Source of the DNA: Gemmatimonadaceae bacterium
GTDB taxonomy: Bacteria > Gemmatimonadota > Gemmatimonadetes > Gemmatimonadales > Gemmatimonadaceae
Reading direction: 5' to 3'
DNA: 64,000 bases
Assembly (NCBI GenBank): GCA_020851455.1
Contig: JADZCT010000041.1
Span: 1 to 64,000, forward strand
The position numbers were made by a program, and so were the translations under genes. The notes under the pieces were generated by a model that did no database searches, had not been told where the DNA came from, and was given only the letters and a program-made list of their open reading frames with translations. Below are positions 1-64,000 of this stretch, one piece after another. Numbering within the stretch: the stretch's first letter is position 1; each line of letters begins with the position of its first letter.

Positions 1-785
1 ACGGTTCCGCAGTGGTCTTCAATTCTGATGCTCCGCAATCTCAGGTCGCCAGAGACCTACTTTCAGGCCGCATTTCGGGTGCAGTCTCCGTGGTCGATCA
101 AGAACCCCAACGGTGACGATCCGAGCGAAGAGGAGGTCCTCAAGCCCGTGTGCTTCGTGTTCGACTTCGCGCCAACTCGCGCGCTGCGTCAGATCGCCGA
201 CTACGGTGCGGGTCTGTCGCCGGAGACGCCGAACCCGGAGCAGGCGGTCGAGCACCTGAAGACTGGAACCCGCCCTCCGTTTCCGTACTCAGACGTGCGC
301 CTGCTGCCCTACCTGCAGCACTCGCTCTGGTTTCTCCCCAGCGTCGCGGCCTGTCACGCGATGGCCAACCTGCTTGCCGAGAAGCAGAACACCTTCTGGC
401 GCGACTACGAGGTCGTCGTCGCTGCCGGTGCCTCCGCCGGGATCGGACTCAATGCGCTGCCCCCCGTGCGCAAGGCCATCGGCGGCGGGTTTGACAGCAA
501 GACCATCACGCTGTCCTGCGGCAAGCTCACGACCGGCGTCACGGTGCCGCAGTGGTCATCCATCCTCATGCTTCGAAACCTGAAGTCCCCGGAGACCTAC
601 TTTCAGGCCGCCTTCCGCGTTCAGTCGCCGTGGTCCGTCAAGAACCCCAACGGCGACGACCCGAACGAGGAGGAGATCCTCAAGCCCGTCTGCTTCGTGT
701 TCGACTTTGCACCCACGCGCGCGCTGCGGCAGCTCTCGGAATACGGCATCGGCCTGTCGCCAAACGAACCAAACCCCGAGAACGC
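1..785 (+). repeat. Diverged in-frame duplication inside the helicase gene (copies 1-245 and 541-785)
   Basis: Bases 1-245 align to 541-785 without gaps at an offset of exactly 540 bases. In the first 60 aligned bases I count 12 differences, 11 of them at third codon positions, so both copies have evolved as coding sequence. Copy A runs from TVPQW to PNPEQAVEH and copy B from TVPQW to PNPENAVKE. The DNA between them encodes the region that should precede motif V. This is what recombination between two paralogous genes, or an old unequal crossover, would leave. Confidence 0.8.
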
Positions 786-1500
786 CGTCAAGGAACTCGT
801 GTCGTTCCTGCCGGTGCTGGCCTACGACGGGGCGAACATGACGCAGATTGACGCGGGCGGCATCCTCGACATCGCCATGGCTGGCACGTCGGGCACGCTG
901 CTGGCCCGCAAGTGGGAAAGCGCGCTCCTCGTGAACGTGGACAACGACACCCTGCGCCGCATCCTCGACAATCCGGAGGCGATGGCGGCCGTCGAGCGCA
1001 TCGAAGGCTGGCGCTCGCTCGGCGACAACGTCATCGAGACCATCATCAACAAGAGCGAGAAGGTCAAGGAGCTCAAGAAAAAGGCCAGGGACAAGGAGTT
1101 GACGGACAGACAGAAGAAGCAGCTAACTGAGGAAGAGAAGGAGTACAAGTCCAAGCGCAAGCTTGTGCAGGAGAAGCTGATCAAGTTCGCGACGCGCATC
1201 CCGGCGTTCATGTACCTCACCGACTTCCGCGAGAACACCCTGCAGGACGTCATCACCAAGCTGGAGCCGGAGTTGTTCCTGGCCGTTACCGGCCTCACGG
1301 TAAAGGACTTCCACCTGCTCGTGCGTCTCAAGGTGTTCAATACCGAGCAAATGAACCACGCTGTGTTTGCATTTCGGCGGTACGAAGACGCGTCGCTCCG
1401 CTACACGGGGATCGAGAGCCACCCGGGGCTCACGCACTACGGGCTGTACGACACCGTGGTCGCGATGGACGACGCCCCGTCATACGCGACTGCGGGCTGA
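1..1500 (+). CDS. SF2 helicase / restriction-type protein, C-terminal part (5' end off window)
   Basis: The frame is open from base 1 to a stop at 1498-1500, so 499 residues are visible and the N-terminus lies outside. Segments such as ITLSCGKLTTGVTVPQW and SPETYFQAAFRVQSPW look like motifs V and VI of the second RecA domain of a superfamily-2 helicase, of the kind found in type III-like restriction subunits and related defence helicases. The C-terminal part has a Lys/Glu-rich probable coiled coil (about residues 345-390) and no motif I recognise. About 80 residues around motif VI occur twice, 180 residues apart, in the same frame (see the repeat entry). An intact homologue should have this block once, so the gene looks recombined. 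Function as a defence nuclease-helicase is inference; the exact family is not certain. Confidence 0.6.
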   Translation, partial: TVPQWSSILMLRNLRSPETYFQAAFRVQSPWSIKNPNGDDPSEEEVLKPVCFVFDFAPTRALRQIADYGAGLSPETPNPEQAVEHLKTGTRPPFPYSDVRLLPYLQHSLWFLPSVAACHAMANLLAEKQNTFWRDYEVVVAAGASAGIGLNALPPVRKAIGGGFDSKTITLSCGKLTTGVTVPQWSSILMLRNLKSPETYFQAAFRVQSPWSVKNPNGDDPNEEEILKPVCFVFDFAPTRALRQLSEYGIGLSPNEPNPENAVKELVSFLPVLAYDGANMTQIDAGGILDIAMAGTSGTLLARKWESALLVNVDNDTLRRILDNPEAMAAVERIEGWRSLGDNVIETIINKSEKVKELKKKARDKELTDRQKKQLTEEEKEYKSKRKLVQEKLIKFATRIPAFMYLTDFRENTLQDVITKLEPELFLAVTGLTVKDFHLLVRLKVFNTEQMNHAVFAFRRYEDASLRYTGIESHPGLTHYGLYDTVVAMDDAPSYATAG

Positions 1501-1566
1501 CAACACGTTGCAGCTGGCGGCGCTTCACGCCGCAGCTGAACGTGAGCGCTATGGCGACCCAGCCGA

Positions 1567-1962
1567 CTACAGCTCGAGCCTGATGAGGCGCTCCCGAATC
1601 CACTTCGCCATCGCGGCTTCCGTGAGCGACCCGGCCGCGAGCGCTGTCATCGCCTGCACAACCTCCGCTTCCGTCGCGTCGAGGTCCTTCCCGTTCAGCC
1701 CGAGAAAGATCACCGCCATCAAGAACGCAGTCCGCTTGTTCCCATCGTTGAACGGGTGCGCCTTCGAGAGCCCGAACGCGTACGCGGCGGCCAGCGTCGC
1801 CAGATCGGAGTCGGGCTCGTAGTGCGCCTTCTGCTGCGGGCGCGCGAGCGCCGCCTCCAACGCATTCTCGTCGCGGATGCCTGGCAACCCGCCGTGCTCA
1901 CGCAGTTGGTCCAGGTGCGCGGCCTCCACGACGAGGCGCGGTACCCACCGGAGGGCGGGCAT
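1567..1962 (-). CDS. doc: Doc-type death-on-curing toxin (Fic family)
   Basis: This 131-residue protein has the Fic-fold motif HPFNDGNKRTAF at residues 69-80. That is the core used by Fic/Doc enzymes to bind a nucleotide and modify a target; phage P1 Doc phosphorylates EF-Tu. Length and the leading YAFGLSKAHPF match the Doc subfamily rather than larger Fic AMP transferases. The gene starts three bases after the stop of an AbrB-type antitoxin gene, the usual antitoxin-first order of a type II toxin-antitoxin operon. It lies beside IS debris and a rearranged helicase gene, fitting an accessory region. The target cannot be told from sequence. Confidence 0.88.
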   Translation of the reverse strand: MPALRWVPRLVVEAAHLDQLREHGGLPGIRDENALEAALARPQQKAHYEPDSDLATLAAAYAFGLSKAHPFNDGNKRTAFLMAVIFLGLNGKDLDATEAEVVQAMTALAAGSLTEAAMAKWIRERLIRLEL

Positions 1963-1965
1963 CGC

Positions 1966-2196
1966 CTACTTTGCCAGCTCGCGGAGCGCGTTCCGGAACT
2001 TCTTCGCCGCGTGCGCAGCGACCGCGAGGCCAGCCTCGACGTCCGGGTCGTACGGCGTCAGCAGGATGCCCCGATCGGTCTCGACCGCGAGCACCCGGTC
2101 CCCCGCCTCGAGCCGGAGTCGGTCGGCCATATCCTTCGGGATTGTCGCGCCGATCGAGCCGCCGACTTGGCGGAGCGTGAGTTCGCGCACCATCAT
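1966..2196 (-). CDS. AbrB/SpoVT-type antitoxin
   Basis: A 76-residue protein with a swapped-hairpin AbrB DNA-binding fold at the N-terminus (RQVGGSIGATIPKDMADRLRL, then GDRVLAVET) and an acidic-to-basic C-terminal tail that would bind the toxin. It is the first gene of the doc operon and should repress its own promoter and neutralise Doc. The sequence GGAGGCATGATGGTG around the start lets ATG at 2196, ATG at 2193 or GTG at 2190 serve. The GGAGG spacing (7 bases) actually favours the GTG. Classical Doc partners are Phd proteins; an AbrB-family partner is a known but different pairing. Confidence 0.82.
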   Translation of the reverse strand: MMVRELTLRQVGGSIGATIPKDMADRLRLEAGDRVLAVETDRGILLTPYDPDVEAGLAVAAHAAKKFRNALRELAK

Positions 2197-2202
2197 GCCT
2201 CC

Positions 2203-2242
2203 GTAGCACGGGTATGCTACTAATGTAGTATTGTAGTGCTAC
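2203..2242 (-). promoter_or_regulatory. Promoter/operator region of the AbrB-doc operon
   Basis: Directly upstream of the antitoxin start are nested inverted repeats: GTAGCA (2203-2208) with TGCTAC (2215-2220), and GTAGCAC (2203-2209) with GTGCTAC (2236-2242). The minus strand between them reads TACAAT and TACATT, either of which could be a -10 element. Palindromes over the promoter fit autorepression by the antitoxin, which is how such operons are normally controlled. Binding itself is inferred. Confidence 0.55.
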
Positions 2243-2394
2243 TCCGCAAAGAGGCGTGCACCGTAACGATGCCAGGTGCAGGCGGCCGGGCCAGGGTAGC
2301 GGGAGTGCGGCCACGTTTTGTTGGATCGGCCGCAGCACAAGCGAACGTTCGCTCGCAAAATCGAGATCCGTTTCACGCCGGGAGTGCTCTTGCG

Positions 2395-2606
2395 AGAAGG
2401 CTCATCGCATCTGCGTTTGCGTCGCTTGACGGCGTCATGCAAGCGCCCGGCGGGCCAGAAGAAGACCCCACTTGAGGTTTTGCCCTCGGAGGCTGGATGT
2501 TCGCGCATGCGGACGAAAGCATGGACATCTCCGCCGCAGGCTTCGATGGCAAGGATCGCGCACTGGTGCTCGGGCGCAAGACCTATGAAATCTTCGAGGG
2601 GCCTGG
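2395..2606 (+). pseudogene. Dihydrofolate reductase (RibD C-terminal) family gene remnant
   Basis: The frame from 2395 reads RRLIASAFASLDGVMQAPGG, the typical N-terminus of small RibD-domain dihydrofolate-reductase-family proteins. It then meets TGA at 2473-2475 and continues in the same frame with GGWMFAHADESMD and LGRKTYEIFEG. The start codon position holds GCG, one internal codon is a stop, and similarity ends near 2606 where IS3 sequence begins. The gene is therefore broken three ways. The remaining 2243-2394 stretch holds no gene I can support. Confidence 0.72.
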
Positions 2607-2609
2607 GCC

Positions 2610-3370
2610 CCTGATTTCTCCTCAAGGGGGACTCGCGTTCTGACAGCCGTGCGGATCGGGGCCACACTCAAGGGTGGGGGGACCCGATGCGGAAGAGCAA
2701 GTTCAGTCTGGAGCAGATCCTGCAGGCGCTGCGGCAAGCGGAGGCCGGCACGTTCGTCGGCGACATCTGCCGGAAGCTCGGCACCACCGAGGCGACGTTT
2801 TACAGGCGGAAGAAGACGTACGCGGGGCTCGATGTCGGCGAGCTGCGGGAGTTCCGGCAGCTGCGCAAGGAGAACCGCCGGCTCAAGCACGTCGTGGCGG
2901 ACCTGACGCTCGACAAGGCGATTCTCCGCGAGGCGGTCGGAAAAAAGATGGTGAGCCCGCCGGTCGTGCGGTGCGACAACGGCACGGAGTTCACGTCCAC
3001 CGCGCTCGACCACTGGGCGTACTGGAACAAGGTGCAGCTCGACTACAGTCGGCCAGGAAAGCCGGTGGACAATTGCGTCTGCGAGGCCTTCAACGGCAGT
3101 TTGAGGCGAGAGTGTCTCTCGCAACATTGGTTTGCCACGCTCGCCGAGGCCCAGCTGGTGCTGGATGCCTGGCGGCAGGACTACAACGATCACCGGCCCC
3201 ACACCACGTTGGGGCTCCAACCGCCGACCGTCTACCGACGCGCCGGCATCTTCGAACCTCGATCTGTGCGGGCGATCAACCAGCGGCTACTTCTGGAGGA
3301 AAGTCGGGGGACCAGGCCCGGGCGATCAACTAGCGGCTACTTCTGGAGGACATTCGGGGGACCAGGCCGT
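2610..3370 (+). mobile_element. IS3-family element, internally deleted remnant
   Basis: The element consists of an orfA with a standard leader, joined directly to the last third of an orfB, then two copies of what looks like the right-end sequence. It sits between a truncated dihydrofolate-reductase-family gene on the left and the tail of a membrane protein on the right, so it or a linked deletion broke both. I could not find a convincing pair of terminal inverted repeats or a target duplication, so the limits are approximate (left end within about 2605-2640). Confidence 0.7.
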
Positions 3371-3457
3371 CAAGTGCATTCCAGGTTTGCAAAAATGGAG
3401 ACTCGGCTCGCGCCGCCAACATTGGCCACCGGCTTGCGCGCTTCGAAGCGCGGATGA
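2687..3457 (+). pseudogene. IS3 transposase, orfA fused to 3' part of orfB by deletion
   Basis: Residues 1-86 are a complete IS3-type OrfA: helix-turn-helix (QILQALRQAEAGTFVGDICR) and a leucine-zipper-like tail ending DLTLDKAILREAVGKKM. The next residue jumps to the late part of OrfB, with CDNGTEFTS (second catalytic Asp) and CEAFNGSLRREC (catalytic Glu). The whole N-terminal half of OrfB, including the first catalytic Asp, is missing. A normal element makes OrfAB by frameshifting; here the deletion fused the two in one frame, giving a 256-residue open frame that cannot be an active transposase. The last 50 or so residues are read through the IS end. Confidence 0.85.
3271..3370 (+). repeat. 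Two tandem 50-bp copies at the IS3 right side
   Basis: 3271-3320 and 3321-3370 are near-identical 50-base units. Each contains GCGGCTACTTCTGGAGGA and CGGGGGACCAGGCC, with only a few substitutions between them. This resembles a duplicated right terminus of the element, which can arise when an IS recombines or inserts next to another copy. Confidence 0.75.
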
Positions 3458-3531
3458 CGCGGTGGATGTTCTTGTTCTGGACCGGGACGATGGCGGGCGC
3501 CGCGGTGACGATCATGGCGATCGTCAGGTAG
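3382..3531 (+). pseudogene. C-terminal remnant of a small coiled-coil/membrane protein
   Basis: Downstream of the IS the frame ending at 3529-3531 reads IGHRLARFEARMTRWMFLF then WTGTMAGAAVTIMAIVR. That is an amphipathic helix followed by one membrane helix, as at the C-terminus of DUF1640-like bacterial proteins. There is no start codon in suitable context, and the upstream part is replaced by IS sequence. Its stop overlaps the stop region of the convergent oxidoreductase gene. Confidence 0.4.
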
Positions 3532-4834
3532 TGCGGTCCACCTGAACGTACTTCGCCCATGCGTTGTTCATCGCGAAGACCAGCGGCTTGCCGAGCAATC
3601 CTTCCAGCGAAAGCGGAACGAAGAACGGACGGGTTGGCCTGAAGTAGTGATAGTAGTGATGGTCTTCCTGGTTGCCGGGGTCCAGTACATGGCGGGCGGC
3701 AAAGTCTCCGCAGAACGCCGCCCACGGCAGCCCGACGCAACCCAGCACGAAGTGCAGCCAGGGCGATTTCTCGTCGCGAAGGACGGTCGGCAGGAGGTCG
3801 CGCGTGGTGTCGATCAGCCCGGGCCAGTACTGCACGAACCGCACGCGACTCAACGCCGGGAATGCGTTGCGAAAGCCGTTCACGACCCTGTTTATCACGC
3901 GGGTTGACTGCAGGGCCTGGAGCGAGAAGGTCGTGGGCGCGCTTCCCCCGCCCAGCAGCAGGCGGTTGTCTCCCGTGAGCCGGAAGTAACTGTAGACGAG
4001 ATCCGAGTCCCAGCACTGGAACCGATCACCGGGAAACATCTCCATGACTTCACGGTCGCCCAGAGGCTCGCTTATGGAGAGGAAGGTCTGCGCGTGGAAG
4101 ACATTGTCGGCGTGCGGGGTCAGAGACCGGGGAAGCTTATCGGCGCAGACGATCACCTCCGCGGCGCGAACGCTGCCCAGGTGCGTGCGGACCAGGTGGT
4201 CGCCGATCTCGACCACCTCGCTGCTCTCGTGCACGACGACGCCGTGGTCGAGCAGGACGCGCTTAGCCTGCTGGGCGAATCGCAGTGCGTCTATGCCCCA
4301 CGTTTCCGAGTAGCGGATGCCGCCGGAGTAGGCGTCGGAGCCAATCACGCGCGGCAGTTCCTCCTTCGAGTACACGGTTGACTCGAACCCGAGTGCGCTC
4401 CGCGATTCTGCTTCCTCGCGAACGGCCTCGGCGCCGGAGCTTCCCTTGCCAAGGTAGAGACTGTCCTGGCGGTTGAGGTCGCACGAAAACCCGTGTTCCT
4501 GCGCGGTCGCGAGGATGAGCTCGATGCCACGCACCGGTACCGACCAGAGATCCTTGGCGCCGGCCGCGCCGTAGCGACGCATGAGCTGCGAGAGCTCGAG
4601 TTCGGAGTCCGGTGTGAGGAATCCCGCGCTCTTACCGGTCGAGCTGCCGCCGAAGATGTTGCGCTCGACGACCATCACCCGGCGACCCGATTGCATTGCG
4701 CGCAACGCGGCGCAGATACCCGCCATTCCCGCGCCGACGACTACGAGGTCGGCTTCGTGATCGCCCGTCAGCGGAGGCGAGGCTGGCTGCTGTACGCCCA
4801 GCAGCGTGGTGTACCACCAGTTCTGGAGAAACAT
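3524..4834 (-). CDS. FAD-dependent amine/amino-acid oxidoreductase (DadA family)
   Basis: A 436-residue protein with an N-terminal Rossmann dinucleotide-binding motif (VVVGAGMAGICAALRAMQSG, about residues 31-50), an acidic strand end (VVER) and the GGSSTGKSAGFLTPDSE segment typical of DadA-like flavoenzymes. It most resembles gamma-glutamylputrescine oxidase and D-amino-acid dehydrogenase relatives, which oxidise C-N bonds and reduce a quinone or O2; the substrate is not predictable. I place the start at the ATG at 4834, giving MFLQNWWYTTLLG after a GGAG, rather than the ATG 39 bases upstream, which has no ribosome site. It has its own transcription context, separated from the upstream propeller gene by a GC-rich hairpin. 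Confidence 0.85.
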   Translation of the reverse strand: MFLQNWWYTTLLGVQQPASPPLTGDHEADLVVVGAGMAGICAALRAMQSGRRVMVVERNIFGGSSTGKSAGFLTPDSELELSQLMRRYGAAGAKDLWSVPVRGIELILATAQEHGFSCDLNRQDSLYLGKGSSGAEAVREEAESRSALGFESTVYSKEELPRVIGSDAYSGGIRYSETWGIDALRFAQQAKRVLLDHGVVVHESSEVVEIGDHLVRTHLGSVRAAEVIVCADKLPRSLTPHADNVFHAQTFLSISEPLGDREVMEMFPGDRFQCWDSDLVYSYFRLTGDNRLLLGGGSAPTTFSLQALQSTRVINRVVNGFRNAFPALSRVRFVQYWPGLIDTTRDLLPTVLRDEKSPWLHFVLGCVGLPWAAFCGDFAARHVLDPGNQEDHHYYHYFRPTRPFFVPLSLEGLLGKPLVFAMNNAWAKYVQVDRTT

Positions 4835-4876
4835 GGATCTCCGGAATACAACGGTATCGCAAGCGATGCGCAAGCA

Positions 4877-4906
4877 AGCGGGCGCCCGATCCCCTGGGCG
4901 CCCGCT
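4877..4906 (-). terminator. GC-rich hairpin after the propeller gene
   Basis: AGCGGGCGCCC (4877-4887) pairs perfectly with GGGCGCCCGCT (4896-4906) across an 8-base loop. Read on the minus strand it lies 27 bases after the stop of the propeller gene and is followed by TTGCTTGC, a weak T-tract. Termination or mRNA 3'-end protection is the likely role. Confidence 0.5.
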
Positions 4907-4933
4907 CCCTTCCGGCCCCTCACCAGAGGCCGC

Positions 4934-7900
4934 CTACTTCTCGCTCCTCCAGACGTCCTCGAGCACACGCACCGACTTGCTCATGGCCTTGCCGTTCACC
5001 GTGAGCGTAACCGTGTATGTGCCTGGCTGGACGCCGCCGCCAAACCCGCCGCGGCCACCGCCACCGAACCCGCCGAATCCGCCTGCCTGCGGGTTGGGTC
5101 CGCACCCGGTGTACGGAGCCGCGGCAGCCGCACCGCCGCGTCCGCCAGCGCCGCGCCCGCCGCCGCCCTGCCCGGCAAGCAACGGCGAGGTGAGCGACCA
5201 CTGGACGCGATTGATGCCCGCGCTTGTCGCGACGTCGCCGGAACAGAGCTCGCGGCCCTGGTTGTCGCTGATGGCGAGCTTTGCAGAGCTTGCGGCATTC
5301 TTCAGGTAGTAGTTGATGGAGGTGCCGCGTGGGGCGTTCTCACCCTCCCAGCGCTTCTGGCCCGCAACCTGCGGGTTGTCGGTCCGGTCGTTGACGTACG
5401 CAACGGCGTCGCGGATGTCAAAGAGGTGAGCGTCCTCGTTCCGCACCTTCGGCGTCAACTGCTGCAGCGCCGTGATGTCGTCGGCGATGAGCACCGAGCG
5501 CCCGTGCGTGCCGACGATCAGGTCGCCGTCACGCGGATGCACGAGGATATCGTCGGTGCGGACCGTGGGATAGTTGTTCATGAACTTCTCCCAGCTCTGC
5601 CCGCGATTCAACGAAATGAAGAGGCCGAACTCCGTGCCCACGTAGAGCAGGTCAGGGTTCTTGGGATCCTCGCGAACCACCTGCACGTTCCCGTAGGCCG
5701 GCAGGTTCGCCGAGATGCTGCGGAAGGTCGCGCCGTAGTCGGTGGTCACGAACACGTACGGTCGCAGGTCATCGCTCCGGTGCCCGTCCACGGCCACATA
5801 CGCCGTGGCTGCGTCGAAGTGCGACGGGTCAATACGCGAAATCCAGTAGGGGTTGTCGCCCGTGAGCGCGCCGGAAGGCAGGCCCGCAAGGTTCTTGCCG
5901 ACTTCTGTGAAGGTTGCTCCGTTGTCGCGGCTCACCTGGAGGTTGCCGTCGTCCGTGCCGGCCCAGACGATGCCCGCGCGGGCCGGAGATTCCGCGATGG
6001 CTATGATCGTCGAGTACGACGCTACGCCATCGTTCTTCGACAGTTGCTGCTTGTTTCCGGCGACTCCCATCAGCGAGATCTTGCAGCGGTCCACCGCCTT
6101 CGTGAGGTCGGCGCTCTGGGTGTACGCATCGCCCTGGTTCGTCGAGCGATACACACGCGAGCCGCCATACCAGAGGACGCGCGGGTCATGGGGCGAGAGC
6201 GCGTAGGGTGTGTTCCAGTTGAAGCGCGATCCGTTGCCGCTGTCGGCGTTCAGCACGTTGCCGCGCGGGTTGCCGCCGCGGCCGCCGAAGCCGCCCCCGG
6301 CGCCACGCCCACCTGAAGCGGCCGTAACGATCGAGCCGTCGCGACAGCCGTCCGCGGTGATGTCGGCCGGGCCGCCCTTACCGCCGCCAAGCGGCGAAGG
6401 CCGGATGCTCTGCTGCGCCCCGGTGAGCAGATCGTAACGGCTCGTGTTGCCGTCCTGCGACTCCGTGAAGATGATATTCCACTGCGTGGGATCAACGGCG
6501 GTCTGGAAGCCGTCGCCGCCACCAACGTTGAACCAGTGCTCGTTTCGGATGTTCTTCGAGCTGCGCACACCGCTCGGCCCGCCCCACGAGTCGTTGTCCT
6601 GAAGGCCTGTGTACACCCAGTATGGGCGCCGCATGTCGGCGCTCACCCAGTACGCGAGACCCGTGGCCATCGTATTGACGAAATCCCACGTATAGCCCTG
6701 ATCCCACGAGATGTTGAATCCGCCGTCGTTCCCGATCAGGAGGTGACGCGGGTTCTTCAGGTCTATGTACATCGCGTGCTGGTCCACGTGGCCCGAGGTG
6801 TTGTTGCCACCCGCGGCGTCGAGCGTGGCGAATGTCTTGCCGCCGTCCGTTGACTTTGCCCACGGAAGGCCAGCGACATATACGGTATTCGGGTTGGTCG
6901 GATCCACGCGTACCTGCGAGAAGTACATGGGACGCGAGTTGCAGTTGCTCGTAACGCGCCACGAACCGCCCTTGTTATCGGATCTGTAGAGCCCGCTGCC
7001 GTTCGGATTCAGCTTAGGCGGCTCCTGCGGCGCCGCGGCCGCTCCGCGACCGCCACGCCCTGCGCTTGCGGGCGCGCCGTTGTTGCACCAGTCGAAGCCG
7101 CCGCGGCCGCCACCACCTTCGGCGGCTGGCTGGTCGCCCCCGCCGCTCGTCTCGATCTGTACGTACACCACGCTCGGGTTCGACCGCGAGACATCAATCG
7201 CAAGGCGACCGTACTCGCCGGACGGCAGACCGTTGCCCGTCAGCTTCTTCCATGTGCGGCCGCCGTTCTCCGTCTTCCAGAGCGCGCTTCCCGGCCCGCC
7301 ACCGTTGAAGCAGCAGCCACTGCGGCGGCGCTGGTACGTTGCGGCGTAGAGGATATTCGAATTCGACTGGTCAATCGCTATGTCAGTGGCGCCAGTATTC
7401 TCGTCCACGTAGAGGATCTTGTTCCATGTCTTGCCGCCGTCCGTGGTCGTGTACACGCCTCGGTCGGCGTTGGGGCCGAAGAGGTGGCCCACTGCCGCCA
7501 CGTAGACGGTCTCCGGGTTCTTCGGGTCAATGACGACGCGGCCGATTGACTGCGTGCTGTCGAGGCCCATGCGGGTCCATGTCTTCCCGCCGTCGGTCGT
7601 CTTGTAGATCCCGTCGCCAAACGACGACGTCTGGCGGTTATTCGGCTCGCCGGTGCCGACGTACACGATGTCGGCGTTGCGCGGGTGGATGGCTATGTCG
7701 CCGATTGACGCCGCCGACACCTCGTCGAACACGGGCTGGAACGTCGTTCCGTTGTTCACCGACTTCCACACGCCCCCCGTCGCATAGCCGAGATAGATGA
7801 TGTTCGGGTCCGTCTCGCTGACCTCGATGTCGTCAATGCGGCCGCCCATGGACGCGGGACCGATGGACCGGAAGCGAAAGTTGGAGAGGAGCGGGTTCGC

Positions 7901-7990
7901 CGACTGGTTTATTACCCGTTCCTGCGCCGATGCCGCGAGCGGCAGCGCAACCGCCGCTGCCCAGGCGAGTACACGAACAGATGCACGCAT
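4934..7990 (-). CDS. Exported BNR/VPS10-sortilin-like beta-propeller protein
   Basis: 1018 residues with a clear signal peptide (about 1-22, cut after ASAQ). The body contains many Asp-box/BNR turns spread along its length, for example TTDGGKTW, TENGGRTWKK, STDGGKTFATL, STNQGDAYTQ, SRDNGATFTEVG and SLNRGQSWEKF, as in the ten-bladed VPS10 fold and BNR glycosidase-like proteins. Three Gly/Arg-rich inserts (around residues 290-310, 570-590 and 940-985) interrupt the propeller. Gemmatimonadota and Acidobacteriota encode many such WD40/YVTN/BNR-like proteins, often annotated as glycosyl hydrolases, but no catalytic residues can be assigned. It follows the S9-S9-M19 gene run on the same strand after a 106-base gap. 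Confidence 0.85.
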   Translation of the reverse strand: MRASVRVLAWAAAVALPLAASAQERVINQSANPLLSNFRFRSIGPASMGGRIDDIEVSETDPNIIYLGYATGGVWKSVNNGTTFQPVFDEVSAASIGDIAIHPRNADIVYVGTGEPNNRQTSSFGDGIYKTTDGGKTWTRMGLDSTQSIGRVVIDPKNPETVYVAAVGHLFGPNADRGVYTTTDGGKTWNKILYVDENTGATDIAIDQSNSNILYAATYQRRRSGCCFNGGGPGSALWKTENGGRTWKKLTGNGLPSGEYGRLAIDVSRSNPSVVYVQIETSGGGDQPAAEGGGGRGGFDWCNNGAPASAGRGGRGAAAAPQEPPKLNPNGSGLYRSDNKGGSWRVTSNCNSRPMYFSQVRVDPTNPNTVYVAGLPWAKSTDGGKTFATLDAAGGNNTSGHVDQHAMYIDLKNPRHLLIGNDGGFNISWDQGYTWDFVNTMATGLAYWVSADMRRPYWVYTGLQDNDSWGGPSGVRSSKNIRNEHWFNVGGGDGFQTAVDPTQWNIIFTESQDGNTSRYDLLTGAQQSIRPSPLGGGKGGPADITADGCRDGSIVTAASGGRGAGGGFGGRGGNPRGNVLNADSGNGSRFNWNTPYALSPHDPRVLWYGGSRVYRSTNQGDAYTQSADLTKAVDRCKISLMGVAGNKQQLSKNDGVASYSTIIAIAESPARAGIVWAGTDDGNLQVSRDNGATFTEVGKNLAGLPSGALTGDNPYWISRIDPSHFDAATAYVAVDGHRSDDLRPYVFVTTDYGATFRSISANLPAYGNVQVVREDPKNPDLLYVGTEFGLFISLNRGQSWEKFMNNYPTVRTDDILVHPRDGDLIVGTHGRSVLIADDITALQQLTPKVRNEDAHLFDIRDAVAYVNDRTDNPQVAGQKRWEGENAPRGTSINYYLKNAASSAKLAISDNQGRELCSGDVATSAGINRVQWSLTSPLLAGQGGGGRGAGGRGGAAAAAPYTGCGPNPQAGGFGGFGGGGRGGFGGGVQPGTYTVTLTVNGKAMSKSVRVLEDVWRSEK

Positions 7991-8096
7991 ATGCTTGCTG
8001 TCCTGGTGAGGGATTCGATCGCCTTACGTCACGAATTTCGAGTTCGTTGAAGACGTGCCATGGCGCGCGCTGGCGCTCATGAACATTTCGTGAATA

Positions 8097-9278
8097 TCAT
8101 GCGCCCGGAGCGGGCCAGATGGCGCCCAGCACACGCGCCCAGTTGCCTCCGAGCACGAGCTTGATGTCGGCATCAGAGTGCTTCCGCCGAATCAGCCCCT
8201 CAGCGAGGTCATAAGTACGCTTCGAATGATCCAGCTTCCTGGTCGTGATCGCGCTGTCCGTATCGCGATGCAACCGGTAGCGATCGAAGTTGGGCTGGTT
8301 CGTGGGCTCGGGCACTCCCATCGGGTTCGGGTTGCCGACGGCGTCGAGGTCGCTCCCCATCCCGACATGCTCGACCCCAACGAGCTTCGATACGTAATCG
8401 AAGTGATCGAGTGCGTTTTCGATCGTTACTGGCTCGTCGAGCTTGATCATGAAGCGGATGAACGGGATGCCCATCACGCCGCCGCTCTTCGCCACCGCGC
8501 GAATCACCTCGTCCGTCTTTGCGCGAAGGTGGCCAGGCACGAGGGCCCGCGCGGCAGAGTGCGACACGATCACGGGCTTCGTGGCCGCGGCGAGGATGTC
8601 CAGCGTGGTGCGGTCGCCAGTATGCGAAAGATCCACCGCCATCCCCACTGCCTGCATGCGCTTCAGGATCTCCGCGCCGAAGTCGGTCAGCCCGGTGTCC
8701 TCGTCTGCGAGAAATCCGGACCCCAGCCTGTTGGTGGTGTTGTAAGTGAGCTGCGAGGCGCGCTGGCCGAGCGCGAAGAAAGTGTCTACGTCATCTGCGT
8801 TCCTGAAGTGATCGGCGCCTTGCATCGTGAGCATGATGCCGATGCGGTCCCGGTCGCGCGCGAGGCGCGCAAAGTCGCTGGCGTCGTCCACGCGGAGAAA
8901 CCAGTCGCTGTATCCGGCGATGAATCCGTTCCAGTCTGCCGCCCACTTGAGCGCGCCCTGGAAGTTCCCGCCTCCGCCGCCGAGGGAGAACACGCGCGTT
9001 CCGGAGTTGCGGTAGACCTCATAGTCCGCGCGCCTGAACGAACCGGGCGTCTGCATCCAGAGCCGGCTCTTGACGGGAGTCTCGCGGAAGTCGGCGAAGC
9101 GGAATTGGTTGAGCATGTCAACCACAACGGTTTCATTGACCAGTCTCACGGCGCGCGCGGAATACTCTTCGGTGGACCATCCGAACAGCCGGTAGCGGTT
9201 GCGCAGCACGGCGGGCGCGCCGAGCGCGGTGGCGGCGCCGAGCGCAATGGCACGAACCGCGTCGCGGCGCGTGGTCAC
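8097..9278 (-). CDS. M19 membrane-dipeptidase homologue, Tat-type signal, metal ligands degenerate
   Basis: 393 residues from a GTG start that overlaps the upstream stop as GTGA, implying translational coupling; an in-frame ATG further upstream would overlap the S9 gene by 90 bases and add a poor N-terminus. The start gives VTTRRDAVRAIALGAATA, a twin-arginine-like signal. The M19 (renal dipeptidase) fold is recognisable: AVDLSHTGDRT and VIVSHSAARALVPGH keep the two zinc-2 histidines. However, the usual DGHND near the N-terminus reads DMLNQ, and the bridging Glu of IEGAD reads MQGAD, so the zinc-1 His/Asp and the bridging Glu are absent. Peptide hydrolysis is therefore doubtful; it may bind one metal or act on a different substrate. 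Confidence 0.82.
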   Translation of the reverse strand: MTTRRDAVRAIALGAATALGAPAVLRNRYRLFGWSTEEYSARAVRLVNETVVVDMLNQFRFADFRETPVKSRLWMQTPGSFRRADYEVYRNSGTRVFSLGGGGGNFQGALKWAADWNGFIAGYSDWFLRVDDASDFARLARDRDRIGIMLTMQGADHFRNADDVDTFFALGQRASQLTYNTTNRLGSGFLADEDTGLTDFGAEILKRMQAVGMAVDLSHTGDRTTLDILAAATKPVIVSHSAARALVPGHLRAKTDEVIRAVAKSGGVMGIPFIRFMIKLDEPVTIENALDHFDYVSKLVGVEHVGMGSDLDAVGNPNPMGVPEPTNQPNFDRYRLHRDTDSAITTRKLDHSKRTYDLAEGLIRRKHSDADIKLVLGGNWARVLGAIWPAPGA

Positions 9279-10600
9279 GGCTGGACTCTTACCGGCGGCT
9301 GCGGCTTCGACCGGTCTTCGTACGGCCGCAGCCACCAGTCGAAGAAAGTCCATGTCCGGTTCCACGAGTCAATCTGGTCGGGCGAATCAACACGCTCCAG
9401 CGTCACTGGATCAACGCGTCGGCTGAACGCGTGGCCCACCGACGCGCCCCATCCCGGCGGGTCAACGTACACCTTCGTTTCGGTGAGATCCGGCTTGAGC
9501 GCGCGAAGCTTCCAGACGAGCTGCTGATCCTCCACATAGTTCACGTCCAGGTCGTTCGTCGAGACGTGCACGAGAAGCGGGATGTGAAGGTTCTCCACCT
9601 GGTAGAGAGGCGAACGCCTGATGTATTCGTCCGGGTTCTCGAAGGGCAAGCCGCGCAGTCCTGGCTGCGTGGAGTAGCTGCGCTGGTAGCCCGGCCCCTT
9701 CAGCCCGAGGCGGAAGACAAGATTCGTGACCGGCACGATGGCGGCGGCCGCCTTGATCGGCGTGCTGGCCGCGGTTGCGTTGAGCACCGTGATGAAGCCA
9801 CCGTGGCTCCAGCCCATCATCCCCACCCGATCCATGTCCACGTACGGCAGCGTCTTCAGGTAGTCCATCGCGCTGAGGACGTCCTCCACCTCCGCGCCCC
9901 CGTAGTCAATCGCCATGTGAAGCTTCTCGCCGAACCCGGTGCTGCCACGGTACTCGGGGGTAATCACCACATAACCTTTCTCGACTGCCTCCTTGACGAA
10001 CGGGAGCATATTCTCGCCCCAGTTGCCGTGTACGCCGCCGTGCACCCAAATCATTGCGGCGTGCCCCCTGGCGCCGCGTTTCGCGAGGGGCGCAAAGAGG
10101 TAAGCGGGGATTTCCATTCCGTCCACGCGGCTCTTGTACGTGACCTTGCGGAAGTCGGCGATTCCCTTGAAACGAGCCGCGTAGATGCTGTCGGTGACCT
10201 TCTTCGCGGCGACGTCGCGCGCGAAATCGGCGCGGGGCATGTCCTTGGGGTCGTTGCTCACGTAGAGCTCCCGCATCCGCGTCGAGTCCATCAGGCCCTG
10301 GAACCCGCGGCCGCCCCCTCCTCGCCCGCCCTGTGCGCCCCTGCCCCCCGCGCCGCCCCGCCCGGCAGCGGCTTGCCCGCCGCGGGCGCCTTGAGGAGCG
10401 GCCGACGGTTGGGTAGCCGACGGCTGCGCGGCGCCTGCGACCTTCACGTCGGTTGACGTCGTGACCACGCGTGGCGGGCCGGCAGGCGCTACCGACGGCG
10501 CGCGGCTCGCTGCCGACGCGCACGCTGCAATTGCGCAGGCACCCAGGATCGAGGCGATCCGGCTGGTGATAGCAGGTGCGATCTTCATCAGAAGCCCCAT
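9275..10600 (-). CDS. S9 prolyl-oligopeptidase-family hydrolase, probable lipoprotein
   Basis: 441 residues. The N-terminus is a signal with two possible lipoboxes (LGAC, residues 19-22; IAAC, 24-27). A Gly/Arg/Ala-rich linker follows at about 70-100, then an alpha/beta-hydrolase domain with PEYRGSTGFGE, the nucleophile elbow GWSHGG, the acid in STNDLDV and the histidine in VGHAFSR. This is the catalytic domain of S9 peptidases/acyl-aminoacyl peptidases without the beta-propeller that normally gates it, so substrate choice may be broader than oligopeptides. It is the middle gene of an S9-S9-M19 run and is coupled to M19 by GTGA. It is a clear paralogue of the gene just upstream, which lacks the linker. 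Confidence 0.85.
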   Translation of the reverse strand: MGLLMKIAPAITSRIASILGACAIAACASAASRAPSVAPAGPPRVVTTSTDVKVAGAAQPSATQPSAAPQGARGGQAAAGRGGAGGRGAQGGRGGGGRGFQGLMDSTRMRELYVSNDPKDMPRADFARDVAAKKVTDSIYAARFKGIADFRKVTYKSRVDGMEIPAYLFAPLAKRGARGHAAMIWVHGGVHGNWGENMLPFVKEAVEKGYVVITPEYRGSTGFGEKLHMAIDYGGAEVEDVLSAMDYLKTLPYVDMDRVGMMGWSHGGFITVLNATAASTPIKAAAAIVPVTNLVFRLGLKGPGYQRSYSTQPGLRGLPFENPDEYIRRSPLYQVENLHIPLLVHVSTNDLDVNYVEDQQLVWKLRALKPDLTETKVYVDPPGWGASVGHAFSRRVDPVTLERVDSPDQIDSWNRTWTFFDWWLRPYEDRSKPQPPVRVQP

Positions 10601-10661
10601 GGCTGCATGTGGTGAATGAGTGTGACGGCGGATCGAGCCGGAGCGGCGCTCCGCCGGCCAG

Positions 10662-11783
10662 CTATGGACGCACTCGCGGCGGAGGCAGCGGCGACGACCG
10701 GTCCTCGTACGGCCGCAGCCACCACTCGAAGAACTGCCAGATGCGGTTCCACGAGTCTATCTGCTCCGGCGTGTCAACCCGCTCGAACGTCGTGAGGTCC
10801 ACGCGGCGGTCGAACTCGTGGCCAACGGCAGGTCGCCACCCGGGCGGGTCCACGTAGATCTTCGTCTCGACCAGGTCCCGTTTCAGTGCGCGCAGTTTCC
10901 ACACCATCATCTGGTCTTCCACGAAGTTCACGTCGCGATCGTTCGTCGAGACGTGCACCAGCATCGGAACATCGAGCTTCTCCACCTGGAACTGCGGCGA
11001 GCGCCTGATGTACTCCTCCGGATTCTCGAACGGCGCGCCGCCAACTCCCGGCATGGGCGCGAAGTTCTGCTGGTAGCTCGGCCCCTTCAATGAAAGGCGG
11101 AAGAATAGGTCGGTCACGGGAACGAGCGAGGCAGCGGCGGCGAGGCCGTGGCTGGGCGACGTCGCGCTCAGCATGGTGATGTAGCCGCCGTGGCTCCAGC
11201 CCATCATCCCGACGCGGCTCATGTCTACATACGGAAGAGTCTTGAGGAAGTCGAGCGCGCTCAGGCAGTCAACGACTTCGTTGCCGCCGTAGTCCTGCGC
11301 GCGGTAGAACGCCTCGCCAAAACCGGTGCTCCCCCGGTACTCAGGCGTGACGACCACGTACCCGCGGTCAACTGCCTCCTTCACGAACGGCAGCAGGTTC
11401 TCGTCCCAGTTTGCGTGGATGCCCTGGTGCACCCAGATCATCGCTGCATGACCGTTCGGCCCGCGCTTTTCGAGCGGCGCAAACACGTACGCCGGGATCA
11501 CGAGGCCATCGGCGCGGCTCGCGTACGTCACCTTGCGGACTTCGAGCACGTCCTTGAACCGCGCGAAGAAGATCGAGTCGGTGCGGTTCTTGGCCACGAT
11601 CTGCGCGGCAAACCCGCCGGCGGGCAGGTCCCTGGGATCGGGGCTTACGTAGAGCAGTCGCGCCCGCGCGCTGTCAATCGCGACGCTCTGCGACGAACGT
11701 TGCGCGAAGACGGGTGAGCCGGATGCCGCGACCGCGAGCAGCACGGCAATGAAGGCGCAGGCGCGCCAACGCGGAGGTTTCAT
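10662..11783 (-). CDS. S9-family alpha/beta hydrolase, exported
   Basis: 373 residues from ATG at 11783 (MKPPRWRACAFIAVLLAVAA), giving a standard signal peptide cut after VFAQ; an open frame continues upstream but has no plausible signal. Catalytic serine S197 in GWSHGG, acid D282 in STNDRDV and H322 in VGHEF are all present, with the oxyanion-region PEYRGSTGFGE at about 148-157. It lacks the usual N-terminal propeller. It is followed after 61 bases by its paralogue and then an M19 homologue, suggesting a secreted or periplasmic peptide-degrading operon. The promoter must lie within 11784-11870, between this start and the terminator of the next gene. Confidence 0.86.
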   Translation of the reverse strand: MKPPRWRACAFIAVLLAVAASGSPVFAQRSSQSVAIDSARARLLYVSPDPRDLPAGGFAAQIVAKNRTDSIFFARFKDVLEVRKVTYASRADGLVIPAYVFAPLEKRGPNGHAAMIWVHQGIHANWDENLLPFVKEAVDRGYVVVTPEYRGSTGFGEAFYRAQDYGGNEVVDCLSALDFLKTLPYVDMSRVGMMGWSHGGYITMLSATSPSHGLAAAASLVPVTDLFFRLSLKGPSYQQNFAPMPGVGGAPFENPEEYIRRSPQFQVEKLDVPMLVHVSTNDRDVNFVEDQMMVWKLRALKRDLVETKIYVDPPGWRPAVGHEFDRRVDLTTFERVDTPEQIDSWNRIWQFFEWWLRPYEDRSSPLPPPRVRP

Positions 11784-11863
11784 GCCCCAAATGTACGCCC
11801 GGCGCGCGCGACAGCTACATGCGGACCACGATGACACGGTGGAAGCGGGCTCCAGCGCACCAT

Positions 11864-11899
11864 GAAAAGACTCACGCCCCGCCGATGGCGGGGCGTGAG
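11864..11899 (-). terminator. Rho-independent terminator of the M14 peptidase gene
   Basis: CTCACGCCCCGCC (11871-11883) and GGCGGGGCGTGAG (11887-11899) form a perfect 13-bp stem with a 3-base loop. On the minus strand the stem is followed by TCTTTTC (T-tract at 11865-11868). It lies about 60 bases after the stop of the M14 gene at 11960 and separates it from the S9 operon. Confidence 0.85.
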
Positions 11900-11959
11900 C
11901 AGCGCGCGAAGGCGACGCGAAGGCGACGCGAAGACGCCGGCAGGCGCACAACTCCGTGC

Positions 11960-14900
11960 TTACCGCGGGTCGAGCTTCCTTCCGGCGTTCAGGTTGTCCC
12001 AGTTCAGGATAGCGTTGAACACCAGAGGGTAGCTGCCGATGGTCTCGCCGCGATAGAGTGGGTTGAACGAGAAGAGCACCACGTGGCCTTTCTCGAGCGG
12101 AGAGTCTACCAGAATGGGACGCTGCGCAATGTCGCCGCCGCCGGAGAGGAGGCCGGATACGAGCAGCTCGTTCTGCGCGCCGAACCTCAGCGCGACGCGA
12201 GGGCGCTGATCGGGCGGGATGATGTTGAGCGATGGCGTCCGGAGCTGTTCTTCGGTTGGCACCGCGTACTGCCACGGCTGCACGCCGGCGCGCGTAGTCG
12301 GGAGGAACTCCGGGCCGAGCGGCTGGAAGCCCGGAGTCTGGTCGCGGTCGCTCGCCGTGCCGCGACCGGTCTCGCGCTGCCCGCCCCCGGCGCCGCCGCG
12401 CCCGCCACCGCGTCCGCCGGATCCCGCGCTCACGCCAAGCACCTGCCCGTTGCCTGTGTACACGGCGAGGCCGTCGGCGATGCCGTAGGTGAGCGGACTC
12501 GCGTCGTCAACGAGGCGCGTCCGCAGGAATGTGCCGGTGACGGTGCCGCGCTGCGGCGTGCTGGTGCTGACGCCGTTGGTGAACCCGTTCTGCATGGCGA
12601 AGTCCGCGGTGTTGCCGCTCGTGATGAGGACGCCGCCCGCTTTCACGAAGTTCTGGAGCGCGACCAGTCCGTCGTAACCCATTCCAGGCCTGATGTCGTC
12701 GGTCTGTGCCCAGGTGCCGACGTTCGGCATCTCCGGCGACTGCTTCCACGGGATCGGACCGCCCTTCCACATAGGCATTCCCTCGATGACCCCGCCGCCG
12801 CCGCCTCCGGGTCCGAAAATGATCACGTCGTACTTCTGCTTCAGGTCCCCCAGCTTTCGCGGATCCTGAATGCTGATGTAATCGTAAGGAATGCCGTTGA
12901 AGTCGAGCGCCATGCGCCACCAGCCCTCGGTCTGCGTGTTCTGCCAGGTGTGCATCACGGCTACGCGTGCGGCGCGCAGAGGATGCATCGGCACACCGGG
13001 GGCGGCGGCCAGGGCGTGCGCGGTGAGGCCAAGCTCCTTCGTGGTTGCGTCCAGCGTCGCGGCCGCAACGCCGCGAATAATGAACGATCCGCGCCGGAAC
13101 TGCTGACCGTTGGCCTCGAACGGCTCCTCGGCGGCCTGCATATCGGCGTCCTTCAGGCGGTAGCGCAGAGTAGTGAGCGCATTGTCGCTATTCGCATTGA
13201 TCGCGAACACGCTCCCCGGCCCGCGCACGCCACCCGGGGCCGTGATCCTGCCCGTCACCTTGTCCACTGGAACATCGAGTACCGCGAGGTCCGCCACGCG
13301 CACCGCTTCCGTGCCGAAGCCCTCAGGGAACGTCCAGCCCGTATCGTCGTACGGATTCTTCTGCGGGTCGCTGGGCGACCAGTACTGATAGTCGAGCAGT
13401 GCGTCGGCAATGCGCGAGTACGGCTGGTCCATGCGGATGATGTAACTGCCAGCCGGGAACTCACGCGCGACCGTTGCGGGCACCTGCGCCTGGAGCACTG
13501 GATGGTCAACGCCCGTCGTACCCGCGTCGCCGCCCGCGGCGCCTCCGCGGCCGCCCCGTCCGCCGCCGCCGTTCGCGGACTTGGCCGCCACCTGCACCGT
13601 GAACGCCGACTTCGCCCGCGATATCTCCACGTGCTGCTTCTGCATCACCGTCAGCAGCTCCGCCTGCGCGCCAAGCCGCGGGTCGCTGGCAGGCAGGACG
13701 TACGCCGCGGGACCTTCGAGCTTCGGCTTGCTGACCGCGCGTTTGGTCTTGTCCCAGTAGTTGTTGAGGAAGAGCGCCCGGTTGTTGGCAATGTAGGCGA
13801 GCGAGACGAGCACGCCCGTCTGTTCGTAGTTGTTGTTGTTGCGCAGCGACCACCTCACGCGCGGGAGCGGCGGGTTCTGGCGGAACCACGTGCGGGCGGC
13901 GTCGGAGGCGGAGATCGTTCGCTCCTGGGTCTCGGCGGTGCCGCCGTTGCCGAACGTCTCGTAGAGCCGGCTGATCCCGTTGTGCGTCGCGCCCATGAAC
14001 ATCAGGTACCCCGGCGACCAGGTGTCGAAATCGCCATGCGCGAAGACGCCGGGCATGCCGAAGCGCGTCATCTCCTGCACGTTGTTCCACCCGATCATCT
14101 GCCACTCGTTCGTGAGCAGAGGGTCGAGCCACGAGTTGTACGGTCCGTCGCCGATCGTGTTGTCGTAGAGGAACGGCACCGACTCGTGGAGGTCGTGCAG
14201 CACGAGCGCATTCCAGTCCACGAACGCGTCGAGGACGTTCGTAGAGAGCTTGAGCGTGAGCCCCATCGCGTCGCGGTTGTTGTCGTGCCGGACGTAGTGG
14301 CCCCAGTAGATCACACCCGGGCTCACCTCACCGGGGTGCTTCTTGGTCCACTCGTATACGTCCACCATGCGGTCGCGGCCGTCAACCTCGACGACAGGCG
14401 TCATGAGGGTGATCACATGGTCACGGATATTCTTGATGTAGGGACTCTCGTCCACCGCCAGCCGGTAGGCGAGTTCCATGAGCGCCGTGGGCGCGCCCGC
14501 CTCCGTCGAGTGGATGGTGCCGGTGATGTAGTACGCCGGCGCCACCTCCGAGATGAGCTTCGCCGCCTGCCTGTCGTCGAAGTTGATCGAGCGCGGATCG
14601 GCAAGCTTCGCCATCTTCGCCTTGTTCGCGTCCAGGCCGGCGATGAGCTTCTCGCTCGCGACGGCGACGAGGAGGTGCTCGCGGCCTTCCTCCGTCTTGC
14701 CGATTGACCATACCTTCACACGACCCGGTGCCGCCTTTGCCAGACGGCGCATGTAGTCGTACACCTCGTGGGAGTATGGCAGCTTGTTGGGCCCGCCCGC
14801 TATGTCGCCCAGCACCGCGGCCGGCGTCGGCGCCGTCTTCGACGCGGGCAGATAGTCAACCAGCGGCGAGAGAAAGAAGGGCTCGGTCGTGTATTCCCGG

Positions 14901-15043
14901 ATCTTGGCCGTGTACGCCGAGTCAATCGGCTGTTTCGGGTCGCGGCCCGGCTTGATCGAGTTGGGGTCGAGCTGCGCGGCGGCAACCGCCGGAACAGCGG
15001 CAAGGAGCGCAAGCGCGGCGCGCGCCAGTTTCGGGAACTTCAT
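11960..15043 (-). CDS. Large exported M14 zinc carboxypeptidase
   Basis: 1027 residues from ATG at 15043 (MKFPKLARAALALLAAVPAV), a signal peptide ending VAAAQ; a start nine codons earlier is possible but spoils the signal. The M14 domain is N-terminal: TGTIHSTEAGAPTALMELA holds the HxxE zinc pair and LVLHDLHESVPFLYDN the third zinc His. A long C-terminal region includes a class-I amidotransferase-like stretch (KYDVIIFGPGGGGGGVIEG) and two Gly/Arg-rich inserts (about 500-515 and 860-880). It shares overall architecture with the plus-strand M14 gene at 18847. It probably trims peptides in the periplasm or outside the cell. A strong terminator follows. Confidence 0.88.
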   Translation of the reverse strand: MKFPKLARAALALLAAVPAVAAAQLDPNSIKPGRDPKQPIDSAYTAKIREYTTEPFFLSPLVDYLPASKTAPTPAAVLGDIAGGPNKLPYSHEVYDYMRRLAKAAPGRVKVWSIGKTEEGREHLLVAVASEKLIAGLDANKAKMAKLADPRSINFDDRQAAKLISEVAPAYYITGTIHSTEAGAPTALMELAYRLAVDESPYIKNIRDHVITLMTPVVEVDGRDRMVDVYEWTKKHPGEVSPGVIYWGHYVRHDNNRDAMGLTLKLSTNVLDAFVDWNALVLHDLHESVPFLYDNTIGDGPYNSWLDPLLTNEWQMIGWNNVQEMTRFGMPGVFAHGDFDTWSPGYLMFMGATHNGISRLYETFGNGGTAETQERTISASDAARTWFRQNPPLPRVRWSLRNNNNYEQTGVLVSLAYIANNRALFLNNYWDKTKRAVSKPKLEGPAAYVLPASDPRLGAQAELLTVMQKQHVEISRAKSAFTVQVAAKSANGGGGRGGRGGAAGGDAGTTGVDHPVLQAQVPATVAREFPAGSYIIRMDQPYSRIADALLDYQYWSPSDPQKNPYDDTGWTFPEGFGTEAVRVADLAVLDVPVDKVTGRITAPGGVRGPGSVFAINANSDNALTTLRYRLKDADMQAAEEPFEANGQQFRRGSFIIRGVAAATLDATTKELGLTAHALAAAPGVPMHPLRAARVAVMHTWQNTQTEGWWRMALDFNGIPYDYISIQDPRKLGDLKQKYDVIIFGPGGGGGGVIEGMPMWKGGPIPWKQSPEMPNVGTWAQTDDIRPGMGYDGLVALQNFVKAGGVLITSGNTADFAMQNGFTNGVSTSTPQRGTVTGTFLRTRLVDDASPLTYGIADGLAVYTGNGQVLGVSAGSGGRGGGRGGAGGGQRETGRGTASDRDQTPGFQPLGPEFLPTTRAGVQPWQYAVPTEEQLRTPSLNIIPPDQRPRVALRFGAQNELLVSGLLSGGGDIAQRPILVDSPLEKGHVVLFSFNPLYRGETIGSYPLVFNAILNWDNLNAGRKLDPR

Positions 15044-15227
15044 CGGCAACCTCGATGGAGTGTGGGGCAAGTTGCCGAGAATCTAACGCCCGCCGGGCGT
15101 GCCGCTGCAGCCCGCCCAGCGGACCGCTGCCTCCCGGCGTAATTTGCTTCGGGCTCGTCTGCGGGCCCCTGCGCAACCACAGAGACCACGCCCCGTCCAG
15201 CCCTCCGGCTCCCGGCATCCCAGAGAC

Positions 15228-17666
15228 ATGACCGCACCCGCTGCCACCGTCGCGCCCCCGGCGCGCCCGATGCTTCCATTCCTCGTACTCCTCTTCGTCG
15301 GGAGCGGCTGCGCGGCGCTCATCTACGAAGTCGTCTGGCTGCAGCTTCTCTCGCTGATAGTCGGGTCAAGCGCGATATCGCTGGGCGTCATCCTCGGGAC
15401 GTTCATGGGAGGAATGTTCCTGGGATCGCTCCTGCTATCGAAGTACGTGGATCGCTCGCACCATCCAATGAAGGTGTACGCGTACCTCGAGCTCGGGATC
15501 GGCGCGTTCGGGATCCTGATCCCGCTCATCCTGCCGCACGTGGGAGGACTCTACACCTCGATCGGCGGCGAAGGCCTGTTGGGCATAATCGTGCGCGCCA
15601 TCTACTGCGCGATCGTGCTCCTGCCGCCTACCGTCATGATGGGCGCCACCCTGCCGGCAATCTCGCGCTATGTGGAGACCACGCCAAGCGGCGTGTCGTG
15701 GCTCGGGTTCTTCTACGGTGGGAATATCTTCGGCGCGGTGGCGGGCAGCCTCATGGCCGGCTACTACCTCTTGCGCAAGTTCGACATGACGACGGCCTGC
15801 CTCGTGGGCGTCGCGTTCAACGTTGCCGTCGCGCTCATCGCGCTCGCGCTGGCGAAGAAGACCGCATACGAGGCCCCGCCCGAGGCGGCGCCAGCGTCGC
15901 CGCCCAGCGCCGCACCCGGCGCCCGGCTCGTGTACGCAACGATCGCCATCAGCGGCTTCACAGCGCTCGCGTCAGAAGTGATCTGGACGCGCCTCCTCGG
16001 CCTCTCGCTCGGGCAGACGACCTACACGTTCTCCCTGATCCTCGCGGTGTTCCTCTTCGGACTCGGTATCGGCAGCAGTGCCGGGTCGTACATGGCGCGC
16101 AGCGGCGAGGGCGCGCGTGCGGCCCTCGGCTGGTGCCAGGCGCTGCTCGTCGTGGCGCTCGCGTGGGCCGCGTGGTCGGTGAACGAGGCCATGCCGTACT
16201 GGCCCGTGAACCCGATGCTCGCGCCCAAGATGTCGTTCGTGTACCAGGTGGACCTGGTGAAGACCCTGTGGATGGTGCTGCCCGGCGCGATCCTGTGGGG
16301 CGCGAGCTTCCCGCTCGCCCTCGCGGCCGTCAGCGCCAGGGGCCAGGATCCGGGCCGCCTCGTCGGCACGGTGTACGCGGCCAATACGGTCGGCGCCATC
16401 CTCGGCTCGCTCGTCGCCAGTCTCTGGCTCATCGCCGCGATCGGCACGCAGAACGGCCAGCGACTGATCATGGGGTTCGCCGCCGTGAGCGCGCTGCTCA
16501 TGCTCGCGCTCAAGGTGAAGGAGGATGGCTCGACGACCGTCACGCCGGGGCGCGCCGGGCTCGCAGCGGGCGTCGTTGCCCTGGCGCTCTGGCTCGGCTC
16601 GGGGATAATCCCTGTGCCGTCGCTGCTGGTCGGCTACGGCCGCTTTGCCGCGGTGCGGTACAACGATCACGGCGAGTGGATCTACACCGGCGAGGGGATG
16701 AACTCCTCGATGGCCGTCTCCAAGCTCTGGAACGGCGTCCTGAACTACCACAACGCCGGCAAGGTGCAGGCATCCAGCGAACCGCAGGACATGCGGCTCC
16801 AGCGGATGCTCGGCCATCTTACGACTCTGGTGCCAACCAATCCCAGGCGCGTGCTGGTGATCGCCTGCGGAGCGGGCGTGACGGCAGGCGCGGCGAGCAT
16901 TGACCCGATGGTGGAGAAGCAGACGATCGTCGAGATCGAGCCCCTCGTGCCGCGCGTCGTATCGCGCTACTTCGGCGCCGAGAACTTCCACGTCGTGGAC
17001 AACCCCAAGGTGGAGGTCATCATAGATGACGCGCGGCACTATGTGCTCACCACCAAGGAAAAGTTCGACGCAATCACGTCGGACCCTTTCGACCCGTGGG
17101 TTAAAGGGGCCGCGACGCTCTACACGAAGGAGTTCTTCGAGATCGCCAAGGAACACCTGAACCCCGGCGGCGTCGTAACGGTGTTCGTGCAGCTCTACGA
17201 GAGCAACCTCGCCGCCGTCAAGAGTGAAGTGGCGACGTTCCTCTCGGTCTTCCCCAACGGGATGGTGTTCGGCAACGAGTACCAGGGCGGCGGCTACGAC
17301 GTCGTGCTCCTCGGCCAGAAGCAGGACGCACCGATTGACATTGACGCCATCGAGGCGCGGCTCGCGCGCCCTGAATACGCGCCCGTTCGTCAGTCGCTCT
17401 CCGAGATCGGCTTCTACTCCGCCACGGACCTCTTCTCCACGTTTGCAGCACAGGGCCCCGCCCTCGCACCGTGGATGGCCGACGCCCAGATCAACCGCGA
17501 CAAGAATCTCCGCCTCCAGTTCATTGCCGGCGCGAGCCTGAACCACTACGACCAAGGCCCGATCTACGCCGACATCATCCGCTACCGGAAGTACCCGGAA
17601 GGACTGTTCCGCGGCTCGGAAGATCGGCTCAACAGGATCCGCATGGCCACCATGGGCATGCGCTGA
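15228..17666 (+). CDS. Membrane-fused spermidine synthase-like protein
   Basis: 812 residues from ATG at 15228; the open frame extends 43 codons upstream but only this ATG gives a membrane-type start. Residues to about 470 form many membrane helices in two blocks (FLVLLFVGSGCAALIYEVVW and ISGFTALASEVIWTRLLGLS are matching repeats). The rest is a spermidine-synthase/methyltransferase Rossmann domain with VLVIACGAGVTAGAAS, the acidic EIEPLVP, DDARHYV and DPFDPWVKG. Such fused proteins are common in Gemmatimonadota and related phyla; whether they make polyamines or methylate or transport something else is unproven. It is divergent from the M14 gene with 184 bases between, in which I see no further gene. 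Confidence 0.85.
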   Translation: MTAPAATVAPPARPMLPFLVLLFVGSGCAALIYEVVWLQLLSLIVGSSAISLGVILGTFMGGMFLGSLLLSKYVDRSHHPMKVYAYLELGIGAFGILIPLILPHVGGLYTSIGGEGLLGIIVRAIYCAIVLLPPTVMMGATLPAISRYVETTPSGVSWLGFFYGGNIFGAVAGSLMAGYYLLRKFDMTTACLVGVAFNVAVALIALALAKKTAYEAPPEAAPASPPSAAPGARLVYATIAISGFTALASEVIWTRLLGLSLGQTTYTFSLILAVFLFGLGIGSSAGSYMARSGEGARAALGWCQALLVVALAWAAWSVNEAMPYWPVNPMLAPKMSFVYQVDLVKTLWMVLPGAILWGASFPLALAAVSARGQDPGRLVGTVYAANTVGAILGSLVASLWLIAAIGTQNGQRLIMGFAAVSALLMLALKVKEDGSTTVTPGRAGLAAGVVALALWLGSGIIPVPSLLVGYGRFAAVRYNDHGEWIYTGEGMNSSMAVSKLWNGVLNYHNAGKVQASSEPQDMRLQRMLGHLTTLVPTNPRRVLVIACGAGVTAGAASIDPMVEKQTIVEIEPLVPRVVSRYFGAENFHVVDNPKVEVIIDDARHYVLTTKEKFDAITSDPFDPWVKGAATLYTKEFFEIAKEHLNPGGVVTVFVQLYESNLAAVKSEVATFLSVFPNGMVFGNEYQGGGYDVVLLGQKQDAPIDIDAIEARLARPEYAPVRQSLSEIGFYSATDLFSTFAAQGPALAPWMADAQINRDKNLRLQFIAGASLNHYDQGPIYADIIRYRKYPEGLFRGSEDRLNRIRMATMGMR

Positions 17667-17688
17667 GGCGGCCGCAGAGACGGGCCGA

Positions 17689-18612
17689 TCACGCCCCACG
17701 CAGCGGAATGATCACGCGCACGACGCCGTCGGGTTCCATGACGAGCGGCGTGCGCGTGACTGCTTCGCCGTTCACGTGCACCTCGACGGGACGGCCATCG
17801 TCGCTGACTACGCGCGCCCGCGTCAGTTGAACCGCGCGCACGCCGGGCAGCGCCAGCGGACGCCCACCTGGAACCGTCATCAGACTCCAGAAGGCGAGCA
17901 GGTGCAGGCGCGAACGGGACTCGATCACCACCACATCAATCAGGTCGTCGCCGGGATCCGCCATCGGGATCCCCACATTGCCCCCGGCCCAGCGCTTTAC
18001 GGTTGCCAGGAGCACTGAAGTGCCACGCAACTCGACCGCCTCGCCGCGCCCGGTGGTGCCGGTGACCGTGAGTGCCGGGAATTCATAGCGCGCGATCTCG
18101 CCGAGTCCCACCAGCGCCACGCCCAGCCGGCCAGCCCGCTGCTTCAGCTCCTGCGACGACCTTCCCATCACCCGCGCGTCCCACCCCACTCCGGCGCCAA
18201 GCACGGCAGTGCGCCCGTTCGCATCCCAGGTGCGCAGGGGCAAGGCGCGATTGCTTGCCTCCAGCGCCTCCGCCGCCCGACGCGGCACGAGCGGAATCCC
18301 GAACTCACGCGCGAGCACGTTGGTGGTGCCGCACGGCACTATGCCAAGCTCCACGCTCGTGCCTGCGAGCGCTGCCGCCACATCGCCTGCAGTCCCATCA
18401 CCGCCCACGGCATACACCCGGGCAATTCCCGCGGCGAGATTCCCACGCACCTGCGCCGTAAGCCGGCCGGGTTCGGTCTCGCAAACCAGCGTCCCCGGGA
18501 CTGAGGCCAAGAACTCGACAGCGTGTCGCGCGCTGCGGCCGAAAAGCGCAGAGCCAGATGCAGGGTTGAACAAGACAAGGCGAGTCGCAGGCACGGATGA
18601 AATCTGTCGCAT
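17689..18612 (-). CDS. Diacylglycerol/lipid kinase family protein
   Basis: 307 residues from ATG at 18612 (MRQISSVPATRLVLFNPASG). The DAGK catalytic signature is present: NPASGSA near the N-terminus, GGDGTAGDVAAAL (ATP site) and PCGTTNVLARE. The C-terminal beta-sandwich has PGDDLIDVVVIES and the substrate-side EVHVNGEAV. Members phosphorylate diacylglycerol, sphingoid or undecaprenol-like lipids at the membrane; which one is unknown. The gene converges on the spermidine-synthase-like gene with 22 bases between stops. A start at 18690 is also open but adds 26 residues outside the family pattern. Confidence 0.88.
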   Translation of the reverse strand: MRQISSVPATRLVLFNPASGSALFGRSARHAVEFLASVPGTLVCETEPGRLTAQVRGNLAAGIARVYAVGGDGTAGDVAAALAGTSVELGIVPCGTTNVLAREFGIPLVPRRAAEALEASNRALPLRTWDANGRTAVLGAGVGWDARVMGRSSQELKQRAGRLGVALVGLGEIARYEFPALTVTGTTGRGEAVELRGTSVLLATVKRWAGGNVGIPMADPGDDLIDVVVIESRSRLHLLAFWSLMTVPGGRPLALPGVRAVQLTRARVVSDDGRPVEVHVNGEAVTRTPLVMEPDGVVRVIIPLRGA

Positions 18613-18846
18613 GGGAAGGCCAGGGGCCCCGGCGGTCACGATGCACGCAGCCATCGCACACCGGGCGGCCACACCCTGCATGCCGCACACGGTGCGTTCG
18701 GCGCGTACTCAGCATCCGGCACTGCTCAAGTGGTGGAACCGGAAAGAGCGCACGGCTCCGGGCGCCGGCGCACGGGCAAGAACACGACGGACAGCAACAA
18801 CCGAAACACGCGCGTAACTTCGGAGGATCCCCCCTCGGGAGCTCCG

Positions 18847-21618
18847 ATGCGCATTCGACCCCGCGCGCTGGCCACGCTCGCGCTCATCTCGATCGCCAGT
18901 TCCGCCGCAGCCCAGCACGTCACGACGCCGAGGGAGGAGTTCGGCCACGACTTCGGCGACGACTACTGGCTCGCGAACTACACCCAGCTCACCAACTACT
19001 GGCGCAAGCTCGAGCGCCAGTCCGATCGCATCCACCTGGTGGAGATCGGGAAGACCGCCGAGGGCAGGCCGCACTACATGGTCATCGCCACATCGCCCGC
19101 CAACTGGGCGAAGATTGACCGCTACCGGGAGATCTCCCGGCGGATGGCGCTCGCCGAAGGGCTGACGCCGGGCGAAGCGGGCATCCTTGCGAGGGAGGGC
19201 AAGGCAGTCGTGTGGATTGATGGCGGACTGCATGCCAACGAAGTGCTCGGCGCCCAGCAGCTCGGCGAGATGGTCTATCAGATGGCGAGCCGCACCGACG
19301 ACGAGACGATGCGCTTCCTCGACGACTGCATTACGCTCTTCGTGCACGCCAACCCCGATGGCCACGAGCTCGTGGCCGACTGGTACATGCGCAACCCCGT
19401 GCCCGAACGGCGCTCGATGGCGAACCTGCCCCGACTCTACCAGAAGTACATCGGGCACGACAACAACCGCGAGTTCTTCACCTCGACACAGGCGGAGACC
19501 AGGAACATCAACCGCGTGCTGTACCACGAGTGGTTCCCGCAGGTTCTCTACAACCATCACCAGAGCGGACCCGCTGGCACGGTCGTGTACTCGCCACCGC
19601 TCCGCGACCCGTACAACCCGAACCTCGACCCGATGCTCATCCTCGGCCTCCAGTCACTGGGCGCCGCGATGCACACGCGGCTCGCCGTCGAGGACAAGCC
19701 CGGCGCGACCATGCGCACCGGCGGCCCGTACGACGGATGGTGGAACGGCGGCATCCGCAACACGGCAACGTTCCACAACATCATCGCACTGCTCACGGAG
19801 ATGATCGGAAGCCCGACGCCGATGCGTGTCCCGTTCGTCGCGCAACGGCAGGTCCCCAGCGCCGACCTCGCCTTCCCCGTACCCCCGCAGGAGTGGCATT
19901 TCAGGCAATCCATTGACTACTCCGTGTCGCTCGACCGCGCGTTCATTGACTACGCGTCGCGCATGCGCGAGAACCTGCTCTTCAACATCTATACGATGGG
20001 CCGGCACTCGATCGAGCGCGGCAGCACCGATACGTGGACGCCGAATTACCGGCGGATCCAGGCAGTGGGCAACGAGTTGGCCGCCAGCGGCGCCGGGCAG
20101 GGCGGCGGGCGCGGCGGCGCCGGGCCGGAAGTGGACGCGAAGGCATGGAGTGAACTCCACAAGCCGGAACTGCGCGACCCGCGCGGCTTCATCATCCCTT
20201 CGAGCCAGGCGGACTTCCCGACGGCGGTGAAGTTCGTCAATGCCCTGCGCGAAACTGGCATTCGCGTGGAGCGCGCGACGGCAGCATTCACCGTCAACGG
20301 TAAGTCGTACCCGCAAGGATCGTTCGTCGTGAAGACCGACCAGGCCTTTCGCCCGCACGTGATGGACATGTTCGAGCCGCAGGCGCACCCCGACGTATTC
20401 CCGTATCCCGGGTCGCCGCCCACGCCTCCGTACGACATCGCGGGGTGGACGTTCGCGTACCAGATGGGGATCGAGTTCGATCGCGTTCTCGATGGCTTCG
20501 ACGGTCCGTTCGAGCGTGTGACGGAGTGGAACGTCGCCCCACCCAAGGGTGTGGTTGCCGCGGGCAACGGCGCCAATGGGTTCGTCCTGAGCGCACGACC
20601 GAACGATTCGTTCACGGCGCTCAACCGCCTCCTTGCGGCTGACGAAGAGGTGTACCGGACATCCGCGCCAATCACCGTTGGTTCGGCTACATACCCGGCT
20701 GGCTCGTTCTACGTGAAGGCGAAGGCATCCACCCGCGCGCGACTCGAGCAGGCAGCATCAACGCTGGGGCTCAGCTTCGACGGAACGCGGGCAGGCGTGC
20801 CGGCTGGCGCATCACGCATGAAGCCGATCCGCGTTGGCCTCTGGGACCAGTACGGCGGCTCGATGCCGAGCGGCTGGACACGCTGGATCATGGAGCAGTT
20901 CGAGTTTCCGTTCGAGCGCGTGTACGCGCCGCAACTCGACGCCGCCAACCTCAACTCCAGATACGACGTGCTCATCTTCGTGTCGGGCGCAATTCCGGGA
21001 ACCGCCGGCGGACGCGGCGGACGCGCAGGCGGCCCGGGCGGCCCACCGCCTGCCGACATCCCTGCCGAGTACCGCGACCAGTACGGTGCGATGACAGTGG
21101 CCAGGACCCTGCCGGCGATTCGGTCGTTCATCGAGAACGGAGGTACGGCCATCGCCATTGGATCGTCAGCGTCGAACCTTGCGGCGTTCCTCAAGCTCCC
21201 GATCGAAAGCCAGCTCGTTGACGCACAGGGCCAGCCGCTGCCGAGCACGAAGTTCTTCATCCCTGGCTCAGTGCTCCAGGCCAGGGTGGACGCCAGCGAC
21301 CCCGCCGGCTTTGGCCTGAGCGCCAATACCGATGTCTTCTTCGACCAGAGCCCGGTATTCCGCCTTGGTCCCGGCGCCGCGGCGGCCGGGGTGAAGCGAA
21401 TCGCCTGGTACGACTCGAAGTCGCCGCTGCGCAGCGGCTGGGCATGGGGCGAGGAAGTGCTCGACCAGGGCGCGGCGGCGGTCACCGCGCCAGTCGGCAA
21501 GGGCAACGTGCTGCTCTTCGGGCCTGAGATCCTGCAGCGCGCGCAGCCGCACGGCACATTCAAGTTCCTGTTCAATGGAATAGTGTACGGGCTGACCAAG
21601 AGCGCCGTCGTCCGGTAG
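18847..21618 (+). CDS. Large exported M14 zinc carboxypeptidase (second copy)
   Basis: 923 residues from ATG at 18847, beginning MRIRPRALATLALISIASSA with cleavage after SAAAQ. The M14 domain has AVVWIDGGLHANEVLGAQQL (HxxE zinc pair) and VLYNHHQSGPAGTVVYSPP (third His region). DDYWLANYTQLTNYWRKLE at the start matches the substrate-binding helix of this family. A Gly-rich linker occurs at about 419-430 and another at about 720-730. The C-terminal part carries amidotransferase-like folds as in the minus-strand M14 gene. The two share design but are diverged, so they are old paralogues. Role: secreted peptide degradation. Confidence 0.88.
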   Translation: MRIRPRALATLALISIASSAAAQHVTTPREEFGHDFGDDYWLANYTQLTNYWRKLERQSDRIHLVEIGKTAEGRPHYMVIATSPANWAKIDRYREISRRMALAEGLTPGEAGILAREGKAVVWIDGGLHANEVLGAQQLGEMVYQMASRTDDETMRFLDDCITLFVHANPDGHELVADWYMRNPVPERRSMANLPRLYQKYIGHDNNREFFTSTQAETRNINRVLYHEWFPQVLYNHHQSGPAGTVVYSPPLRDPYNPNLDPMLILGLQSLGAAMHTRLAVEDKPGATMRTGGPYDGWWNGGIRNTATFHNIIALLTEMIGSPTPMRVPFVAQRQVPSADLAFPVPPQEWHFRQSIDYSVSLDRAFIDYASRMRENLLFNIYTMGRHSIERGSTDTWTPNYRRIQAVGNELAASGAGQGGGRGGAGPEVDAKAWSELHKPELRDPRGFIIPSSQADFPTAVKFVNALRETGIRVERATAAFTVNGKSYPQGSFVVKTDQAFRPHVMDMFEPQAHPDVFPYPGSPPTPPYDIAGWTFAYQMGIEFDRVLDGFDGPFERVTEWNVAPPKGVVAAGNGANGFVLSARPNDSFTALNRLLAADEEVYRTSAPITVGSATYPAGSFYVKAKASTRARLEQAASTLGLSFDGTRAGVPAGASRMKPIRVGLWDQYGGSMPSGWTRWIMEQFEFPFERVYAPQLDAANLNSRYDVLIFVSGAIPGTAGGRGGRAGGPGGPPPADIPAEYRDQYGAMTVARTLPAIRSFIENGGTAIAIGSSASNLAAFLKLPIESQLVDAQGQPLPSTKFFIPGSVLQARVDASDPAGFGLSANTDVFFDQSPVFRLGPGAAAAGVKRIAWYDSKSPLRSGWAWGEEVLDQGAAAVTAPVGKGNVLLFGPEILQRAQPHGTFKFLFNGIVYGLTKSAVVR

Positions 21619-21649
21619 CTGGACCCCCACCCGCCGCAACTTTCATCGA

Positions 21650-23329
21650 ATGTCCCACGACACAACGCTGATCGCCACAATAGCTGCGGCCTTCATCCTG
21701 GCGTTCATCATGGGGTTGATCGCCACGCGGCTCCGGCTCACGCCAGTCGTTGGATACCTCGTTGCAGGCATAGCGATGGGGCCGTTCTCGCCGGGCTTCA
21801 CGGGCGACGCAGCCATCGCAGGCCAGCTCGCCGAGATCGGCGTGATCCTTCTGATGTTCGGCGTGGGGATGCACTACTCGCTGCGTGATATCCTCGCGGC
21901 ACGACGGGTGGCGCTCCCGGGCGCGCTGATCCAGATCGCGGTTGCGACCGCGCTCGGCGCGTTCCTCGCCCATCAATGGGGATGGGAGTGGGTCGGATCG
22001 GTGGTGTTCGGGCTCTCGCTATCGGTTGCATCCACGGTCGTCGTGATGCGCGCACTCGAGCCCCGCGGCCTCCTCGACACCCAGGACGGCCGACTCACGA
22101 TCAACTGGCTCGTGGTCGAGGACCTGGCGATGGTCTTCGCGCTCGTGCTCGTGCCGGCGTTCGTGTCGGGCAAGGCAGCGGGCGCCGGCGTTGGCGCGGC
22201 GATGGCGATGACCTTCGCGAAGGCAATCGCGTTCATCGCGATCATGCTGGTCGTCGGCGCACGGGTGGTGCCCGCACTGCTCGTTGCCGTGGCCCGCAGC
22301 GGGTCGCGCGAGTTGTTCACGCTGGCTGTGCTTGGCATTGCCCTCGGTGTCGCACTCGGAGCTGCCCAGCTGTTCGGGGTATCGTTCGCCCTCGGCGCCT
22401 TCGTCGCTGGCCTCGTCGTGGGCGAGTCCGACGTCAGCCATCAGGCGGCAGCCGACGCGCTCCCATTCCAGGACGCATTTGCCGTCCTCTTCTTCGTGTC
22501 GGTTGGAATGCTCGTCAACCCCGGCGTCTTCGTGGACGAGTGGCTGCGGATCGTCGCAATACTGGCAGTGATCCTCATCGGCCAGGGCCTCACGGCGGCG
22601 GCGCTGGTGGTCCTGCTGCAGCAGCCGCTGCGCGTCGCGCTGACGCTGGGCGCATCGGTGAGTCAGATCGGCGAATTTTCATTCATCATTGTTGCGCTCG
22701 GAATCTCGCTCGGCGTACTCCCCGCCGAGGCGCGCGGGCTCATCCTTGCGAGCGCCATCGCGGCAATCACGCTGAATCCGTTCGTGTTCGTGCTCACCGA
22801 GCGGATTGAGCGGTTCATTGACAGGCGCCCCGGGCTCCTGCGCCGCGTGCAGCGATGGTCGGTCGCGATGAATACGACAATGGAGATGTCGCCGGACGCG
22901 GACACCGCCCGTGCCGGCCACGCAATTGTGGTGGGCTTCGGCCGCGTGGGCGGCACGGTCGGCGAAGTGCTCAAGGGCGAGGGGCTGCCGTTCGTGGCGG
23001 TTGACCGGGACCGCGCACGCGTAGAGCAGGCGCGCAGTGACGGTATCCATGCCATCTTCGGCGATGCCACCGGGCGAGGCGACATCCTGAAGCACGCCGG
23101 CATAGCCGGCGCCCGCGTCCTCATCCTGACCGTGCCCGAGCCCATCCGGGCCCGTCTCATCGTCAGCGCGGCGCGAGCGCTGAGGAACGACATCCCGATC
23201 GTGGTTCGCGTGATGTCCGACGCCGACGCAGAGGCCTTCCGGCGCATGGGCGTGGACCGGCTCCTTCTCGGCGAACGGGAGGTCGCGTTCGGGATGGCGC
23301 GCTACGCCCTTGGAATCCTCCGCCATTGA
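21650..23329 (+). CDS. CPA2 monovalent cation:proton antiporter with TrkA-N domain (KefB/YbaL type)
   Basis: 559 residues. About twelve membrane helices occupy residues 1-390, with CPA2 features such as GYLVAGIAMGPFSPG near the start and GVSFALGAFVAGLVVGESD. A cytoplasmic RCK/TrkA-N domain follows from about 420: AIVVGFGRVGGTVGEVLKGE binds NAD(H) or a nucleotide, and GDATGRGDILKHAGI continues the fold. It would exchange K+ or Na+ for protons under nucleotide or redox gating. It begins 31 bases after the M14 gene and is probably a separate function carried on the same transcript. No glutathione-binding partner (KefF/G) is next to it. Confidence 0.9.
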   Translation: MSHDTTLIATIAAAFILAFIMGLIATRLRLTPVVGYLVAGIAMGPFSPGFTGDAAIAGQLAEIGVILLMFGVGMHYSLRDILAARRVALPGALIQIAVATALGAFLAHQWGWEWVGSVVFGLSLSVASTVVVMRALEPRGLLDTQDGRLTINWLVVEDLAMVFALVLVPAFVSGKAAGAGVGAAMAMTFAKAIAFIAIMLVVGARVVPALLVAVARSGSRELFTLAVLGIALGVALGAAQLFGVSFALGAFVAGLVVGESDVSHQAAADALPFQDAFAVLFFVSVGMLVNPGVFVDEWLRIVAILAVILIGQGLTAAALVVLLQQPLRVALTLGASVSQIGEFSFIIVALGISLGVLPAEARGLILASAIAAITLNPFVFVLTERIERFIDRRPGLLRRVQRWSVAMNTTMEMSPDADTARAGHAIVVGFGRVGGTVGEVLKGEGLPFVAVDRDRARVEQARSDGIHAIFGDATGRGDILKHAGIAGARVLILTVPEPIRARLIVSAARALRNDIPIVVRVMSDADAEAFRRMGVDRLLLGEREVAFGMARYALGILRH

Positions 23330-23392
23330 CCGGCCGCAGCGACATTGATCAGCGGGCCGTAACCCGCCGGCACCCCCCTTCCCCGAGGCCAC

Positions 23393-23725
23393 ATGTACGT
23401 CACAACGACCCTCTCGTTCGAAGGCTACCGCATCAAGGAATACAAAGGAGTCGTCCGCGGGATCGTCGTCCGCGCGCCAACCATCGCCCAGGGCTTCATG
23501 GGAAACCTCAAGTCAATGGTCGGCGGGAGGATCGGGGCGTTCACGGAGATGTGCGAGCAGGCGCGCGAGGAAGCGTTCGACCTGCTGGTGCAGCACGCCG
23601 GGGAACGGGGAGCGAACGCGATAATCGGCGTGCGCTACGACGCCTCCGATATCGGCGGCCACACGCAACATGCCACGGAGGTGCTCTGCTACGGTACAGC
23701 GGTCGTGATCGAGCCCGCCGGGTAA
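23393..23725 (+). CDS. YbjQ/DUF74 heavy-metal-binding-type protein
   Basis: 110 residues matching the full length of the YbjQ (DUF74) family: VTTTLSFEGYRIKEYKGVVR at the N-terminus, GRIGAFTEMCEQAREEAFDL in the middle and GANAIIGVRYDAS near the end. These proteins form pentameric rings and are of uncertain function, although often labelled heavy-metal-binding. It stands between an antiporter and a histidine kinase, which gives no strong hint. Confidence 0.9.
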   Translation: MYVTTTLSFEGYRIKEYKGVVRGIVVRAPTIAQGFMGNLKSMVGGRIGAFTEMCEQAREEAFDLLVQHAGERGANAIIGVRYDASDIGGHTQHATEVLCYGTAVVIEPAG

Positions 23726-23794
23726 CGCCCGCGCCCGCCGCGAGCGCCGGCCCGGATCTGGCGGCCTGCCCGGGAATTTCATAAGTTCTTCGTC

Positions 23795-25747
23795 TTGAGC
23801 GCTTCGCCGACCCCCACCCGCAGCCCTCTTCCCGGGCGGCGCACCACCGACCTGCTGCTCAAGCGGGCCGTGAGTCTCGCGAACGTTGGCGTCTGGCAAT
23901 CCGAGCTCCGGTCGCTGACCGACCCCTCGCAGAACGTGATCACCGGTTCCGAAGTGTTCTTCCAGATCTTCGGGTACGACCCGGGCACGACAGAGGTGCC
24001 GGTGGACGCGTTCGCGTCGCGCATCGCCGCGGAAGACCGCGAGTCCGTGGATGCCGCGGTTGGCAGCGCGTTCGACGACGGTCGGGAGCACCGCATGGAG
24101 CATCGCGTGGTGCGCCCGGATGGTTCGATCCGGCTCGTGGAGGCGATTGTCTCCATCGAGCGGAGCGACGGAGGGCGTCCCGTGCGCGCCCTTGGCTCGG
24201 TGGTTGACATCACCGACCGCCGCCGCCTCGAGGCGGTGCTGGCGGAAGGTGGCGCCAATGCAGCCCTCTCGGCGCGCATCGTCGAGCACTCGAGCGATGC
24301 AATCATCTCGGCGACGCTCGACCAAGTCATCACCACGTGGAACGCTGCCGCCGAGGAGCTGTTCGGGTGGAAGGCCAGTGAAGTTATCGGGCGGCGGGCG
24401 CAGGTGCTCGTTCCGCCTGGGCGCGAAGAGGAAGTTGTGCGGGGGTTTGCGATCATCGCCGGCGGCGGGCGCACGAAGCCGTTCGAGACCGTACGCAGAC
24501 GACGCGACGGCACGCTCGTTGACGTCCGTGTGTCGTGCTCGCCGCTCGTTGACGGCAGCGGTGAGATCATCGGCTCCTCGGTCGCAATGCGTGACATCAC
24601 GGAAGAGCGCAGGGCCGCCGTCCAGCTCAACAACGCGCAGCGGATCGAAAGCATCGGGCGGCTGGCGGGCGGAGCCGCGCACGACTTCAACAACCTCCTC
24701 ATGGCCATCACCGGCCATGCGGAACTGGTAAGGATGGACCTGCCCGAGGACGCGCCGGTCCAGGAGGATCTCCGTGCCATACTCGCATCGGTAGAGCGCG
24801 GGGCACGAATGACGCGCCAACTCCTGGCGTTCAGCCGCAGGCAGGTGCTGCACCCCTCGCCCGTCGAGCTGAACGACGTGCTCCAGGGGATGGACAGCGT
24901 GCTCCGCCTCCTCGCCGATGGCGGCGTGCGGATCGAGTTCCGCCTCTGCAGCGAGAGCACGCTGGTGCTTGCAGACCGGGCCCAGATGGAGCAGGCCACG
25001 CTGAACATCGTGACCAACGCGCGCGATGCAATGCCAGGCGGCGGAGTGCTGACGATTGCGACATCGCGCGAGCGGGTGAGCTCTCCGGATCCCGTTCTCG
25101 CGCCATCCGCGGAGCCCGGCGAGTACATATGCCTGGCTGTGCACGACACCGGGGTCGGAATGGATCCCGAGGTGCAGGCTAGTATCTTCGAACCGTTCTT
25201 CACCACGAAACCTCGCAGCACGAACGCCGGCATGGCGCTTCCGGCAACGCTCGGGGTCGTGCAGCAGAGCGGCGGCTTCATGACGGTCGAGTCCGAGCGC
25301 GGCCGGGGGAGCATCTTCAGGGTCTTCCTGCCCTGCCTCGGCGCCCCTGTGACGCACCGTGCGCAGGCCGCGGCCGCACCCGCGGCGACCGGTGGAAACG
25401 AGACGATCCTGCTCGTGGAAGACGATCCGGCCGTCCACGCCATCACGTCCGCGATGCTGTCGCGCATGGGCTATCGCGTGCGCGGCGCAACCGACGCCCA
25501 CGCGGCCCTCGCCATTCTCCAGGACGAGGCCGCGCAAGTGGACCTCCTGCTCACCGATATCGCGCTCCCGGGCATGACGGGACTCGACCTGGCGGACATC
25601 GTTCGGGATGGCTACCCGCACATCAGGATCGTCCGCATGAGTGGCTTCGCGGGCCACGACGCGCTGTCGCTGGACGCCGAGATCCTGCAGAAGCCCTTCA
25701 GCGCCGACGCGCTCGCCCAGGCAATCCGCGGCGCGCTTTCTGCGTAG
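23795..25747 (+). CDS. Hybrid sensor histidine kinase with two PAS domains and a receiver
   Basis: 650 residues from a TTG start; no ATG offers a better N-terminus and the ribosome site is weak. Order: PAS 1 (about 25-145), PAS 2 (about 155-275), dimerisation/phosphoacceptor helix with His296 in GGAAHDFNNLL, an HATPase domain (NIVTNARDAMPGG; DTGVGMDPEVQ) to about 510, and a C-terminal receiver with phospho-acceptor D588 in LLTDIALPGM and conserved Lys in QKPF. There are no membrane helices, so sensing is cytoplasmic, probably of a PAS ligand. The catalytic core is of the HDFNN class of hybrid kinases, which usually feed an unlinked partner; no response regulator gene lies nearby. Confidence 0.9.
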   Translation: MSASPTPTRSPLPGRRTTDLLLKRAVSLANVGVWQSELRSLTDPSQNVITGSEVFFQIFGYDPGTTEVPVDAFASRIAAEDRESVDAAVGSAFDDGREHRMEHRVVRPDGSIRLVEAIVSIERSDGGRPVRALGSVVDITDRRRLEAVLAEGGANAALSARIVEHSSDAIISATLDQVITTWNAAAEELFGWKASEVIGRRAQVLVPPGREEEVVRGFAIIAGGGRTKPFETVRRRRDGTLVDVRVSCSPLVDGSGEIIGSSVAMRDITEERRAAVQLNNAQRIESIGRLAGGAAHDFNNLLMAITGHAELVRMDLPEDAPVQEDLRAILASVERGARMTRQLLAFSRRQVLHPSPVELNDVLQGMDSVLRLLADGGVRIEFRLCSESTLVLADRAQMEQATLNIVTNARDAMPGGGVLTIATSRERVSSPDPVLAPSAEPGEYICLAVHDTGVGMDPEVQASIFEPFFTTKPRSTNAGMALPATLGVVQQSGGFMTVESERGRGSIFRVFLPCLGAPVTHRAQAAAAPAATGGNETILLVEDDPAVHAITSAMLSRMGYRVRGATDAHAALAILQDEAAQVDLLLTDIALPGMTGLDLADIVRDGYPHIRIVRMSGFAGHDALSLDAEILQKPFSADALAQAIRGALSA

Positions 25748-25795
25748 CACCGCGTACACGACCCTGCACCCGCTGCGCTCCATCGGCGCAGCCCG

Positions 25796-27037
25796 ATGAC
25801 GACGAGGCGCGCAGCAGTCCCGTTCATCTTCGTGACCGTCGTCCTCGACGTGATCGCGCTCGGGATCATCATACCCGTACTGCCTCACCTCATCGAGCAC
25901 TTCCTGGCCGGCGACACGGCGCGCGCCGCGCAGTGGTACGGGGGTTTCGTGACCGTTGCCGCGGGGATGCAGTTCGTCTGCTCCCCGGTGATCGGGATGC
26001 TGTCGGACCGGTTCGGCCGGCGGCGCGTCATCCTGCTGTCGAACTTCGGCCTCGGGCTCGACTACATCGTGATGGCGCTCGCTCCAACGCTTGGATGGCT
26101 CTTCCTCGGCCGCATCATCTCAGGCATCACTGGCGCGAGCTGGACTACGGCGGGCGCGTACATAGCGGACACGACGACCAGGGAAAAGCGCGCCGCCGGC
26201 TACGGGCTTCTGGGTGCCGCCTTCGGCCTCGGGTTCGTGCTTGGGCCAGCGCTTGGCGGAATCCTCGGCGGGGTGAACCCGCGCCTGCCGTTCTGGGTTG
26301 CCGGCATGCTCACGCTTGTGAACGCGGCATGGGGGCTCTTCGTGCTGCCCGAGTCGCTTCCGCCCGAGCGCCGGCGCCCGTTCGAGTGGAAACGCGCCAA
26401 TCCCGTTGGTTCGCTCGTGCTGCTACGGTCGCATCGAGAACTGCTGGGACTGGCGGCGTCGGGCTTCGTCTACTTCGTCGCGCACAACGTGATGCCCGCA
26501 ATCCTGGTGCTCTACGCGGCAGAGCGATACGGGTGGGGGCCGCGCGACGTCGGGCTCGTGCTTGCGCTCGTGGGGGTGGCCACGATGATCGTCCAGGGCG
26601 GACTCGTGCGGCGAATCGTCCCGCGAATCGGCGAACGGCGCGCCCTCCTCGCCGGCCTGGCGTTCGGCACCGCCAGCTACGCGATCTGGGGGCTTGCCCC
26701 GAACGGGCGCCTCGCACTCGCGGCCATCCCGTTCGGCGCGATGATGGGCCTGTACACTCCCGCCGCCCAGGGCATCATGTCGCGACGCGTCGGAGCGTCG
26801 GAACAGGGCCAGCTCCAGGGAGCCAACAGCAGCGTGATGGGAATCGCCGGAATGGTGGCGCCTCCCCTTTTCACCCAGGTGTTCGCAAGGGCCATTGATC
26901 GGCGCGGCCCTTACCTGCCGGGAGCCCCGCTCCTGCTCGCGGCCGCCCTCGCGGCTGCCGCAATGGCCATCGCGGCGCACGCAACTGCGGGGCAACGGGC
27001 CGGAGGTGAGCCCTTGACAACACCCGCTGGTTCATGA
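25796..27037 (+). CDS. MFS drug exporter, TetA-like (DHA1)
   Basis: 413 residues with about twelve membrane helices. Motif A between helices 2 and 3 reads GMLSDRFGRRRVI, and the first helix region DVIALGIIIPVLPHLIEHF is the TetA/DHA1 pattern. It should be a proton-driven exporter of drugs or metabolites; sequence does not prove tetracycline as substrate. Its last codons overlap the -35 element of the promoter for the downstream panB operon. Confidence 0.88.
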   Translation: MTTRRAAVPFIFVTVVLDVIALGIIIPVLPHLIEHFLAGDTARAAQWYGGFVTVAAGMQFVCSPVIGMLSDRFGRRRVILLSNFGLGLDYIVMALAPTLGWLFLGRIISGITGASWTTAGAYIADTTTREKRAAGYGLLGAAFGLGFVLGPALGGILGGVNPRLPFWVAGMLTLVNAAWGLFVLPESLPPERRRPFEWKRANPVGSLVLLRSHRELLGLAASGFVYFVAHNVMPAILVLYAAERYGWGPRDVGLVLALVGVATMIVQGGLVRRIVPRIGERRALLAGLAFGTASYAIWGLAPNGRLALAAIPFGAMMGLYTPAAQGIMSRRVGASEQGQLQGANSSVMGIAGMVAPPLFTQVFARAIDRRGPYLPGAPLLLAAALAAAAMAIAAHATAGQRAGGEPLTTPAGS

Positions 27038-27043
27038 TAGGAT
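27014..27043 (+). promoter_or_regulatory. Sigma-70-like promoter for the panB leader
   Basis: TTGACA (27014-27019) is a perfect -35 hexamer and TAGGAT (27038-27043) a fair -10, with an 18-base spacer. Transcription would start near 27050, about 165 bases upstream of panB. The promoter overlaps the 3' end of the MFS gene. Confidence 0.6.
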
Positions 27044-27049
27044 GGTTGG

Positions 27050-27152
27050 ACAATAGAAGTCGTGGTCATTTGCCGCCTATTGCAGCCACGTAAAATAAGT
27101 GCTAAAAGTCGATCGCCGGGCGGCGTTCTCAGCCCCGGCGATATTTCTTTTT
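27050..27152 (+). ncRNA. Candidate small RNA / regulatory leader upstream of panB
   Basis: Transcription from the 27014 promoter would give about 100 nt before the first intrinsic terminator. The segment contains a possible weak hairpin (CGTGG at 27061-27065 with CCACG at 27086-27090) and an A-rich stretch (GTAAAATAAGTGCTAAAAG) unlike the GC-rich surroundings. I do not recognise a known riboswitch core. It may be a short independent RNA or the sensing part of a leader. Confidence 0.35.
27112..27152 (+). terminator. First intrinsic terminator in the panB leader
   Basis: ATCGCCGGG (27112-27120) pairs with CCCGGCGAT (27134-27142). The stem is followed by ATTTCTTTTT (T-tract 27144-27152). This is a standard rho-independent terminator placed between the promoter and panB, so it must be read through for panB expression from that promoter. 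Confidence 0.75.
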
Positions 27153-27157
27153 CAGGC

Positions 27158-27196
27158 GGCCGCGTCTCCGACATCCGGAACGCGGCCTTTCGTTTT
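27158..27196 (+). terminator. Second intrinsic terminator in the panB leader
   Basis: GGCCGCGT (27158-27165) pairs with ACGCGGCC (27180-27187), followed by TTTCGTTTT (27188-27196). It comes only 5 bases after the first T-tract and just before the GGAGG of panB, so two terminators stand in series in one leader. Confidence 0.65.
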
Positions 27197-27213
27197 CCCC
27201 GGAGGATACGACG

Positions 27214-28140
27214 TTGAGCGCACCGACACCTGCAGCCGGCAACACGCCCTCTCAGCGCGCGCACAAGGTAACGGTCGTGACGCTCCGCGACCTCAAGGCG
27301 CGCGGCGAGCGCGCGACGGCAGTCACGGCGTACGACTACCCGACTGCCGTCTTCGCCGACCGCGCCGGCGTGGACTGGCTGCTCGTCGGTGACTCCGCCG
27401 CGATGACCGTGCTCGGCCTCCCCAACACGCTTGGAATTGGAATGACGGAAATGCTCGTCTTCGCACGGGCCGTTGCACGGGGGGCCCGGCATTCCTTCGT
27501 GGTTGGGGACCTTCCCTTTCTCTCGTACCAGGTGTCGGACGAAGACGCTATCCGAAACGCCGGCGCGTTCATCGCTGCAGGGTGTGACGCGGTGAAGTGC
27601 GAGGGCGGACGGCGCATCGCCCAGCGCGTTCGCGCGATGTCCGACGCAGGCATCGCCGTCATGGGCCACATCGGCCTCACGCCGCAGGCCATCGGCCAGC
27701 TCGGCGGGTACCGCGTGCAGGGTCGTACGCGCGCCGCCGCTGCCCTGCTGCTGGACGACGCGCGCGCTCTCCAGGACGCGGGCGCATTCTCGCTTCTCAT
27801 CGAGGCGACACCGCCCGAAGCGGCGGAGCAGATCCGCGACGACCTCGACATCCCAGTGTACGGGATCGGCGCGGGCCCGGACGTGGACGGCCAGCTCGTC
27901 ATCTCGCACGACCTGCTCGGGAATTTCGTAGGCGACGTGAAGCCCCGGTTCGTCTCGCGCCTCGCCGACGTGGACAAGGTCGTCACGACAGCATTTGCCG
28001 ACTACGCCGCGAGCGTCCGTAACCGAAAGTTCCCGGCCCCCGAACACTGGTACGCCGCACTGCCAGAGTCCAAGTCCGGCGGCACCGCGCGGCCCGCGTC
28101 AAAGCGCCCGGAACGCGCGCGAACCGTGGCGCGCGCCTGA
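27214..28140 (+). CDS. panB: 3-methyl-2-oxobutanoate hydroxymethyltransferase (ketopantoate hydroxymethyltransferase)
   Basis: 308 residues. PanB adds a hydroxymethyl group from 5,10-methylene-THF to 2-oxoisovalerate, the first committed step of pantothenate and CoA synthesis, in the cytoplasm. Family landmarks are VTAYDYPTAVFADRAGVDWL, LVGDSAAMTVLG, AGCDAVKCEGG and MGHIGLTPQAIGQLGGYRVQ. The start is TTG at 27214, 8 bases after GGAGG. Residues before about 15 and after about 290 are extra, low-complexity extensions. It heads a run with a sulfur carrier, MoeB and threonine synthase. Expression probably depends on passing two leader terminators. Confidence 0.92.
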   Translation: MSAPTPAAGNTPSQRAHKVTVVTLRDLKARGERATAVTAYDYPTAVFADRAGVDWLLVGDSAAMTVLGLPNTLGIGMTEMLVFARAVARGARHSFVVGDLPFLSYQVSDEDAIRNAGAFIAAGCDAVKCEGGRRIAQRVRAMSDAGIAVMGHIGLTPQAIGQLGGYRVQGRTRAAAALLLDDARALQDAGAFSLLIEATPPEAAEQIRDDLDIPVYGIGAGPDVDGQLVISHDLLGNFVGDVKPRFVSRLADVDKVVTTAFADYAASVRNRKFPAPEHWYAALPESKSGGTARPASKRPERARTVARA

Positions 28141-28191
28141 CCCGGCGTCTTCCACCCGTTATCAACTCACAGTCGCACCAAACACCTGCCA

Positions 28192-28464
28192 ATGCCTGCC
28201 ACCCTGCACCTTCCCGCCATCCTCGCCAAGCTCGCGGACGCAAAGGTCATCGAGTCCGCCGGCGCGACCGTAGGCGCCCTGGTTTCCGACGTCGCCACGC
28301 GGTACCCTTCGCTCGCCCCGCGCCTGCGCGACGCCGACGGCCAGCCATACCCATTCGTTACGTTCTACCTGAACGACGAAGACATCCGTTTTCACGGCGG
28401 GTTCGACGCGCCGCTGGCCGACGGTGACGAGATCACGGTCGTTCCGGCAATCGCCGGGGGCTGA
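28192..28464 (+). CDS. MoaD/ThiS-family sulfur carrier protein
   Basis: 90 residues, beta-grasp fold, ending in the required Gly-Gly (VPAIAGG) that is adenylated and thiocarboxylated by a MoeB/ThiF-type E1 enzyme. The next gene, 3 bases on, encodes just such an enzyme. It could serve molybdopterin, thiamin, or amino-acid sulfur transfer. The neighbour after MoeB is a PLP enzyme (threonine synthase), and MoaE is absent nearby, so a CysO-like role in cysteine or homocysteine synthesis is possible. Confidence 0.88.
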   Translation: MPATLHLPAILAKLADAKVIESAGATVGALVSDVATRYPSLAPRLRDADGQPYPFVTFYLNDEDIRFHGGFDAPLADGDEITVVPAIAGG

Positions 28465-28467
28465 GCG

Positions 28468-29703
28468 ATGACGGTAGTCACGTACAGGACGGAGCGGGAT
28501 CGGCCACGCGACGCTGCGGCTGTCCGGCCAGCGGCGGGCAAGGAATCGGCGCGCGAACTGCCGCCGCTCTCGCACGACGAGATCGTCCGCTACAGCAGGC
28601 ACCTTATCCTGCCGGACGTGGGCGTCGAAGGGCAGCGCAAGCTGAAGGCCGCGCGCGTCCTGCTCATCGGCGCGGGTGGCCTGGGCTCCCCGCTCGCACT
28701 GTACCTCTCTGCGGCCGGCGTCGGCAACATCGGGATCGTCGAGTTCGACGTGGTTGACATCACCAACCTGCAGCGGCAGGTGCTCCACGGCACGAGCGAC
28801 GTCGGCAAGCCCAAGAGCGACTCGGCCCGCCGCAGGATCGCCGACGTGAACCCGCACGTCCAGGTCACTACGTACGAAGAGCCGCTCACCTCGGCAAACG
28901 CGCTCGGCATCATCCGCGACTGGGACATCGTCGTGGACGGCACCGACAACTTTCCCACGCGATACCTGGTCAACGACGCCTGCGTGCTCCTCGGCAAGCC
29001 CAACGTGTACGGGAGCATCTACAGGTTCGAAGGTCAGGCATCGGTGTTCGCCACCGCCGACGGCCCGTGCTACCGCTGCATCTATCCGGAACCGCCTCCG
29101 CCGGGGATGGTGCCGAGTTGCGCCGAGGGCGGCGTGCTTGGCGTGCTGCCGGGGCTCGTCGGGATGATCCAGGCGACGGAAACCATCAAGCTCATCCTCG
29201 GAGCCGGTGACTCCCTCGCCGGACGCCTCCTCCTCATTGACACGCTCGGCGCGAACTTCCGCACCGTGAAGGTCCGGCGCGACCCGAGTTGCCCGGCCTG
29301 CGGCACGCGTACGCTCATGGAACTGATTGACTACGAGCAGTTCTGCGGCGTGCCGCATGCCGTACCGGAAACGCAGATCTCGCACGGAGTCCCGGAAATC
29401 TGCCCGATGGAAGCCGCGGCGAAGCTCGAACGAAACGAGATCGAGATCATAGACGTGCGGGAGCCGCACGAACTCGACATCGCGAGCTATCCCCGGGTGA
29501 CGGCCATCCCGCTCGGCCAGATAGCGGCGCGCATCGCCGAGCTGCCGCGCGACCGCGACCTCGTGATCGCCTGCAGAACCGGCGCACGCAGCGCCAGGGC
29601 CGTCCAGCAACTCCAGGCCGCCGGCTTCACGCGCGTGTGGAACCTTGCCGGCGGCATCCACAGGTGGATTGACGACGTTGATCCATCGCAACCCAAGTAC
29701 TGA
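28468..29703 (+). CDS. moeB: MoeB/ThiF-type adenylyltransferase with C-terminal rhodanese domain
   Basis: 411 residues. The N-terminal E1-like domain has the ATP-binding VLLIGAGGLGSPLALYLSAA (about 64-83), the nearby DVVDITNLQRQ, and two zinc Cys pairs (CYRC and CPAC). The C-terminal rhodanese domain has active-site C369 in IACRTGARSARA, so one polypeptide can both adenylate the carrier's Gly-Gly and hand it persulfide sulfur, as in MoeZ/MOCS3. It is 3 bases after the carrier gene and 9 bases before threonine synthase, a tight operon. The first 35 residues are a variable extension. Confidence 0.92.
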   Translation: MTVVTYRTERDRPRDAAAVRPAAGKESARELPPLSHDEIVRYSRHLILPDVGVEGQRKLKAARVLLIGAGGLGSPLALYLSAAGVGNIGIVEFDVVDITNLQRQVLHGTSDVGKPKSDSARRRIADVNPHVQVTTYEEPLTSANALGIIRDWDIVVDGTDNFPTRYLVNDACVLLGKPNVYGSIYRFEGQASVFATADGPCYRCIYPEPPPPGMVPSCAEGGVLGVLPGLVGMIQATETIKLILGAGDSLAGRLLLIDTLGANFRTVKVRRDPSCPACGTRTLMELIDYEQFCGVPHAVPETQISHGVPEICPMEAAAKLERNEIEIIDVREPHELDIASYPRVTAIPLGQIAARIAELPRDRDLVIACRTGARSARAVQQLQAAGFTRVWNLAGGIHRWIDDVDPSQPKY

Positions 29704-29712
29704 GCCACCACG

Positions 29713-30990
29713 ATGCTCGCAGCCAGCACGCTCACGCTCCTGCCGCAGCACTGTAAGCTCTGCGGCACCGAATACCCCGCCGAGCCGATCGCGATCTGCA
29801 GCGAATGCCTTGGCCCGCTCGAGCCGACGTACCCCAGAGACCGCGTATACCCGGATCGCGACGACATCGAGCGCCGGGCGCCCAGTCTATGGCGCTACCG
29901 CGAGTGGCTGCCGTTCGATGGCGAGCCCGTGTACTCGCACGACACGGGATTCACGCCCCTGATCGAGGCACCGTGCCTGGCTGCGGCGCTGGGTGTCGGC
30001 CGCGCGTGGGTGAAGAACGATGCCGTGGCACAGCCGACGCTTTCGTTCAAGGACCGCGTTGTAGCCAGCGCAATCAACGCAGCCCATGCACTCGGCCTCG
30101 GGGTCGTCGGGTGCGCCAGCACCGGCAACCTCGCGAATGCCGTGGCCGCGCACGCCGCGCGCGCCGGGCTCCCGGCGTGGATCTTCATCCCCGAAGACCT
30201 CGAGCCCGCGAAGGTCATCGGAACCGCGGTTTACGGCGCGAACCTCGTCCGCGTGCGCGGGCACTACGACGACGTGAACCGCCTCTGCGTGCAGCTCGCC
30301 GACCGCTTCGGCTGGGGCATCGTCAACGTGAACTTGCGCGGCTACTACGGCGAGGGCTCGAAAACGATGGCCTTCGAGATCGCCGAGCAGCTTGGCTGGC
30401 GGCTCCCCACGGCGGTGGTTGCGCCCATGGCAGGCGGCTCGCTCCTCACCAAGTTGCGAAAGGGATTCGGCGAGTTCCTCTCCGCCGAACTCGTGAACGG
30501 CCCGGCGCCAAAGCTGTTTGGCGCGCAGGCATCGGGCTGCGCCCCCATCGTGCGACTCGTCGAGAGCGGTGCCGCAAAGCTCACGCCCGAGATACCGAAC
30601 ACCGTTGCGCGGTCAATCGCGATCGGGAACCCCGCGGACGGCCCGTTTGCCGCGCGCGCGATGGTCGAGAGCGGCGGCTGGGGAGCGCATGTGAGCGACG
30701 CCGAGATCGTTGCCGGAATCAGGTTGCTCGCCGAGACGACGGGCGTGTTCACCGAGACCGCCGGCGGAACGACCGTCGCGGCCGCGCTCAAGCTCGCGCG
30801 CGAAGGGCGCCTGGGGCAGGACGACGAGGTGGTCGTCTGCATCACCGGCAACGGACTCAAGACAACCGATGTCGTGCGCGACGTACTCCCGGAAGCGCCA
30901 GTCGTGGATGCCAAGGTTCGCGAGGTCGCGGCGCTCGTGGCTGCGCGACCGGCGCCCTCTGCTCGCGAGGCGGGTTTTCCCGGCGCGTAG
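29713..30990 (+). CDS. thrC: Threonine synthase-family PLP enzyme with zinc ribbon
   Basis: 425 residues. An N-terminal zinc ribbon (C14, C17, C29, C32) is followed by a fold-type II PLP domain with the Schiff-base lysine K113 in PTLSFKDRVV and the phosphate-binding VGCASTGNLANAVAAHAAR. The ribbon and the SFKDR signature are those of archaeal/bacterial ThrC, which converts O-phosphohomoserine to threonine. No hom or thrB genes are adjacent. Instead it is the last gene of a sulfur-carrier/MoeB operon, which raises the chance that this copy uses the thiocarboxylate to replace a phosphate group (making homocysteine or cysteine). Confidence 0.88.
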   Translation: MLAASTLTLLPQHCKLCGTEYPAEPIAICSECLGPLEPTYPRDRVYPDRDDIERRAPSLWRYREWLPFDGEPVYSHDTGFTPLIEAPCLAAALGVGRAWVKNDAVAQPTLSFKDRVVASAINAAHALGLGVVGCASTGNLANAVAAHAARAGLPAWIFIPEDLEPAKVIGTAVYGANLVRVRGHYDDVNRLCVQLADRFGWGIVNVNLRGYYGEGSKTMAFEIAEQLGWRLPTAVVAPMAGGSLLTKLRKGFGEFLSAELVNGPAPKLFGAQASGCAPIVRLVESGAAKLTPEIPNTVARSIAIGNPADGPFAARAMVESGGWGAHVSDAEIVAGIRLLAETTGVFTETAGGTTVAAALKLAREGRLGQDDEVVVCITGNGLKTTDVVRDVLPEAPVVDAKVREVAALVAARPAPSAREAGFPGA

Positions 30991-31088
30991 CCAGCGGACG
31001 GCGCCGCGCCGCCCGCTTGAAGAATCCGGATCAACAGGCCATTCTCCCAAGTGGATCAACAGCTCCACCGTTACGGGAGGAAGGTCTC

Positions 31089-33077
31089 ATGCTGGTTGGC
31101 AGCAAGCGTCGCAACGGCAATCGCCGCCCTGGAGAGCATTACACCCGGCTCACCACGCCAATGGTCCGGGAGAACGGCGTGCTCAAGCCAACCACGTGGG
31201 ATCATGCGCTGGACGTGGCCGCCGAAGGGTTCCGGCGCAACATCGAGGCCCGCGGCCCGAACGCGCTCGGCATCTTCTCCTGCTCGAAGTCCACGAACGA
31301 GGTCAACCTGGCGGCGCAGAAGCTGGCCCGGGTCGCCTTCGGCACGCACAACATAGACAGTTGTAACAGAACGTGACACGCACCCAGCGTCGTCAGTTTG
31401 GCGGCGGTCTTCGGTGCGGGTGGCAGCACGGGCTCATATGCGGAAGTGGAGGAGACGGACGTCGTACTCCTCTGGGGATCGAATGCGCGCAACGCGCACC
31501 CGATCTGGTTCCACCACCTCCTCAAAGGGATCCGGAACCACGGCACGCGGCTGTATGTGATTGACCCGCGGCGGAGCGAATCCGCGCAGTGGGCCGACGC
31601 ATGGCTTGGCAACCATGTGGGCAGCGACATCGCGCTTGCGAACGCCATGGGCCGGGAGATCATCCACGCCGGGCTCTGCAGCCGCGACTTCATCGCCAAC
31701 GCCTGCTCCGGGTTCGAGGAGTACGCGAAGGGCGTCGAGGAGTACACGCTCGAGCGCGGCGAAGAGCTCACCGGCGTTCCCGCGGACGTCATTCGCGAGT
31801 GCGCTCACGCGTACGCCAGGGCAGAGAAGGCGATGATCTGCTGGACCCTCGGCATTACGCAGCACCACGATGCGACCGAGGCGGTATTCGCGCTCATTAA
31901 CCTGTGCCTGCTTACCGGACACATCGGCAAGTGGGGCTCGGGGCTCAATCCCCTGCGGGGACAGAACAACGTGCAGGGCGGCGGCGACATGGGCGCCATT
32001 CCCAACCGCCTGCCTGGATTCCAGCAGATCACCGATCCCGCCGTTCGCGAGCGGTTCGAGAAGCACTGGGGCGTGAAGCTGCAGCCAAACGTCGGGTGGA
32101 ACCTCACGGAAATGCTCGACGCCATGGATCGTGGCAAGCTCACGTCGCTTTTCGTGATCGGCGAGAACCCAGCGCATTCCGATGCCGACGCGAACCACGT
32201 CGAGCACGTCCTCGCGAAGCTCGACCACCTCGTCGTGCAGGAGATCTACATGACGAGAACGGCCGAACTCGCGCACGTGGTCCTGCCGACGGTCGCAAGC
32301 TGGTGCGAGGCAACTGGCACCGTGACGAACAGCGAACGCCGCGTCCAGCTCTGCCGCAAGGCAATCGAGCCGCCGGAAGGAACGCGCGACGAGCTCTGGA
32401 TCATCAACGAGATAGGCACGCGGCTAGGTAAGGATCTGGGGGCAACCGGCCCTGAGGCGATGTGGAACGAGCTGCGCGTGCTCGCGCCGCACATGTACGA
32501 AGGAATGACCTACGAGCGACTCGCCAGGTACGACGGACTGCAGTGGCCGTGCCCGTCCGCTGACCACCCGGGCACCGTGTTCCTGCACGACCGCCTCTGG
32601 AAGAAGGGCGCCGAGCGCGGGCCGGCCGCGCCATTCAACGTGGTTCACCACGAAGGACCGGTCGAGAAGCCGGACGCCGAGTATCCCTTCACGCTGACCA
32701 CAGGGCGGCACCTCGACGCGTACAACACCGGCATCCAGACGTCGGGGTATTCATCGCCCATGACCCGCGGCGAGACGCTGGACATCTCGCCGGAGGACGC
32801 GGATCGCATCGGCATCACCTCGGGAATCCGGGTGCGCGTTGCGTCGCGCCGCGGTTCTGTCGTGGTGCCGGCGCGAATAGATGAAGGACTGCGGCCCGGG
32901 GTCGTCTTTATGACGCTGCACTACCCCGATGACGCCGTGACCAACATGCTCACGATCAACGCCAGCGACCTGGCGGCAGGCACCGCTGAGTTCAAGGCGT
33001 GCGCCGTGAGCGTCGAGCCCGAGACGAGCGTGTCGCCGGCGCGATCCGCTCTCGGCGCGATGCCCGCGTCTGCCTGA
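31089..33077 (+). CDS. fdhA: Formate dehydrogenase alpha subunit, catalytic (C-terminal) half, selenocysteine-containing
   Basis: 662 residues if the in-frame TGA at codon 96 is read as selenocysteine. Sequence on both sides is continuous with this family: NIDSCNRT, then Sec, then HAPSVVSLAAVFGAG, which is the formate dehydrogenase active-site motif with Sec followed by His. Downstream are the MGD-binding parts DVVLLWGSNARN, LRGQNNVQGGGDMGAIP and TAELAHVVLPTVASWCEATG, and a C-terminal molybdopterin-dinucleotide domain (LTTGRHLDAYNTGIQT). The start ATG follows GGGAGGAAGG. The protein lacks the N-terminal [4Fe-4S] domain of a normal alpha subunit and begins where that domain should end (RLTTPMVRENG). 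The missing domain is encoded two genes downstream at 35101-35994. It oxidises formate to CO2 or does the reverse. Confidence 0.9.
31374..31405 (+). promoter_or_regulatory. UGA selenocysteine codon and SECIS-like hairpin
   Basis: TGA at 31374-31376 is followed by a hairpin: GTCGTC (31389-31394) pairs with GGCGGC (31400-31405), with two G-U pairs and a 5-base loop AGTTT. Outer bases GCACC and GGTGC can extend it. The apical stem begins 15 bases after the T of the UGA, the same spacing as in Escherichia coli fdhF, where SelB binds. Loop sequence differs from the E. coli element, as is usual outside enterics. Confidence 0.72.
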
Positions 33078-33107
33078 TTCACCTTTCCCGCTTCCTGGCA
33101 ACATACA

Positions 33108-35072
33108 GTGGATCTGAAATTTCTCGATGCCGAACCAACCGCCGAAGAGCGTGCCGCAGTGGACGCCCGCCTCGGCCCGCCCGACTCCGCATGGGACGGC
33201 GCGGCAGAGCGTTCGGCGCGTGACCTGCACGTGGCTATAGGCGGGAAGAAGCAACGCGACCGCCGGCACCTCCTTCTCCCGGCGCTCCAGGCACTGCAGG
33301 GACGCGTCGGGTGGATCAGCGAGGGTGGCTTCAATTACGTGTGCAAGCGGCTGACCGTTCCGCCCGCGGAAGCGTGGGGCGTCGCGACGTTCTACATGAT
33401 GCTCTCGACGATGCCGCGACCGCGTCGGGTACTCCATGTATGCGACGACATCGCTTGCAGGGCGCGTGGCGCGTCCGACCTGTGCGACGTCCTCCGTCGC
33501 GAGCACAGCCCGGCGCTTCACCACGGGTTCGTGCCCGGCCGTGACGACCCGCCGCAGGGTACCAAGGTTGAGATCAGCCAGGCGCATGGCGCCTGGACCA
33601 CGGCTCCCTGCCTTGGCATGTGCGACGTGGCGCCTGCCGCGCTCTATGTAGATGCGGGGGCCGAGCCGGTTGAGCGGTCGCTCGGGGGAATGACGGCCGA
33701 CAGAGCGCTTCGGCTCATCGGAGGCGGCGCCGTGCCGCGCGATACCCTCGAGAACATCGAGCGCGCCGACCCGGGAAAGGCCGCCGCATCCGCGAACCAG
33801 GCGGATGACGCCCCGCTGATGCCGTTTGTCGGAGGGCTTGGCGAACTCCGGCTCCTGAAACGCGTTGGGGTCGTTGACCCGGCATCCCTCGAATCCTACC
33901 GCATGCACGGCGGATACAAGGCGCTCGAGAAGGCCTTTGCCCTCGGGCCCGAAGGCGTGATCCGCGAGCTGAACGAGGCACGGCTCGTCGGGCGGGGCGG
34001 CGCCGCGTTCCCAACCGGCCGCAAGTGGGACATGGTACGCGCGCAGCCCGAGAAGACACGCTACATCATCTGCAACGCTGACGAGTCGGAGCCTGGAACC
34101 TTCAAGGATCGCGTCATACTGACCGCGGATCCTTTTGCGATCGTCGAGGCGCTGACGATTGGTGCTTACGCAACCGGCGCCCGGAAGGGGTACGTGTATA
34201 TCCGCGGGGAATACCCGCTCGGCGCCACGCGCATCCAGTATGCCATTGACGAAGCCCGCAGGGCGGGCCTGCTCGGTTCTGACGTAATGGGCAGGAACTT
34301 CTCGTTCGACATCGAGGTGCGCCGCGGCGCGGGCGCGTACATCTGCGGCGAGGAGACCGCTCTCTTCGAGAGCATCGAGGGCAAGCGCGGCGAGCCGCGC
34401 AACAAGCCGCCCTTCCCAACAGAGAAGGGGCTCTTCGGCAAGCCAACAATAGTCAACAACGTCGAGACCCTCGCGAATGTGCTGCCGATCGTTCTCAACG
34501 GTGGCGCCGCCGCGGCAAAGATCGGAACGCCAAAGAGCACCGGCACCCGGCTCTTCTGCGTGAGCGGCCACGTTGGACGGCCCGGCGTTTACGAGATCCC
34601 GATGGGCGCCACGCTCGGCGAGCTCATCGAGCTCGCCGGTGGAGTGGCCGGCAGCGGCAAGCTTCAGGCAGCACTCCTCGGCGGGGCCGCTGGCGGCTTC
34701 GTTCAGGCCGCCGACATGAACCTCCGGCTCACGCACGAAGACACCGCTGCCGTCGGCGCCACGCTCGGCTCCGGCGTCGTCGTGGCGTTCGACGACACGG
34801 TGGACATGAAGGACATCGTGCTGCGCATCGCCCGGTTCTTCAGAGATGAATCGTGCGGCCAGTGCGTACCGTGCCGCGTGGGCACGATGCGCCAGTACGA
34901 GGCCCTGTCCCGAATGCTGGGCAGGGAGCCGCTGGGCAGCACCGATCAGGAACTGGGGCTGCTTCACGAACTTGGGACCGCCATGCGCGATGGTTCCATC
35001 TGCGGGCTCGGCCAGACGGCGTACTCCGCGGTCGAGAGCGCGATCAAGCGCCTCGGTCTATCCCCTACCTGA
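33108..35072 (+). CDS. Formate dehydrogenase diaphorase subunit, NuoE-NuoF fusion
   Basis: 654 residues from GTG. Residues 1-185 are a NuoE/FdsG thioredoxin-like [2Fe-2S] domain (C112, C117, C168, C172). Residues from about 235 are a NuoF/FdsB domain with the NADH/FMN site GRGGAAFPTGRKW (295-307), the FMN-side GAGAYICGEETAL and a [4Fe-4S] site C583-C586-C589 plus C632 (CGQCVPCRVG...ICG). The fused subunit should take electrons from the alpha subunit's clusters and reduce NAD+ through FMN. It sits between the two halves of the alpha subunit, 30 and 28 bases from each. NuoEF fusions are known in some FDHs and hydrogenases. Confidence 0.9.
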   Translation: MDLKFLDAEPTAEERAAVDARLGPPDSAWDGAAERSARDLHVAIGGKKQRDRRHLLLPALQALQGRVGWISEGGFNYVCKRLTVPPAEAWGVATFYMMLSTMPRPRRVLHVCDDIACRARGASDLCDVLRREHSPALHHGFVPGRDDPPQGTKVEISQAHGAWTTAPCLGMCDVAPAALYVDAGAEPVERSLGGMTADRALRLIGGGAVPRDTLENIERADPGKAAASANQADDAPLMPFVGGLGELRLLKRVGVVDPASLESYRMHGGYKALEKAFALGPEGVIRELNEARLVGRGGAAFPTGRKWDMVRAQPEKTRYIICNADESEPGTFKDRVILTADPFAIVEALTIGAYATGARKGYVYIRGEYPLGATRIQYAIDEARRAGLLGSDVMGRNFSFDIEVRRGAGAYICGEETALFESIEGKRGEPRNKPPFPTEKGLFGKPTIVNNVETLANVLPIVLNGGAAAAKIGTPKSTGTRLFCVSGHVGRPGVYEIPMGATLGELIELAGGVAGSGKLQAALLGGAAGGFVQAADMNLRLTHEDTAAVGATLGSGVVVAFDDTVDMKDIVLRIARFFRDESCGQCVPCRVGTMRQYEALSRMLGREPLGSTDQELGLLHELGTAMRDGSICGLGQTAYSAVESAIKRLGLSPT

Positions 35073-35100
35073 CCGGCCATACTTTCCAACAGGCAGTCAC

Positions 35101-35994
35101 ATGTCCTCAGCACACCAGCAGCTCGTCAGGCTCTCGCGCCCGTCGTCGAAGCCGAAGGCAATGGTCGAGATCTCGGTTGACGGCGAGGCCGTCAGCGTTC
35201 CCGAAGGCTCGACGATCCTCGACGCCTGCAAGAAGCTTGGCAAGGATATCCCGACCCTCTGCTGGCACCAGACGCTCACGCCCGCAAACGTATGCCGCGT
35301 GTGCATGGTAGAGCTGGAAGGCGCGCGCACGCTCGTGCCCAGCTGCTCACGCGAAGTCGAGCCGGGAATGAAGGTGAAGACGCGGAACGAGCGCGTGGAC
35401 CTCACCCGGCGGCTCGTCCTGGAGATGCTCGGGTCGAGCGTGGACCTCTCGATCTCGCCAGGCACGCCGGAGATGATCGCGGAGTACGATGCCAGGCCCG
35501 AGCGGTTCGGACCCGACGCCGCCAACGTGGCCCGGCCGGTAAAGGACGACAACGCGCTTTACGTGCGCGACTATTCCAAGTGCATCCTGTGCTATCGCTG
35601 CGTGCAGGCCTGCGGAGACGACCATCAGAACACCTTCGCCATCGCAGTGGCCGGGCGCGGCTTCGACGCGCACATCTCCACGGAGTTCGACACGCCGCTT
35701 CCCAACAGCGCCTGCGTCTACTGCGGCAACTGCATCGCGGTCTGCCCCACTGGAGCCCTGATCGCAAGGCGTGAGTGGCAGATGCGCGGCGACAACACAT
35801 GGGATGAGTCGAAGCAGACGACGACGGACACGATCTGCCCGTACTGTGGCGTGGGTTGCACGCTGACCCTGCACGTGCAGGACGGCGAGATCGTCAAGGC
35901 CACGAGCCCGTTCGGAAACGACGTGACGCTCGGCAACCTCTGCATCAAGGGCCGCTTCGGCTGGCAGCACGTGCAGAACAGAGAGGCGGACTGA
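35101..35994 (+). CDS. Formate dehydrogenase alpha subunit, N-terminal iron-sulfur half
   Basis: 297 residues. A [2Fe-2S] ferredoxin domain (C54, C65, C68, C82) is followed by two [4Fe-4S] motifs (C161, C164, C167, C171 and C205, C208, C211, C215) and then the Fe4S4 domain that normally opens a molybdopterin oxidoreductase (C246, C249, C253, C281 in CPYCGVGC and NLCIKGRFG). The protein stops ten residues later (VQNREAD), exactly where the catalytic half at 31089 takes up the chain. The His-ligated [4Fe-4S] site found between the first two domains in FdsA/NuoG is missing: there is no Cys or His between residues 83 and 160. It would carry electrons from the molybdenum site to the NuoEF subunit. 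Confidence 0.9.
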   Translation: MSSAHQQLVRLSRPSSKPKAMVEISVDGEAVSVPEGSTILDACKKLGKDIPTLCWHQTLTPANVCRVCMVELEGARTLVPSCSREVEPGMKVKTRNERVDLTRRLVLEMLGSSVDLSISPGTPEMIAEYDARPERFGPDAANVARPVKDDNALYVRDYSKCILCYRCVQACGDDHQNTFAIAVAGRGFDAHISTEFDTPLPNSACVYCGNCIAVCPTGALIARREWQMRGDNTWDESKQTTTDTICPYCGVGCTLTLHVQDGEIVKATSPFGNDVTLGNLCIKGRFGWQHVQNREAD

Positions 35995-36836
35995 CCGACG
36001 CCCTCACTCCATCGCTCGGCAACCTCCCGCCGTCGCAGCCACGCAACTTCCTGCGCCTCGTCGGCGGCGCGGCACTGGACGCGTCGGTCGCCGTCGCGGA
36101 AGAAGTTCCCGTCGCATTCGTGTACGGCGGGAAGCCGCACGTTGTCATGATGTGCACGCCAGCGGACCTCGAAGACCTTGCCGTGGGGTTCACGGTGAGC
36201 GAGGAGATAGTCGAGCACGGGCCGGACATCACCCGCATTGACGTGGTGCGGCACGCCCGGGGCATCGAGATCCAGATGGAGATCCCGCCGGCGGCACAGG
36301 CAAGGGTTGCCAAGCGCACGCGCGCCCTCGCCGGCCGCACCGGCTGCGGCCTGTGCGGGATTGACGCCGTCGAGTCTGCGGTGCGCGGACCCCGCTCCGT
36401 GCGGTCCGGCGCGACCTTCACGCACGACGCGCTCACACGTGCGGGCGAGTCGCTGGCGGGCCTCCAGGACCTGAACAACGCCACTCGCGCGGTACACGCT
36501 GCAGCGTTTGCCGATGCCACCGGCAACCTGCTCGTGGTGCGCGAGGACGTTGGCCGTCACAACGCGCTCGACAAGGTGATCGGCGCGCTGGCCCGGGGCG
36601 CCGCGGCTTCGGGGAGCGCGGTGGATCCGGCAAGCGGGTTCTTCGTCGTTACCAGCCGCGCCAGCTACGAGCTCGTCCAGAAAGCCGCCGTGGCGGGCGC
36701 GCCGATGCTCGCAGCTGTATCACGCCCCACTGGGCTCGCCATTCGCCTCGCCGACGAGTCCGGGTTCACCCTGGTTGGCCAGCTCCGAGGCGCTACCGCC
36801 AACGTATACACTCACCCTGAACGTATTGTCCCGTAG
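35991..36836 (+). CDS. fdhD: FdhD sulfurtransferase for formate dehydrogenase
   Basis: 281 residues. FdhD passes sulfur from a cysteine desulfurase to the molybdenum cofactor, which formate dehydrogenase needs for activity. Landmarks are AEEVPVAFVYGGKPHVVMMC, GRTGCGLCGID (CxxC sulfur site), REDVGRHNALDKVIGA and the end VYTHPERIV. No ATG is available before the conserved region; CTG at 35991, overlapping the preceding stop as CTGA, would give the usual length by coupled initiation, but the start is uncertain. Its position straight after the FDH genes supports an FDH operon. Confidence 0.9.
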   Translation: MTDALTPSLGNLPPSQPRNFLRLVGGAALDASVAVAEEVPVAFVYGGKPHVVMMCTPADLEDLAVGFTVSEEIVEHGPDITRIDVVRHARGIEIQMEIPPAAQARVAKRTRALAGRTGCGLCGIDAVESAVRGPRSVRSGATFTHDALTRAGESLAGLQDLNNATRAVHAAAFADATGNLLVVREDVGRHNALDKVIGALARGAAASGSAVDPASGFFVVTSRASYELVQKAAVAGAPMLAAVSRPTGLAIRLADESGFTLVGQLRGATANVYTHPERIVP

Positions 36837-36929
36837 CCCTTCGCAGTAAGCAGGCACCTTCGCCGCGCCCCCAGCCCCTGCTGCGGCACGGCACCCTTCC
36901 CTTCAATACCTCTACGATACCGCAGCCGC

Positions 36930-38591
36930 ATGCTTTCAGACATCCAGATCGCACAATCGGTCAAGCCCCGCCCCATCGTTGACGTAGCCCGCGACATTGG
37001 CCTCGACCCCGACGACATTGACCTCTATGGCAAGTACAAGGCGAAGATCCCGCTCGAGGTGAGCCAGCGCCCGCAGAAGGGCAAGCTCGTACTCGTCACG
37101 GCAATCAGCCCAACGCCGGCGGGCGAGGGCAAGAGCACGGTCAGCGCAGGACTCGCCCAGGCGCTGCGCCGCATCGGCACGAACGTCGTCCTCTGCCTGC
37201 GCGAGCCATCGCTCGGGCCGGTATTCGGAATGAAGGGCGGCGCGGCAGGCGGCGGCTACGCGCAGGTAATCCCCATGGAGGACATCAACCTCCACTTCAC
37301 CGGCGACTTCCACGCAATATCGAGCGCGCACTCGCTCCTCTCCGCGATGCTCGATAACTCGCTTTTTCAGGGCAACGCGACGGGCCTCGACCCCGCACAG
37401 GTGAGCTGGCCGCGCACCATTGACATGAACGACCGCGCACTGCGCCATGCACGCATTGGCGTCGGCGGCGGAACGAACGGCGTGGAACGCGACACGCGAT
37501 GGGTGATCATCCCGGGCTCGGAGGTGATGGCGATCGTCGCGCTGGCCACCAGCCGCGCCGATCTCGAGAAGCGGCTCGGCGACGTGTTCCTCGGCCGAAC
37601 CGCCAACGGCCGGCCCGTGCGCGCGCGTGACATCAAGGCGCAGGGCGCCATGACCATCCTGCTCAAGGACGCCATCCGGCCGAACCTCGTACAGACTCTT
37701 GAGGGCGGGCCCGCCTTCGTGCACGCCGGACCGTTCGGCAACATCGCGCATGGCTGCAACTCCATCCTCGCAACGAAGAGCGCGCTGGCGCTGGGCGACG
37801 TCGTCGTCACCGAAGCCGGGTTCGGCAGCGACCTCGGCGCGGAAAAGTTCTTCGACATCAAGTGCCGTTTTGGCGGCCTCAAGCCCGACGGCGCCGTCCT
37901 CGTAGCAACGGTACGGTCGCTCAAGATGCAGGGCGGCCTCGACAAGAAGCAGCTCACCACCGAAGACACTGGCGCGCTCGAGAAAGGGCTCACGCACCTG
38001 GAGCACCACATCAGAAACGTGCAGCAGTTCGGCCTTCCGCTCATCGTCGCAATCAACCGGTTCGCAAGCGACACCGAACGCGAGCTCAAGATGGTCGAGG
38101 ACTACGCCGCGAAGTTCGGTGTTCGCGTCGTGCTCTGCGAGGTTCACGCCAAGGGCGGCGCCGGCGGAGAGGACATGGCGCGTGAAGTCCTCAACATGCT
38201 CAAGACCACGAAGTCGAACTTCGCGCCGATCTACGACGTAAAGAAGTCCATCAAGGAGAAGATTGACACCATCGTCCGCAAAGTGTACGGCGGCGATGGC
38301 GCCGACCTGACGCCCGCGGCCGAGGAACAGGTGCAGTACCTCGAAGCGAACGGCATGGGCGAGACGCCGGTGTGCATCGCCAAGACGCAGTACTCCTTCA
38401 CCGACGATCCCGCGCGCCTCTGCCGCCCGACCGGGTTCCGGATTACCGTGAAGGAGGTCTACGGGTCCGCGGGCGCTGGCTTCGTCGTTGCGAAGGCTGG
38501 CTCCATCATGACGATGCCAGGGCTGCCCAAGCTGCCGGCTGCCGAGGGAATGTCCATCAGCGACACCGGAGAAATCGTCGGGCTGTCGTAA
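36930..38591 (+). CDS. fhs: Formate-tetrahydrofolate ligase
   Basis: 553 residues, the full family length. The enzyme joins formate to THF using ATP, giving 10-formyl-THF for one-carbon metabolism. Motifs: the P-loop-like TPAGEGKSTVSAGLAQAL, CLREPSLGPVFGMKGGAAGG, NLHFTGDFHAI and FAPIYDVKKSIKEKID. It lies directly after the formate dehydrogenase genes, so formate made or imported could be routed to either oxidation or assimilation. A good terminator follows. Confidence 0.95.
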   Translation: MLSDIQIAQSVKPRPIVDVARDIGLDPDDIDLYGKYKAKIPLEVSQRPQKGKLVLVTAISPTPAGEGKSTVSAGLAQALRRIGTNVVLCLREPSLGPVFGMKGGAAGGGYAQVIPMEDINLHFTGDFHAISSAHSLLSAMLDNSLFQGNATGLDPAQVSWPRTIDMNDRALRHARIGVGGGTNGVERDTRWVIIPGSEVMAIVALATSRADLEKRLGDVFLGRTANGRPVRARDIKAQGAMTILLKDAIRPNLVQTLEGGPAFVHAGPFGNIAHGCNSILATKSALALGDVVVTEAGFGSDLGAEKFFDIKCRFGGLKPDGAVLVATVRSLKMQGGLDKKQLTTEDTGALEKGLTHLEHHIRNVQQFGLPLIVAINRFASDTERELKMVEDYAAKFGVRVVLCEVHAKGGAGGEDMAREVLNMLKTTKSNFAPIYDVKKSIKEKIDTIVRKVYGGDGADLTPAAEEQVQYLEANGMGETPVCIAKTQYSFTDDPARLCRPTGFRITVKEVYGSAGAGFVVAKAGSIMTMPGLPKLPAAEGMSISDTGEIVGLS

Positions 38592-38641
38592 GCCGCAGAT
38601 CGCTCCGGGATGGGCTCACCCAGGGCGGAGCGATCGGCCAC

Positions 38642-38688
38642 TCAGGAACGGCGCCTCCTGTCCGTCAGGCACCGTTCCTGAACTTTTT
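38642..38688 (+). terminator. Rho-independent terminator of fhs, lying partly inside the GH18 gene
   Basis: TCAGGAACGG (38642-38651) and CCGTTCCTGA (38672-38681) form a perfect 10-bp stem, followed by a T5 tract (38684-38688) on the plus strand. The 3' arm and T-tract are also the last codons of the convergent GH18 gene. A second imperfect inverted repeat, ATCGCTCCG/CGGAGCGAT (38599-38634), lies just before it. Confidence 0.8.
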
Positions 38689-39654
38689 CAGGGCGGCCCA
38701 CGCTTCCTCGCTTCCCCACCGCCCGTCGCGGGGGCTGCCGAGCGTGCTGGGAATGTCCCAGATGCAGATGCCGGCCCCGTGCTCCGCGACCTCGGCGAGA
38801 TGGTCGGCGAGCGTGCGCCCCTTGCCCCCCTGCCCCCACTCGTAGCGCCCCCCGGGGAATCCAAGCAGGAGTTGCGCCGGGTCATACCCGTGCGCTTTTC
38901 CCCAGTTGACCTGCCAGCTGAACCTGAAGATTGACTCGCCACCGGCGCACACTGGCCCGTTCTCGGGGCTGAACGTCTGAGTGCTCCCCTCGTAGAGGTC
39001 GCCATAGCCCATCGAATGAATCGCGTCCACCTGGCCCTTCCAGTCCTCCCACCAAGCCATGTTCGGGGCGTTGAAGCACGGGCTGTGAAACGAGTCCACC
39101 GTGAGCAGTTTCCCGCGCGGCTTCAGCGCCGCAGAGAGCTTCCTCACGAACTCCGCGAACACCGCGCGATCCTGCTCCCACGAACCGTTGCCCTCGAGAT
39201 CCAGGTCAATTCCGTCGAATCCGTGCCGGTCCATCTCCGCCACGAGGTTCCGGACGAATGCGTCCTGGTTGTCCTTGAATGCCGCACGGGCAAGATCCCA
39301 GTTCCATTTCTTGCCGTCGTGGTTGTAGATCGTGAGCAGGGCTTTCACGCCGCGCTCGCGCGCCCACGCCGTAAACCAGGCAACGACGGAGTCGCTCACC
39401 GGCTCTTCGTGGGTGACGTACCGCACGCCACCGTCTTCCGTCGGGAGCCAGAACTGCAACCCCATGCGCGTGAGCCACTGGTCGGCGGTGATGGCGCCGG
39501 CCCTGTGCAGGAGCGCCTGCCGCGACTGATCGAGCTGGTAGGGCGGCACCCAGCTCATGACTTCCGCCGACCGCGCGGCGGGGCGAGGGGGGCTCGACGC
39601 CGGTGCCGGTAACGCTGCCAGCAGGACTGCCAGTCCGAAAGCGCGCATTGACAT
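38665..39654 (-). CDS. GH18-family glycoside hydrolase (endo-beta-N-acetylglucosaminidase-like), exported
   Basis: 329 residues from ATG at 39654 (MSMRAFGLAVLLAALPAPAS), with a signal peptide. The GH18 catalytic signature DxxDxDxE is complete as DGIDLDLE, with HGF before it, and the barrel elements MSWVPPYQ and VDAIHSMGYGDLY are in place. GH18 enzymes cleave chitin or the chitobiose core of glycans by substrate-assisted catalysis, using the Glu of this motif. The short linker after the signal (PASSPPRPAARSAE) suggests surface tethering or secretion. It is convergent with fhs and shares its terminator DNA. Confidence 0.85.
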   Translation of the reverse strand: MSMRAFGLAVLLAALPAPASSPPRPAARSAEVMSWVPPYQLDQSRQALLHRAGAITADQWLTRMGLQFWLPTEDGGVRYVTHEEPVSDSVVAWFTAWARERGVKALLTIYNHDGKKWNWDLARAAFKDNQDAFVRNLVAEMDRHGFDGIDLDLEGNGSWEQDRAVFAEFVRKLSAALKPRGKLLTVDSFHSPCFNAPNMAWWEDWKGQVDAIHSMGYGDLYEGSTQTFSPENGPVCAGGESIFRFSWQVNWGKAHGYDPAQLLLGFPGGRYEWGQGGKGRTLADHLAEVAEHGAGICIWDIPSTLGSPRDGRWGSEEAWAALKKFRNGA

Positions 39655-39798
39655 GCTCCTGAGGGTTGGCCGGCGACGGGACCGCGGCGGCACCATGAAC
39701 GATACGCCGGGGCCACCGGTCGCGGCACCGCCGACCCTTGCCTATATATGAACTTTCCCAGCGCCGGCCCGGAGTCTTCTGCATCCAAGGAGTGAGCA

Positions 39799-40221
39799 AT
39801 GGACGCCCAACTCGACCAGAGGTTCCGCATATTCGCGCAGACAGCCCTCAGGGTTGCCGCCGGGTTCACCTTCCTGTCCCACGGCGGACAGAAATTCATG
39901 GGCTGGTTTGGCGGGTTCGGCCCCGGAGGCGGTTCGGCCGACATGATGAGCCGGTTCGGTGTGGCCGGAACCATCGAGTTCTTCGCCGGAATCTGCATCA
40001 TCCTCGGGCTGTTCACGCGGCCCATCGCCTTCATCGTGTCGGGCGAGATGGCGGTTGCATACTTCTGGATGCACTTCGGATCGAGCGGGCAGATCTGGTG
40101 GTGGCGAAACGGCGGAGAGGTGGTGCTGCTCTATTCGTTCCTCTGGCTCCTGTTCGCCGCCTGGGGCGCAGGACCGGTCAGTCTCGACGCATGGCTTCGG
40201 TCGAGGAAGGCCGCGGCCTGA
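39799..40221 (+). CDS. DoxX family membrane protein
   Basis: 140 residues with four membrane helices. LRVAAGFTFLSHGGQKFMGW at the N-terminus and GTIEFFAGICIILGLFTRPI are the DoxX/DUF417-like pattern. Family members act in redox or membrane stress with varied partners; the function here is open. It is preceded by a good ribosome site (AAGGAG at 39788-39793) and stands alone. Confidence 0.88.
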   Translation: MDAQLDQRFRIFAQTALRVAAGFTFLSHGGQKFMGWFGGFGPGGGSADMMSRFGVAGTIEFFAGICIILGLFTRPIAFIVSGEMAVAYFWMHFGSSGQIWWWRNGGEVVLLYSFLWLLFAAWGAGPVSLDAWLRSRKAAA

Positions 40222-40308
40222 GCTGCGCGTGTCCGCTCGCGCGCAGAGGCGTCGTAGCAGCGGTATGGCGGTATCGCGGTAACTGAACATTCAATCAGCA
40301 AGACACTC

Positions 40309-41778
40309 GTGACTGCAAACACCAACGGCCGTGACCCGGCCAGCCTCGAACTCTCCCCGGACGACATGCGCGCCATGGGTGAGGAGGTGGTGCGGCGTTC
40401 CGTCGCGCACCTCGCCTCCCTCTCGACGATGCCATCGCGCGGCAGCTACGACGACATTGACGCGCTCTGCAGGTCGCTGCGCGAGGGGCCACCCGAGGAC
40501 GGCGCCCCGCTCGACGCCCTGCTGGACCCGCTCTTCTACGATTGCATTCCACGCTCGTTCACCACGCCGGGACCGGGCTACATGGCCTACATCCCCGGCG
40601 GCGGGCTGTATCCCGCGGCGCTGGCGGACTTCATCGCCGATACCACGAACCGCTTCACCGGGATATGGCAGGCAGCGCCAGCACTGGTGCAGCTCGAGGC
40701 AAACGCCCTCGATTGGCTGCGTGAATGGATGCAGTTCCCGGCGGGCGCCCGCGGGCTCTTCACCACCGGCGGCTCGATGGCGAACTTCAACGCCATCCTC
40801 TGCGCACGCGAGCGCTTGCTGGGTCTCGACATCCGGCCCGGCACGCTGTACGTGTCGTCGCAGTCGCACCACTCGATCGTGAAGGCAGCGCGCCTCGCCG
40901 GCATCGCGCACGACCGGGTCCGCATGATTCCCGTTGACGACCACTATCGCATCAGGGTGGACCTGCTCGAGGCAGCGATCGCAGGCGACCGCGCAGATGG
41001 GCTGCGCCCGTTCATGGTGGTATCGAACGCCGGCACCACGAACACCGGGGCGATAGACCCGATGCAATCCGTTGGCGCCATCGCGGCCCGGGAGCGCATG
41101 TGGCACCACGTGGACGGCGCCTATGGCGGCTTCTTCCACATGGTCCCGGAATTGCGGCCGCTCCTTGCCGGGCTTTCGCAGGCCGACTCGCTCACCCTCG
41201 ATCCACACAAGGGAATGTTCATGCCGTACGGCACCGGCGCGCTCCTCGTGCGCGACGGCGAGGCCCTGCGTGCCGTACACGCTTCCAGCGCCGGCTACCT
41301 CCCGGACAACCAGCTCGAGTTCTACGACCCTGCGCAGTACGGCCCCGATCTCTCACGTGGATATCCCGGGCTGCGCGTCTGGCTTGCGGTCAAGCTCTTC
41401 GGCTCAGCGCGCTTCCGCGCGGCAGTCGCGGAGAAAAGAGAGCTCGCGGTCTGGGGCGCCGAGCAGGTCGCGCGGATCCCGGGAATCGCGATGGACGCGA
41501 TGCCGCAGCTTTCGCTCTTCGCGTTCCACCTGGAAGGCCCTGCCCTGCCGTCGCTCGAGGCGCAGAACGCGGCGACGCGCAACCTGATGGAGCGCGTCAC
41601 CCTGCGCGGCAAGGTAATGCTCACCGGCGCGCAGGTCGGCCCGCGGTACGTGGGACGCGTTTGCGTGCTCAGTTTCCGGACGCGGCGTGCCCAGATGGAA
41701 ACGTGCGTCCAACACATCGGAGAAGCGGCAGCCGAAATACTCGCGGGGGCCGGAAGCGCCAGCGCCGCCAGAAAGTAG
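40309..41778 (+). CDS. PLP-dependent amino-acid decarboxylase (group II, aromatic/tyrosine type)
   Basis: 489 residues from GTG. The pyridoxal lysine is in LTLDPHKGMFMPYG, and the cofactor-binding aspartate and alanine in HHVDGAYGGFF; SNAGTTNTGAIDP and FTTGGSMANFNAI are standard for group II decarboxylases. It would remove CO2 from an aromatic amino acid or a related substrate. The match is to broad bacterial aromatic-L-amino-acid/tyrosine decarboxylase-like proteins, and the real substrate cannot be set from sequence. It stands alone between DoxX and a convergent membrane gene. Confidence 0.88.
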   Translation: MTANTNGRDPASLELSPDDMRAMGEEVVRRSVAHLASLSTMPSRGSYDDIDALCRSLREGPPEDGAPLDALLDPLFYDCIPRSFTTPGPGYMAYIPGGGLYPAALADFIADTTNRFTGIWQAAPALVQLEANALDWLREWMQFPAGARGLFTTGGSMANFNAILCARERLLGLDIRPGTLYVSSQSHHSIVKAARLAGIAHDRVRMIPVDDHYRIRVDLLEAAIAGDRADGLRPFMVVSNAGTTNTGAIDPMQSVGAIAARERMWHHVDGAYGGFFHMVPELRPLLAGLSQADSLTLDPHKGMFMPYGTGALLVRDGEALRAVHASSAGYLPDNQLEFYDPAQYGPDLSRGYPGLRVWLAVKLFGSARFRAAVAEKRELAVWGAEQVARIPGIAMDAMPQLSLFAFHLEGPALPSLEAQNAATRNLMERVTLRGKVMLTGAQVGPRYVGRVCVLSFRTRRAQMETCVQHIGEAAAEILAGAGSASAARK

Positions 41779-41794
41779 CACGCAGCCATGCTCC

Positions 41795-41821
41795 GTGCGG
41801 CCGCCCGTGAACGGGCCGCAC
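41795..41821. terminator. Hairpin between convergent genes
   Basis: GTGCGGCC (41795-41802) pairs with GGCCGCAC (41814-41821) over an 11-base loop, between the stops of the decarboxylase and the small membrane gene. No T-tract is seen on either strand, so it may be a rho-dependent or 3'-protective structure. Confidence 0.4.
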
Positions 41822-41832
41822 CACGCGCATGG

Positions 41833-42126
41833 CTACGCCGCCTGCGACCTCCGGGTCGCCGTCGCCATCCCAATCACGGCACCAACCGCTGGTGCCAGCA
41901 GGAAAGTTCCAAGCCCTAGGAGGCCGCGCCAGAAATCCGCGGGCCCCCACGCCTCGGGCGGGAATATGCCAGCCGCGGTACCCACAACCATCGCAACCAC
42001 GTACCCAGCGATCGCTCCCCAGAACATGCGCCGCCAGCGGGGTGCGCGTCGCCGTATCCTGTGGCCCACGATGAGCAGGAGCGTCGGCACCAGAAACACG
42101 CCAAGGAACATCAGTGCGACGGTCAT
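41833..42126 (-). CDS. Small three-helix membrane protein of unknown function
   Basis: 97 residues from ATG at 42126 (MTVALMFLGVFLVPTLLLIV) with three hydrophobic helices and a basic loop (RIRRRAPRWRRM). The start overlaps the stop of the PepSY gene as ATGA, so the two are translated together. I do not recognise the family; the pairing suggests an accessory to the PepSY protein. Confidence 0.7.
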   Translation of the reverse strand: MTVALMFLGVFLVPTLLLIVGHRIRRRAPRWRRMFWGAIAGYVVAMVVGTAAGIFPPEAWGPADFWRGLLGLGTFLLAPAVGAVIGMATATRRSQAA

Positions 42127-42740
42127 GCGCCACCTCCCGTGGCGCCGCTGCGACGCAGCCGGGGCGCGAGCCAGAGCCAGTACCCCGTTGCACAGACCAG
42201 CACCAGGGCAACCGCCGCGGCATCGCTGATCAGCACCCATATACCGCCAAACGCCTCCCCCGAATGCAGCTTCTCCAGAAAGACATCGCCGCGACGGCCC
42301 ATGTGGAGCACGTTACCGGTTCCGATATCAACCGTAACCTCGGTGGACGCCGCGTTCCGTAACCGCACCTTCACGTACCCGCTGCGTGGCCGCACGTCCA
42401 TCCGGTCTATGTCACGCTCGGCGTACTCCGTGCCGCCGGTGCTTGCATGTTCGAGCGCAACCCGTGCGAGGTGGGCCAGCGGCAGCGCCGCCGCGAACGG
42501 CGCCGACGGCTTGCTCACCACGTCGGGCATCAGCCCCAGTCCGCGCTTGTGGTTGAGCAGGATTCCAGTTACGGAAATCACCACGAGCGCCGTGGTGAAG
42601 ATCACGCCAACCCAGAGGTGACTGTAGAACGCAAAGCGCGAAAGGGCGGCGCGAGCATCCGGCGCCTTCGCGCGGGTCGCCTCAGCCCCAACGAGCCCTC
42701 CCCTGCGAATGTCGGCGGATCCCCCGGCACGGGGTTTCAT
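42123..42740 (-). CDS. PepSY-associated transmembrane protein
   Basis: 205 residues: a first helix (LWVGVIFTTALVVISVTGIL) carrying the H-W and NHKRGL region of PepSY-TM proteins, a periplasmic PepSY-like domain (about 85-165, including DRMDVRPRSGYVKVRL and LEKLHSGEAFGG) and a last helix (AAAVALVLVCATGYWLWLAP). Larger relatives are implicated in iron or flavin reduction at the membrane, with conserved histidines (H41 near the first helix and in LHSG) that could bind heme. Coupled to the 97-residue membrane gene. Confidence 0.8.
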   Translation of the reverse strand: MKPRAGGSADIRRGGLVGAEATRAKAPDARAALSRFAFYSHLWVGVIFTTALVVISVTGILLNHKRGLGLMPDVVSKPSAPFAAALPLAHLARVALEHASTGGTEYAERDIDRMDVRPRSGYVKVRLRNAASTEVTVDIGTGNVLHMGRRGDVFLEKLHSGEAFGGIWVLISDAAAVALVLVCATGYWLWLAPRLRRSGATGGGA

Positions 42741-42846
42741 GACTACCTCATTAGCATTTGACCCGGGGAATCATAGCATCCAGCGAGCCGATCACGCACC
42801 CCACCCGTATACTTGACCGACCCCACCCATCCTCGACTGGCCTGCA

Positions 42847-44298
42847 TTGACTCCCCGTTCGCTCACGCTCCTCATCCTCTTCTGCGTGCCGGCAGGGTAC
42901 GCAACCAGACCATCCGCGCCGCCGCCCGCGCCGCCGGCGCCGGCCTACGACATCGTGATCCGTCGCGGCCGCGTCATGGATCCCGAGCGCCAGGTGGACT
43001 CCGTCCTCAACGTCGGGATCTCCGGCGGAACGATCGTGGCGGTGACCGGTGACTCGATCACGGGCAAGCGGACCATTGATGCGTCGGGACTGGTCGTCGC
43101 CCCGGGGTTCATTGACATCCTCTCGTACGATCCAGTCGAACCGGGGGTGTGGACCAAGCTGGCCGACGGAGTAACGACGAACCTCGCCATGCATGGGGGT
43201 ACCACCGACCCCGATCGCTGGTATGGTGCCATGGCAAGGCAGCGGCCTCCGCTCAACTACGGCGTATCGTTCTTCTACAACCAGGCCCGTGCGCAGCTCA
43301 TCGGCAACCGCTATGCCGCCGCACCGGCGGCCCTGCGCAAGCAGCTCGTCGCCACCGCGGAACGCGCGCTCGACCGCGGCGCGCTGGGGGTCTCCTTCTC
43401 GCTCGAGTACTTTCCTGGCGTAAGTCCGGAAGAAATCATCCCTGTAATGGCGCTCGCGGCCGCGCATGGCGTCCCCGCGTTCTTCCATGCCCGGTACTCC
43501 GACATGGAAGAGCCGGGGACCAACCTCGACGGATTGCGTGAAATCATCGCGTATGGGAGAGAGACAGGCGCGGCCGTGCACATTGACCACTTGAACAGCA
43601 CCGGCGGCACATTTTCGATGGACCGGTCAATCGCGCTGCTCGATTCCGCGCGGGCATCCGGGCTCGACATCACCGCCTGCGTGTATCCCTACACGTTCTG
43701 GGCGACCTACCTGAACAGCGCCCGGTTCGACAAGGGATGGCAGCAGCGGTTCCGCATCTCCTACGGCGACCTTCAGCTTGGCGGATCGAGCGAGCGCCTC
43801 ACCCAGGAGAGCTTTCTCGAGTACCGCAAGCTCGGGAAGCTTGCCGTCGCGTACGCGATCCCGGGAGAGGACAACGAAATCGCTCTGCGCGCCCCGTACG
43901 TGATGATCGGAAGCGATGCGATCTTGGAACCGGGGTACAACAACCACCCGCGCGCATCGGGCGCATTCTCGCGGACAATCGCGGTCCATGTGCGCGAACT
44001 GAAGACGCTGACGCTCATGGATGCGATCGCGAGGATGACCCTCCTTCCCGCGCGCCGGCTTGAGCTGGCCACCAACGCCATGAGGCGAAAGGGCCGCCTG
44101 CAGGTTGGCGCCGACGCCGACATCGTCGTATTTGACGCCGCACGCATCCGCGACAGGGCGACCGTCGAGCACCCTGAGACACCGTCGGAGGGAGTCGGGT
44201 TCGTGCTCGTCGGCGGCAAGGTCGTGCTGGACGAAGCAGGGCTTCACAAGGATGTCCGCAACGGCTCGCCAATCAGGGGGTCGGTTACGCGGCAATAA
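42847..44298 (+). CDS. N-acyl-D-amino-acid deacylase-like amidohydrolase lacking HxH
   Basis: 483 residues from a TTG start with a signal sequence (LTLLILFCVPAGYATRPS). The amidohydrolase frame is clear: RRGRVMDPERQVDSVLNVGI, SGLVVAPGFID, AVHIDHLNSTGG, MIGSDAILEPGYNNHPRASG and VGADADIVVFDA. The metal-binding HxH that normally follows GFID reads ILSYDP, so both histidines are gone, and the Cys of the usual GNCG is replaced (NLAMHGGT). The late Asp in IGSD and the HPR are kept. It probably belongs to a divergent branch of D-aminoacylases; catalysis with the usual metal set is uncertain. Confidence 0.8.
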   Translation: MTPRSLTLLILFCVPAGYATRPSAPPPAPPAPAYDIVIRRGRVMDPERQVDSVLNVGISGGTIVAVTGDSITGKRTIDASGLVVAPGFIDILSYDPVEPGVWTKLADGVTTNLAMHGGTTDPDRWYGAMARQRPPLNYGVSFFYNQARAQLIGNRYAAAPAALRKQLVATAERALDRGALGVSFSLEYFPGVSPEEIIPVMALAAAHGVPAFFHARYSDMEEPGTNLDGLREIIAYGRETGAAVHIDHLNSTGGTFSMDRSIALLDSARASGLDITACVYPYTFWATYLNSARFDKGWQQRFRISYGDLQLGGSSERLTQESFLEYRKLGKLAVAYAIPGEDNEIALRAPYVMIGSDAILEPGYNNHPRASGAFSRTIAVHVRELKTLTLMDAIARMTLLPARRLELATNAMRRKGRLQVGADADIVVFDAARIRDRATVEHPETPSEGVGFVLVGGKVVLDEAGLHKDVRNGSPIRGSVTRQ

Positions 44299-44463
44299 CC
44301 CGGCACAGGCAGAAGGTGCTGCCTTCTCGAGCCCATGCGGCCAGCGCACGGCGGCCCCAATGGAATACCTGTTATTCAGCTCCGGTACGTCGGAACGCTC
44401 ATGCTGTTCGTCGCGGCGGTGTTCGCGATATGTTTCGAACAGTCAGCATACAGGAGGAAGATC

Positions 44464-44694
44464 GTGGCAGACGCATGGCTCACATCGCTGATCACCGGTA
44501 CGCCGCAGGAAGGCTTCGAGCTGGCCATCACGCTCAGCCGCCGCGGCGTCAAGTACACACAGCCCGACGGCGAGGTACTCAAGCGCCTTAGGCCGGAGTA
44601 CGCCAACTCCGCCGATTCGCTGACGGCCGCATCGCAGGTAATCGCGATCAACTTCCAGACGGTCGCGGCGGCCAACAACTACTGGCGCAAGTGA
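44464..44694 (+). CDS. Small uncharacterised soluble protein
   Basis: 76 residues from GTG at 44464, placed 6 bases after a textbook AGGAGG (44452-44457); an open frame continues upstream but adds an unlikely membrane segment. The sequence (LTSLITGTPQEGFELAITLS and later YANSADSLTAASQVIAINFQ) is helical and unlike any family I know. Nearby genes (D-aminoacylase-like and DUF488) give no clear link. The upstream 44299-44451 stretch holds a small hairpin (AGAAGG/CCTTCT, about 44313-44329) and a 7-bp inverted repeat (CTGTTCG/CGAACAG), possibly regulatory. Confidence 0.6.
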   Translation: MADAWLTSLITGTPQEGFELAITLSRRGVKYTQPDGEVLKRLRPEYANSADSLTAASQVIAINFQTVAAANNYWRK

Positions 44695-44702
44695 CATTGC
44701 CG

Positions 44703-44748
44703 GCGCGGAGCGCCGTCGCCTTGTTGTCGCGCGTACGGCGCTCCGCGC
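44703..44748 (+). repeat. Perfect 14-bp inverted repeat before the DUF488 gene
   Basis: GCGCGGAGCGCCGT (44703-44716) pairs without mismatch with ACGGCGCTCCGCGC (44735-44748) across an 18-base loop. The hairpin ends three bases before the GGGAG ribosome site of the DUF488 gene. There is no T-tract on the plus strand; it could limit translation, protect the mRNA or end the upstream transcript with Rho. Confidence 0.7.
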
Positions 44749-44761
44749 GGCGGGAGATACC

Positions 44762-45118
44762 ATGACCGTAGAGTTGAAGCGCGTGTACGAACCACCCGCC
44801 GCGCAAGACGGGATGCGCATCCTGGTTGACCGCCTCTGGCCGCGCGGCATGGCCAAGGCCAGGGCCAGAGTGGACCTGTGGATGAAGGAAGTCGCGCCGT
44901 CCACCGAACTGCGCAAGTGGTACTCGCACGACCCGGAGAAGTGGCCTGAGTTCAGGAAGCGTTACCGCGCGGAACTGAAGGCGAACCCGGCGCTCGCGCA
45001 GTTGAAGGAACTGGCGGCTAAGAAGAAGAAGGTCACGCTCCTCTTCGCCAGCCGTGAGGAGCGGATGAACGAGGCGGCGGTGCTCAGGGAAATCCTCGAC
45101 AAGCACGCAGTGAAATAG
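44762..45118 (+). CDS. DUF488 family protein (YeaO-like)
   Basis: 118 residues. The DUF488 pattern is full length: KRVYEPPAAQDGMRILVDRL, WPRGMAKARARVDLWMKEVA, LRKWYSHDPEKWPEFRKRY and LLFASREERMNEA. The function of this family is unknown. Two bases later begins an MgtC-type gene, so the two form a pair. A second, longer DUF488 protein is at 48535. Confidence 0.88.
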   Translation: MTVELKRVYEPPAAQDGMRILVDRLWPRGMAKARARVDLWMKEVAPSTELRKWYSHDPEKWPEFRKRYRAELKANPALAQLKELAAKKKKVTLLFASREERMNEAAVLREILDKHAVK

Positions 45119-45120
45119 CC

Positions 45121-45801
45121 ATGCCGAGTTCTACCGAGATGATTGCGCGCATGCTGCTCGCCGCGCTCCTTGGAAGCGCGGTGGGGCTCGAGCGCGAGCG
45201 GCTGCTCTGGGTGGCCGGCCTTCGCACCCACATGCTCGTCTGCGTGGGTGCAACACTCGTCATGCTGGTCTCGGCGTTCGGATTCGCCGACGCCCTCGGC
45301 CGCTCGGACGTTGTGCTCGACCCGTCACGCGTCGCCGCGCAGGTCGTGAGCGGCATTGGGTTCCTCGGCGCCGGCACAATCATCCTGCGCCACGACGTGA
45401 TTCGTGGACTCACCACCGCTGCCAGTCTCTGGGCGGTTGCCGCGATCGGCCTCGCAGTCGGCGGAGGCCTGTACCTCCCCGCCGTCGCAGCCACGGTGCT
45501 CATTCTTGGCATTCTGATCGCGCTGAAGCCAATCGAGAATCGGATTCACGCGAACCGCCGTTTGATGCGCTCGCTGATCGTTGAGCTCGATCCAGCGCAG
45601 ATCTCCAGCGCCGCCGTCGAAGCCGCTGCAGCCCTCGGGCAGGTCCAAGTCGAGCTGTCCGAGCCGATCACGGCGCCCGGGCAGGTCCACCAGAGCTTCC
45701 AGTTCGTGGTAACGGCCAGGACGCCCGACGACCTCGAGCGCCTGGCGACGGCGGTTCGTGCGTTGAAGGGCGTTGTCAGCGCGTCGCTCGACAGTATCTA
45801 G
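45121..45801 (+). CDS. MgtC/SapB family membrane protein
   Basis: 226 residues. The N-terminal 130 residues form the MgtC membrane domain (LGSAVGLERERLLWVAGLRT, VVSGIGFLGAGTIILR, GLTTAASLWAVAAIGLAVGG). The C-terminal cytoplasmic part resembles an ACT-like domain (LIVELDPAQIS... VVTARTPDDLERL). MgtC proteins affect Mg2+ and membrane ATP synthase activity and help bacteria cope with low magnesium. It follows the DUF488 gene by 2 bases. Confidence 0.9.
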   Translation: MPSSTEMIARMLLAALLGSAVGLERERLLWVAGLRTHMLVCVGATLVMLVSAFGFADALGRSDVVLDPSRVAAQVVSGIGFLGAGTIILRHDVIRGLTTAASLWAVAAIGLAVGGGLYLPAVAATVLILGILIALKPIENRIHANRRLMRSLIVELDPAQISSAAVEAAAALGQVQVELSEPITAPGQVHQSFQFVVTARTPDDLERLATAVRALKGVVSASLDSI

Positions 45802-45844
45802 CCGGAACCTCGCCGCCGAGGGCAGCCAGGGAGGGTAACCTGCG

Positions 45845-46327
45845 TCATTCGCGGGCTGCCACCCGCTTGTGACCGCCTGCCTTGTGGTCGCCGACCGTGG
45901 AACGCGCTGTCACATTGATTCGGTTCCAGCAGTTGATTGCGTTGATCGCCACGACGAGATCCGCCGTCTGCCGCTCGCCGAACTGCCTGCGGACTTCGGC
46001 GTACACGTCGTCCGGTACGCCTTCGTTCGCAACCAGCGTGACGGCTTCGGTCAGCGCCAGGGCGGCGCGTTCCGCAGCGCTGTAGAACGGCGCGTCCCGC
46101 CACGCCGCCACGCAATCCAGGCGCTCGGCAGTCTCGCCGAGCGCCAGCGCATCCTTGCTGTGAATGTCCAGGCAGCGCGCACACCCGTTGATCTGCGAGG
46201 CGCGCATCTTCACGAGCTCGATCATTTTCGCATCGAGCCCGCTGGCGTGCACGTATCGCTCGAAGCCGAGCAACAGGTGGAGCGCCTCGGGCGCGACCTT
46301 GCCGAAGTCGAACCGCGGTGCGGCCAT
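45845..46327 (-). CDS. Carboxymuconolactone decarboxylase/AhpD-family protein
   Basis: 160 residues with the peroxidase-type motif CARCLDIHSKDA (CxxC followed by H). MIELVKMRASQINGCARCLD is typical of AhpD-like proteins. It may reduce peroxides with a thiol partner. Its ATG overlaps the stop of the M28 peptidase gene (TAATG), so it is translated after that gene. Confidence 0.88.
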   Translation of the reverse strand: MAAPRFDFGKVAPEALHLLLGFERYVHASGLDAKMIELVKMRASQINGCARCLDIHSKDALALGETAERLDCVAAWRDAPFYSAAERAALALTEAVTLVANEGVPDDVYAEVRRQFGERQTADLVVAINAINCWNRINVTARSTVGDHKAGGHKRVAARE

Positions 46328-48423
46328 TACTTGCCGGCCACGGGCACAAGCTTGACCGAACCCGCCGCCTCGCGCGCGCGGAGCACGGCCATGACGTCGG
46401 CCAGGGGCAGCGGCGTGAATTCCCCGGAGAGGAAGTCGCGAATCTGGAGCGCGGTCATGTTCTTGCCAAGAAGGATGCCGAACTCGGCGTTGTACTCGTC
46501 CGGCAATGAGGGGCCGCCTGCACCACGGCCGCCGCGCCCGCCGCCGCCACCGCCACCGAAACCGCCCCGACCGCCCGGCGGCGCAGGAACTTGCTGCACG
46601 ATCAGCCCCGCGGCCTCCTTCTCCTCCGGAGTCTGGACGGGCTCAGTCGCCGCCACGCCCCGCTGCGACGCCTGAAGCTGGTAGGCCGCCTTCACCTCGT
46701 TGAGGAGCGAGTTGGCGCGCTGCTCGATGAGCGGCTCGAACGCGGCCGTCTTCGTCTGGCCGTCACCGACGTTCGTCCAGAGCACGCTCGCCGTGCGCAT
46801 GACGGCCTTCTCGACGTCCGCCTGGTGCCGGATGGCTATGCGCGCCTCCTTGTAGGCATTCGTGAGGGAGGGGCCGCTGGCGGCGTCGGCCATGTAGCCG
46901 AGGCCCTTCGTGTGCGACTCGCCCATGCGCGAAAGCCCACGCCCCAGGTTCTCGCTCGCGACGCGCGCGGCAATCTCGTCGGTGCCGGTCGAGAGCACCG
47001 CCAGCCCACCGAGGCCCACTGCCGCCGCGCGCTTGTACTGAGTGGGATCCTGCTTGTCGGGCGTATCCTCCGACGAGTGGTACCACATGTCGGGCCACGT
47101 AATGAACATGACCGACGGAATCCCGTGCTGCATGTACGTCACGTGGTCGCTGGCGCCGTAGTGCTTATCAATCTTGATGTAGAAAGCGTCCTTGCTGCCG
47201 CGCGGCGACTCGACTGGCTGCGACGGCGCGTAGCCAAGACTCCGGAAACGCACGCGCTCGCGCGAGATGTCGGCGATGTACTCCATCATGCTCTGCGCGA
47301 TGTCGTTGATGTACGACGGGAACGTGTCCGGCGTGCGCTGCAGCACCCAATAACTCCGGCTGTCGGCGATGCGGATCGCTTCCATGTCGAAGTTCAGCGT
47401 GCCGATGATGTTCTTCGCCTTGTCGGGATGCGCGTTGAGGTAGGCGTTCGTCCCGGAGATTTCAGGGACGAACTGGAAGTTGATCGTACGCTTGGGCCGC
47501 GGGAGCTTGCCTTCGTTGATCAGCTTGATGTAGGCTCGGCCGATCTCCAGGATCAGCGCGCAACCGGAGTTGTCATCGTTGGCGCCCTGCTTGATCAGGC
47601 CCTCGTACAGGTGACCGCTGATGCCGACTTCCTGCGCGGTGCTGCCGTCGCCCGGAATCTCGGCGTGCACGTACTCGTTGCGCGTAGGCACTTCGACGCT
47701 CTTGACGATCGAGCGGATCGTGATCGGGTCGCCGCGAAGGAGCTGCGCCGAAAGATTGCGCTGGACTTCCGGAGTCACGGCCCAAGCTACCGTTCCGGGC
47801 TGCACGTTCACGGTGGACGATACGATCTGCGTCGGGTAGTCAACCGAGCGCTGGAATCCGATGGCACTCACGCCGAGCACCCCGACCGCGCCGCGCTGGA
47901 CGGCCTGCTGGTACACCGCGTTCGGCGAACCCGACGAGAGAACGAACTTGCCCTTCACGTCCTTTCCCTCGAAGTCCTGCGCACGGCCCGGACCCACGTC
48001 CACGAGCTGACCCGTGAAGTCGCCGTTGGCGTTCAGCGATGGGAGGGAGAGCGCGATGTCGTGGATGTCGTAAAGCTTCACCGGCCTGGGCGCGGTCACC
48101 CAAAGCTCGCCCACCGTTGGCTGCCAGGCCGTGCCCGGCGTGCCAAAGCTCTCGATGGAGACGTTGCTGAACCCGTACTCCTTGGCGAACTCCGCGATTA
48201 CACGGCTTTCGCGCAGTTGCCCGGCATACTCCGAGGGGAGCCGCACGCGCTGGTACGGCACCAGCTCGAGCACATGGTGCATGGCGCGCTCCCCGGAAAC
48301 CTCGTTGATGATCGCGGTCATCTGCGCCTGCGTCAGCAAGGTTCGGTCTTCGCGCTCCTGCGCGCGCGCCGAGGCCGGCGCGACAAGACATACAGCACAC
48401 AAAGCCACGATGGTTCTCTTCAT
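46327..48423 (-). CDS. Exported M28-family metallopeptidase
   Basis: 698 residues from ATG at 48423 (MKRTIVALCAVCLVAPASAR), a signal peptide cut after ARAQ. A PA-like insert (GKFVLSSGSPNAVYQQAVQR) precedes the M28 catalytic region: ISGHLYEGLIKQGANDDNSG (zinc His and bridging Asp), VPEISGTNAYL (catalytic/zinc Glu) and GASDHVTYMQHGIPSVMF (last zinc His region). A Gly/Arg-rich linker lies near residues 635-650. Most likely an aminopeptidase or a related exopeptidase in the periplasm. It is followed by the coupled AhpD-like gene. Confidence 0.87.
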   Translation of the reverse strand: MKRTIVALCAVCLVAPASARAQEREDRTLLTQAQMTAIINEVSGERAMHHVLELVPYQRVRLPSEYAGQLRESRVIAEFAKEYGFSNVSIESFGTPGTAWQPTVGELWVTAPRPVKLYDIHDIALSLPSLNANGDFTGQLVDVGPGRAQDFEGKDVKGKFVLSSGSPNAVYQQAVQRGAVGVLGVSAIGFQRSVDYPTQIVSSTVNVQPGTVAWAVTPEVQRNLSAQLLRGDPITIRSIVKSVEVPTRNEYVHAEIPGDGSTAQEVGISGHLYEGLIKQGANDDNSGCALILEIGRAYIKLINEGKLPRPKRTINFQFVPEISGTNAYLNAHPDKAKNIIGTLNFDMEAIRIADSRSYWVLQRTPDTFPSYINDIAQSMMEYIADISRERVRFRSLGYAPSQPVESPRGSKDAFYIKIDKHYGASDHVTYMQHGIPSVMFITWPDMWYHSSEDTPDKQDPTQYKRAAAVGLGGLAVLSTGTDEIAARVASENLGRGLSRMGESHTKGLGYMADAASGPSLTNAYKEARIAIRHQADVEKAVMRTASVLWTNVGDGQTKTAAFEPLIEQRANSLLNEVKAAYQLQASQRGVAATEPVQTPEEKEAAGLIVQQVPAPPGGRGGFGGGGGGGRGGRGAGGPSLPDEYNAEFGILLGKNMTALQIRDFLSGEFTPLPLADVMAVLRAREAAGSVKLVPVAGK

Positions 48424-48474
48424 CAGTTCACCACGTCTCTGGAAAATGGAAATGGGCGGTCCGCAGTGCGTGAT

Positions 48475-48503
48475 ACTATATGCGCCGCTCCGGGCGACTG
48501 ACA
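48475..48503 (-). promoter_or_regulatory. Possible promoter of the M28 gene
   Basis: On the minus strand TGTCAG (48503-48498) and TATAGT (48480-48475) are separated by 17 bases, with a good -10 and a poor -35. Transcription would begin about 45 bases before the M28 start codon. Confidence 0.35.
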
Positions 48504-48534
48504 GGGGAAGCCGCCCGAAGGCGCCCACCAGAGC

Positions 48535-49089
48535 TTACGCCCCACCACTGGGACCGCTGGACGGCCCGGGATACCGGAGCACCCCGTCGAGCATTACCGC
48601 GGCCGGGTTGAGGCTGTGCACTACCGACTTCCCGGGCGCCATCAGGTGCACCACCCGCCATCCATGCGCGGTGAAGTCGTCCGCGATCAGGCGGCGGTGG
48701 CATCGCCACCACACCGCTTCGGCGCACATGACGCAGGTCCGCCGTGCCTGGGCGATCGTCATGAGGCGATCCCGCGCCTCGACGTACTCCTGCGTCGCCA
48801 TATGGTCGGCATAGGCCCGGAATGCCTCGACGCGCCATGCGCCATTGGGAGAGTCGGGATCTGCCCTCCTGCGGCCGCCGAGCCCCGGGAAGGGCGCATA
48901 CTCGACCCCGCCCGTGGCAAGCGCGGCGGGCATCGCATCATGCGAGAACTGCGGGTTGTGCCGCGACCCGGCAAACCGGCGTACGTCGGCGAGTACCTCA
49001 ATTCCGGCCTCGCGCAGCATCGCCTCGAACACCGGCCACGGGCGCGTCGAGTGGCCAATCGTCCAGAGGGTGCCACCAGGCGCAGTCAC
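48535..49089 (-). CDS. DUF488 family protein (long form)
   Basis: 184 residues from GTG at 49089, overlapping the pheA stop as GTGA. Motifs: WTIGHSTRPWPVFEAMLRE, VLADVRRFAGSRHNPQFS and the Cys/His-rich CAEAVWWRCHRRLIADD typical of this DUF488 branch. The function is unknown; translation coupled to prephenate dehydratase is the main context. Confidence 0.85.
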   Translation of the reverse strand: MTAPGGTLWTIGHSTRPWPVFEAMLREAGIEVLADVRRFAGSRHNPQFSHDAMPAALATGGVEYAPFPGLGGRRRADPDSPNGAWRVEAFRAYADHMATQEYVEARDRLMTIAQARRTCVMCAEAVWWRCHRRLIADDFTAHGWRVVHLMAPGKSVVHSLNPAAVMLDGVLRYPGPSSGPSGGA

Positions 49090-49697
49090 GCAGTGCGCAC
49101 GCCGGCGCGCCGCAGCACCACGAAGCGGGTCCAGTTGTCGGCGGCGTCCTGCACCCCGTGCGCAAGGACGACCAGCCCGTACCGCTCCGCCGCCGCCTCG
49201 CTGGCTATTGCCCCCACGGTCACGTCCCCATCGCCGGCAACGTCACGCGCGGCCCCGGCAGTATCGAAATGCTCCACGGGCGCAATCCACGCATGCGCCG
49301 TGAGGAAACGCTGGCACTGGGCGAGCGCTACAGGATGGCTCCGCACCGTGCGGAGGCCCTCCAGCGTCGCGCCACGGGGCGCCATCAGAGCGTGATGCAC
49401 GGGCAGCCGGAGGTCGGAGGCGTACTCCAGCAGGCTAGCCCTGCCCTCCAGCGCCTCCAGCGCGGCCGCCACTGGCCCGACGATGAGGTTCTCGACGGGA
49501 ACCACCGCGAGGTCAACCGCACCAGCTACGAGAGCATCGAGCACGGCATCGAAAGTCCCGCAGGGCACGGCAATGGCGCCGGCCGGCCATGCGCGCTGAA
49601 TGGCGAGGTCGCCAAAAGCGCCGGGTTCGCCCTGAAACGCTACGCGGGGATTGACTTGGAAAGCGTGGTCAGATAGCATATACAGGTTATGCCGCAT
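49086..49697 (-). CDS. pheA: Prephenate dehydratase without ACT domain
   Basis: 203 residues, against about 280 for enzymes with a regulatory ACT domain. The catalytic domain is complete from RVAFQGEPGAFGDLAIQRAW to the active-site TRF in DNWTRFVVLR. The usual VPxENSxxGxV reads VPVENLIVGPV, so the serine is replaced by leucine. It makes phenylpyruvate from prephenate. Loss of the ACT domain implies no direct feedback by phenylalanine; control may act at the facing aroF-aroQ operon. I prefer the start at 49697, after GAAGG, which overlaps the leader peptide start on the other strand. The stop overlaps the DUF488 start. Confidence 0.85.
   Translation of the reverse strand: MRHNLYMLSDHAFQVNPRVAFQGEPGAFGDLAIQRAWPAGAIAVPCGTFDAVLDALVAGAVDLAVVPVENLIVGPVAAALEALEGRASLLEYASDLRLPVHHALMAPRGATLEGLRTVRSHPVALAQCQRFLTAHAWIAPVEHFDTAGAARDVAGDGDVTVGAIASEAAAERYGLVVLAHGVQDAADNWTRFVVLRRAGVRTA
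49651..49679 (+). promoter_or_regulatory. Promoter of the aroF leader
   Basis: TTGACT (49651-49656) and TAGCAT (49674-49679) are spaced by 17 bases. Transcription would begin about 49686, only a few bases before the leader ATG, so the leader peptide may be translated from a nearly leaderless end. The promoter lies inside the divergent pheA coding region. Confidence 0.5.
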
Positions 49698-49757
49698 TCA
49701 GCCGCCTTCACCAGCTATTACTTTACGCCGCTCCTCACGGAGTCCGGCGGACGATAG
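49689..49757 (+). CDS. Aromatic-rich leader peptide of aroF-aroQ
   Basis: A 22-codon open frame, ATG at 49689 to TAG at 49757, encodes MPHSAAFTSYYFTPLLTESG plus GR. Tyr-Tyr-Phe at codons 10-12 and another Phe at codon 7 are exactly the amino acids made by the downstream pathway. It is followed by an intrinsic terminator and then aroF, as in pheL/trpL-type attenuation. Too short for ordinary gene finders. Confidence 0.7.
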   Translation: MPHSAAFTSYYFTPLLTESGGR

Positions 49758-49795
49758 CGCGCGAACGAACCGCGGCAAGTTATCGAAACGCGACA

Positions 49796-49827
49796 GGGCC
49801 CGTGAGAGTCACGGGCCCTTGCGTTTT
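49796..49827 (+). terminator. Attenuator terminator upstream of aroF
   Basis: GGGCCCGTGA (49796-49805) and TCACGGGCCC (49809-49818) form a perfect 10-bp stem with a 3-base loop, followed by TTGCGTTTT (49819-49827). The competing pairing is visible: CTCACGG in the leader frame (49734-49740) can pair with CCGTGAG (49800-49806) and break the terminator stem. The aroF start lies 52 bases on. Confidence 0.8.
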
Positions 49828-49878
49828 GGGTTCCGCGGCGATCCGGCCCCCGCAACCACTCTCGAACGGGGGACAAGG

Positions 49879-50937
49879 ATGATCATCGTAACACAGGCAG
49901 GAATCACGCCGGACGCGCTGGACCGCATCGTCGAGCACGTCGAAGCGGCCGGGATGCGCACCCACCTCATACGTGGCGAACAGCGTACGGTCATCGGCTG
50001 CATCGGAGACGACGCCCTGCTCGCCGACCAGGGGCTGCGTAGCCTTCCGGGAGTGGAAGACGTGCTACCGGTCCTCAAGCCATACAAGCTCGCATCCAGG
50101 GAGTTCTCGGCGGGCCGCACCACGATAGCGCTCGGGGATCCCTCCGGCACGGTGATCGGGGGAAAGGACGTGGTTGTGATTGCCGGTCCATGCTCGGTGG
50201 AAGGCGCCGAGATGCTGCGTGAGACCGCCCGCGCCGTGCAGGAGAGCGGGGCCAGAATGCTTCGCGGCGGCGCCTTCAAGCCGCGGTCGTCACCATACGC
50301 ATTTCAAGGCCTCGGTATCCCTGCGCTCTCGATGCTCGCCGAGGTACGGCGTGAATCCGGGATGCCAATCGTAACCGAGGTGCTCGATCCGCGTCACGTG
50401 GAGCTCGTGGCTGCGCACGCCGACGTGCTGCAGATCGGCGCGCGCAACATGCAGAACTTCCCGCTGCTCACTGAAGTCGGAAAAGTTCACCGTCCCGTGC
50501 TGCTCAAGCGGGGGCTCTCCGCAACGATCAGCGAGCTGCTGATGGCCGCCGAGTACATAATGGCGCAGGGCAACGGGTCGGTGATCCTGTGCGAGCGCGG
50601 CATTCGCACGTACGAGACCGCGACGCGGAACACGCTCGACGTGGCCGCCGTTCCCGTATTGAAGCGGGAGACTCACCTCCCGGTGATCGTTGACCCGAGT
50701 CATGCCGGCGGACGGGCCGACCTTGTCACGCCGCTGGCGCTCGCAGGCATTGCCGCTGGCGCCGATGGCTTGATCGTCGAAGTACACCCCGATCCCGTGC
50801 ATGCCCGCTCCGACGCGGAGCAGACAATCAGCTTCTCCGCATTCGCTGCGCTCATGGCCGGAGTCTCGGCCGTTGCCGCAGCAGTGGGCAGGTCTGCGCC
50901 GGCTGGGCAACCCGCCGGGCAACGGACGGCAGCATGA
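49879..50937 (+). CDS. aroF: 3-deoxy-7-phosphoheptulonate synthase (type I-beta)
   Basis: 352 residues. An N-terminal ferredoxin-like regulatory domain (about 1-70) precedes the barrel, marked by [50 protein letters not shown] and VDPSHAGGR. It condenses PEP and erythrose-4-phosphate to DAHP, the entry to aromatic synthesis. Type I-beta enzymes are often regulated by a fused or partner chorismate mutase, and the next gene, overlapping by ATGA, is one. Expression is probably attenuated by the leader at 49689-49827. Confidence 0.93.
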
Positions 50938-51212
50938 CCGCGGCAATGGCTCAGGACATCGCGCGGCTGCGCGAGGAAGTCAAGCGCATAGACGCGGACC
51001 TGGTGTCGCTGCTCGCCGAGCGGATGTCGGTGGTGCGCGAGATCGGGCAATTGAAGCGCGCAAGTGCGATGCCGATCGCCGATCCGCCGCGGGAGGCCGC
51101 GGTAGTGTCGCATGCGGCGCGCTGCGCGCGCGGCGAAGGTCTCCCGGAAAACGAGGTGCGCGAGCTGTTCTGGAAGATCGTTGCGCTGTCACGCAGCGAA
51201 CAGCATCCATGA
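50934..51212 (+). CDS. aroQ: Chorismate mutase (AroQ type)
   Basis: 92 residues, all-helical AroQ monomer: DIARLREEVKRIDADLVSLL, then AERMSVVREIGQLKRA, giving the active-site Arg and Lys residues in the expected places. It converts chorismate to prephenate, the substrate of PheA encoded in the opposite direction. Start overlaps the aroF stop as ATGA, so the two are made together and may form a complex. Confidence 0.9.
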   Translation: MTAAMAQDIARLREEVKRIDADLVSLLAERMSVVREIGQLKRASAMPIADPPREAAVVSHAARCARGEGLPENEVRELFWKIVALSRSEQHP

Positions 51213-51269
51213 CGAAGCCGCGCATCGCGCCAAGCGGTTGAAAGCGGTCCGGGCAACTCGCTGCGCGGT

Positions 51270-51974
51270 TCAGGGCGGTACGTCCGCTCCGCGCGCGATG
51301 CCCCGAAGGCGTTCCACGTCGGGTATGCGAATCCGCCCGCCCGGAACGGCCTGGATGAGTCCTCGCTTCCGGAGGGCCTTCATCGCGCGCGACACGGATT
51401 CGCGCGCGGTGCCGATCTCGATCGCAAGCTCACGCTGGGTGCGGCGAAGGCGAAGCTCCACGGGCCTTCCCGCGACCGCTCCTGCGTCGTCGGCGTAGCC
51501 GGCCAGAAGGTGCGCGAGCCGCGCGGCCACGTCGCGAAAGGCAAGCGTCTCCGTAACATGGACGAGGTGCCGAAGCCGGCGGCCGAGCCCGTGAATCACC
51601 GTGGCGGCAAAGTCGGGATTCGCGCGGACGACGGCCTCGAACTCACCGCGTGGGACAAAGACGAGCCGACCGGCCTCGATCGCCACGGCGGACGCGGGGT
51701 ACTGGCCGCCGTCGAACAGGGGCAGCTCCGCGACCGGGCTGCCTGCGCCTTCGACGTGAAGGACCTGTTCCTTTCCTTCCTGGCTCACGCGATAGATGCG
51801 GACGCGCCCCGACTGCACGATGAAGAGCCCGCGGCAAGTGTCGCCCGCAGTGAAGAGAACATGTCCAGCGCTCATGTCGCGCGCAACGCAACGCTGCGCG
51901 AGCTGTTCGAGCGCCTGCTCGTCCAGCTCGCGGAAGAGCGGAAGCGCGTGAAGGAGTTGTGCGATCTCGCCCAT
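51270..51974 (-). CDS. Crp/Fnr-family transcription regulator
   Basis: 234 residues from ATG at 51974. The N-terminal cyclic-nucleotide-type domain (about 10-125) lacks the N-terminal Cys cluster of Fnr, so it does not sense O2 by an iron-sulfur centre; NO, heme or nucleotide sensing are options. The C-terminal helix-turn-helix reads TQRELAIEIGTARESVSRAM, where the recognition helix has R-E-x-x-x-R as in E. coli CRP, which reads TGTGA half sites. Matching TGTGA-N6-TCACG sites lie in its own upstream region and before sufT/mrp. It probably controls the neighbouring nitrogen-oxide-linked genes. Confidence 0.85.
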   Translation of the reverse strand: MGEIAQLLHALPLFRELDEQALEQLAQRCVARDMSAGHVLFTAGDTCRGLFIVQSGRVRIYRVSQEGKEQVLHVEGAGSPVAELPLFDGGQYPASAVAIEAGRLVFVPRGEFEAVVRANPDFAATVIHGLGRRLRHLVHVTETLAFRDVAARLAHLLAGYADDAGAVAGRPVELRLRRTQRELAIEIGTARESVSRAMKALRKRGLIQAVPGGRIRIPDVERLRGIARGADVPP

Positions 51975-52004
51975 ACAGCACATTCTACAGTGATGCAGCA
52001 CGCT

Positions 52005-52018
52005 GTGACAATCGTCAC
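52005..52018. promoter_or_regulatory. CRP-type operator between crp and the mini-oxidase operon
   Basis: GTGACAATCGTCAC is a perfect 5-4-5 palindrome; with flanks it is TGTGA-N6-TCACG, nine of ten bases of the E. coli CRP site. It is 31 bases from the regulator's start codon and 84 bases from the start of the divergent gene at 52103, so it could control both. Confidence 0.65.
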
Positions 52019-52102
52019 GCAATGGTTGGCATGGGCCTGCGACCTTCACGGCTCGCCCGGCATTGCCACAACCCTCCCTTCGCCGGTGCGCACCGAGGAT
52101 TG

Positions 52103-52540
52103 ATGGACTGGTACGCGCGCGCCTTCATCAAGGCGAGCCTCACATGGTTTTCGCTTGGCGTGGCGCTGGGCTTGGCGATGGCCGCGCATCCCGCATGGGT
52201 TATCTACCGGCCGGCGCACGCGCACATGAACGTGCTTGGCTTCGTGACGATGATGATCTACGGTATCGCGTACCACGTGATTCCCCGGTTCACCGGGAGC
52301 AGAGTTCACAGCCCGCGACTTGCGACGGTGCAATGGTGGGTCGCGAACGTGGGGCTCGCGCTCCTGGTCGTCGGGTTCCTGGCGCGCCCGCATTCCGCGG
52401 CGATCGGGGTGCACCTGCTGATTGTCGGCGGCACCGTATCGGCAGCGGCGGCGTACATGTTCGTGTACAACATCTGGCGCACGATCGGCACCGAGCGTCC
52501 GCGTGCGAGCGCGGCGGCCGCGCGGCCGCGCGGCCCGTAG
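52103..52540 (+). CDS. Mini heme-copper-oxidase-I-like membrane protein A
   Basis: 145 residues with four membrane helices. YRPAHAHMNVLGFVTMMIYG, then AYHVIPRFTG, matches a single helix pair of cytochrome oxidase subunit I/NorB-type proteins (the HxH in a RPAHAHxNxLGF context). It is far too short to be an oxidase. Small proteins of this kind accompany denitrification and NO-related genes in several phyla; heme binding by the His residues is a reasonable guess. It heads an operon with a similar 151-residue protein and has a CRP-type operator upstream. Confidence 0.65.
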   Translation: MDWYARAFIKASLTWFSLGVALGLAMAAHPAWVIYRPAHAHMNVLGFVTMMIYGIAYHVIPRFTGSRVHSPRLATVQWWVANVGLALLVVGFLARPHSAAIGVHLLIVGGTVSAAAAYMFVYNIWRTIGTERPRASAAAARPRGP

Positions 52541-52552
52541 GCGGGTTAGACC

Positions 52553-53008
52553 GTGCATTCGCTGGTCCGCCGCTTCATCAAGACGGCAATTGTGTTCCTC
52601 TTCGTTGGTCTCGCGCTTGGCGCATGGATGCTCGTGCGCCGCGAGATCTACGACGTTCGCCCGTCAACGTACGAGACCAGCGCGCACACGCACGCGATCC
52701 TCGTCGGTTTCGTGATGATGATGATCCTCGGCGTCGCGGTCTGGATGTTTCCCCGTGCGCAGAAGGACGACGCACGCTACAAGCCGGGGTGGGTGCGGGT
52801 GGCGTGGTGGCTCATCACGACTGGTACGGCGGTGCGCGTGGCGGGCGAGATGGCGCGCCTGAAGGTGGCCTCCGGTGCGCTGCGCTGGATCATCGTCGCT
52901 AGCGGCATCGCGCAGGTTCTTGGCATCATGACGTTCTTCATCGCGATGTGGCCACGGATCCGCGCTGCGGGGAGCGCAACGCGCGAGGCACGGGGCGAAC
53001 GCTTCTAG
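52553..53008 (+). CDS. Mini heme-copper-oxidase-I-like membrane protein B
   Basis: 151 residues from GTG, four membrane helices. It has the same layout as the preceding protein: a first helix beginning RRFIKTAIVFLFVGLALGAW and a HxH-type helix SAHTHAILVGFVMMMILGVA. The two are old paralogues and probably form a heterodimer. The stop codon overlaps that of the convergent DUF2249 gene (shared CTAG). Function unknown. Confidence 0.65.
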   Translation: MHSLVRRFIKTAIVFLFVGLALGAWMLVRREIYDVRPSTYETSAHTHAILVGFVMMMILGVAVWMFPRAQKDDARYKPGWVRVAWWLITTGTAVRVAGEMARLKVASGALRWIIVASGIAQVLGIMTFFIAMWPRIRAAGSATREARGERF

Positions 53009-53937
53009 GAGCGCTGGATCCGGACGTGCACCTCGTCCGCGGCAACCCTGTCCACAGTGTATGAGAACCCGCGCTGATCCAGTATTGGCAGCAGGAACTC
53101 CGGGACACGCACGTTGACCTGAAGCAGCACCTGGCCGGCCTCGAGGTTCTCGGCCGCCTCGAGCGTGTGAACCATGGGCTCCGGCGGCTCCATTTCGCGC
53201 ACGTCCAGCACGACGTCCACGCCGTATGCGGCCGCCGACCCCGGGGCAGCCGGAGCACGCACTGCGCCGGGCTGCTGCGCGGAGCCAGCGGTCGCGGCTG
53301 CTGCTGGCCGGGCAGCGACTCCTTCCGGGTTGCGACGGAACCACACGGACCAGTCGTCCGGGTTATCCCGCCGCGTATGATGCTCGAACCCCCGCTTGCC
53401 AAGCACGGCGTAGAGCGGCGCCGGCTCGAATGGGGCGCGCAGGCGAAGGACTTCGTCCGGCTTCAGTTTGGCGACGGTCGCCATGATGGTATCAAATGGC
53501 TCCTTGCCCGCGGCGAGGGCCGGACGGACGTCGAGATCCACGACGCGCTCATGTATCCACGCAGGCTCGGCGGCGCCAGCGGATGCGGTCGCGTCAGGCG
53601 CGCCCGGGCTCCGTGAGTCGCTGCTCGCGGATTGCACGACGGGCGCGTCGCCAGATGGCGCGGCTGTCGCCGCCGGCGATGCGACGCCCAGCGCGCTGTT
53701 CAGCGCGTCGAGGAGACTCTGCAACGGCACACCCGCCAGCTGCGCTGCCTGCTGGACCGTAGCGAGACGCGCCATGACCTTCCGGATTCCGGCGTTGCGC
53801 AGCTTGGTGAAGTGCTGAGACACTCCCACGAACACCTCGACCAGCCTTTCATCCCGTGCAAGCACGTCTGACACCCGGTCGGTGGGCAACACCGGCCCTT
53901 CCTTCCTGGCTCCGCGCGTCATGCGATTGTCCCCCAT
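53005..53937 (-). CDS. DUF1858-DUF2249 protein, two DUF2249 units
   Basis: 310 residues. An N-terminal DUF1858-like helical domain (residues about 18-85: DRVSDVLARDERLVEVFVGV, then RNAGIRKVMARLATVQQAAQ) is followed by a Pro/Ala-rich linker and two TusA-like DUF2249 domains: VVDLDVRPALAAGKEPFDTI and, at the end, VVLDVREMEPPEPMVHTLEA. Such proteins occur beside nitrate/NO respiration and hemerythrin genes and may move sulfur or bind a metal, which is not established. It is last in a minus-strand operon with Mrp and a 12-TM protein. Confidence 0.8.
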   Translation of the reverse strand: MGDNRMTRGARKEGPVLPTDRVSDVLARDERLVEVFVGVSQHFTKLRNAGIRKVMARLATVQQAAQLAGVPLQSLLDALNSALGVASPAATAAPSGDAPVVQSASSDSRSPGAPDATASAGAAEPAWIHERVVDLDVRPALAAGKEPFDTIMATVAKLKPDEVLRLRAPFEPAPLYAVLGKRGFEHHTRRDNPDDWSVWFRRNPEGVAARPAAAATAGSAQQPGAVRAPAAPGSAAAYGVDVVLDVREMEPPEPMVHTLEAAENLEAGQVLLQVNVRVPEFLLPILDQRGFSYTVDRVAADEVHVRIQRS

Positions 53938-55271
53938 GCGGCGTGCCGCAGTTGAAGCATGAAGTTGACCGTCGCAGCGAAGAAGAGCGCGGCGCCGGCG
54001 TACGCAACGAGTGGCTGAACCATGATGACACCCAGGTCGAGCAGAGCCACGCCTCCCAGGGCAAGCGCAAGCCCCACGCGTCCCGCGCGCGGCGAAGTGA
54101 GTTGCGCAACCACCGGAACGCGCTCACGCCCCACGCGGCCGCGGTACCGTGCCACCCACGCGAGGAACGGTACGACCTTGTATTGCAGTCCCATCACCAT
54201 CACCCCTATGGCGCCCAGCAGGCCCGTGAGAATGTAGATCGTGGCCAGCCCACGATGATCCGCTCCGCGGTGCAGCACGAATGGCGCGAGCAGTCCGGCG
54301 ATGACGAACACGACCAGCGCCGCGCGCACGTGCAGCAACCCCGCGTCGAGCCCCGGCCTCTTGCGCGCGCGCATGTTGCGCGCGCCCTGAACGACGAACG
54401 CCGCCAGTCCGGCCTCGATCAGCACGAGCCCGGCCCACGCAACGGATGGCGGGGCTGCAGTCAGCCCCCACGCCAGGATGGCAAGGCCGGACGCCAGGAA
54501 CGCTACGCTGGCGGCGTTCAGCCGCGGGCTGACGGTATGCGACAGCAGGAACATCGGGAGCAGGCGCCTCGACACGCCGGCAATCATGATCAGCACCCAG
54601 CCGATGATCGCGACGTGGAGGTGAATGGCAACCGTCGTCACACGGCCGCCACCGAGAAACCCGGTGTGAATGTTGTGGACCAGGACGATGCCGAGGATAA
54701 ACGTCGTGCAGAGGTACGTCATCGAGACCGCAACGGAATACCAGACGACGTCACGAATGGCCGCGCTCTTCAGCGACATCGCGATGTTCACGATTGCGCA
54801 CGCAAGACCGATGCCTATCCCCGTGAGCCCGGCGTGGTGAAGCACCACCGACTGCGTCATCACGCCCGGCGCGAACACAGCCACGCCGGGCACGAAGAAC
54901 CAGAAGCCGACATGCCCGAGCCGCTCGGAGCGCACCGACGCGCCGAGCGCGACCTGGATCAGCTGGTACAGCGCGCCAAAGATCGTGGTCGTGAGCCAGC
55001 CCAGCGTAAAGAGATGCGTTACTCCGGCAACATGCGGCGACTGGTACAGGCCGCGCGCCAGTTCCGGCGCAATCCAGACGAGGCCGGCTCCTCCCGCAAC
55101 GAGGAATACGATACCAGCCACGAAGTGCTCGGCCGGCAACCGGAGCGAAGCGCCGCCTTGCGGCGCCATGCCGCCCGGCGTGACCATCCCTCCAGGGACC
55201 GGCCCCGCTCCCGCCGGAGCTCCGCCACGGGGCGCCGCACCGCCGCCAGGCGCCACGCTGCCACCGGTCAC
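53919..55271 (-). CDS. 12-TM heme-copper-oxidase/NnrS-like membrane protein
   Basis: 450 residues. After a Gly/Pro/Ala-rich first 45 residues come about twelve membrane helices. Two His-containing stretches, VTHLFTLGWLTTTIFGALYQ and HLHVAIIGWVLIMIAGVSRR, resemble the heme-ligand helices of oxidase subunit I and NnrS proteins. It lacks the full set of ligands of a proton-pumping oxidase, so a heme-binding or NO-related accessory role is more likely. The start overlaps the mrp stop by ATGA, and its end overlaps the DUF2249 gene by 19 bases. Confidence 0.65.
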   Translation of the reverse strand: MTGGSVAPGGGAAPRGGAPAGAGPVPGGMVTPGGMAPQGGASLRLPAEHFVAGIVFLVAGGAGLVWIAPELARGLYQSPHVAGVTHLFTLGWLTTTIFGALYQLIQVALGASVRSERLGHVGFWFFVPGVAVFAPGVMTQSVVLHHAGLTGIGIGLACAIVNIAMSLKSAAIRDVVWYSVAVSMTYLCTTFILGIVLVHNIHTGFLGGGRVTTVAIHLHVAIIGWVLIMIAGVSRRLLPMFLLSHTVSPRLNAASVAFLASGLAILAWGLTAAPPSVAWAGLVLIEAGLAAFVVQGARNMRARKRPGLDAGLLHVRAALVVFVIAGLLAPFVLHRGADHRGLATIYILTGLLGAIGVMVMGLQYKVVPFLAWVARYRGRVGRERVPVVAQLTSPRAGRVGLALALGGVALLDLGVIMVQPLVAYAGAALFFAATVNFMLQLRHAAWGTIA

Positions 55272-56329
55272 GGCAACGCCTCGATCACTGCCTTGGCGAT
55301 CGCGCGGAAACTGGCCGCGGCCTCGCTCTCAGGACGGGCAAGCACGGTCGGCGTTCCGGTATCGCCTTCGGCAATCATACGCGCGTCGAATGAAACGGCG
55401 CCGAGGTACTTCGTTTCGAGTTTCCGGGCGACGGCCTCGCCCGCGCCGTGGCCGTAGACGCCAGTCATGTTCTCGATCACGCCGACCAGGGGCACGTCGA
55501 GCTGGCGGTACATTCTGCCCGCCTTCTGGGCTTCGACGCCCGCCAGCCACTGCGGTTGCGTAACGACAATTCCACCCGAAAGGTGCACTGCCTGCGCAAG
55601 CGAAAGCGGCGTATCACCCGTGCCTGGCGGCAAGTCAACTATGAGCATGTCCAGGTCCGGCCAGAGGACGCCGCGCGAGAACTGCGTAACGGCCTTCGAC
55701 ACCATCGGCCCGCGCCAGATCGCGGGCGATTCGTCGCCGAGGAAGAAGCCGAAACTGATCAGCGGAACGCCATGCGCCTCGACCGGGACAATGTTCTGCT
55801 CGGGTGTCATGGAAACACGCTTGTTCCCGTCTGTGACCCCCAGGAGGATGGGCAAGCTGGGCCCGTATATGTCGGCGTCGAGGAGGCCGACGCGCATGCC
55901 CTCGGCGCGCAGCGCGAACGCAAGGTTGGCAGCGACCGTGCTCTTGCCCACCCCGCCCTTCCCTGCCCCGACCGCGATGACGTGGCGTACACGCCCAAGC
56001 TTCACCTGCTCAGACCAAGGGTCGGGTGCGGCCTTTGGCACCTTGGGATGCTGCTTGATGCTCGGCGGACCTATCTCGACCTCGACGTGGGTTCCGCCCG
56101 CCCCCTGCACGGCTGCCGTTACTGCGTCCCTGATCCTCGGGCCGATAGCCGGATCCGTGGTGCGCAACCCGAGATGGACCTTTACCTGCGTACCACACAA
56201 GGAGATGTGCTCCACCATGCCGAACGCGACGATATCGCGAGACATTCCAGGATACTTGACTGTTGCCAGCGCGGTACGGACGGCACTTTCATCCAGTATC
56301 TGCTCGTTGTCCAACGGAAGCTGCGTCAT
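55268..56329 (-). CDS. mrp: Mrp/ApbC-type iron-sulfur cluster carrier ATPase
   Basis: 353 residues. An N-terminal DUF59 domain (MIP18-like, about 10-100) precedes the P-loop ATPase with the deviant Walker A HVIAVGAGKGGVGKSTVAAN and DMLIVDLPPGTGDTPLSLAQ. It moves Fe-S clusters onto target proteins. The CxxC of some Mrp proteins is not seen. It heads an operon with two membrane/accessory proteins and faces a SufT-like gene across a region with two CRP-type operators. Its product may mature the Fe-S-rich Nar and formate dehydrogenase enzymes. Confidence 0.9.
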   Translation of the reverse strand: MTQLPLDNEQILDESAVRTALATVKYPGMSRDIVAFGMVEHISLCGTQVKVHLGLRTTDPAIGPRIRDAVTAAVQGAGGTHVEVEIGPPSIKQHPKVPKAAPDPWSEQVKLGRVRHVIAVGAGKGGVGKSTVAANLAFALRAEGMRVGLLDADIYGPSLPILLGVTDGNKRVSMTPEQNIVPVEAHGVPLISFGFFLGDESPAIWRGPMVSKAVTQFSRGVLWPDLDMLIVDLPPGTGDTPLSLAQAVHLSGGIVVTQPQWLAGVEAQKAGRMYRQLDVPLVGVIENMTGVYGHGAGEAVARKLETKYLGAVSFDARMIAEGDTGTPTVLARPESEAAASFRAIAKAVIEALP

Positions 56330-56394
56330 GCGGAAGCGGATGCCTGAGGGGGGTATGGATGTTCAGAACCTGAGCCGCCAGCGGAGACGGGTGC

Positions 56395-56408
56395 GTGACG
56401 ATTGTCGC
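56395..56408. promoter_or_regulatory. CRP-type operator 1 between mrp and sufT
   Basis: GTGACGATTGTCGC is the 5-4-5 palindrome with one mismatch (GTCGC). Its centre is 25 bp from that of the next site, close to the 21-31 bp spacings seen for paired CRP-family sites on the same DNA face. Confidence 0.5.
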
Positions 56409-56419
56409 ATACATTCACT

Positions 56420-56433
56420 GTGACATGCGTCAC
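56420..56433. promoter_or_regulatory. CRP-type operator 2 between mrp and sufT
   Basis: GTGACATGCGTCAC is a perfect palindrome (TGTGA-N6-TCACG with flanks), identical in its arms to the site at 52005. A TAGAAT at 56461-56466 could be the -10 of the sufT promoter with no good -35, as expected if the regulator activates. Confidence 0.65.
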
Positions 56434-56501
56434 GCCCACCGTATGCGGTGGTAACAACCATAGAATATCACCGGCCTTGCAAGGCCATAGCCAACGCGGT
56501 A

Positions 56502-56798
56502 ATGCCTGAACAGGATGCACTGACCACTACAACATGGGACGCGCTGAGCACGGTCATTGACCCGGAGATCGGGCTCGATATCGTCACGCTCGGACTCGTC
56601 TACGACGTCTCGATCGCCGACGGGAGGGCCGTCGTTACGCACACGCTCACGACCCGCGGGTGCCCGATGGAAGGCATCATCACTGCAGGGATACTGGAAG
56701 CGGTCGGCGCCGTGGAGGGGATCGAGGAGGTCAGCACGAACCTCGTGTGGGATCCCTCGTGGCACTCGGGGATGATCGCGCCCGGCGCCTGGGGCTAG
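56502..56798 (+). CDS. SufT/DUF59 metal-sulfur cluster assembly factor
   Basis: 98 residues, a single MIP18/DUF59 domain ([40 protein letters not shown]) with the reactive Cys in RGCPM. Related to PaaD and SufT, which help assemble Fe-S clusters. It begins divergent from mrp, which has its own DUF59 domain, and ends overlapping the stop of the TehA-type channel gene (shared CTAG). The regulatory sites before it suggest co-control with mrp. Confidence 0.88.
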
Positions 56799-57841
56799 AG
56801 GCGGAACTTCGCGATGGTGCGAAGGAGCCCGACGAAAGCGGCGGTCCAGGCGGCCAGCGCCACGTAGAAGAAGTAGTGCGGGAAGGGCTCGAGAAACGGC
56901 AGGTTCATTGACTCACCGACCGCGAGCGTGGACGCAGTGTACATGCCGAGCGGGAAGACCGCGCCCCAGTACAGCGGATCGTACGAGAACGGGAAGCGCC
57001 TGAAGATGTGCCGCCAGACCGCGAGGATGGCGAGCATGGGCAGCCACCACGTGCCGGTCACCCAGTAGAAGACCGTGAATCCCTTGAGGAACGGAAGCGT
57101 GGAGCTGAGGAACGGCGCGTGTGGCGTATTCTCGATGAGCTGCGCGCCGGTGAAGCTCGAGATCGCCATCGCTCCCATGTTGATCCAGTAGGGGGGTGTC
57201 AGGTCGAACGGCGAGAAGCGAAAGAAGGTGTAGCGGTAGAAGATGAGCGAGATCATCCAGATGTAGAGCATCCCGCCCCACAGCCACATCGAGAGCGCGA
57301 AGAAATTCGTCGCCAGCCGGTACGGGCCGAAGTAGCTGGCCAGCTGGCAACTCAGCAGCGCAACGGACTGCGTGGCCACCACGGCCAGCAGCCAGGTGCT
57401 GCTGATCCCCCGCTCGATGGGTGGCTTGTCTTCCTTGATCGTAAGGCCGGTGAATACCGTGTAGGTGACGCCGACCCACAGCACCAGGCCCAGCACCCAC
57501 AGGGCGGATGCCGCGCGGTAGTCGCCGAGCAGCAGGATGAACTGCGCTCCGAGCACGCAGGTGGCAGCCACGGTCGTGAAGAACCCGGCACCGTGCGTGT
57601 GGTGGAACAGGTCCGCGACCATTCGGCCGGGATGCTCGATTGCGCGTGTCACGTACAGTATCCACAGAACGCAGTACGCAACTACGTTGATGGCGAACAG
57701 TCCATAAGCGAGCCATGCCATGCCCAGCAGGTACGCGGCCGTGGACACGATGCCAGTGGCCATGACCATCGCGAAGTAGGCCGGCGAGAGGTCGGCGGTG
57801 ACGCGCCGGAGTGCCGCGCGCAGCGCGCCCGCTGTGGTCAC
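56795..57841 (-). CDS. TehA/SLAC1-type anion channel (TDT family)
   Basis: 348 residues from GTG at 57841, overlapping the narK stop as GTGA; the open frame further upstream is a shadow. About ten membrane helices, with [20 protein letters not shown] and [17 protein letters not shown]-like pore helices of the TehA/SLAC1 family (voltage-independent anion, including nitrate or C4-dicarboxylate, transport). Last gene of the nitrate block, so passage of nitrate or nitrite is a likely but unproven role. Confidence 0.8.
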
Positions 57842-59358
57842 GACGACTGGACCGGCTGCTCGACCTGCCGCATGAGCGAAGGTACGCTCGTGACCATCAT
57901 CCGCCTGATCACCATGTGCATCCATACGAGACACACGAACGCTATGACCGCGAGCAGCATCCAGCAGGTCGTCCAGATCCCGGTGGCATCGAGCATATAG
58001 CCAAAGGCAATTGGGCACACGAGGCCGCCGAGCGCCCCGAGCATTCCAACTACTCCGCCCACGGTACCTACCTGGCCCGGGAAGTAAGTGGACACGTGCT
58101 TGAGCACTGCGCCGCCACCGAAGCCCATGGCAACGCCAAGCAGCATCACGAGCCCGGTGAATATCCACCTGTTGGCCTGAAAGTAGACCCTGGTAACACC
58201 GCGGACGAGGAGCTGCCCGCGGACGACGGTATCGCCGGGAGCCACCGCGGGAATCCTGCGGAACGATGCGGTGGGCAGGAGGAGGAACCCTTCGGTTGCA
58301 TCGCGGTGGATGCCGAACCTCACCTCGGCGGCCCCTTCATGCTCATCCTGGAGGACGTAGCGATCCTGCCCGACTACAATCTCGTGCTCCGACACCTTCT
58401 CAACCACTCCCGCCCGCAACGCAGTCAGCCCCTGCCCCGGCGCGTCCAGTTCGAGCCGCGGCGGAAAGAGGAGGGAAAGGATCACGAGGCACGAGGCGAG
58501 TACCGCATACATGACGGCCCGTGCGCCAATGCGGTCGGACAGCCACCCGCCGAGCGCACGGAACAGTCCGGCGGGGAGCGAGAACACGCTCGTGAGCGCG
58601 CCTGCCGACACCAGGCTCATCGCGTAGACGTTCACGTAGTACGGAATGAGCCACTGCGAGAGCGCCACGAACCCGCCGAAAAGCAGGAAGTAGTACAGTC
58701 CGAACCGCCACACCCTCACGGATGCAAGCGGCGCAAGCCGCTGGCGCAGCGTGGGTCCGGCGGCCACTGCCTTGCGCGAGAAGGTCGCGAGCCAGAACAC
58801 GACGGCCACCGCGACCAGCGCCAGCGCGTAAGCCCTTGGCAGCATCCGCCAGCCATTGGGCTCGGCGCCCCTGTGCGTGAACTCCTGGAGGAGTCGGGGA
58901 GCCAGCAATGCGGTGAGCGCCGCTCCCGCGTTCCCGGTTCCAAAGATGCCGAGCACGGTGCCCTGCCGGTTCGGGGGAAACCAGGCGCTCGTGTACGCGA
59001 CGCCGGCTGCGAACGACGCGCCCGCCACGCCGAGCCCCAGGCCTCCGAAGAAGAGCTGCCAGAACCCGTCAGCGACGCTCACGCCGTAGAGCGCAAGTGC
59101 GGCGGCGAGCATGATCGCGGTCATCGTGTAGCGGCCGCCGAAGCGATCGGTGAGCATGCCTGCCGGCAGCCGCAGAACGGATCCCGAGAGCACGGGCACG
59201 CCTATGAGCCAGCCCTGCTGCGCCCTGGTGAACTCGTAGATCTGCCGGTCAACGAGGTACGTAACGAGGACGCCGTAGATCATCCATACGGCGAAGCATA
59301 CCGCGAACGCCGCGGTGCTGGCGGCGAGAACCGAGATCGCCTTCGCCCGATCGCTCAT
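57838..59358 (-). CDS. narK: NarK-type nitrate/nitrite MFS carrier with inserted domain
   Basis: 506 residues, about twelve helices. The glycine-rich signatures FGTGNAGAALTALLAPRL (helix 5) and AMGFGGGAVLKHVSTYFPGQ with VGMLGALGGLVCPIAFGYML (helices 10-11) mark the NarK branch. Between helices about 8 and 9 lies an extra soluble stretch of about 95 residues (from RLELDAPGQG to LLVRGVTRVY), which many NarK proteins lack. It imports nitrate or exchanges it for nitrite. Upstream is narI (31 bases), downstream the coupled TehA-type channel. Confidence 0.87.
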   Translation of the reverse strand: MSDRAKAISVLAASTAAFAVCFAVWMIYGVLVTYLVDRQIYEFTRAQQGWLIGVPVLSGSVLRLPAGMLTDRFGGRYTMTAIMLAAALALYGVSVADGFWQLFFGGLGLGVAGASFAAGVAYTSAWFPPNRQGTVLGIFGTGNAGAALTALLAPRLLQEFTHRGAEPNGWRMLPRAYALALVAVAVVFWLATFSRKAVAAGPTLRQRLAPLASVRVWRFGLYYFLLFGGFVALSQWLIPYYVNVYAMSLVSAGALTSVFSLPAGLFRALGGWLSDRIGARAVMYAVLASCLVILSLLFPPRLELDAPGQGLTALRAGVVEKVSEHEIVVGQDRYVLQDEHEGAAEVRFGIHRDATEGFLLLPTASFRRIPAVAPGDTVVRGQLLVRGVTRVYFQANRWIFTGLVMLLGVAMGFGGGAVLKHVSTYFPGQVGTVGGVVGMLGALGGLVCPIAFGYMLDATGIWTTCWMLLAVIAFVCLVWMHMVIRRMMVTSVPSLMRQVEQPVQSS

Positions 59359-59389
59359 CGCGCGCTCCCGGCGTCAGGGGGCCGGGCGC

Positions 59390-60076
59390 CTAAGACACGC
59401 GACGCTGGCCGCGCGCGCGGTTCCAGATGACGATCTGATGCTGACGCCAGAAATACGAGAACGGATACGCCAGCAGGTGCACCAGGCGCGTGAACGGCAG
59501 CAGCAGCACAATCACGAAGCCGTTGATGAAGTGGAACTTCACCCAGAACGGCAGTGCGCTCACGGACGTGATGTCGGGCCGGAACTTCGCGAGCGAGATC
59601 AGCCAAGGCGCGGCCGTGTGCAGGAACCAGTCGGACCCCCAGCGATAGTAGTACGCCACCCAGAAGCCCAGCGCGACCTGCAGGAGCAGGAACACCAGGA
59701 GGATCCAGTCGAGCGCGGTCGTTACGGCTCGCGCGCGGACGTTGAAGATCCGGCGCACGATCAGGATCGTGAGCCCTGCCGTGGTCATGAGCGCGAGCGA
59801 CAGCCCCGTGATCTCGAGGACGTACAGCCGGTTCTGGTCGGCGGTAAAGAGGCCCCACGTGCCCGGGAACGACAGCGCCACGATGTGCGCGAGCAGGATG
59901 GTGAGGATGCCGTAGTGCCAGGGCACGGAGCCGAAGAACAGGGCGCGGTTCTCCAGAAACTGCGACGACTGACTCGAGTACGAGTACGGGTCGAAGACCC
60001 ATCGGTAGGTCGTCGCTGCGATCGCAACGGCGGTCGCTACGTAGGGAAATCCGATCAGAAGGGCGGTGTCGAACAT
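59390..60076 (-). CDS. narI: Respiratory nitrate reductase gamma subunit
   Basis: 228 residues, five membrane helices, the di-heme b subunit that takes electrons from quinol and passes them to NarH. FLENRALFFGSVPWHYGILT and AHIVALSFPGTWGLF contain the expected His ligands, and HFINGFVIVLLLPFTRLVHL the distal ones. Gene order narGHJI is standard, and the gene starts 12 bases after the narJ stop. Confidence 0.92.
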   Translation of the reverse strand: MFDTALLIGFPYVATAVAIAATTYRWVFDPYSYSSQSSQFLENRALFFGSVPWHYGILTILLAHIVALSFPGTWGLFTADQNRLYVLEITGLSLALMTTAGLTILIVRRIFNVRARAVTTALDWILLVFLLLQVALGFWVAYYYRWGSDWFLHTAAPWLISLAKFRPDITSVSALPFWVKFHFINGFVIVLLLPFTRLVHLLAYPFSYFWRQHQIVIWNRARGQRRVS

Positions 60077-60088
60077 CGCATTCTCCGT

Positions 60089-60697
60089 TCAGGCAGAGGG
60101 TTCCGCCACGGTGATTGCCCCATACTGCGCATGCAGCACGGAGCGCAGCGCCTCCAGAGTCCCGTGGAACGGAGTGCGCTTCTCCGAATCCTTCTCTTCC
60201 GTGGGCGCTTCGGGGTCTTCGTCGAAGCCTTCCGATTTCGCGCGCCCGGTCATCCGGTCGAGCACGGGCATCAGGGCGTCGCGGGCGATCTCTTCACCGA
60301 GCGCCGAGTCGCGGGTAACGGCCATGAAGTGAAGCACGATCGCGAGGTGGTCCGGCAGTTCGTTCGCAGGAACGGCAAACCCCTCGGCCGCATAGCGCGA
60401 CTTCAGCTCGACGAGGACGGCGCTGCGCTTGTACGTCTCGCCAAAGAGGTGATAGCCGACGTACGGGTGGCAGGCCGCGTCGAGGTCGAATGTGCCTGTG
60501 TAGATCTCCTCGAGCCGACCGGGAGGGAGCGCCGCGGCATAATCATGGAACTCCCGGAGCAGCGCCGCGGATGCGGTGTCGCTCTCCCGCAGCGCCTGCT
60601 CGGCATCGGCGGCCGCACGGAGCGTCGCACCCGCTGGATACTCGAGCACTGCCGCGAACGCCCCGATGAGAGACCGCAGTTCTGTGTCAGTGTACAT
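60089..60697 (-). CDS. narJ: Nitrate reductase assembly chaperone
   Basis: 202 residues from ATG at 60697; an open frame continues upstream into the narH region but MYTDTELRSLIGAFAAVLEY is the proper start. NarJ features: LDAACHPYVGYHLFGETYKR and FAVPANELPDHLAIVLHFMA. It binds the NarG N-terminus and lets the molybdenum cofactor be inserted before membrane attachment. There is an acidic tail (DEDPEAPTEEKDSEK). Confidence 0.9.
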   Translation of the reverse strand: MYTDTELRSLIGAFAAVLEYPAGATLRAAADAEQALRESDTASAALLREFHDYAAALPPGRLEEIYTGTFDLDAACHPYVGYHLFGETYKRSAVLVELKSRYAAEGFAVPANELPDHLAIVLHFMAVTRDSALGEEIARDALMPVLDRMTGRAKSEGFDEDPEAPTEEKDSEKRTPFHGTLEALRSVLHAQYGAITVAEPSA

Positions 60698-60771
60698 CGA
60701 ATCGCCTCCAGGAACGTGTGGCACGGACCTTTGCCGCTGCGGGCAGCCGCCGCGAACGGCGGGTCCTTGGG

Positions 60772-62289
60772 CTAGAACCGCCTTCGGGTGATCTGGACGA
60801 GGTTGCCAAAGCCCGCTTCCCTCTTGTGATCGAGCGGATCTTCCCACGCTTCCACCGCCGACTCCCGGCCGAGCGGTGGGACGACGAAGCGCTCCTCGTA
60901 CGTCGGCAGCGCCGTGAGCCGGAAGATCGCCTCCACTTCTTCCGCGTTCGTCTTGCCTTGTGCGAGGGCGGAATCCACCTCCGCCTGTCCGTAGTCCTTG
61001 ACCTTCTGTGCGCGTTTGAAGATCCGGACTGCGATGAGCTTCCGGTACACGTCCTCCACCTCGCCGACGTTGCCGGCAGCGAACATTCTGGCCATATACT
61101 TGATGGGCATGCGCGCCTTCTCGAGGGAACTCAGCATTGCGCCAAGGTTCTCGTTCTCGAGCCCCGCGACGTCGTACGTGCCGTCCCGGGTCTTGGCGAG
61201 GACCGGCAGCATGGGCGGCACGTAGAACAGCATGGGCAGCGTCCGGAACTCCGAGTGCAGCGGGAGGGCTATCCGCCACTTCATGACGAACTTGTACACC
61301 GGAGAGTTCTGTGCCGACGTGATCATCGCGTCGGAGATCCCGTTGGCCTTCGCGGCGCTGATCACGGCAGGGTCGAACGGATCCATGATCATGTTCCGCT
61401 GGGCCTCGACGAGCTGGTCGTCGGGCACCGAGGCGCACTGCTCGATCTTGTCGGCGTCGTAGAGCAGCACTCCGAGGTAGCGGATGCGCCCCACGCACGA
61501 GTGGAAGCATGCAGGCGGCTGGCCGGACTCGAGCCGCGGGAAGCAGAGAATGCACTTCTCGGACTTGCCCGACGACCAGTTGTAGTAGGTCTTCTTGTAC
61601 GGACACCCGGAAATGCACATGCGCCAGGCGCGGCATTTCTCCTGCGAGATGAGGACTATCCCGTCCTCGCCGCGCTTGTAGATGGCTCCCTGCGGGCAGG
61701 CCGCGACACAGCCTGGGTTCAGGCAATGGTTGCATATGCGCGGGAGATAGAAGAAAACGACGCGCTCGAGCTCGTTGAGCTGTTCGCGCTCGTCCTCGGT
61801 GAGCTCATCCAGGTTCGTGTCGTTGCGGGCGTAGACCGGGGAGCCGCCGAGGTCGTCGTCCCAGTTGGGCCCCGCCTCGATCGAGTCCATCGGTTTGCCG
61901 GTGATCATCGAAACCGCGCGAGCGGTGGGCTGGTCGTCTCCTTCGGGCGCGTTGAACAGGTTCTCGTAGTCGTACGTCCACGGCTCGTAGTAGTCGTCAA
62001 TCGTGGGCAGGAATGGATTGAAGAACAGATTGGCCATTCCCTTCAGCCGGCTGTGCAGGCGGAGCTGCAGTTTTCCGTAACTGTCCTTCTGCCACCCGCC
62101 CTTGTACTTCTCCTGGTCTTCCCAGAGGGTTGGGTAGCCCGTGCCAGGCTTCGTCTCGACGTTGTTCCACCACATGTATTCGGTGCCCTTGCGGTCGGTC
62201 CAGATGTTCTTGCACGCGACGCTGCACGTGTGGCATCCGATGCACTTGTCGAGATGGAAGACCATTGACACTTGTGCGCGAATATCCAT
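60772..62289 (-). CDS. narH: Respiratory nitrate reductase beta subunit
   Basis: 505 residues with four iron-sulfur sites: CIGCHTCSVACKN near the N-terminus, CNHCLNPGCVAACPQGAIYK, CRAWRMCISGCPYKKTYY (the Trp marks the [3Fe-4S] site) and CILCFPRLESGQPPACFHSC. These pass electrons from NarI hemes to the NarG molybdenum site on the inner face of the membrane. The C-terminal region matches NarH throughout. Followed by narJ after 74 bases, preceded by narG. Confidence 0.95.
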   Translation of the reverse strand: MDIRAQVSMVFHLDKCIGCHTCSVACKNIWTDRKGTEYMWWNNVETKPGTGYPTLWEDQEKYKGGWQKDSYGKLQLRLHSRLKGMANLFFNPFLPTIDDYYEPWTYDYENLFNAPEGDDQPTARAVSMITGKPMDSIEAGPNWDDDLGGSPVYARNDTNLDELTEDEREQLNELERVVFFYLPRICNHCLNPGCVAACPQGAIYKRGEDGIVLISQEKCRAWRMCISGCPYKKTYYNWSSGKSEKCILCFPRLESGQPPACFHSCVGRIRYLGVLLYDADKIEQCASVPDDQLVEAQRNMIMDPFDPAVISAAKANGISDAMITSAQNSPVYKFVMKWRIALPLHSEFRTLPMLFYVPPMLPVLAKTRDGTYDVAGLENENLGAMLSSLEKARMPIKYMARMFAAGNVGEVEDVYRKLIAVRIFKRAQKVKDYGQAEVDSALAQGKTNAEEVEAIFRLTALPTYEERFVVPPLGRESAVEAWEDPLDHKREAGFGNLVQITRRRF

Positions 62290-62364
62290 GCCTTGCTCCG
62301 TTAGGTCAGTACTGCGGCACTTCGTGAGCCGGCGGCGCGGTGCGGCGGGGGCCGCACCGCACGG

Positions 62365-64000
62365 TCACCACTCCAGCTTCTCCATCTTGCGCACCACGCA
62401 GTACGTGTCGCGCGTGAACACGCCGATCGGCCCCCAGTAGTTGAAGCCGTACGTGAATTGGGCGTATCCGCCGGCCAGTTCCACCGGGTTGATCCGCGTG
62501 CGCGTCAGGCGGTTGTGTCCGCCCGCGCGCCTGCCGCCCCTCACCTGCGACTTGGGGATGAAGATCGTGCGCTCAACGGCGTGGTAATACAGGCAGGTAC
62601 CCGGCTGCACGCGCGCGCTGACGGCCGCGCGCGTGACCACGACGCCGTTGTCGTTGTGGACCTCGACCCAGTCGTTGTCCTGGATGCCGACGCTCTCGGC
62701 TTCCTTGTCGTTCAGCCACACCGGATCCATGCCGCGCGAGAGCGTCAGCATGCGGTGGTTGTCCTTGTAGGTGGAATGGATATTCCACTTGCCATGCGGC
62801 GTGATGTAGTTGAGGATAAGGCTCTTGTCGTCAACGGGGCTGCTGACGATGTCGCCTATCTTCTTCCAGTCGCCGGGCTTCGTCACGAGTTTCGGCTTGA
62901 ACGTCGGCAGATTCTCACCGAAGTCCATGTAGTACGGGTGGTCAATGTAGAAGTGCTGGCGGCCTGTAAGCGTGCGCCACGGCACGCGGCGTTCGACGCT
63001 CATGCACCAGGCCGAATACGCGCGTCCGTTGTTCACGATTCCCGACCAGCATGGACTGATGAGCGTTCGCCGCACCTGCCGCGTGAGGTCGAAGAACGTC
63101 ATGCGGACGTCGCGCACGCCTTCGGCCAGGTCGGCGAGCGGCATACCGACCCTCTCCTCCTCGTGCTTGAACGCAGCGTACGACACCTCGCCGTTGGTTT
63201 CCGGCGCCAGGTAGAGGAGGACGTTTGCGGCGTCGAGCGCGTCCTCGACGGACGGGTACCGGTTGCCACCCCACTCGACGCAGCGCATGTGACGGGGGTC
63301 GGGTGAGCCGCCGACAGGATTCTTCAGCAGGTCGTCGTAGAACTTCGCCACCGGCACGTGGACGCCGTTACCGCTGACGCCTTCGGTGCGGAGCCGGGGG
63401 CCGAGTGAGATGAACTTGTTGTAGAGGTTGGCGTAGTCACGCTCGACCACACGGAAGTGCGGCATGCTCTTGCCCGGGATCGCTTCGCACTCTCCCGCGC
63501 GCCAATCCTTCACGTCGGTCTGCGCGATTTCGTCTGCCGTATCGTGCTGCAGCGGCCCCATCACGACGTCCTTCACGGGCTCCGGAAAGACGCCGCCCGA
63601 CATCTCGCTGATCTTCTTCGCGAATGCCTTGAAGATTTCCCAGTCGGTCCTGGACTCCCACACGGGCGGCACGGCCTGGCCAAGCGGATGGACGAACGAG
63701 TGGAGGTCCGTGGTATTGAGGTCGTTCTTCTCGTACCAGAACGCCGCCGGGAGCACAATGTCGGAGTAGAGCGCGGACGAGTCCATGCGGAAGTTGAGGT
63801 CAACCACGAGGTCCATCTTCCCGCGTGGCGCAGGCTCGCGGAACTTGACGGTCTTGACCTTGTCCTTCGCGTGCTCCTCGGCGATGATGTTGTCGTGCGT
63901 GCCGAGGTAGTGGCGGAGAAAGAACTCGTGGCCCTTGGCGCTCGACTGGATCGCGTTGCCGCGCCAGATGATCCAGACGCGCGGCCAGTTTTCCGGCGCG
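62365..64000 (-). CDS. narG: Respiratory nitrate reductase alpha subunit (C-terminal part, 5' end off window)
   Basis: About 545 C-terminal residues are present; the frame runs off the right edge ([20 protein letters not shown] at the edge matches NarG). [20 protein letters not shown] and [20 protein letters not shown] cover the middle of the molybdenum domain. The C-terminal molybdopterin-dinucleotide domain runs through [34 protein letters not shown] and the closing [20 protein letters not shown]. The catalytic N-terminal [4Fe-4S] and Asp ligand are outside the window. It reduces nitrate to nitrite using quinol electrons through NarH and NarI. Confidence 0.95.

Follow-up and report, generated by a model that had tools for sequence, protein, structure and literature searches.

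Do the palindromes that bracket a small set of operons in a Gemmatimonadaceae bacterium constitute one regulon under the Crp-type regulator encoded beside them, and to which signal would such a regulator respond? The sites lie in a 64-kb window (the whole stretch of DNA that was analysed), which belongs to a 2.96-Mb assembly of 139 contigs.

Operators and genes of the cluster

Two perfect GTGAC-N4-GTCAC palindromes, operator 1 (GTGACAATCGTCAC, 52005-52018) and operator 3 (GTGACATGCGTCAC, 56420-56433), are accompanied by a copy with a single mismatch, operator 2 (GTGACGATTGTCGC, 56395-56408); none of them is assigned to a strand. The preliminary description had placed palindromes at these three positions and nowhere else in the window: the positions were confirmed, and the exclusivity holds for perfect copies only, as further one-mismatch copies of the 14-mer were found at 27313 and 28468. 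At two mismatches the bare 14-mer is not rare but occurs at chance level (31 in the window vs 38.5 in shuffles), so that it is the perfect and extended forms on which the argument is built. Over the whole genome, GTGAC-N4-GTCAC has nine perfect places (vs one for the reversed control pattern), and the genome scan that had been called for showed the perfect extended motif (TGTGAC-N4-GTCACR) to be rare, with three places, two of them in this cluster. The operator followed by a correctly spaced -10 element was found perfect in exactly two places, both in this cluster, whose third promoter matches the combined pattern at one mismatch. A scan of the window with a position weight matrix (PWM, built from 50 sites, the window's own three among them) returned exactly the three target promoters as top results, operator 1 having the highest score (35.3). 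Elsewhere, a near-identical operator was observed between the genes of a Crp paralogue and a metallo-beta-lactamase-fold protein, both in the source genome (C76:34290-34305; L113 4291-4306) and in a relative (G288, L273 4923-4936). A perfect 24-bp palindrome (CTTACGTGACGCGCGTCACGTAAG; L007 1501-1514, own genome C92:99124) that precedes a SURF1-like gene seems to be a different operator.

Gene calls came from a simple script. Operator 1 lies between the divergently transcribed regulator gene (51270-51974, minus strand, 234 aa) and two paralogous genes for small membrane proteins on the plus strand, COXa (52103-52540, 145 aa; a COX1-family fragment, Pfam COX1 1.1e-11) and COXb (52553-53008, 151 aa), which share an H-x-H that is invariant in the alignment. 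The opposing operon, on the minus strand, encodes an ApbC/Mrp-type iron-sulfur carrier P-loop NTPase (55268-56329; Pfam ParA/NUBPL 2.4e-77, NCBIfam ApbC being the best match but below its cut-off), an unclassified large membrane protein (53919-55187, or from a GTG start at 55271) and a 305-aa DUF1858-DUF2249-TusA-like protein (53005-53922; Pfam DUF2249 7e-35). The two operons converge at a common CTAG (53005-53008) that holds the TAG stop of COXb, as the preliminary description had proposed. Outside the second pair of sites, a 98-aa MIP18/DUF59 (FeS_assembly_P) protein (56502-56798, plus strand; Pfam 1.4e-16) is encoded, adjoined by genes for a SLAC1/Tdt transporter, NarK and nitrate reductase. 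The large membrane protein (53919-55271), a regulon member that recurs in relatives, carries invariant H58, H189 and H191; neither it nor its orthologues received a Pfam or NCBIfam assignment, though the latter weakly resemble COX1. An identity as NnrS was dropped, since no match to that family was obtained.

Beyond the cluster, the source organism carries a COX2-COX1-SCO1-membrane protein operon (C120, L112 2164-5382), which has a near-consensus site (L112 5514-5527, PWM 21.1) 132 bp upstream. Its COX1 reads FGHTIVN, with Asn in the place of the catalytic Tyr that oxygen reductases have at this position, and we consider the operon, by its sequence, NO-reductase-like. The gene set resembles that of sNOR, for which a role in NO reduction is itself debated (PMC6967387). 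In flanks of about 1.5 kb around orthologues of the operon, no operator was found, and as a target it therefore rests on one genome. The PWM scan found no site in the upstream region of the neighbouring nitrate-reductase (nar) operon, narG promoter included, nor at the organism's own nosZ promoter, so that control of denitrification by the regulon is partial in this organism.

Promoter geometry and direction of control

The outstanding conserved bases downstream of the operator are a G at 20, an A at 23 and a T at 27 nt. The latter two, corresponding to A(-11) and T(-7) of a sigma-70-type -10 element, occurred together at this one offset in 50 of the 81 oriented sites, whereas other offsets averaged 2.3 and reached 8 at most; the sites had been chosen independently of these bases, though nominal p-values come out too small because the genomes are related to one another. 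The fixed distance of the -10 element places the operator centre at -41.5 (transcription starts being predicted from sequence), where Crp/Fnr proteins sit when they activate class II promoters. All three target promoters of the window carry both bases: GACCTT with an extended TG for COXa-COXb (52041-52046, plus strand, operator 1), CAGGTT for the ApbC operon (56367-56372, minus strand, operator 2, PWM 25.8) and AACCAT for the MIP18 gene (56456-56461, plus strand, operator 3, PWM 25.9), the operator being centred at -41.5 in each. In 10 of 94 oriented pairs, exactly 35 nt separate the end of the operator from the start codon; given the geometry described above, transcripts from these promoters are predicted to be leaderless.

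The promoter of the regulator gene is arranged differently. Its -10-like TAGAAT (51982-51987, minus strand) lies 7 nt before the ATG (predicted leaderless) and 17 nt from the operator, i.e. about 5 bp closer than in the target promoters; the operator is centred near -37 and overlaps the -35 region. The autoregulation put forward in the preliminary description thus stands in outline, in that a site faces the regulator gene, and the closer -10 indicates that its direction is probably repression.

We reason that the adjacent regulator would bind the three palindromes as a dimer at -41.5 and, once bound, activate the class II promoters of the COXa-COXb, ApbC/membrane protein/DUF2249 and MIP18 transcripts, while at operator 1 it would cover the -35 region of its own promoter and probably repress it, which would render the system self-limiting. 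That the palindromes are operators of this regulator, with class II activation of three transcripts and autorepression, we hold to be probable.

The regulator and its distribution

Two domains place the regulator in the Crp/Fnr superfamily, a cNMP-binding fold (PF00027, 1e-22) and a Crp-type winged helix-turn-helix (HTH_Crp_2, PF13545, 3e-17); its AlphaFold model (mean pLDDT 88) gave Foldseek matches in line with this membership. The recognition helix reads T-A-R-E-S-V-S-R, and R191, E192, V194 and R196 are invariant in an alignment of 18 homologues, which bears out the CRP-type R-E-x-x-x-R noted earlier. By the R180/E181 rule, which ties recognition-helix residues to a G3-type half site (PMC1274295), such a helix fits the operator.

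Close orthologues (about 55-64% identity) were recovered from 13 other sampled genomes of two families, and distant ones from further families. At the loci of these orthologues, the motif again separates the regulator gene from members of the same gene families. Motif, regulator and target genes co-occur in most of the sampled regulator-bearing Gemmatimonadota (mostly metagenome assemblies), and in several families of the class orthologous genes have the motif before them. In a de novo scan of 11,264 palindromes (all 5-bp half sites, gaps of 0-10) upstream of the orthologous regulator at 21 loci (a second collection, drawn in part from the same organisms as the first), GTGAC-N4-GTCAC ranked first with 15 of the 21 loci; the next unrelated motif reached seven, and dinucleotide shuffles averaged 0.29 loci, with never more than two. 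Homologues at 38-44% identity, mostly from Acidobacteriota, showed neither motif enrichment nor conserved neighbours, so that the operator specificity is confined to the close clade. Within the window's own genus, seven of the sampled genomes are devoid of the regulator, a patchiness that may reflect horizontal gain of the cluster or its repeated loss.

In many Gemmatimonadota the motif precedes the same genes, often on contigs that do not carry the regulator. A search of 295 genomes for the operator-plus-10 pattern led to such contigs: one genome (G275) has sites before its MIP18 and ApbC genes, another (G286) before ScdA_N-COXb as well as before the gene of the large membrane protein, and a third (G172) in the vicinity of ScdA_N and DsbA genes. 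This recurrence, along with phylogenetic footprinting, supports the earlier proposal of one regulon under the adjacent Crp-family regulator. In three regulator-bearing genomes of genus g28, clade II nosZ has a site before it, and nirK lies downstream of high-scoring sites in G286 and in an operon of G054 (L284, L290); nirK-like genes are present in 12 of the 14 regulator-bearing genomes, that of the window not being among them. A perfect palindrome at a nirK-cytochrome c fusion (G051/G045) was not counted, since it overlaps the predicted start, has poor -10 geometry and scores only 4.2 with the PWM; the orthologous fusion in G265 has no palindrome. The latter genome has a site before COXb beside metE, on the regulator's contig and about 24 kb away from it. 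In two genomes of one genus, an operator stands immediately ahead of metE or is divergent from it (L278 5105-5118; L120 8223-8236), and methionine synthase is possibly under the same control. In G219, a gene resembling that of nitronate monooxygenase has a perfect site before it, and a multiheme cytochrome is encoded further downstream (L121 8564-10056).

Across 295 genomes, the operator-plus-10 pattern had about 27 matches in the 14 genomes that possess a close orthologue and about 115 in the remaining 281 (hand counts), which makes it about five times more frequent per genome in the former. Bare-motif counts were discarded as a means of separating regulator-bearing from regulator-free genomes: both carry the motif, and no clean split was obtained.

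Two other accounts of the sites have to be weighed here. That they are chance matches in a GC-rich genome might be suggested by the behaviour of the two-mismatch motif in the window, yet it is refuted by conservation before orthologous genes, the fixed -10 spacing and the rarity in the genome, so that we give this account practically no weight. The other holds that the sites are bound mainly by the genome's second strong Crp paralogue (C76:34334-34540, locus L259), acting as a global regulator, with the local protein a bystander or competitor. This paralogue has a recognition helix of the same R-E-x-x-x-R type (S-R-E-T-V-S-R), and the only perfect extended motif outside the cluster lies just past its gene, upstream of the metallo-beta-lactamase-fold gene, an arrangement repeated in G288, which is without a close orthologue of the window regulator. 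Moreover, regulator-free genomes carry operator palindromes above control, as well as the operator-plus-10 pattern, which means that the motif is not exclusive to the window regulator; the paralogue, with its like helix and with a site past its gene in both genomes, may well share the operator. Against the paralogue as the main binder speak the site that close orthologues of the local regulator have in their own upstream region, the target genes they have in common, the higher frequency of matches in their genomes, and the situation in g28, where a regulator-free congener (G072) has nosZ without the site that three regulator-bearing ones possess. We therefore judge predominant control by the paralogue to be improbable and retain the adjacent regulator as the probable cognate protein.

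Signal and place among known regulators

The motif, its conservation along with regulator and targets, and the constant distance from operator to -10 element are evident from sequence; beyond this, we infer that the regulator binds the motif, activates upon binding, represses its own gene and responds to NO or a related nitrogen oxide and not to cAMP. It shares with cAMP-CRP and M. tuberculosis CRP (its best PDB sequence matches) the fold, the recognition helix and a TGTGA-type site. In contrast to these, the Arg (with Ser/Thr) that contacts the cAMP phosphate is absent from the 18 aligned homologues, all of which (18/18) have an invariant Y92-P93-A94 where M. tuberculosis CRP has its cAMP-binding Arg-Thr, and the regulon is small and specialised. 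No invariant Cys was found among the 18 homologues (the window regulator has two), whereas FNR requires four for its 4Fe-4S cluster.

In the DNR and NnrR denitrification regulons, as here, nitrogen-oxide genes (nir, nor, nos and those for NO handling) are under a protein of the Crp/Fnr type (PMC1274295). The present system differs from both in its R-E helix, which is not of the FNR type (E-x-x-S-R), and the regulator is only 26% identical to the DNR structure 3dkw. The half site of DNR is the FNR-like TTGAT, unlike the GTGAC recovered here. NnrR recognises TTGCG within the operator consensus ctTTGcgnnnncgCAAag (PMC1274295), which again differs from the GTGAC half site of the 21-locus scan and of the oriented sites. 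As to HcpR, the window sites (TGTGA-N6-TCACR) agree with the motif of its Desulfovibrio regulons (wTGTGAnnnnnnTCACAw, PMC1274295), both systems have a CRP-like palindrome, an Arg at position 180 and nitrogen-oxide-related targets, and P. gingivalis HcpR had the best TM-score (0.73, at 20% identity) among the PDB matches listed. The target sets differ, however, and hcp, the core target of HcpR, has no counterpart in the 14 regulator-bearing genomes (no PF03063 protein, control genomes being positive). HcpR further binds heme through Met68 (PMC12750200), and no ligand residue could be assigned in the window regulator.

The recurrent targets (iron-sulfur repair/assembly proteins, ScdA_N/RIC-like proteins, nirK and nosZ) resemble NO-responsive regulons, of which nir, nos and dnrN-type genes are typical (PMC1274295). 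Together with the near-consensus site at the operon of the Tyr-less COX1, this resemblance makes NO the favoured signal, somewhat ahead of an even chance; judged only from targets and neighbours, it would be the likeliest one. A regulator that is real but senses oxygen, redox state or nitrate/nitrite would accord with the nitrate reductase next door, with the sites that precede aa3-type oxidase genes in some relatives, and with the failure to identify a heme ligand. The same targets and the same Tyr-less operon argue against such a signal, and we regard it as rather unlikely, NO being preferred.

The reduction of N2O by soil Gemmatimonadota, which have clade II nosZ, is well recognised, but in the literature searched we found no description of how these bacteria regulate nitrogen-oxide genes. 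As read from the genomes, what is encoded here is a real, previously unreported, lineage-specific regulon of a familiar type. A broader reading, which we offer tentatively and as one piece, gives Gemmatimonadota a class of NO-responsive Crp-type regulator of their own. This regulator would drive a module of iron-sulfur repair proteins together with COX1-like membrane proteins that bear histidines and are of two unclassified kinds, the H-x-H mini-proteins being one and the large membrane protein the other. Many of its promoters would lack a leader, the activator being fixed 41.5 nt ahead of the start codon, and in one lineage the clade II N2O reductase would be under its direct control. To the preliminary description the present analysis adds phylum-wide conservation, the geometry and direction of the promoters, a wider list of targets and the caveat of the paralogue. 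The motif supplies a target list and a promoter architecture; in some lineages it would put iron-sulfur repair under the same switch as nosZ and nirK, and it singles out the COX1-like membrane proteins, so far unclassified, as probably belonging to NO handling.
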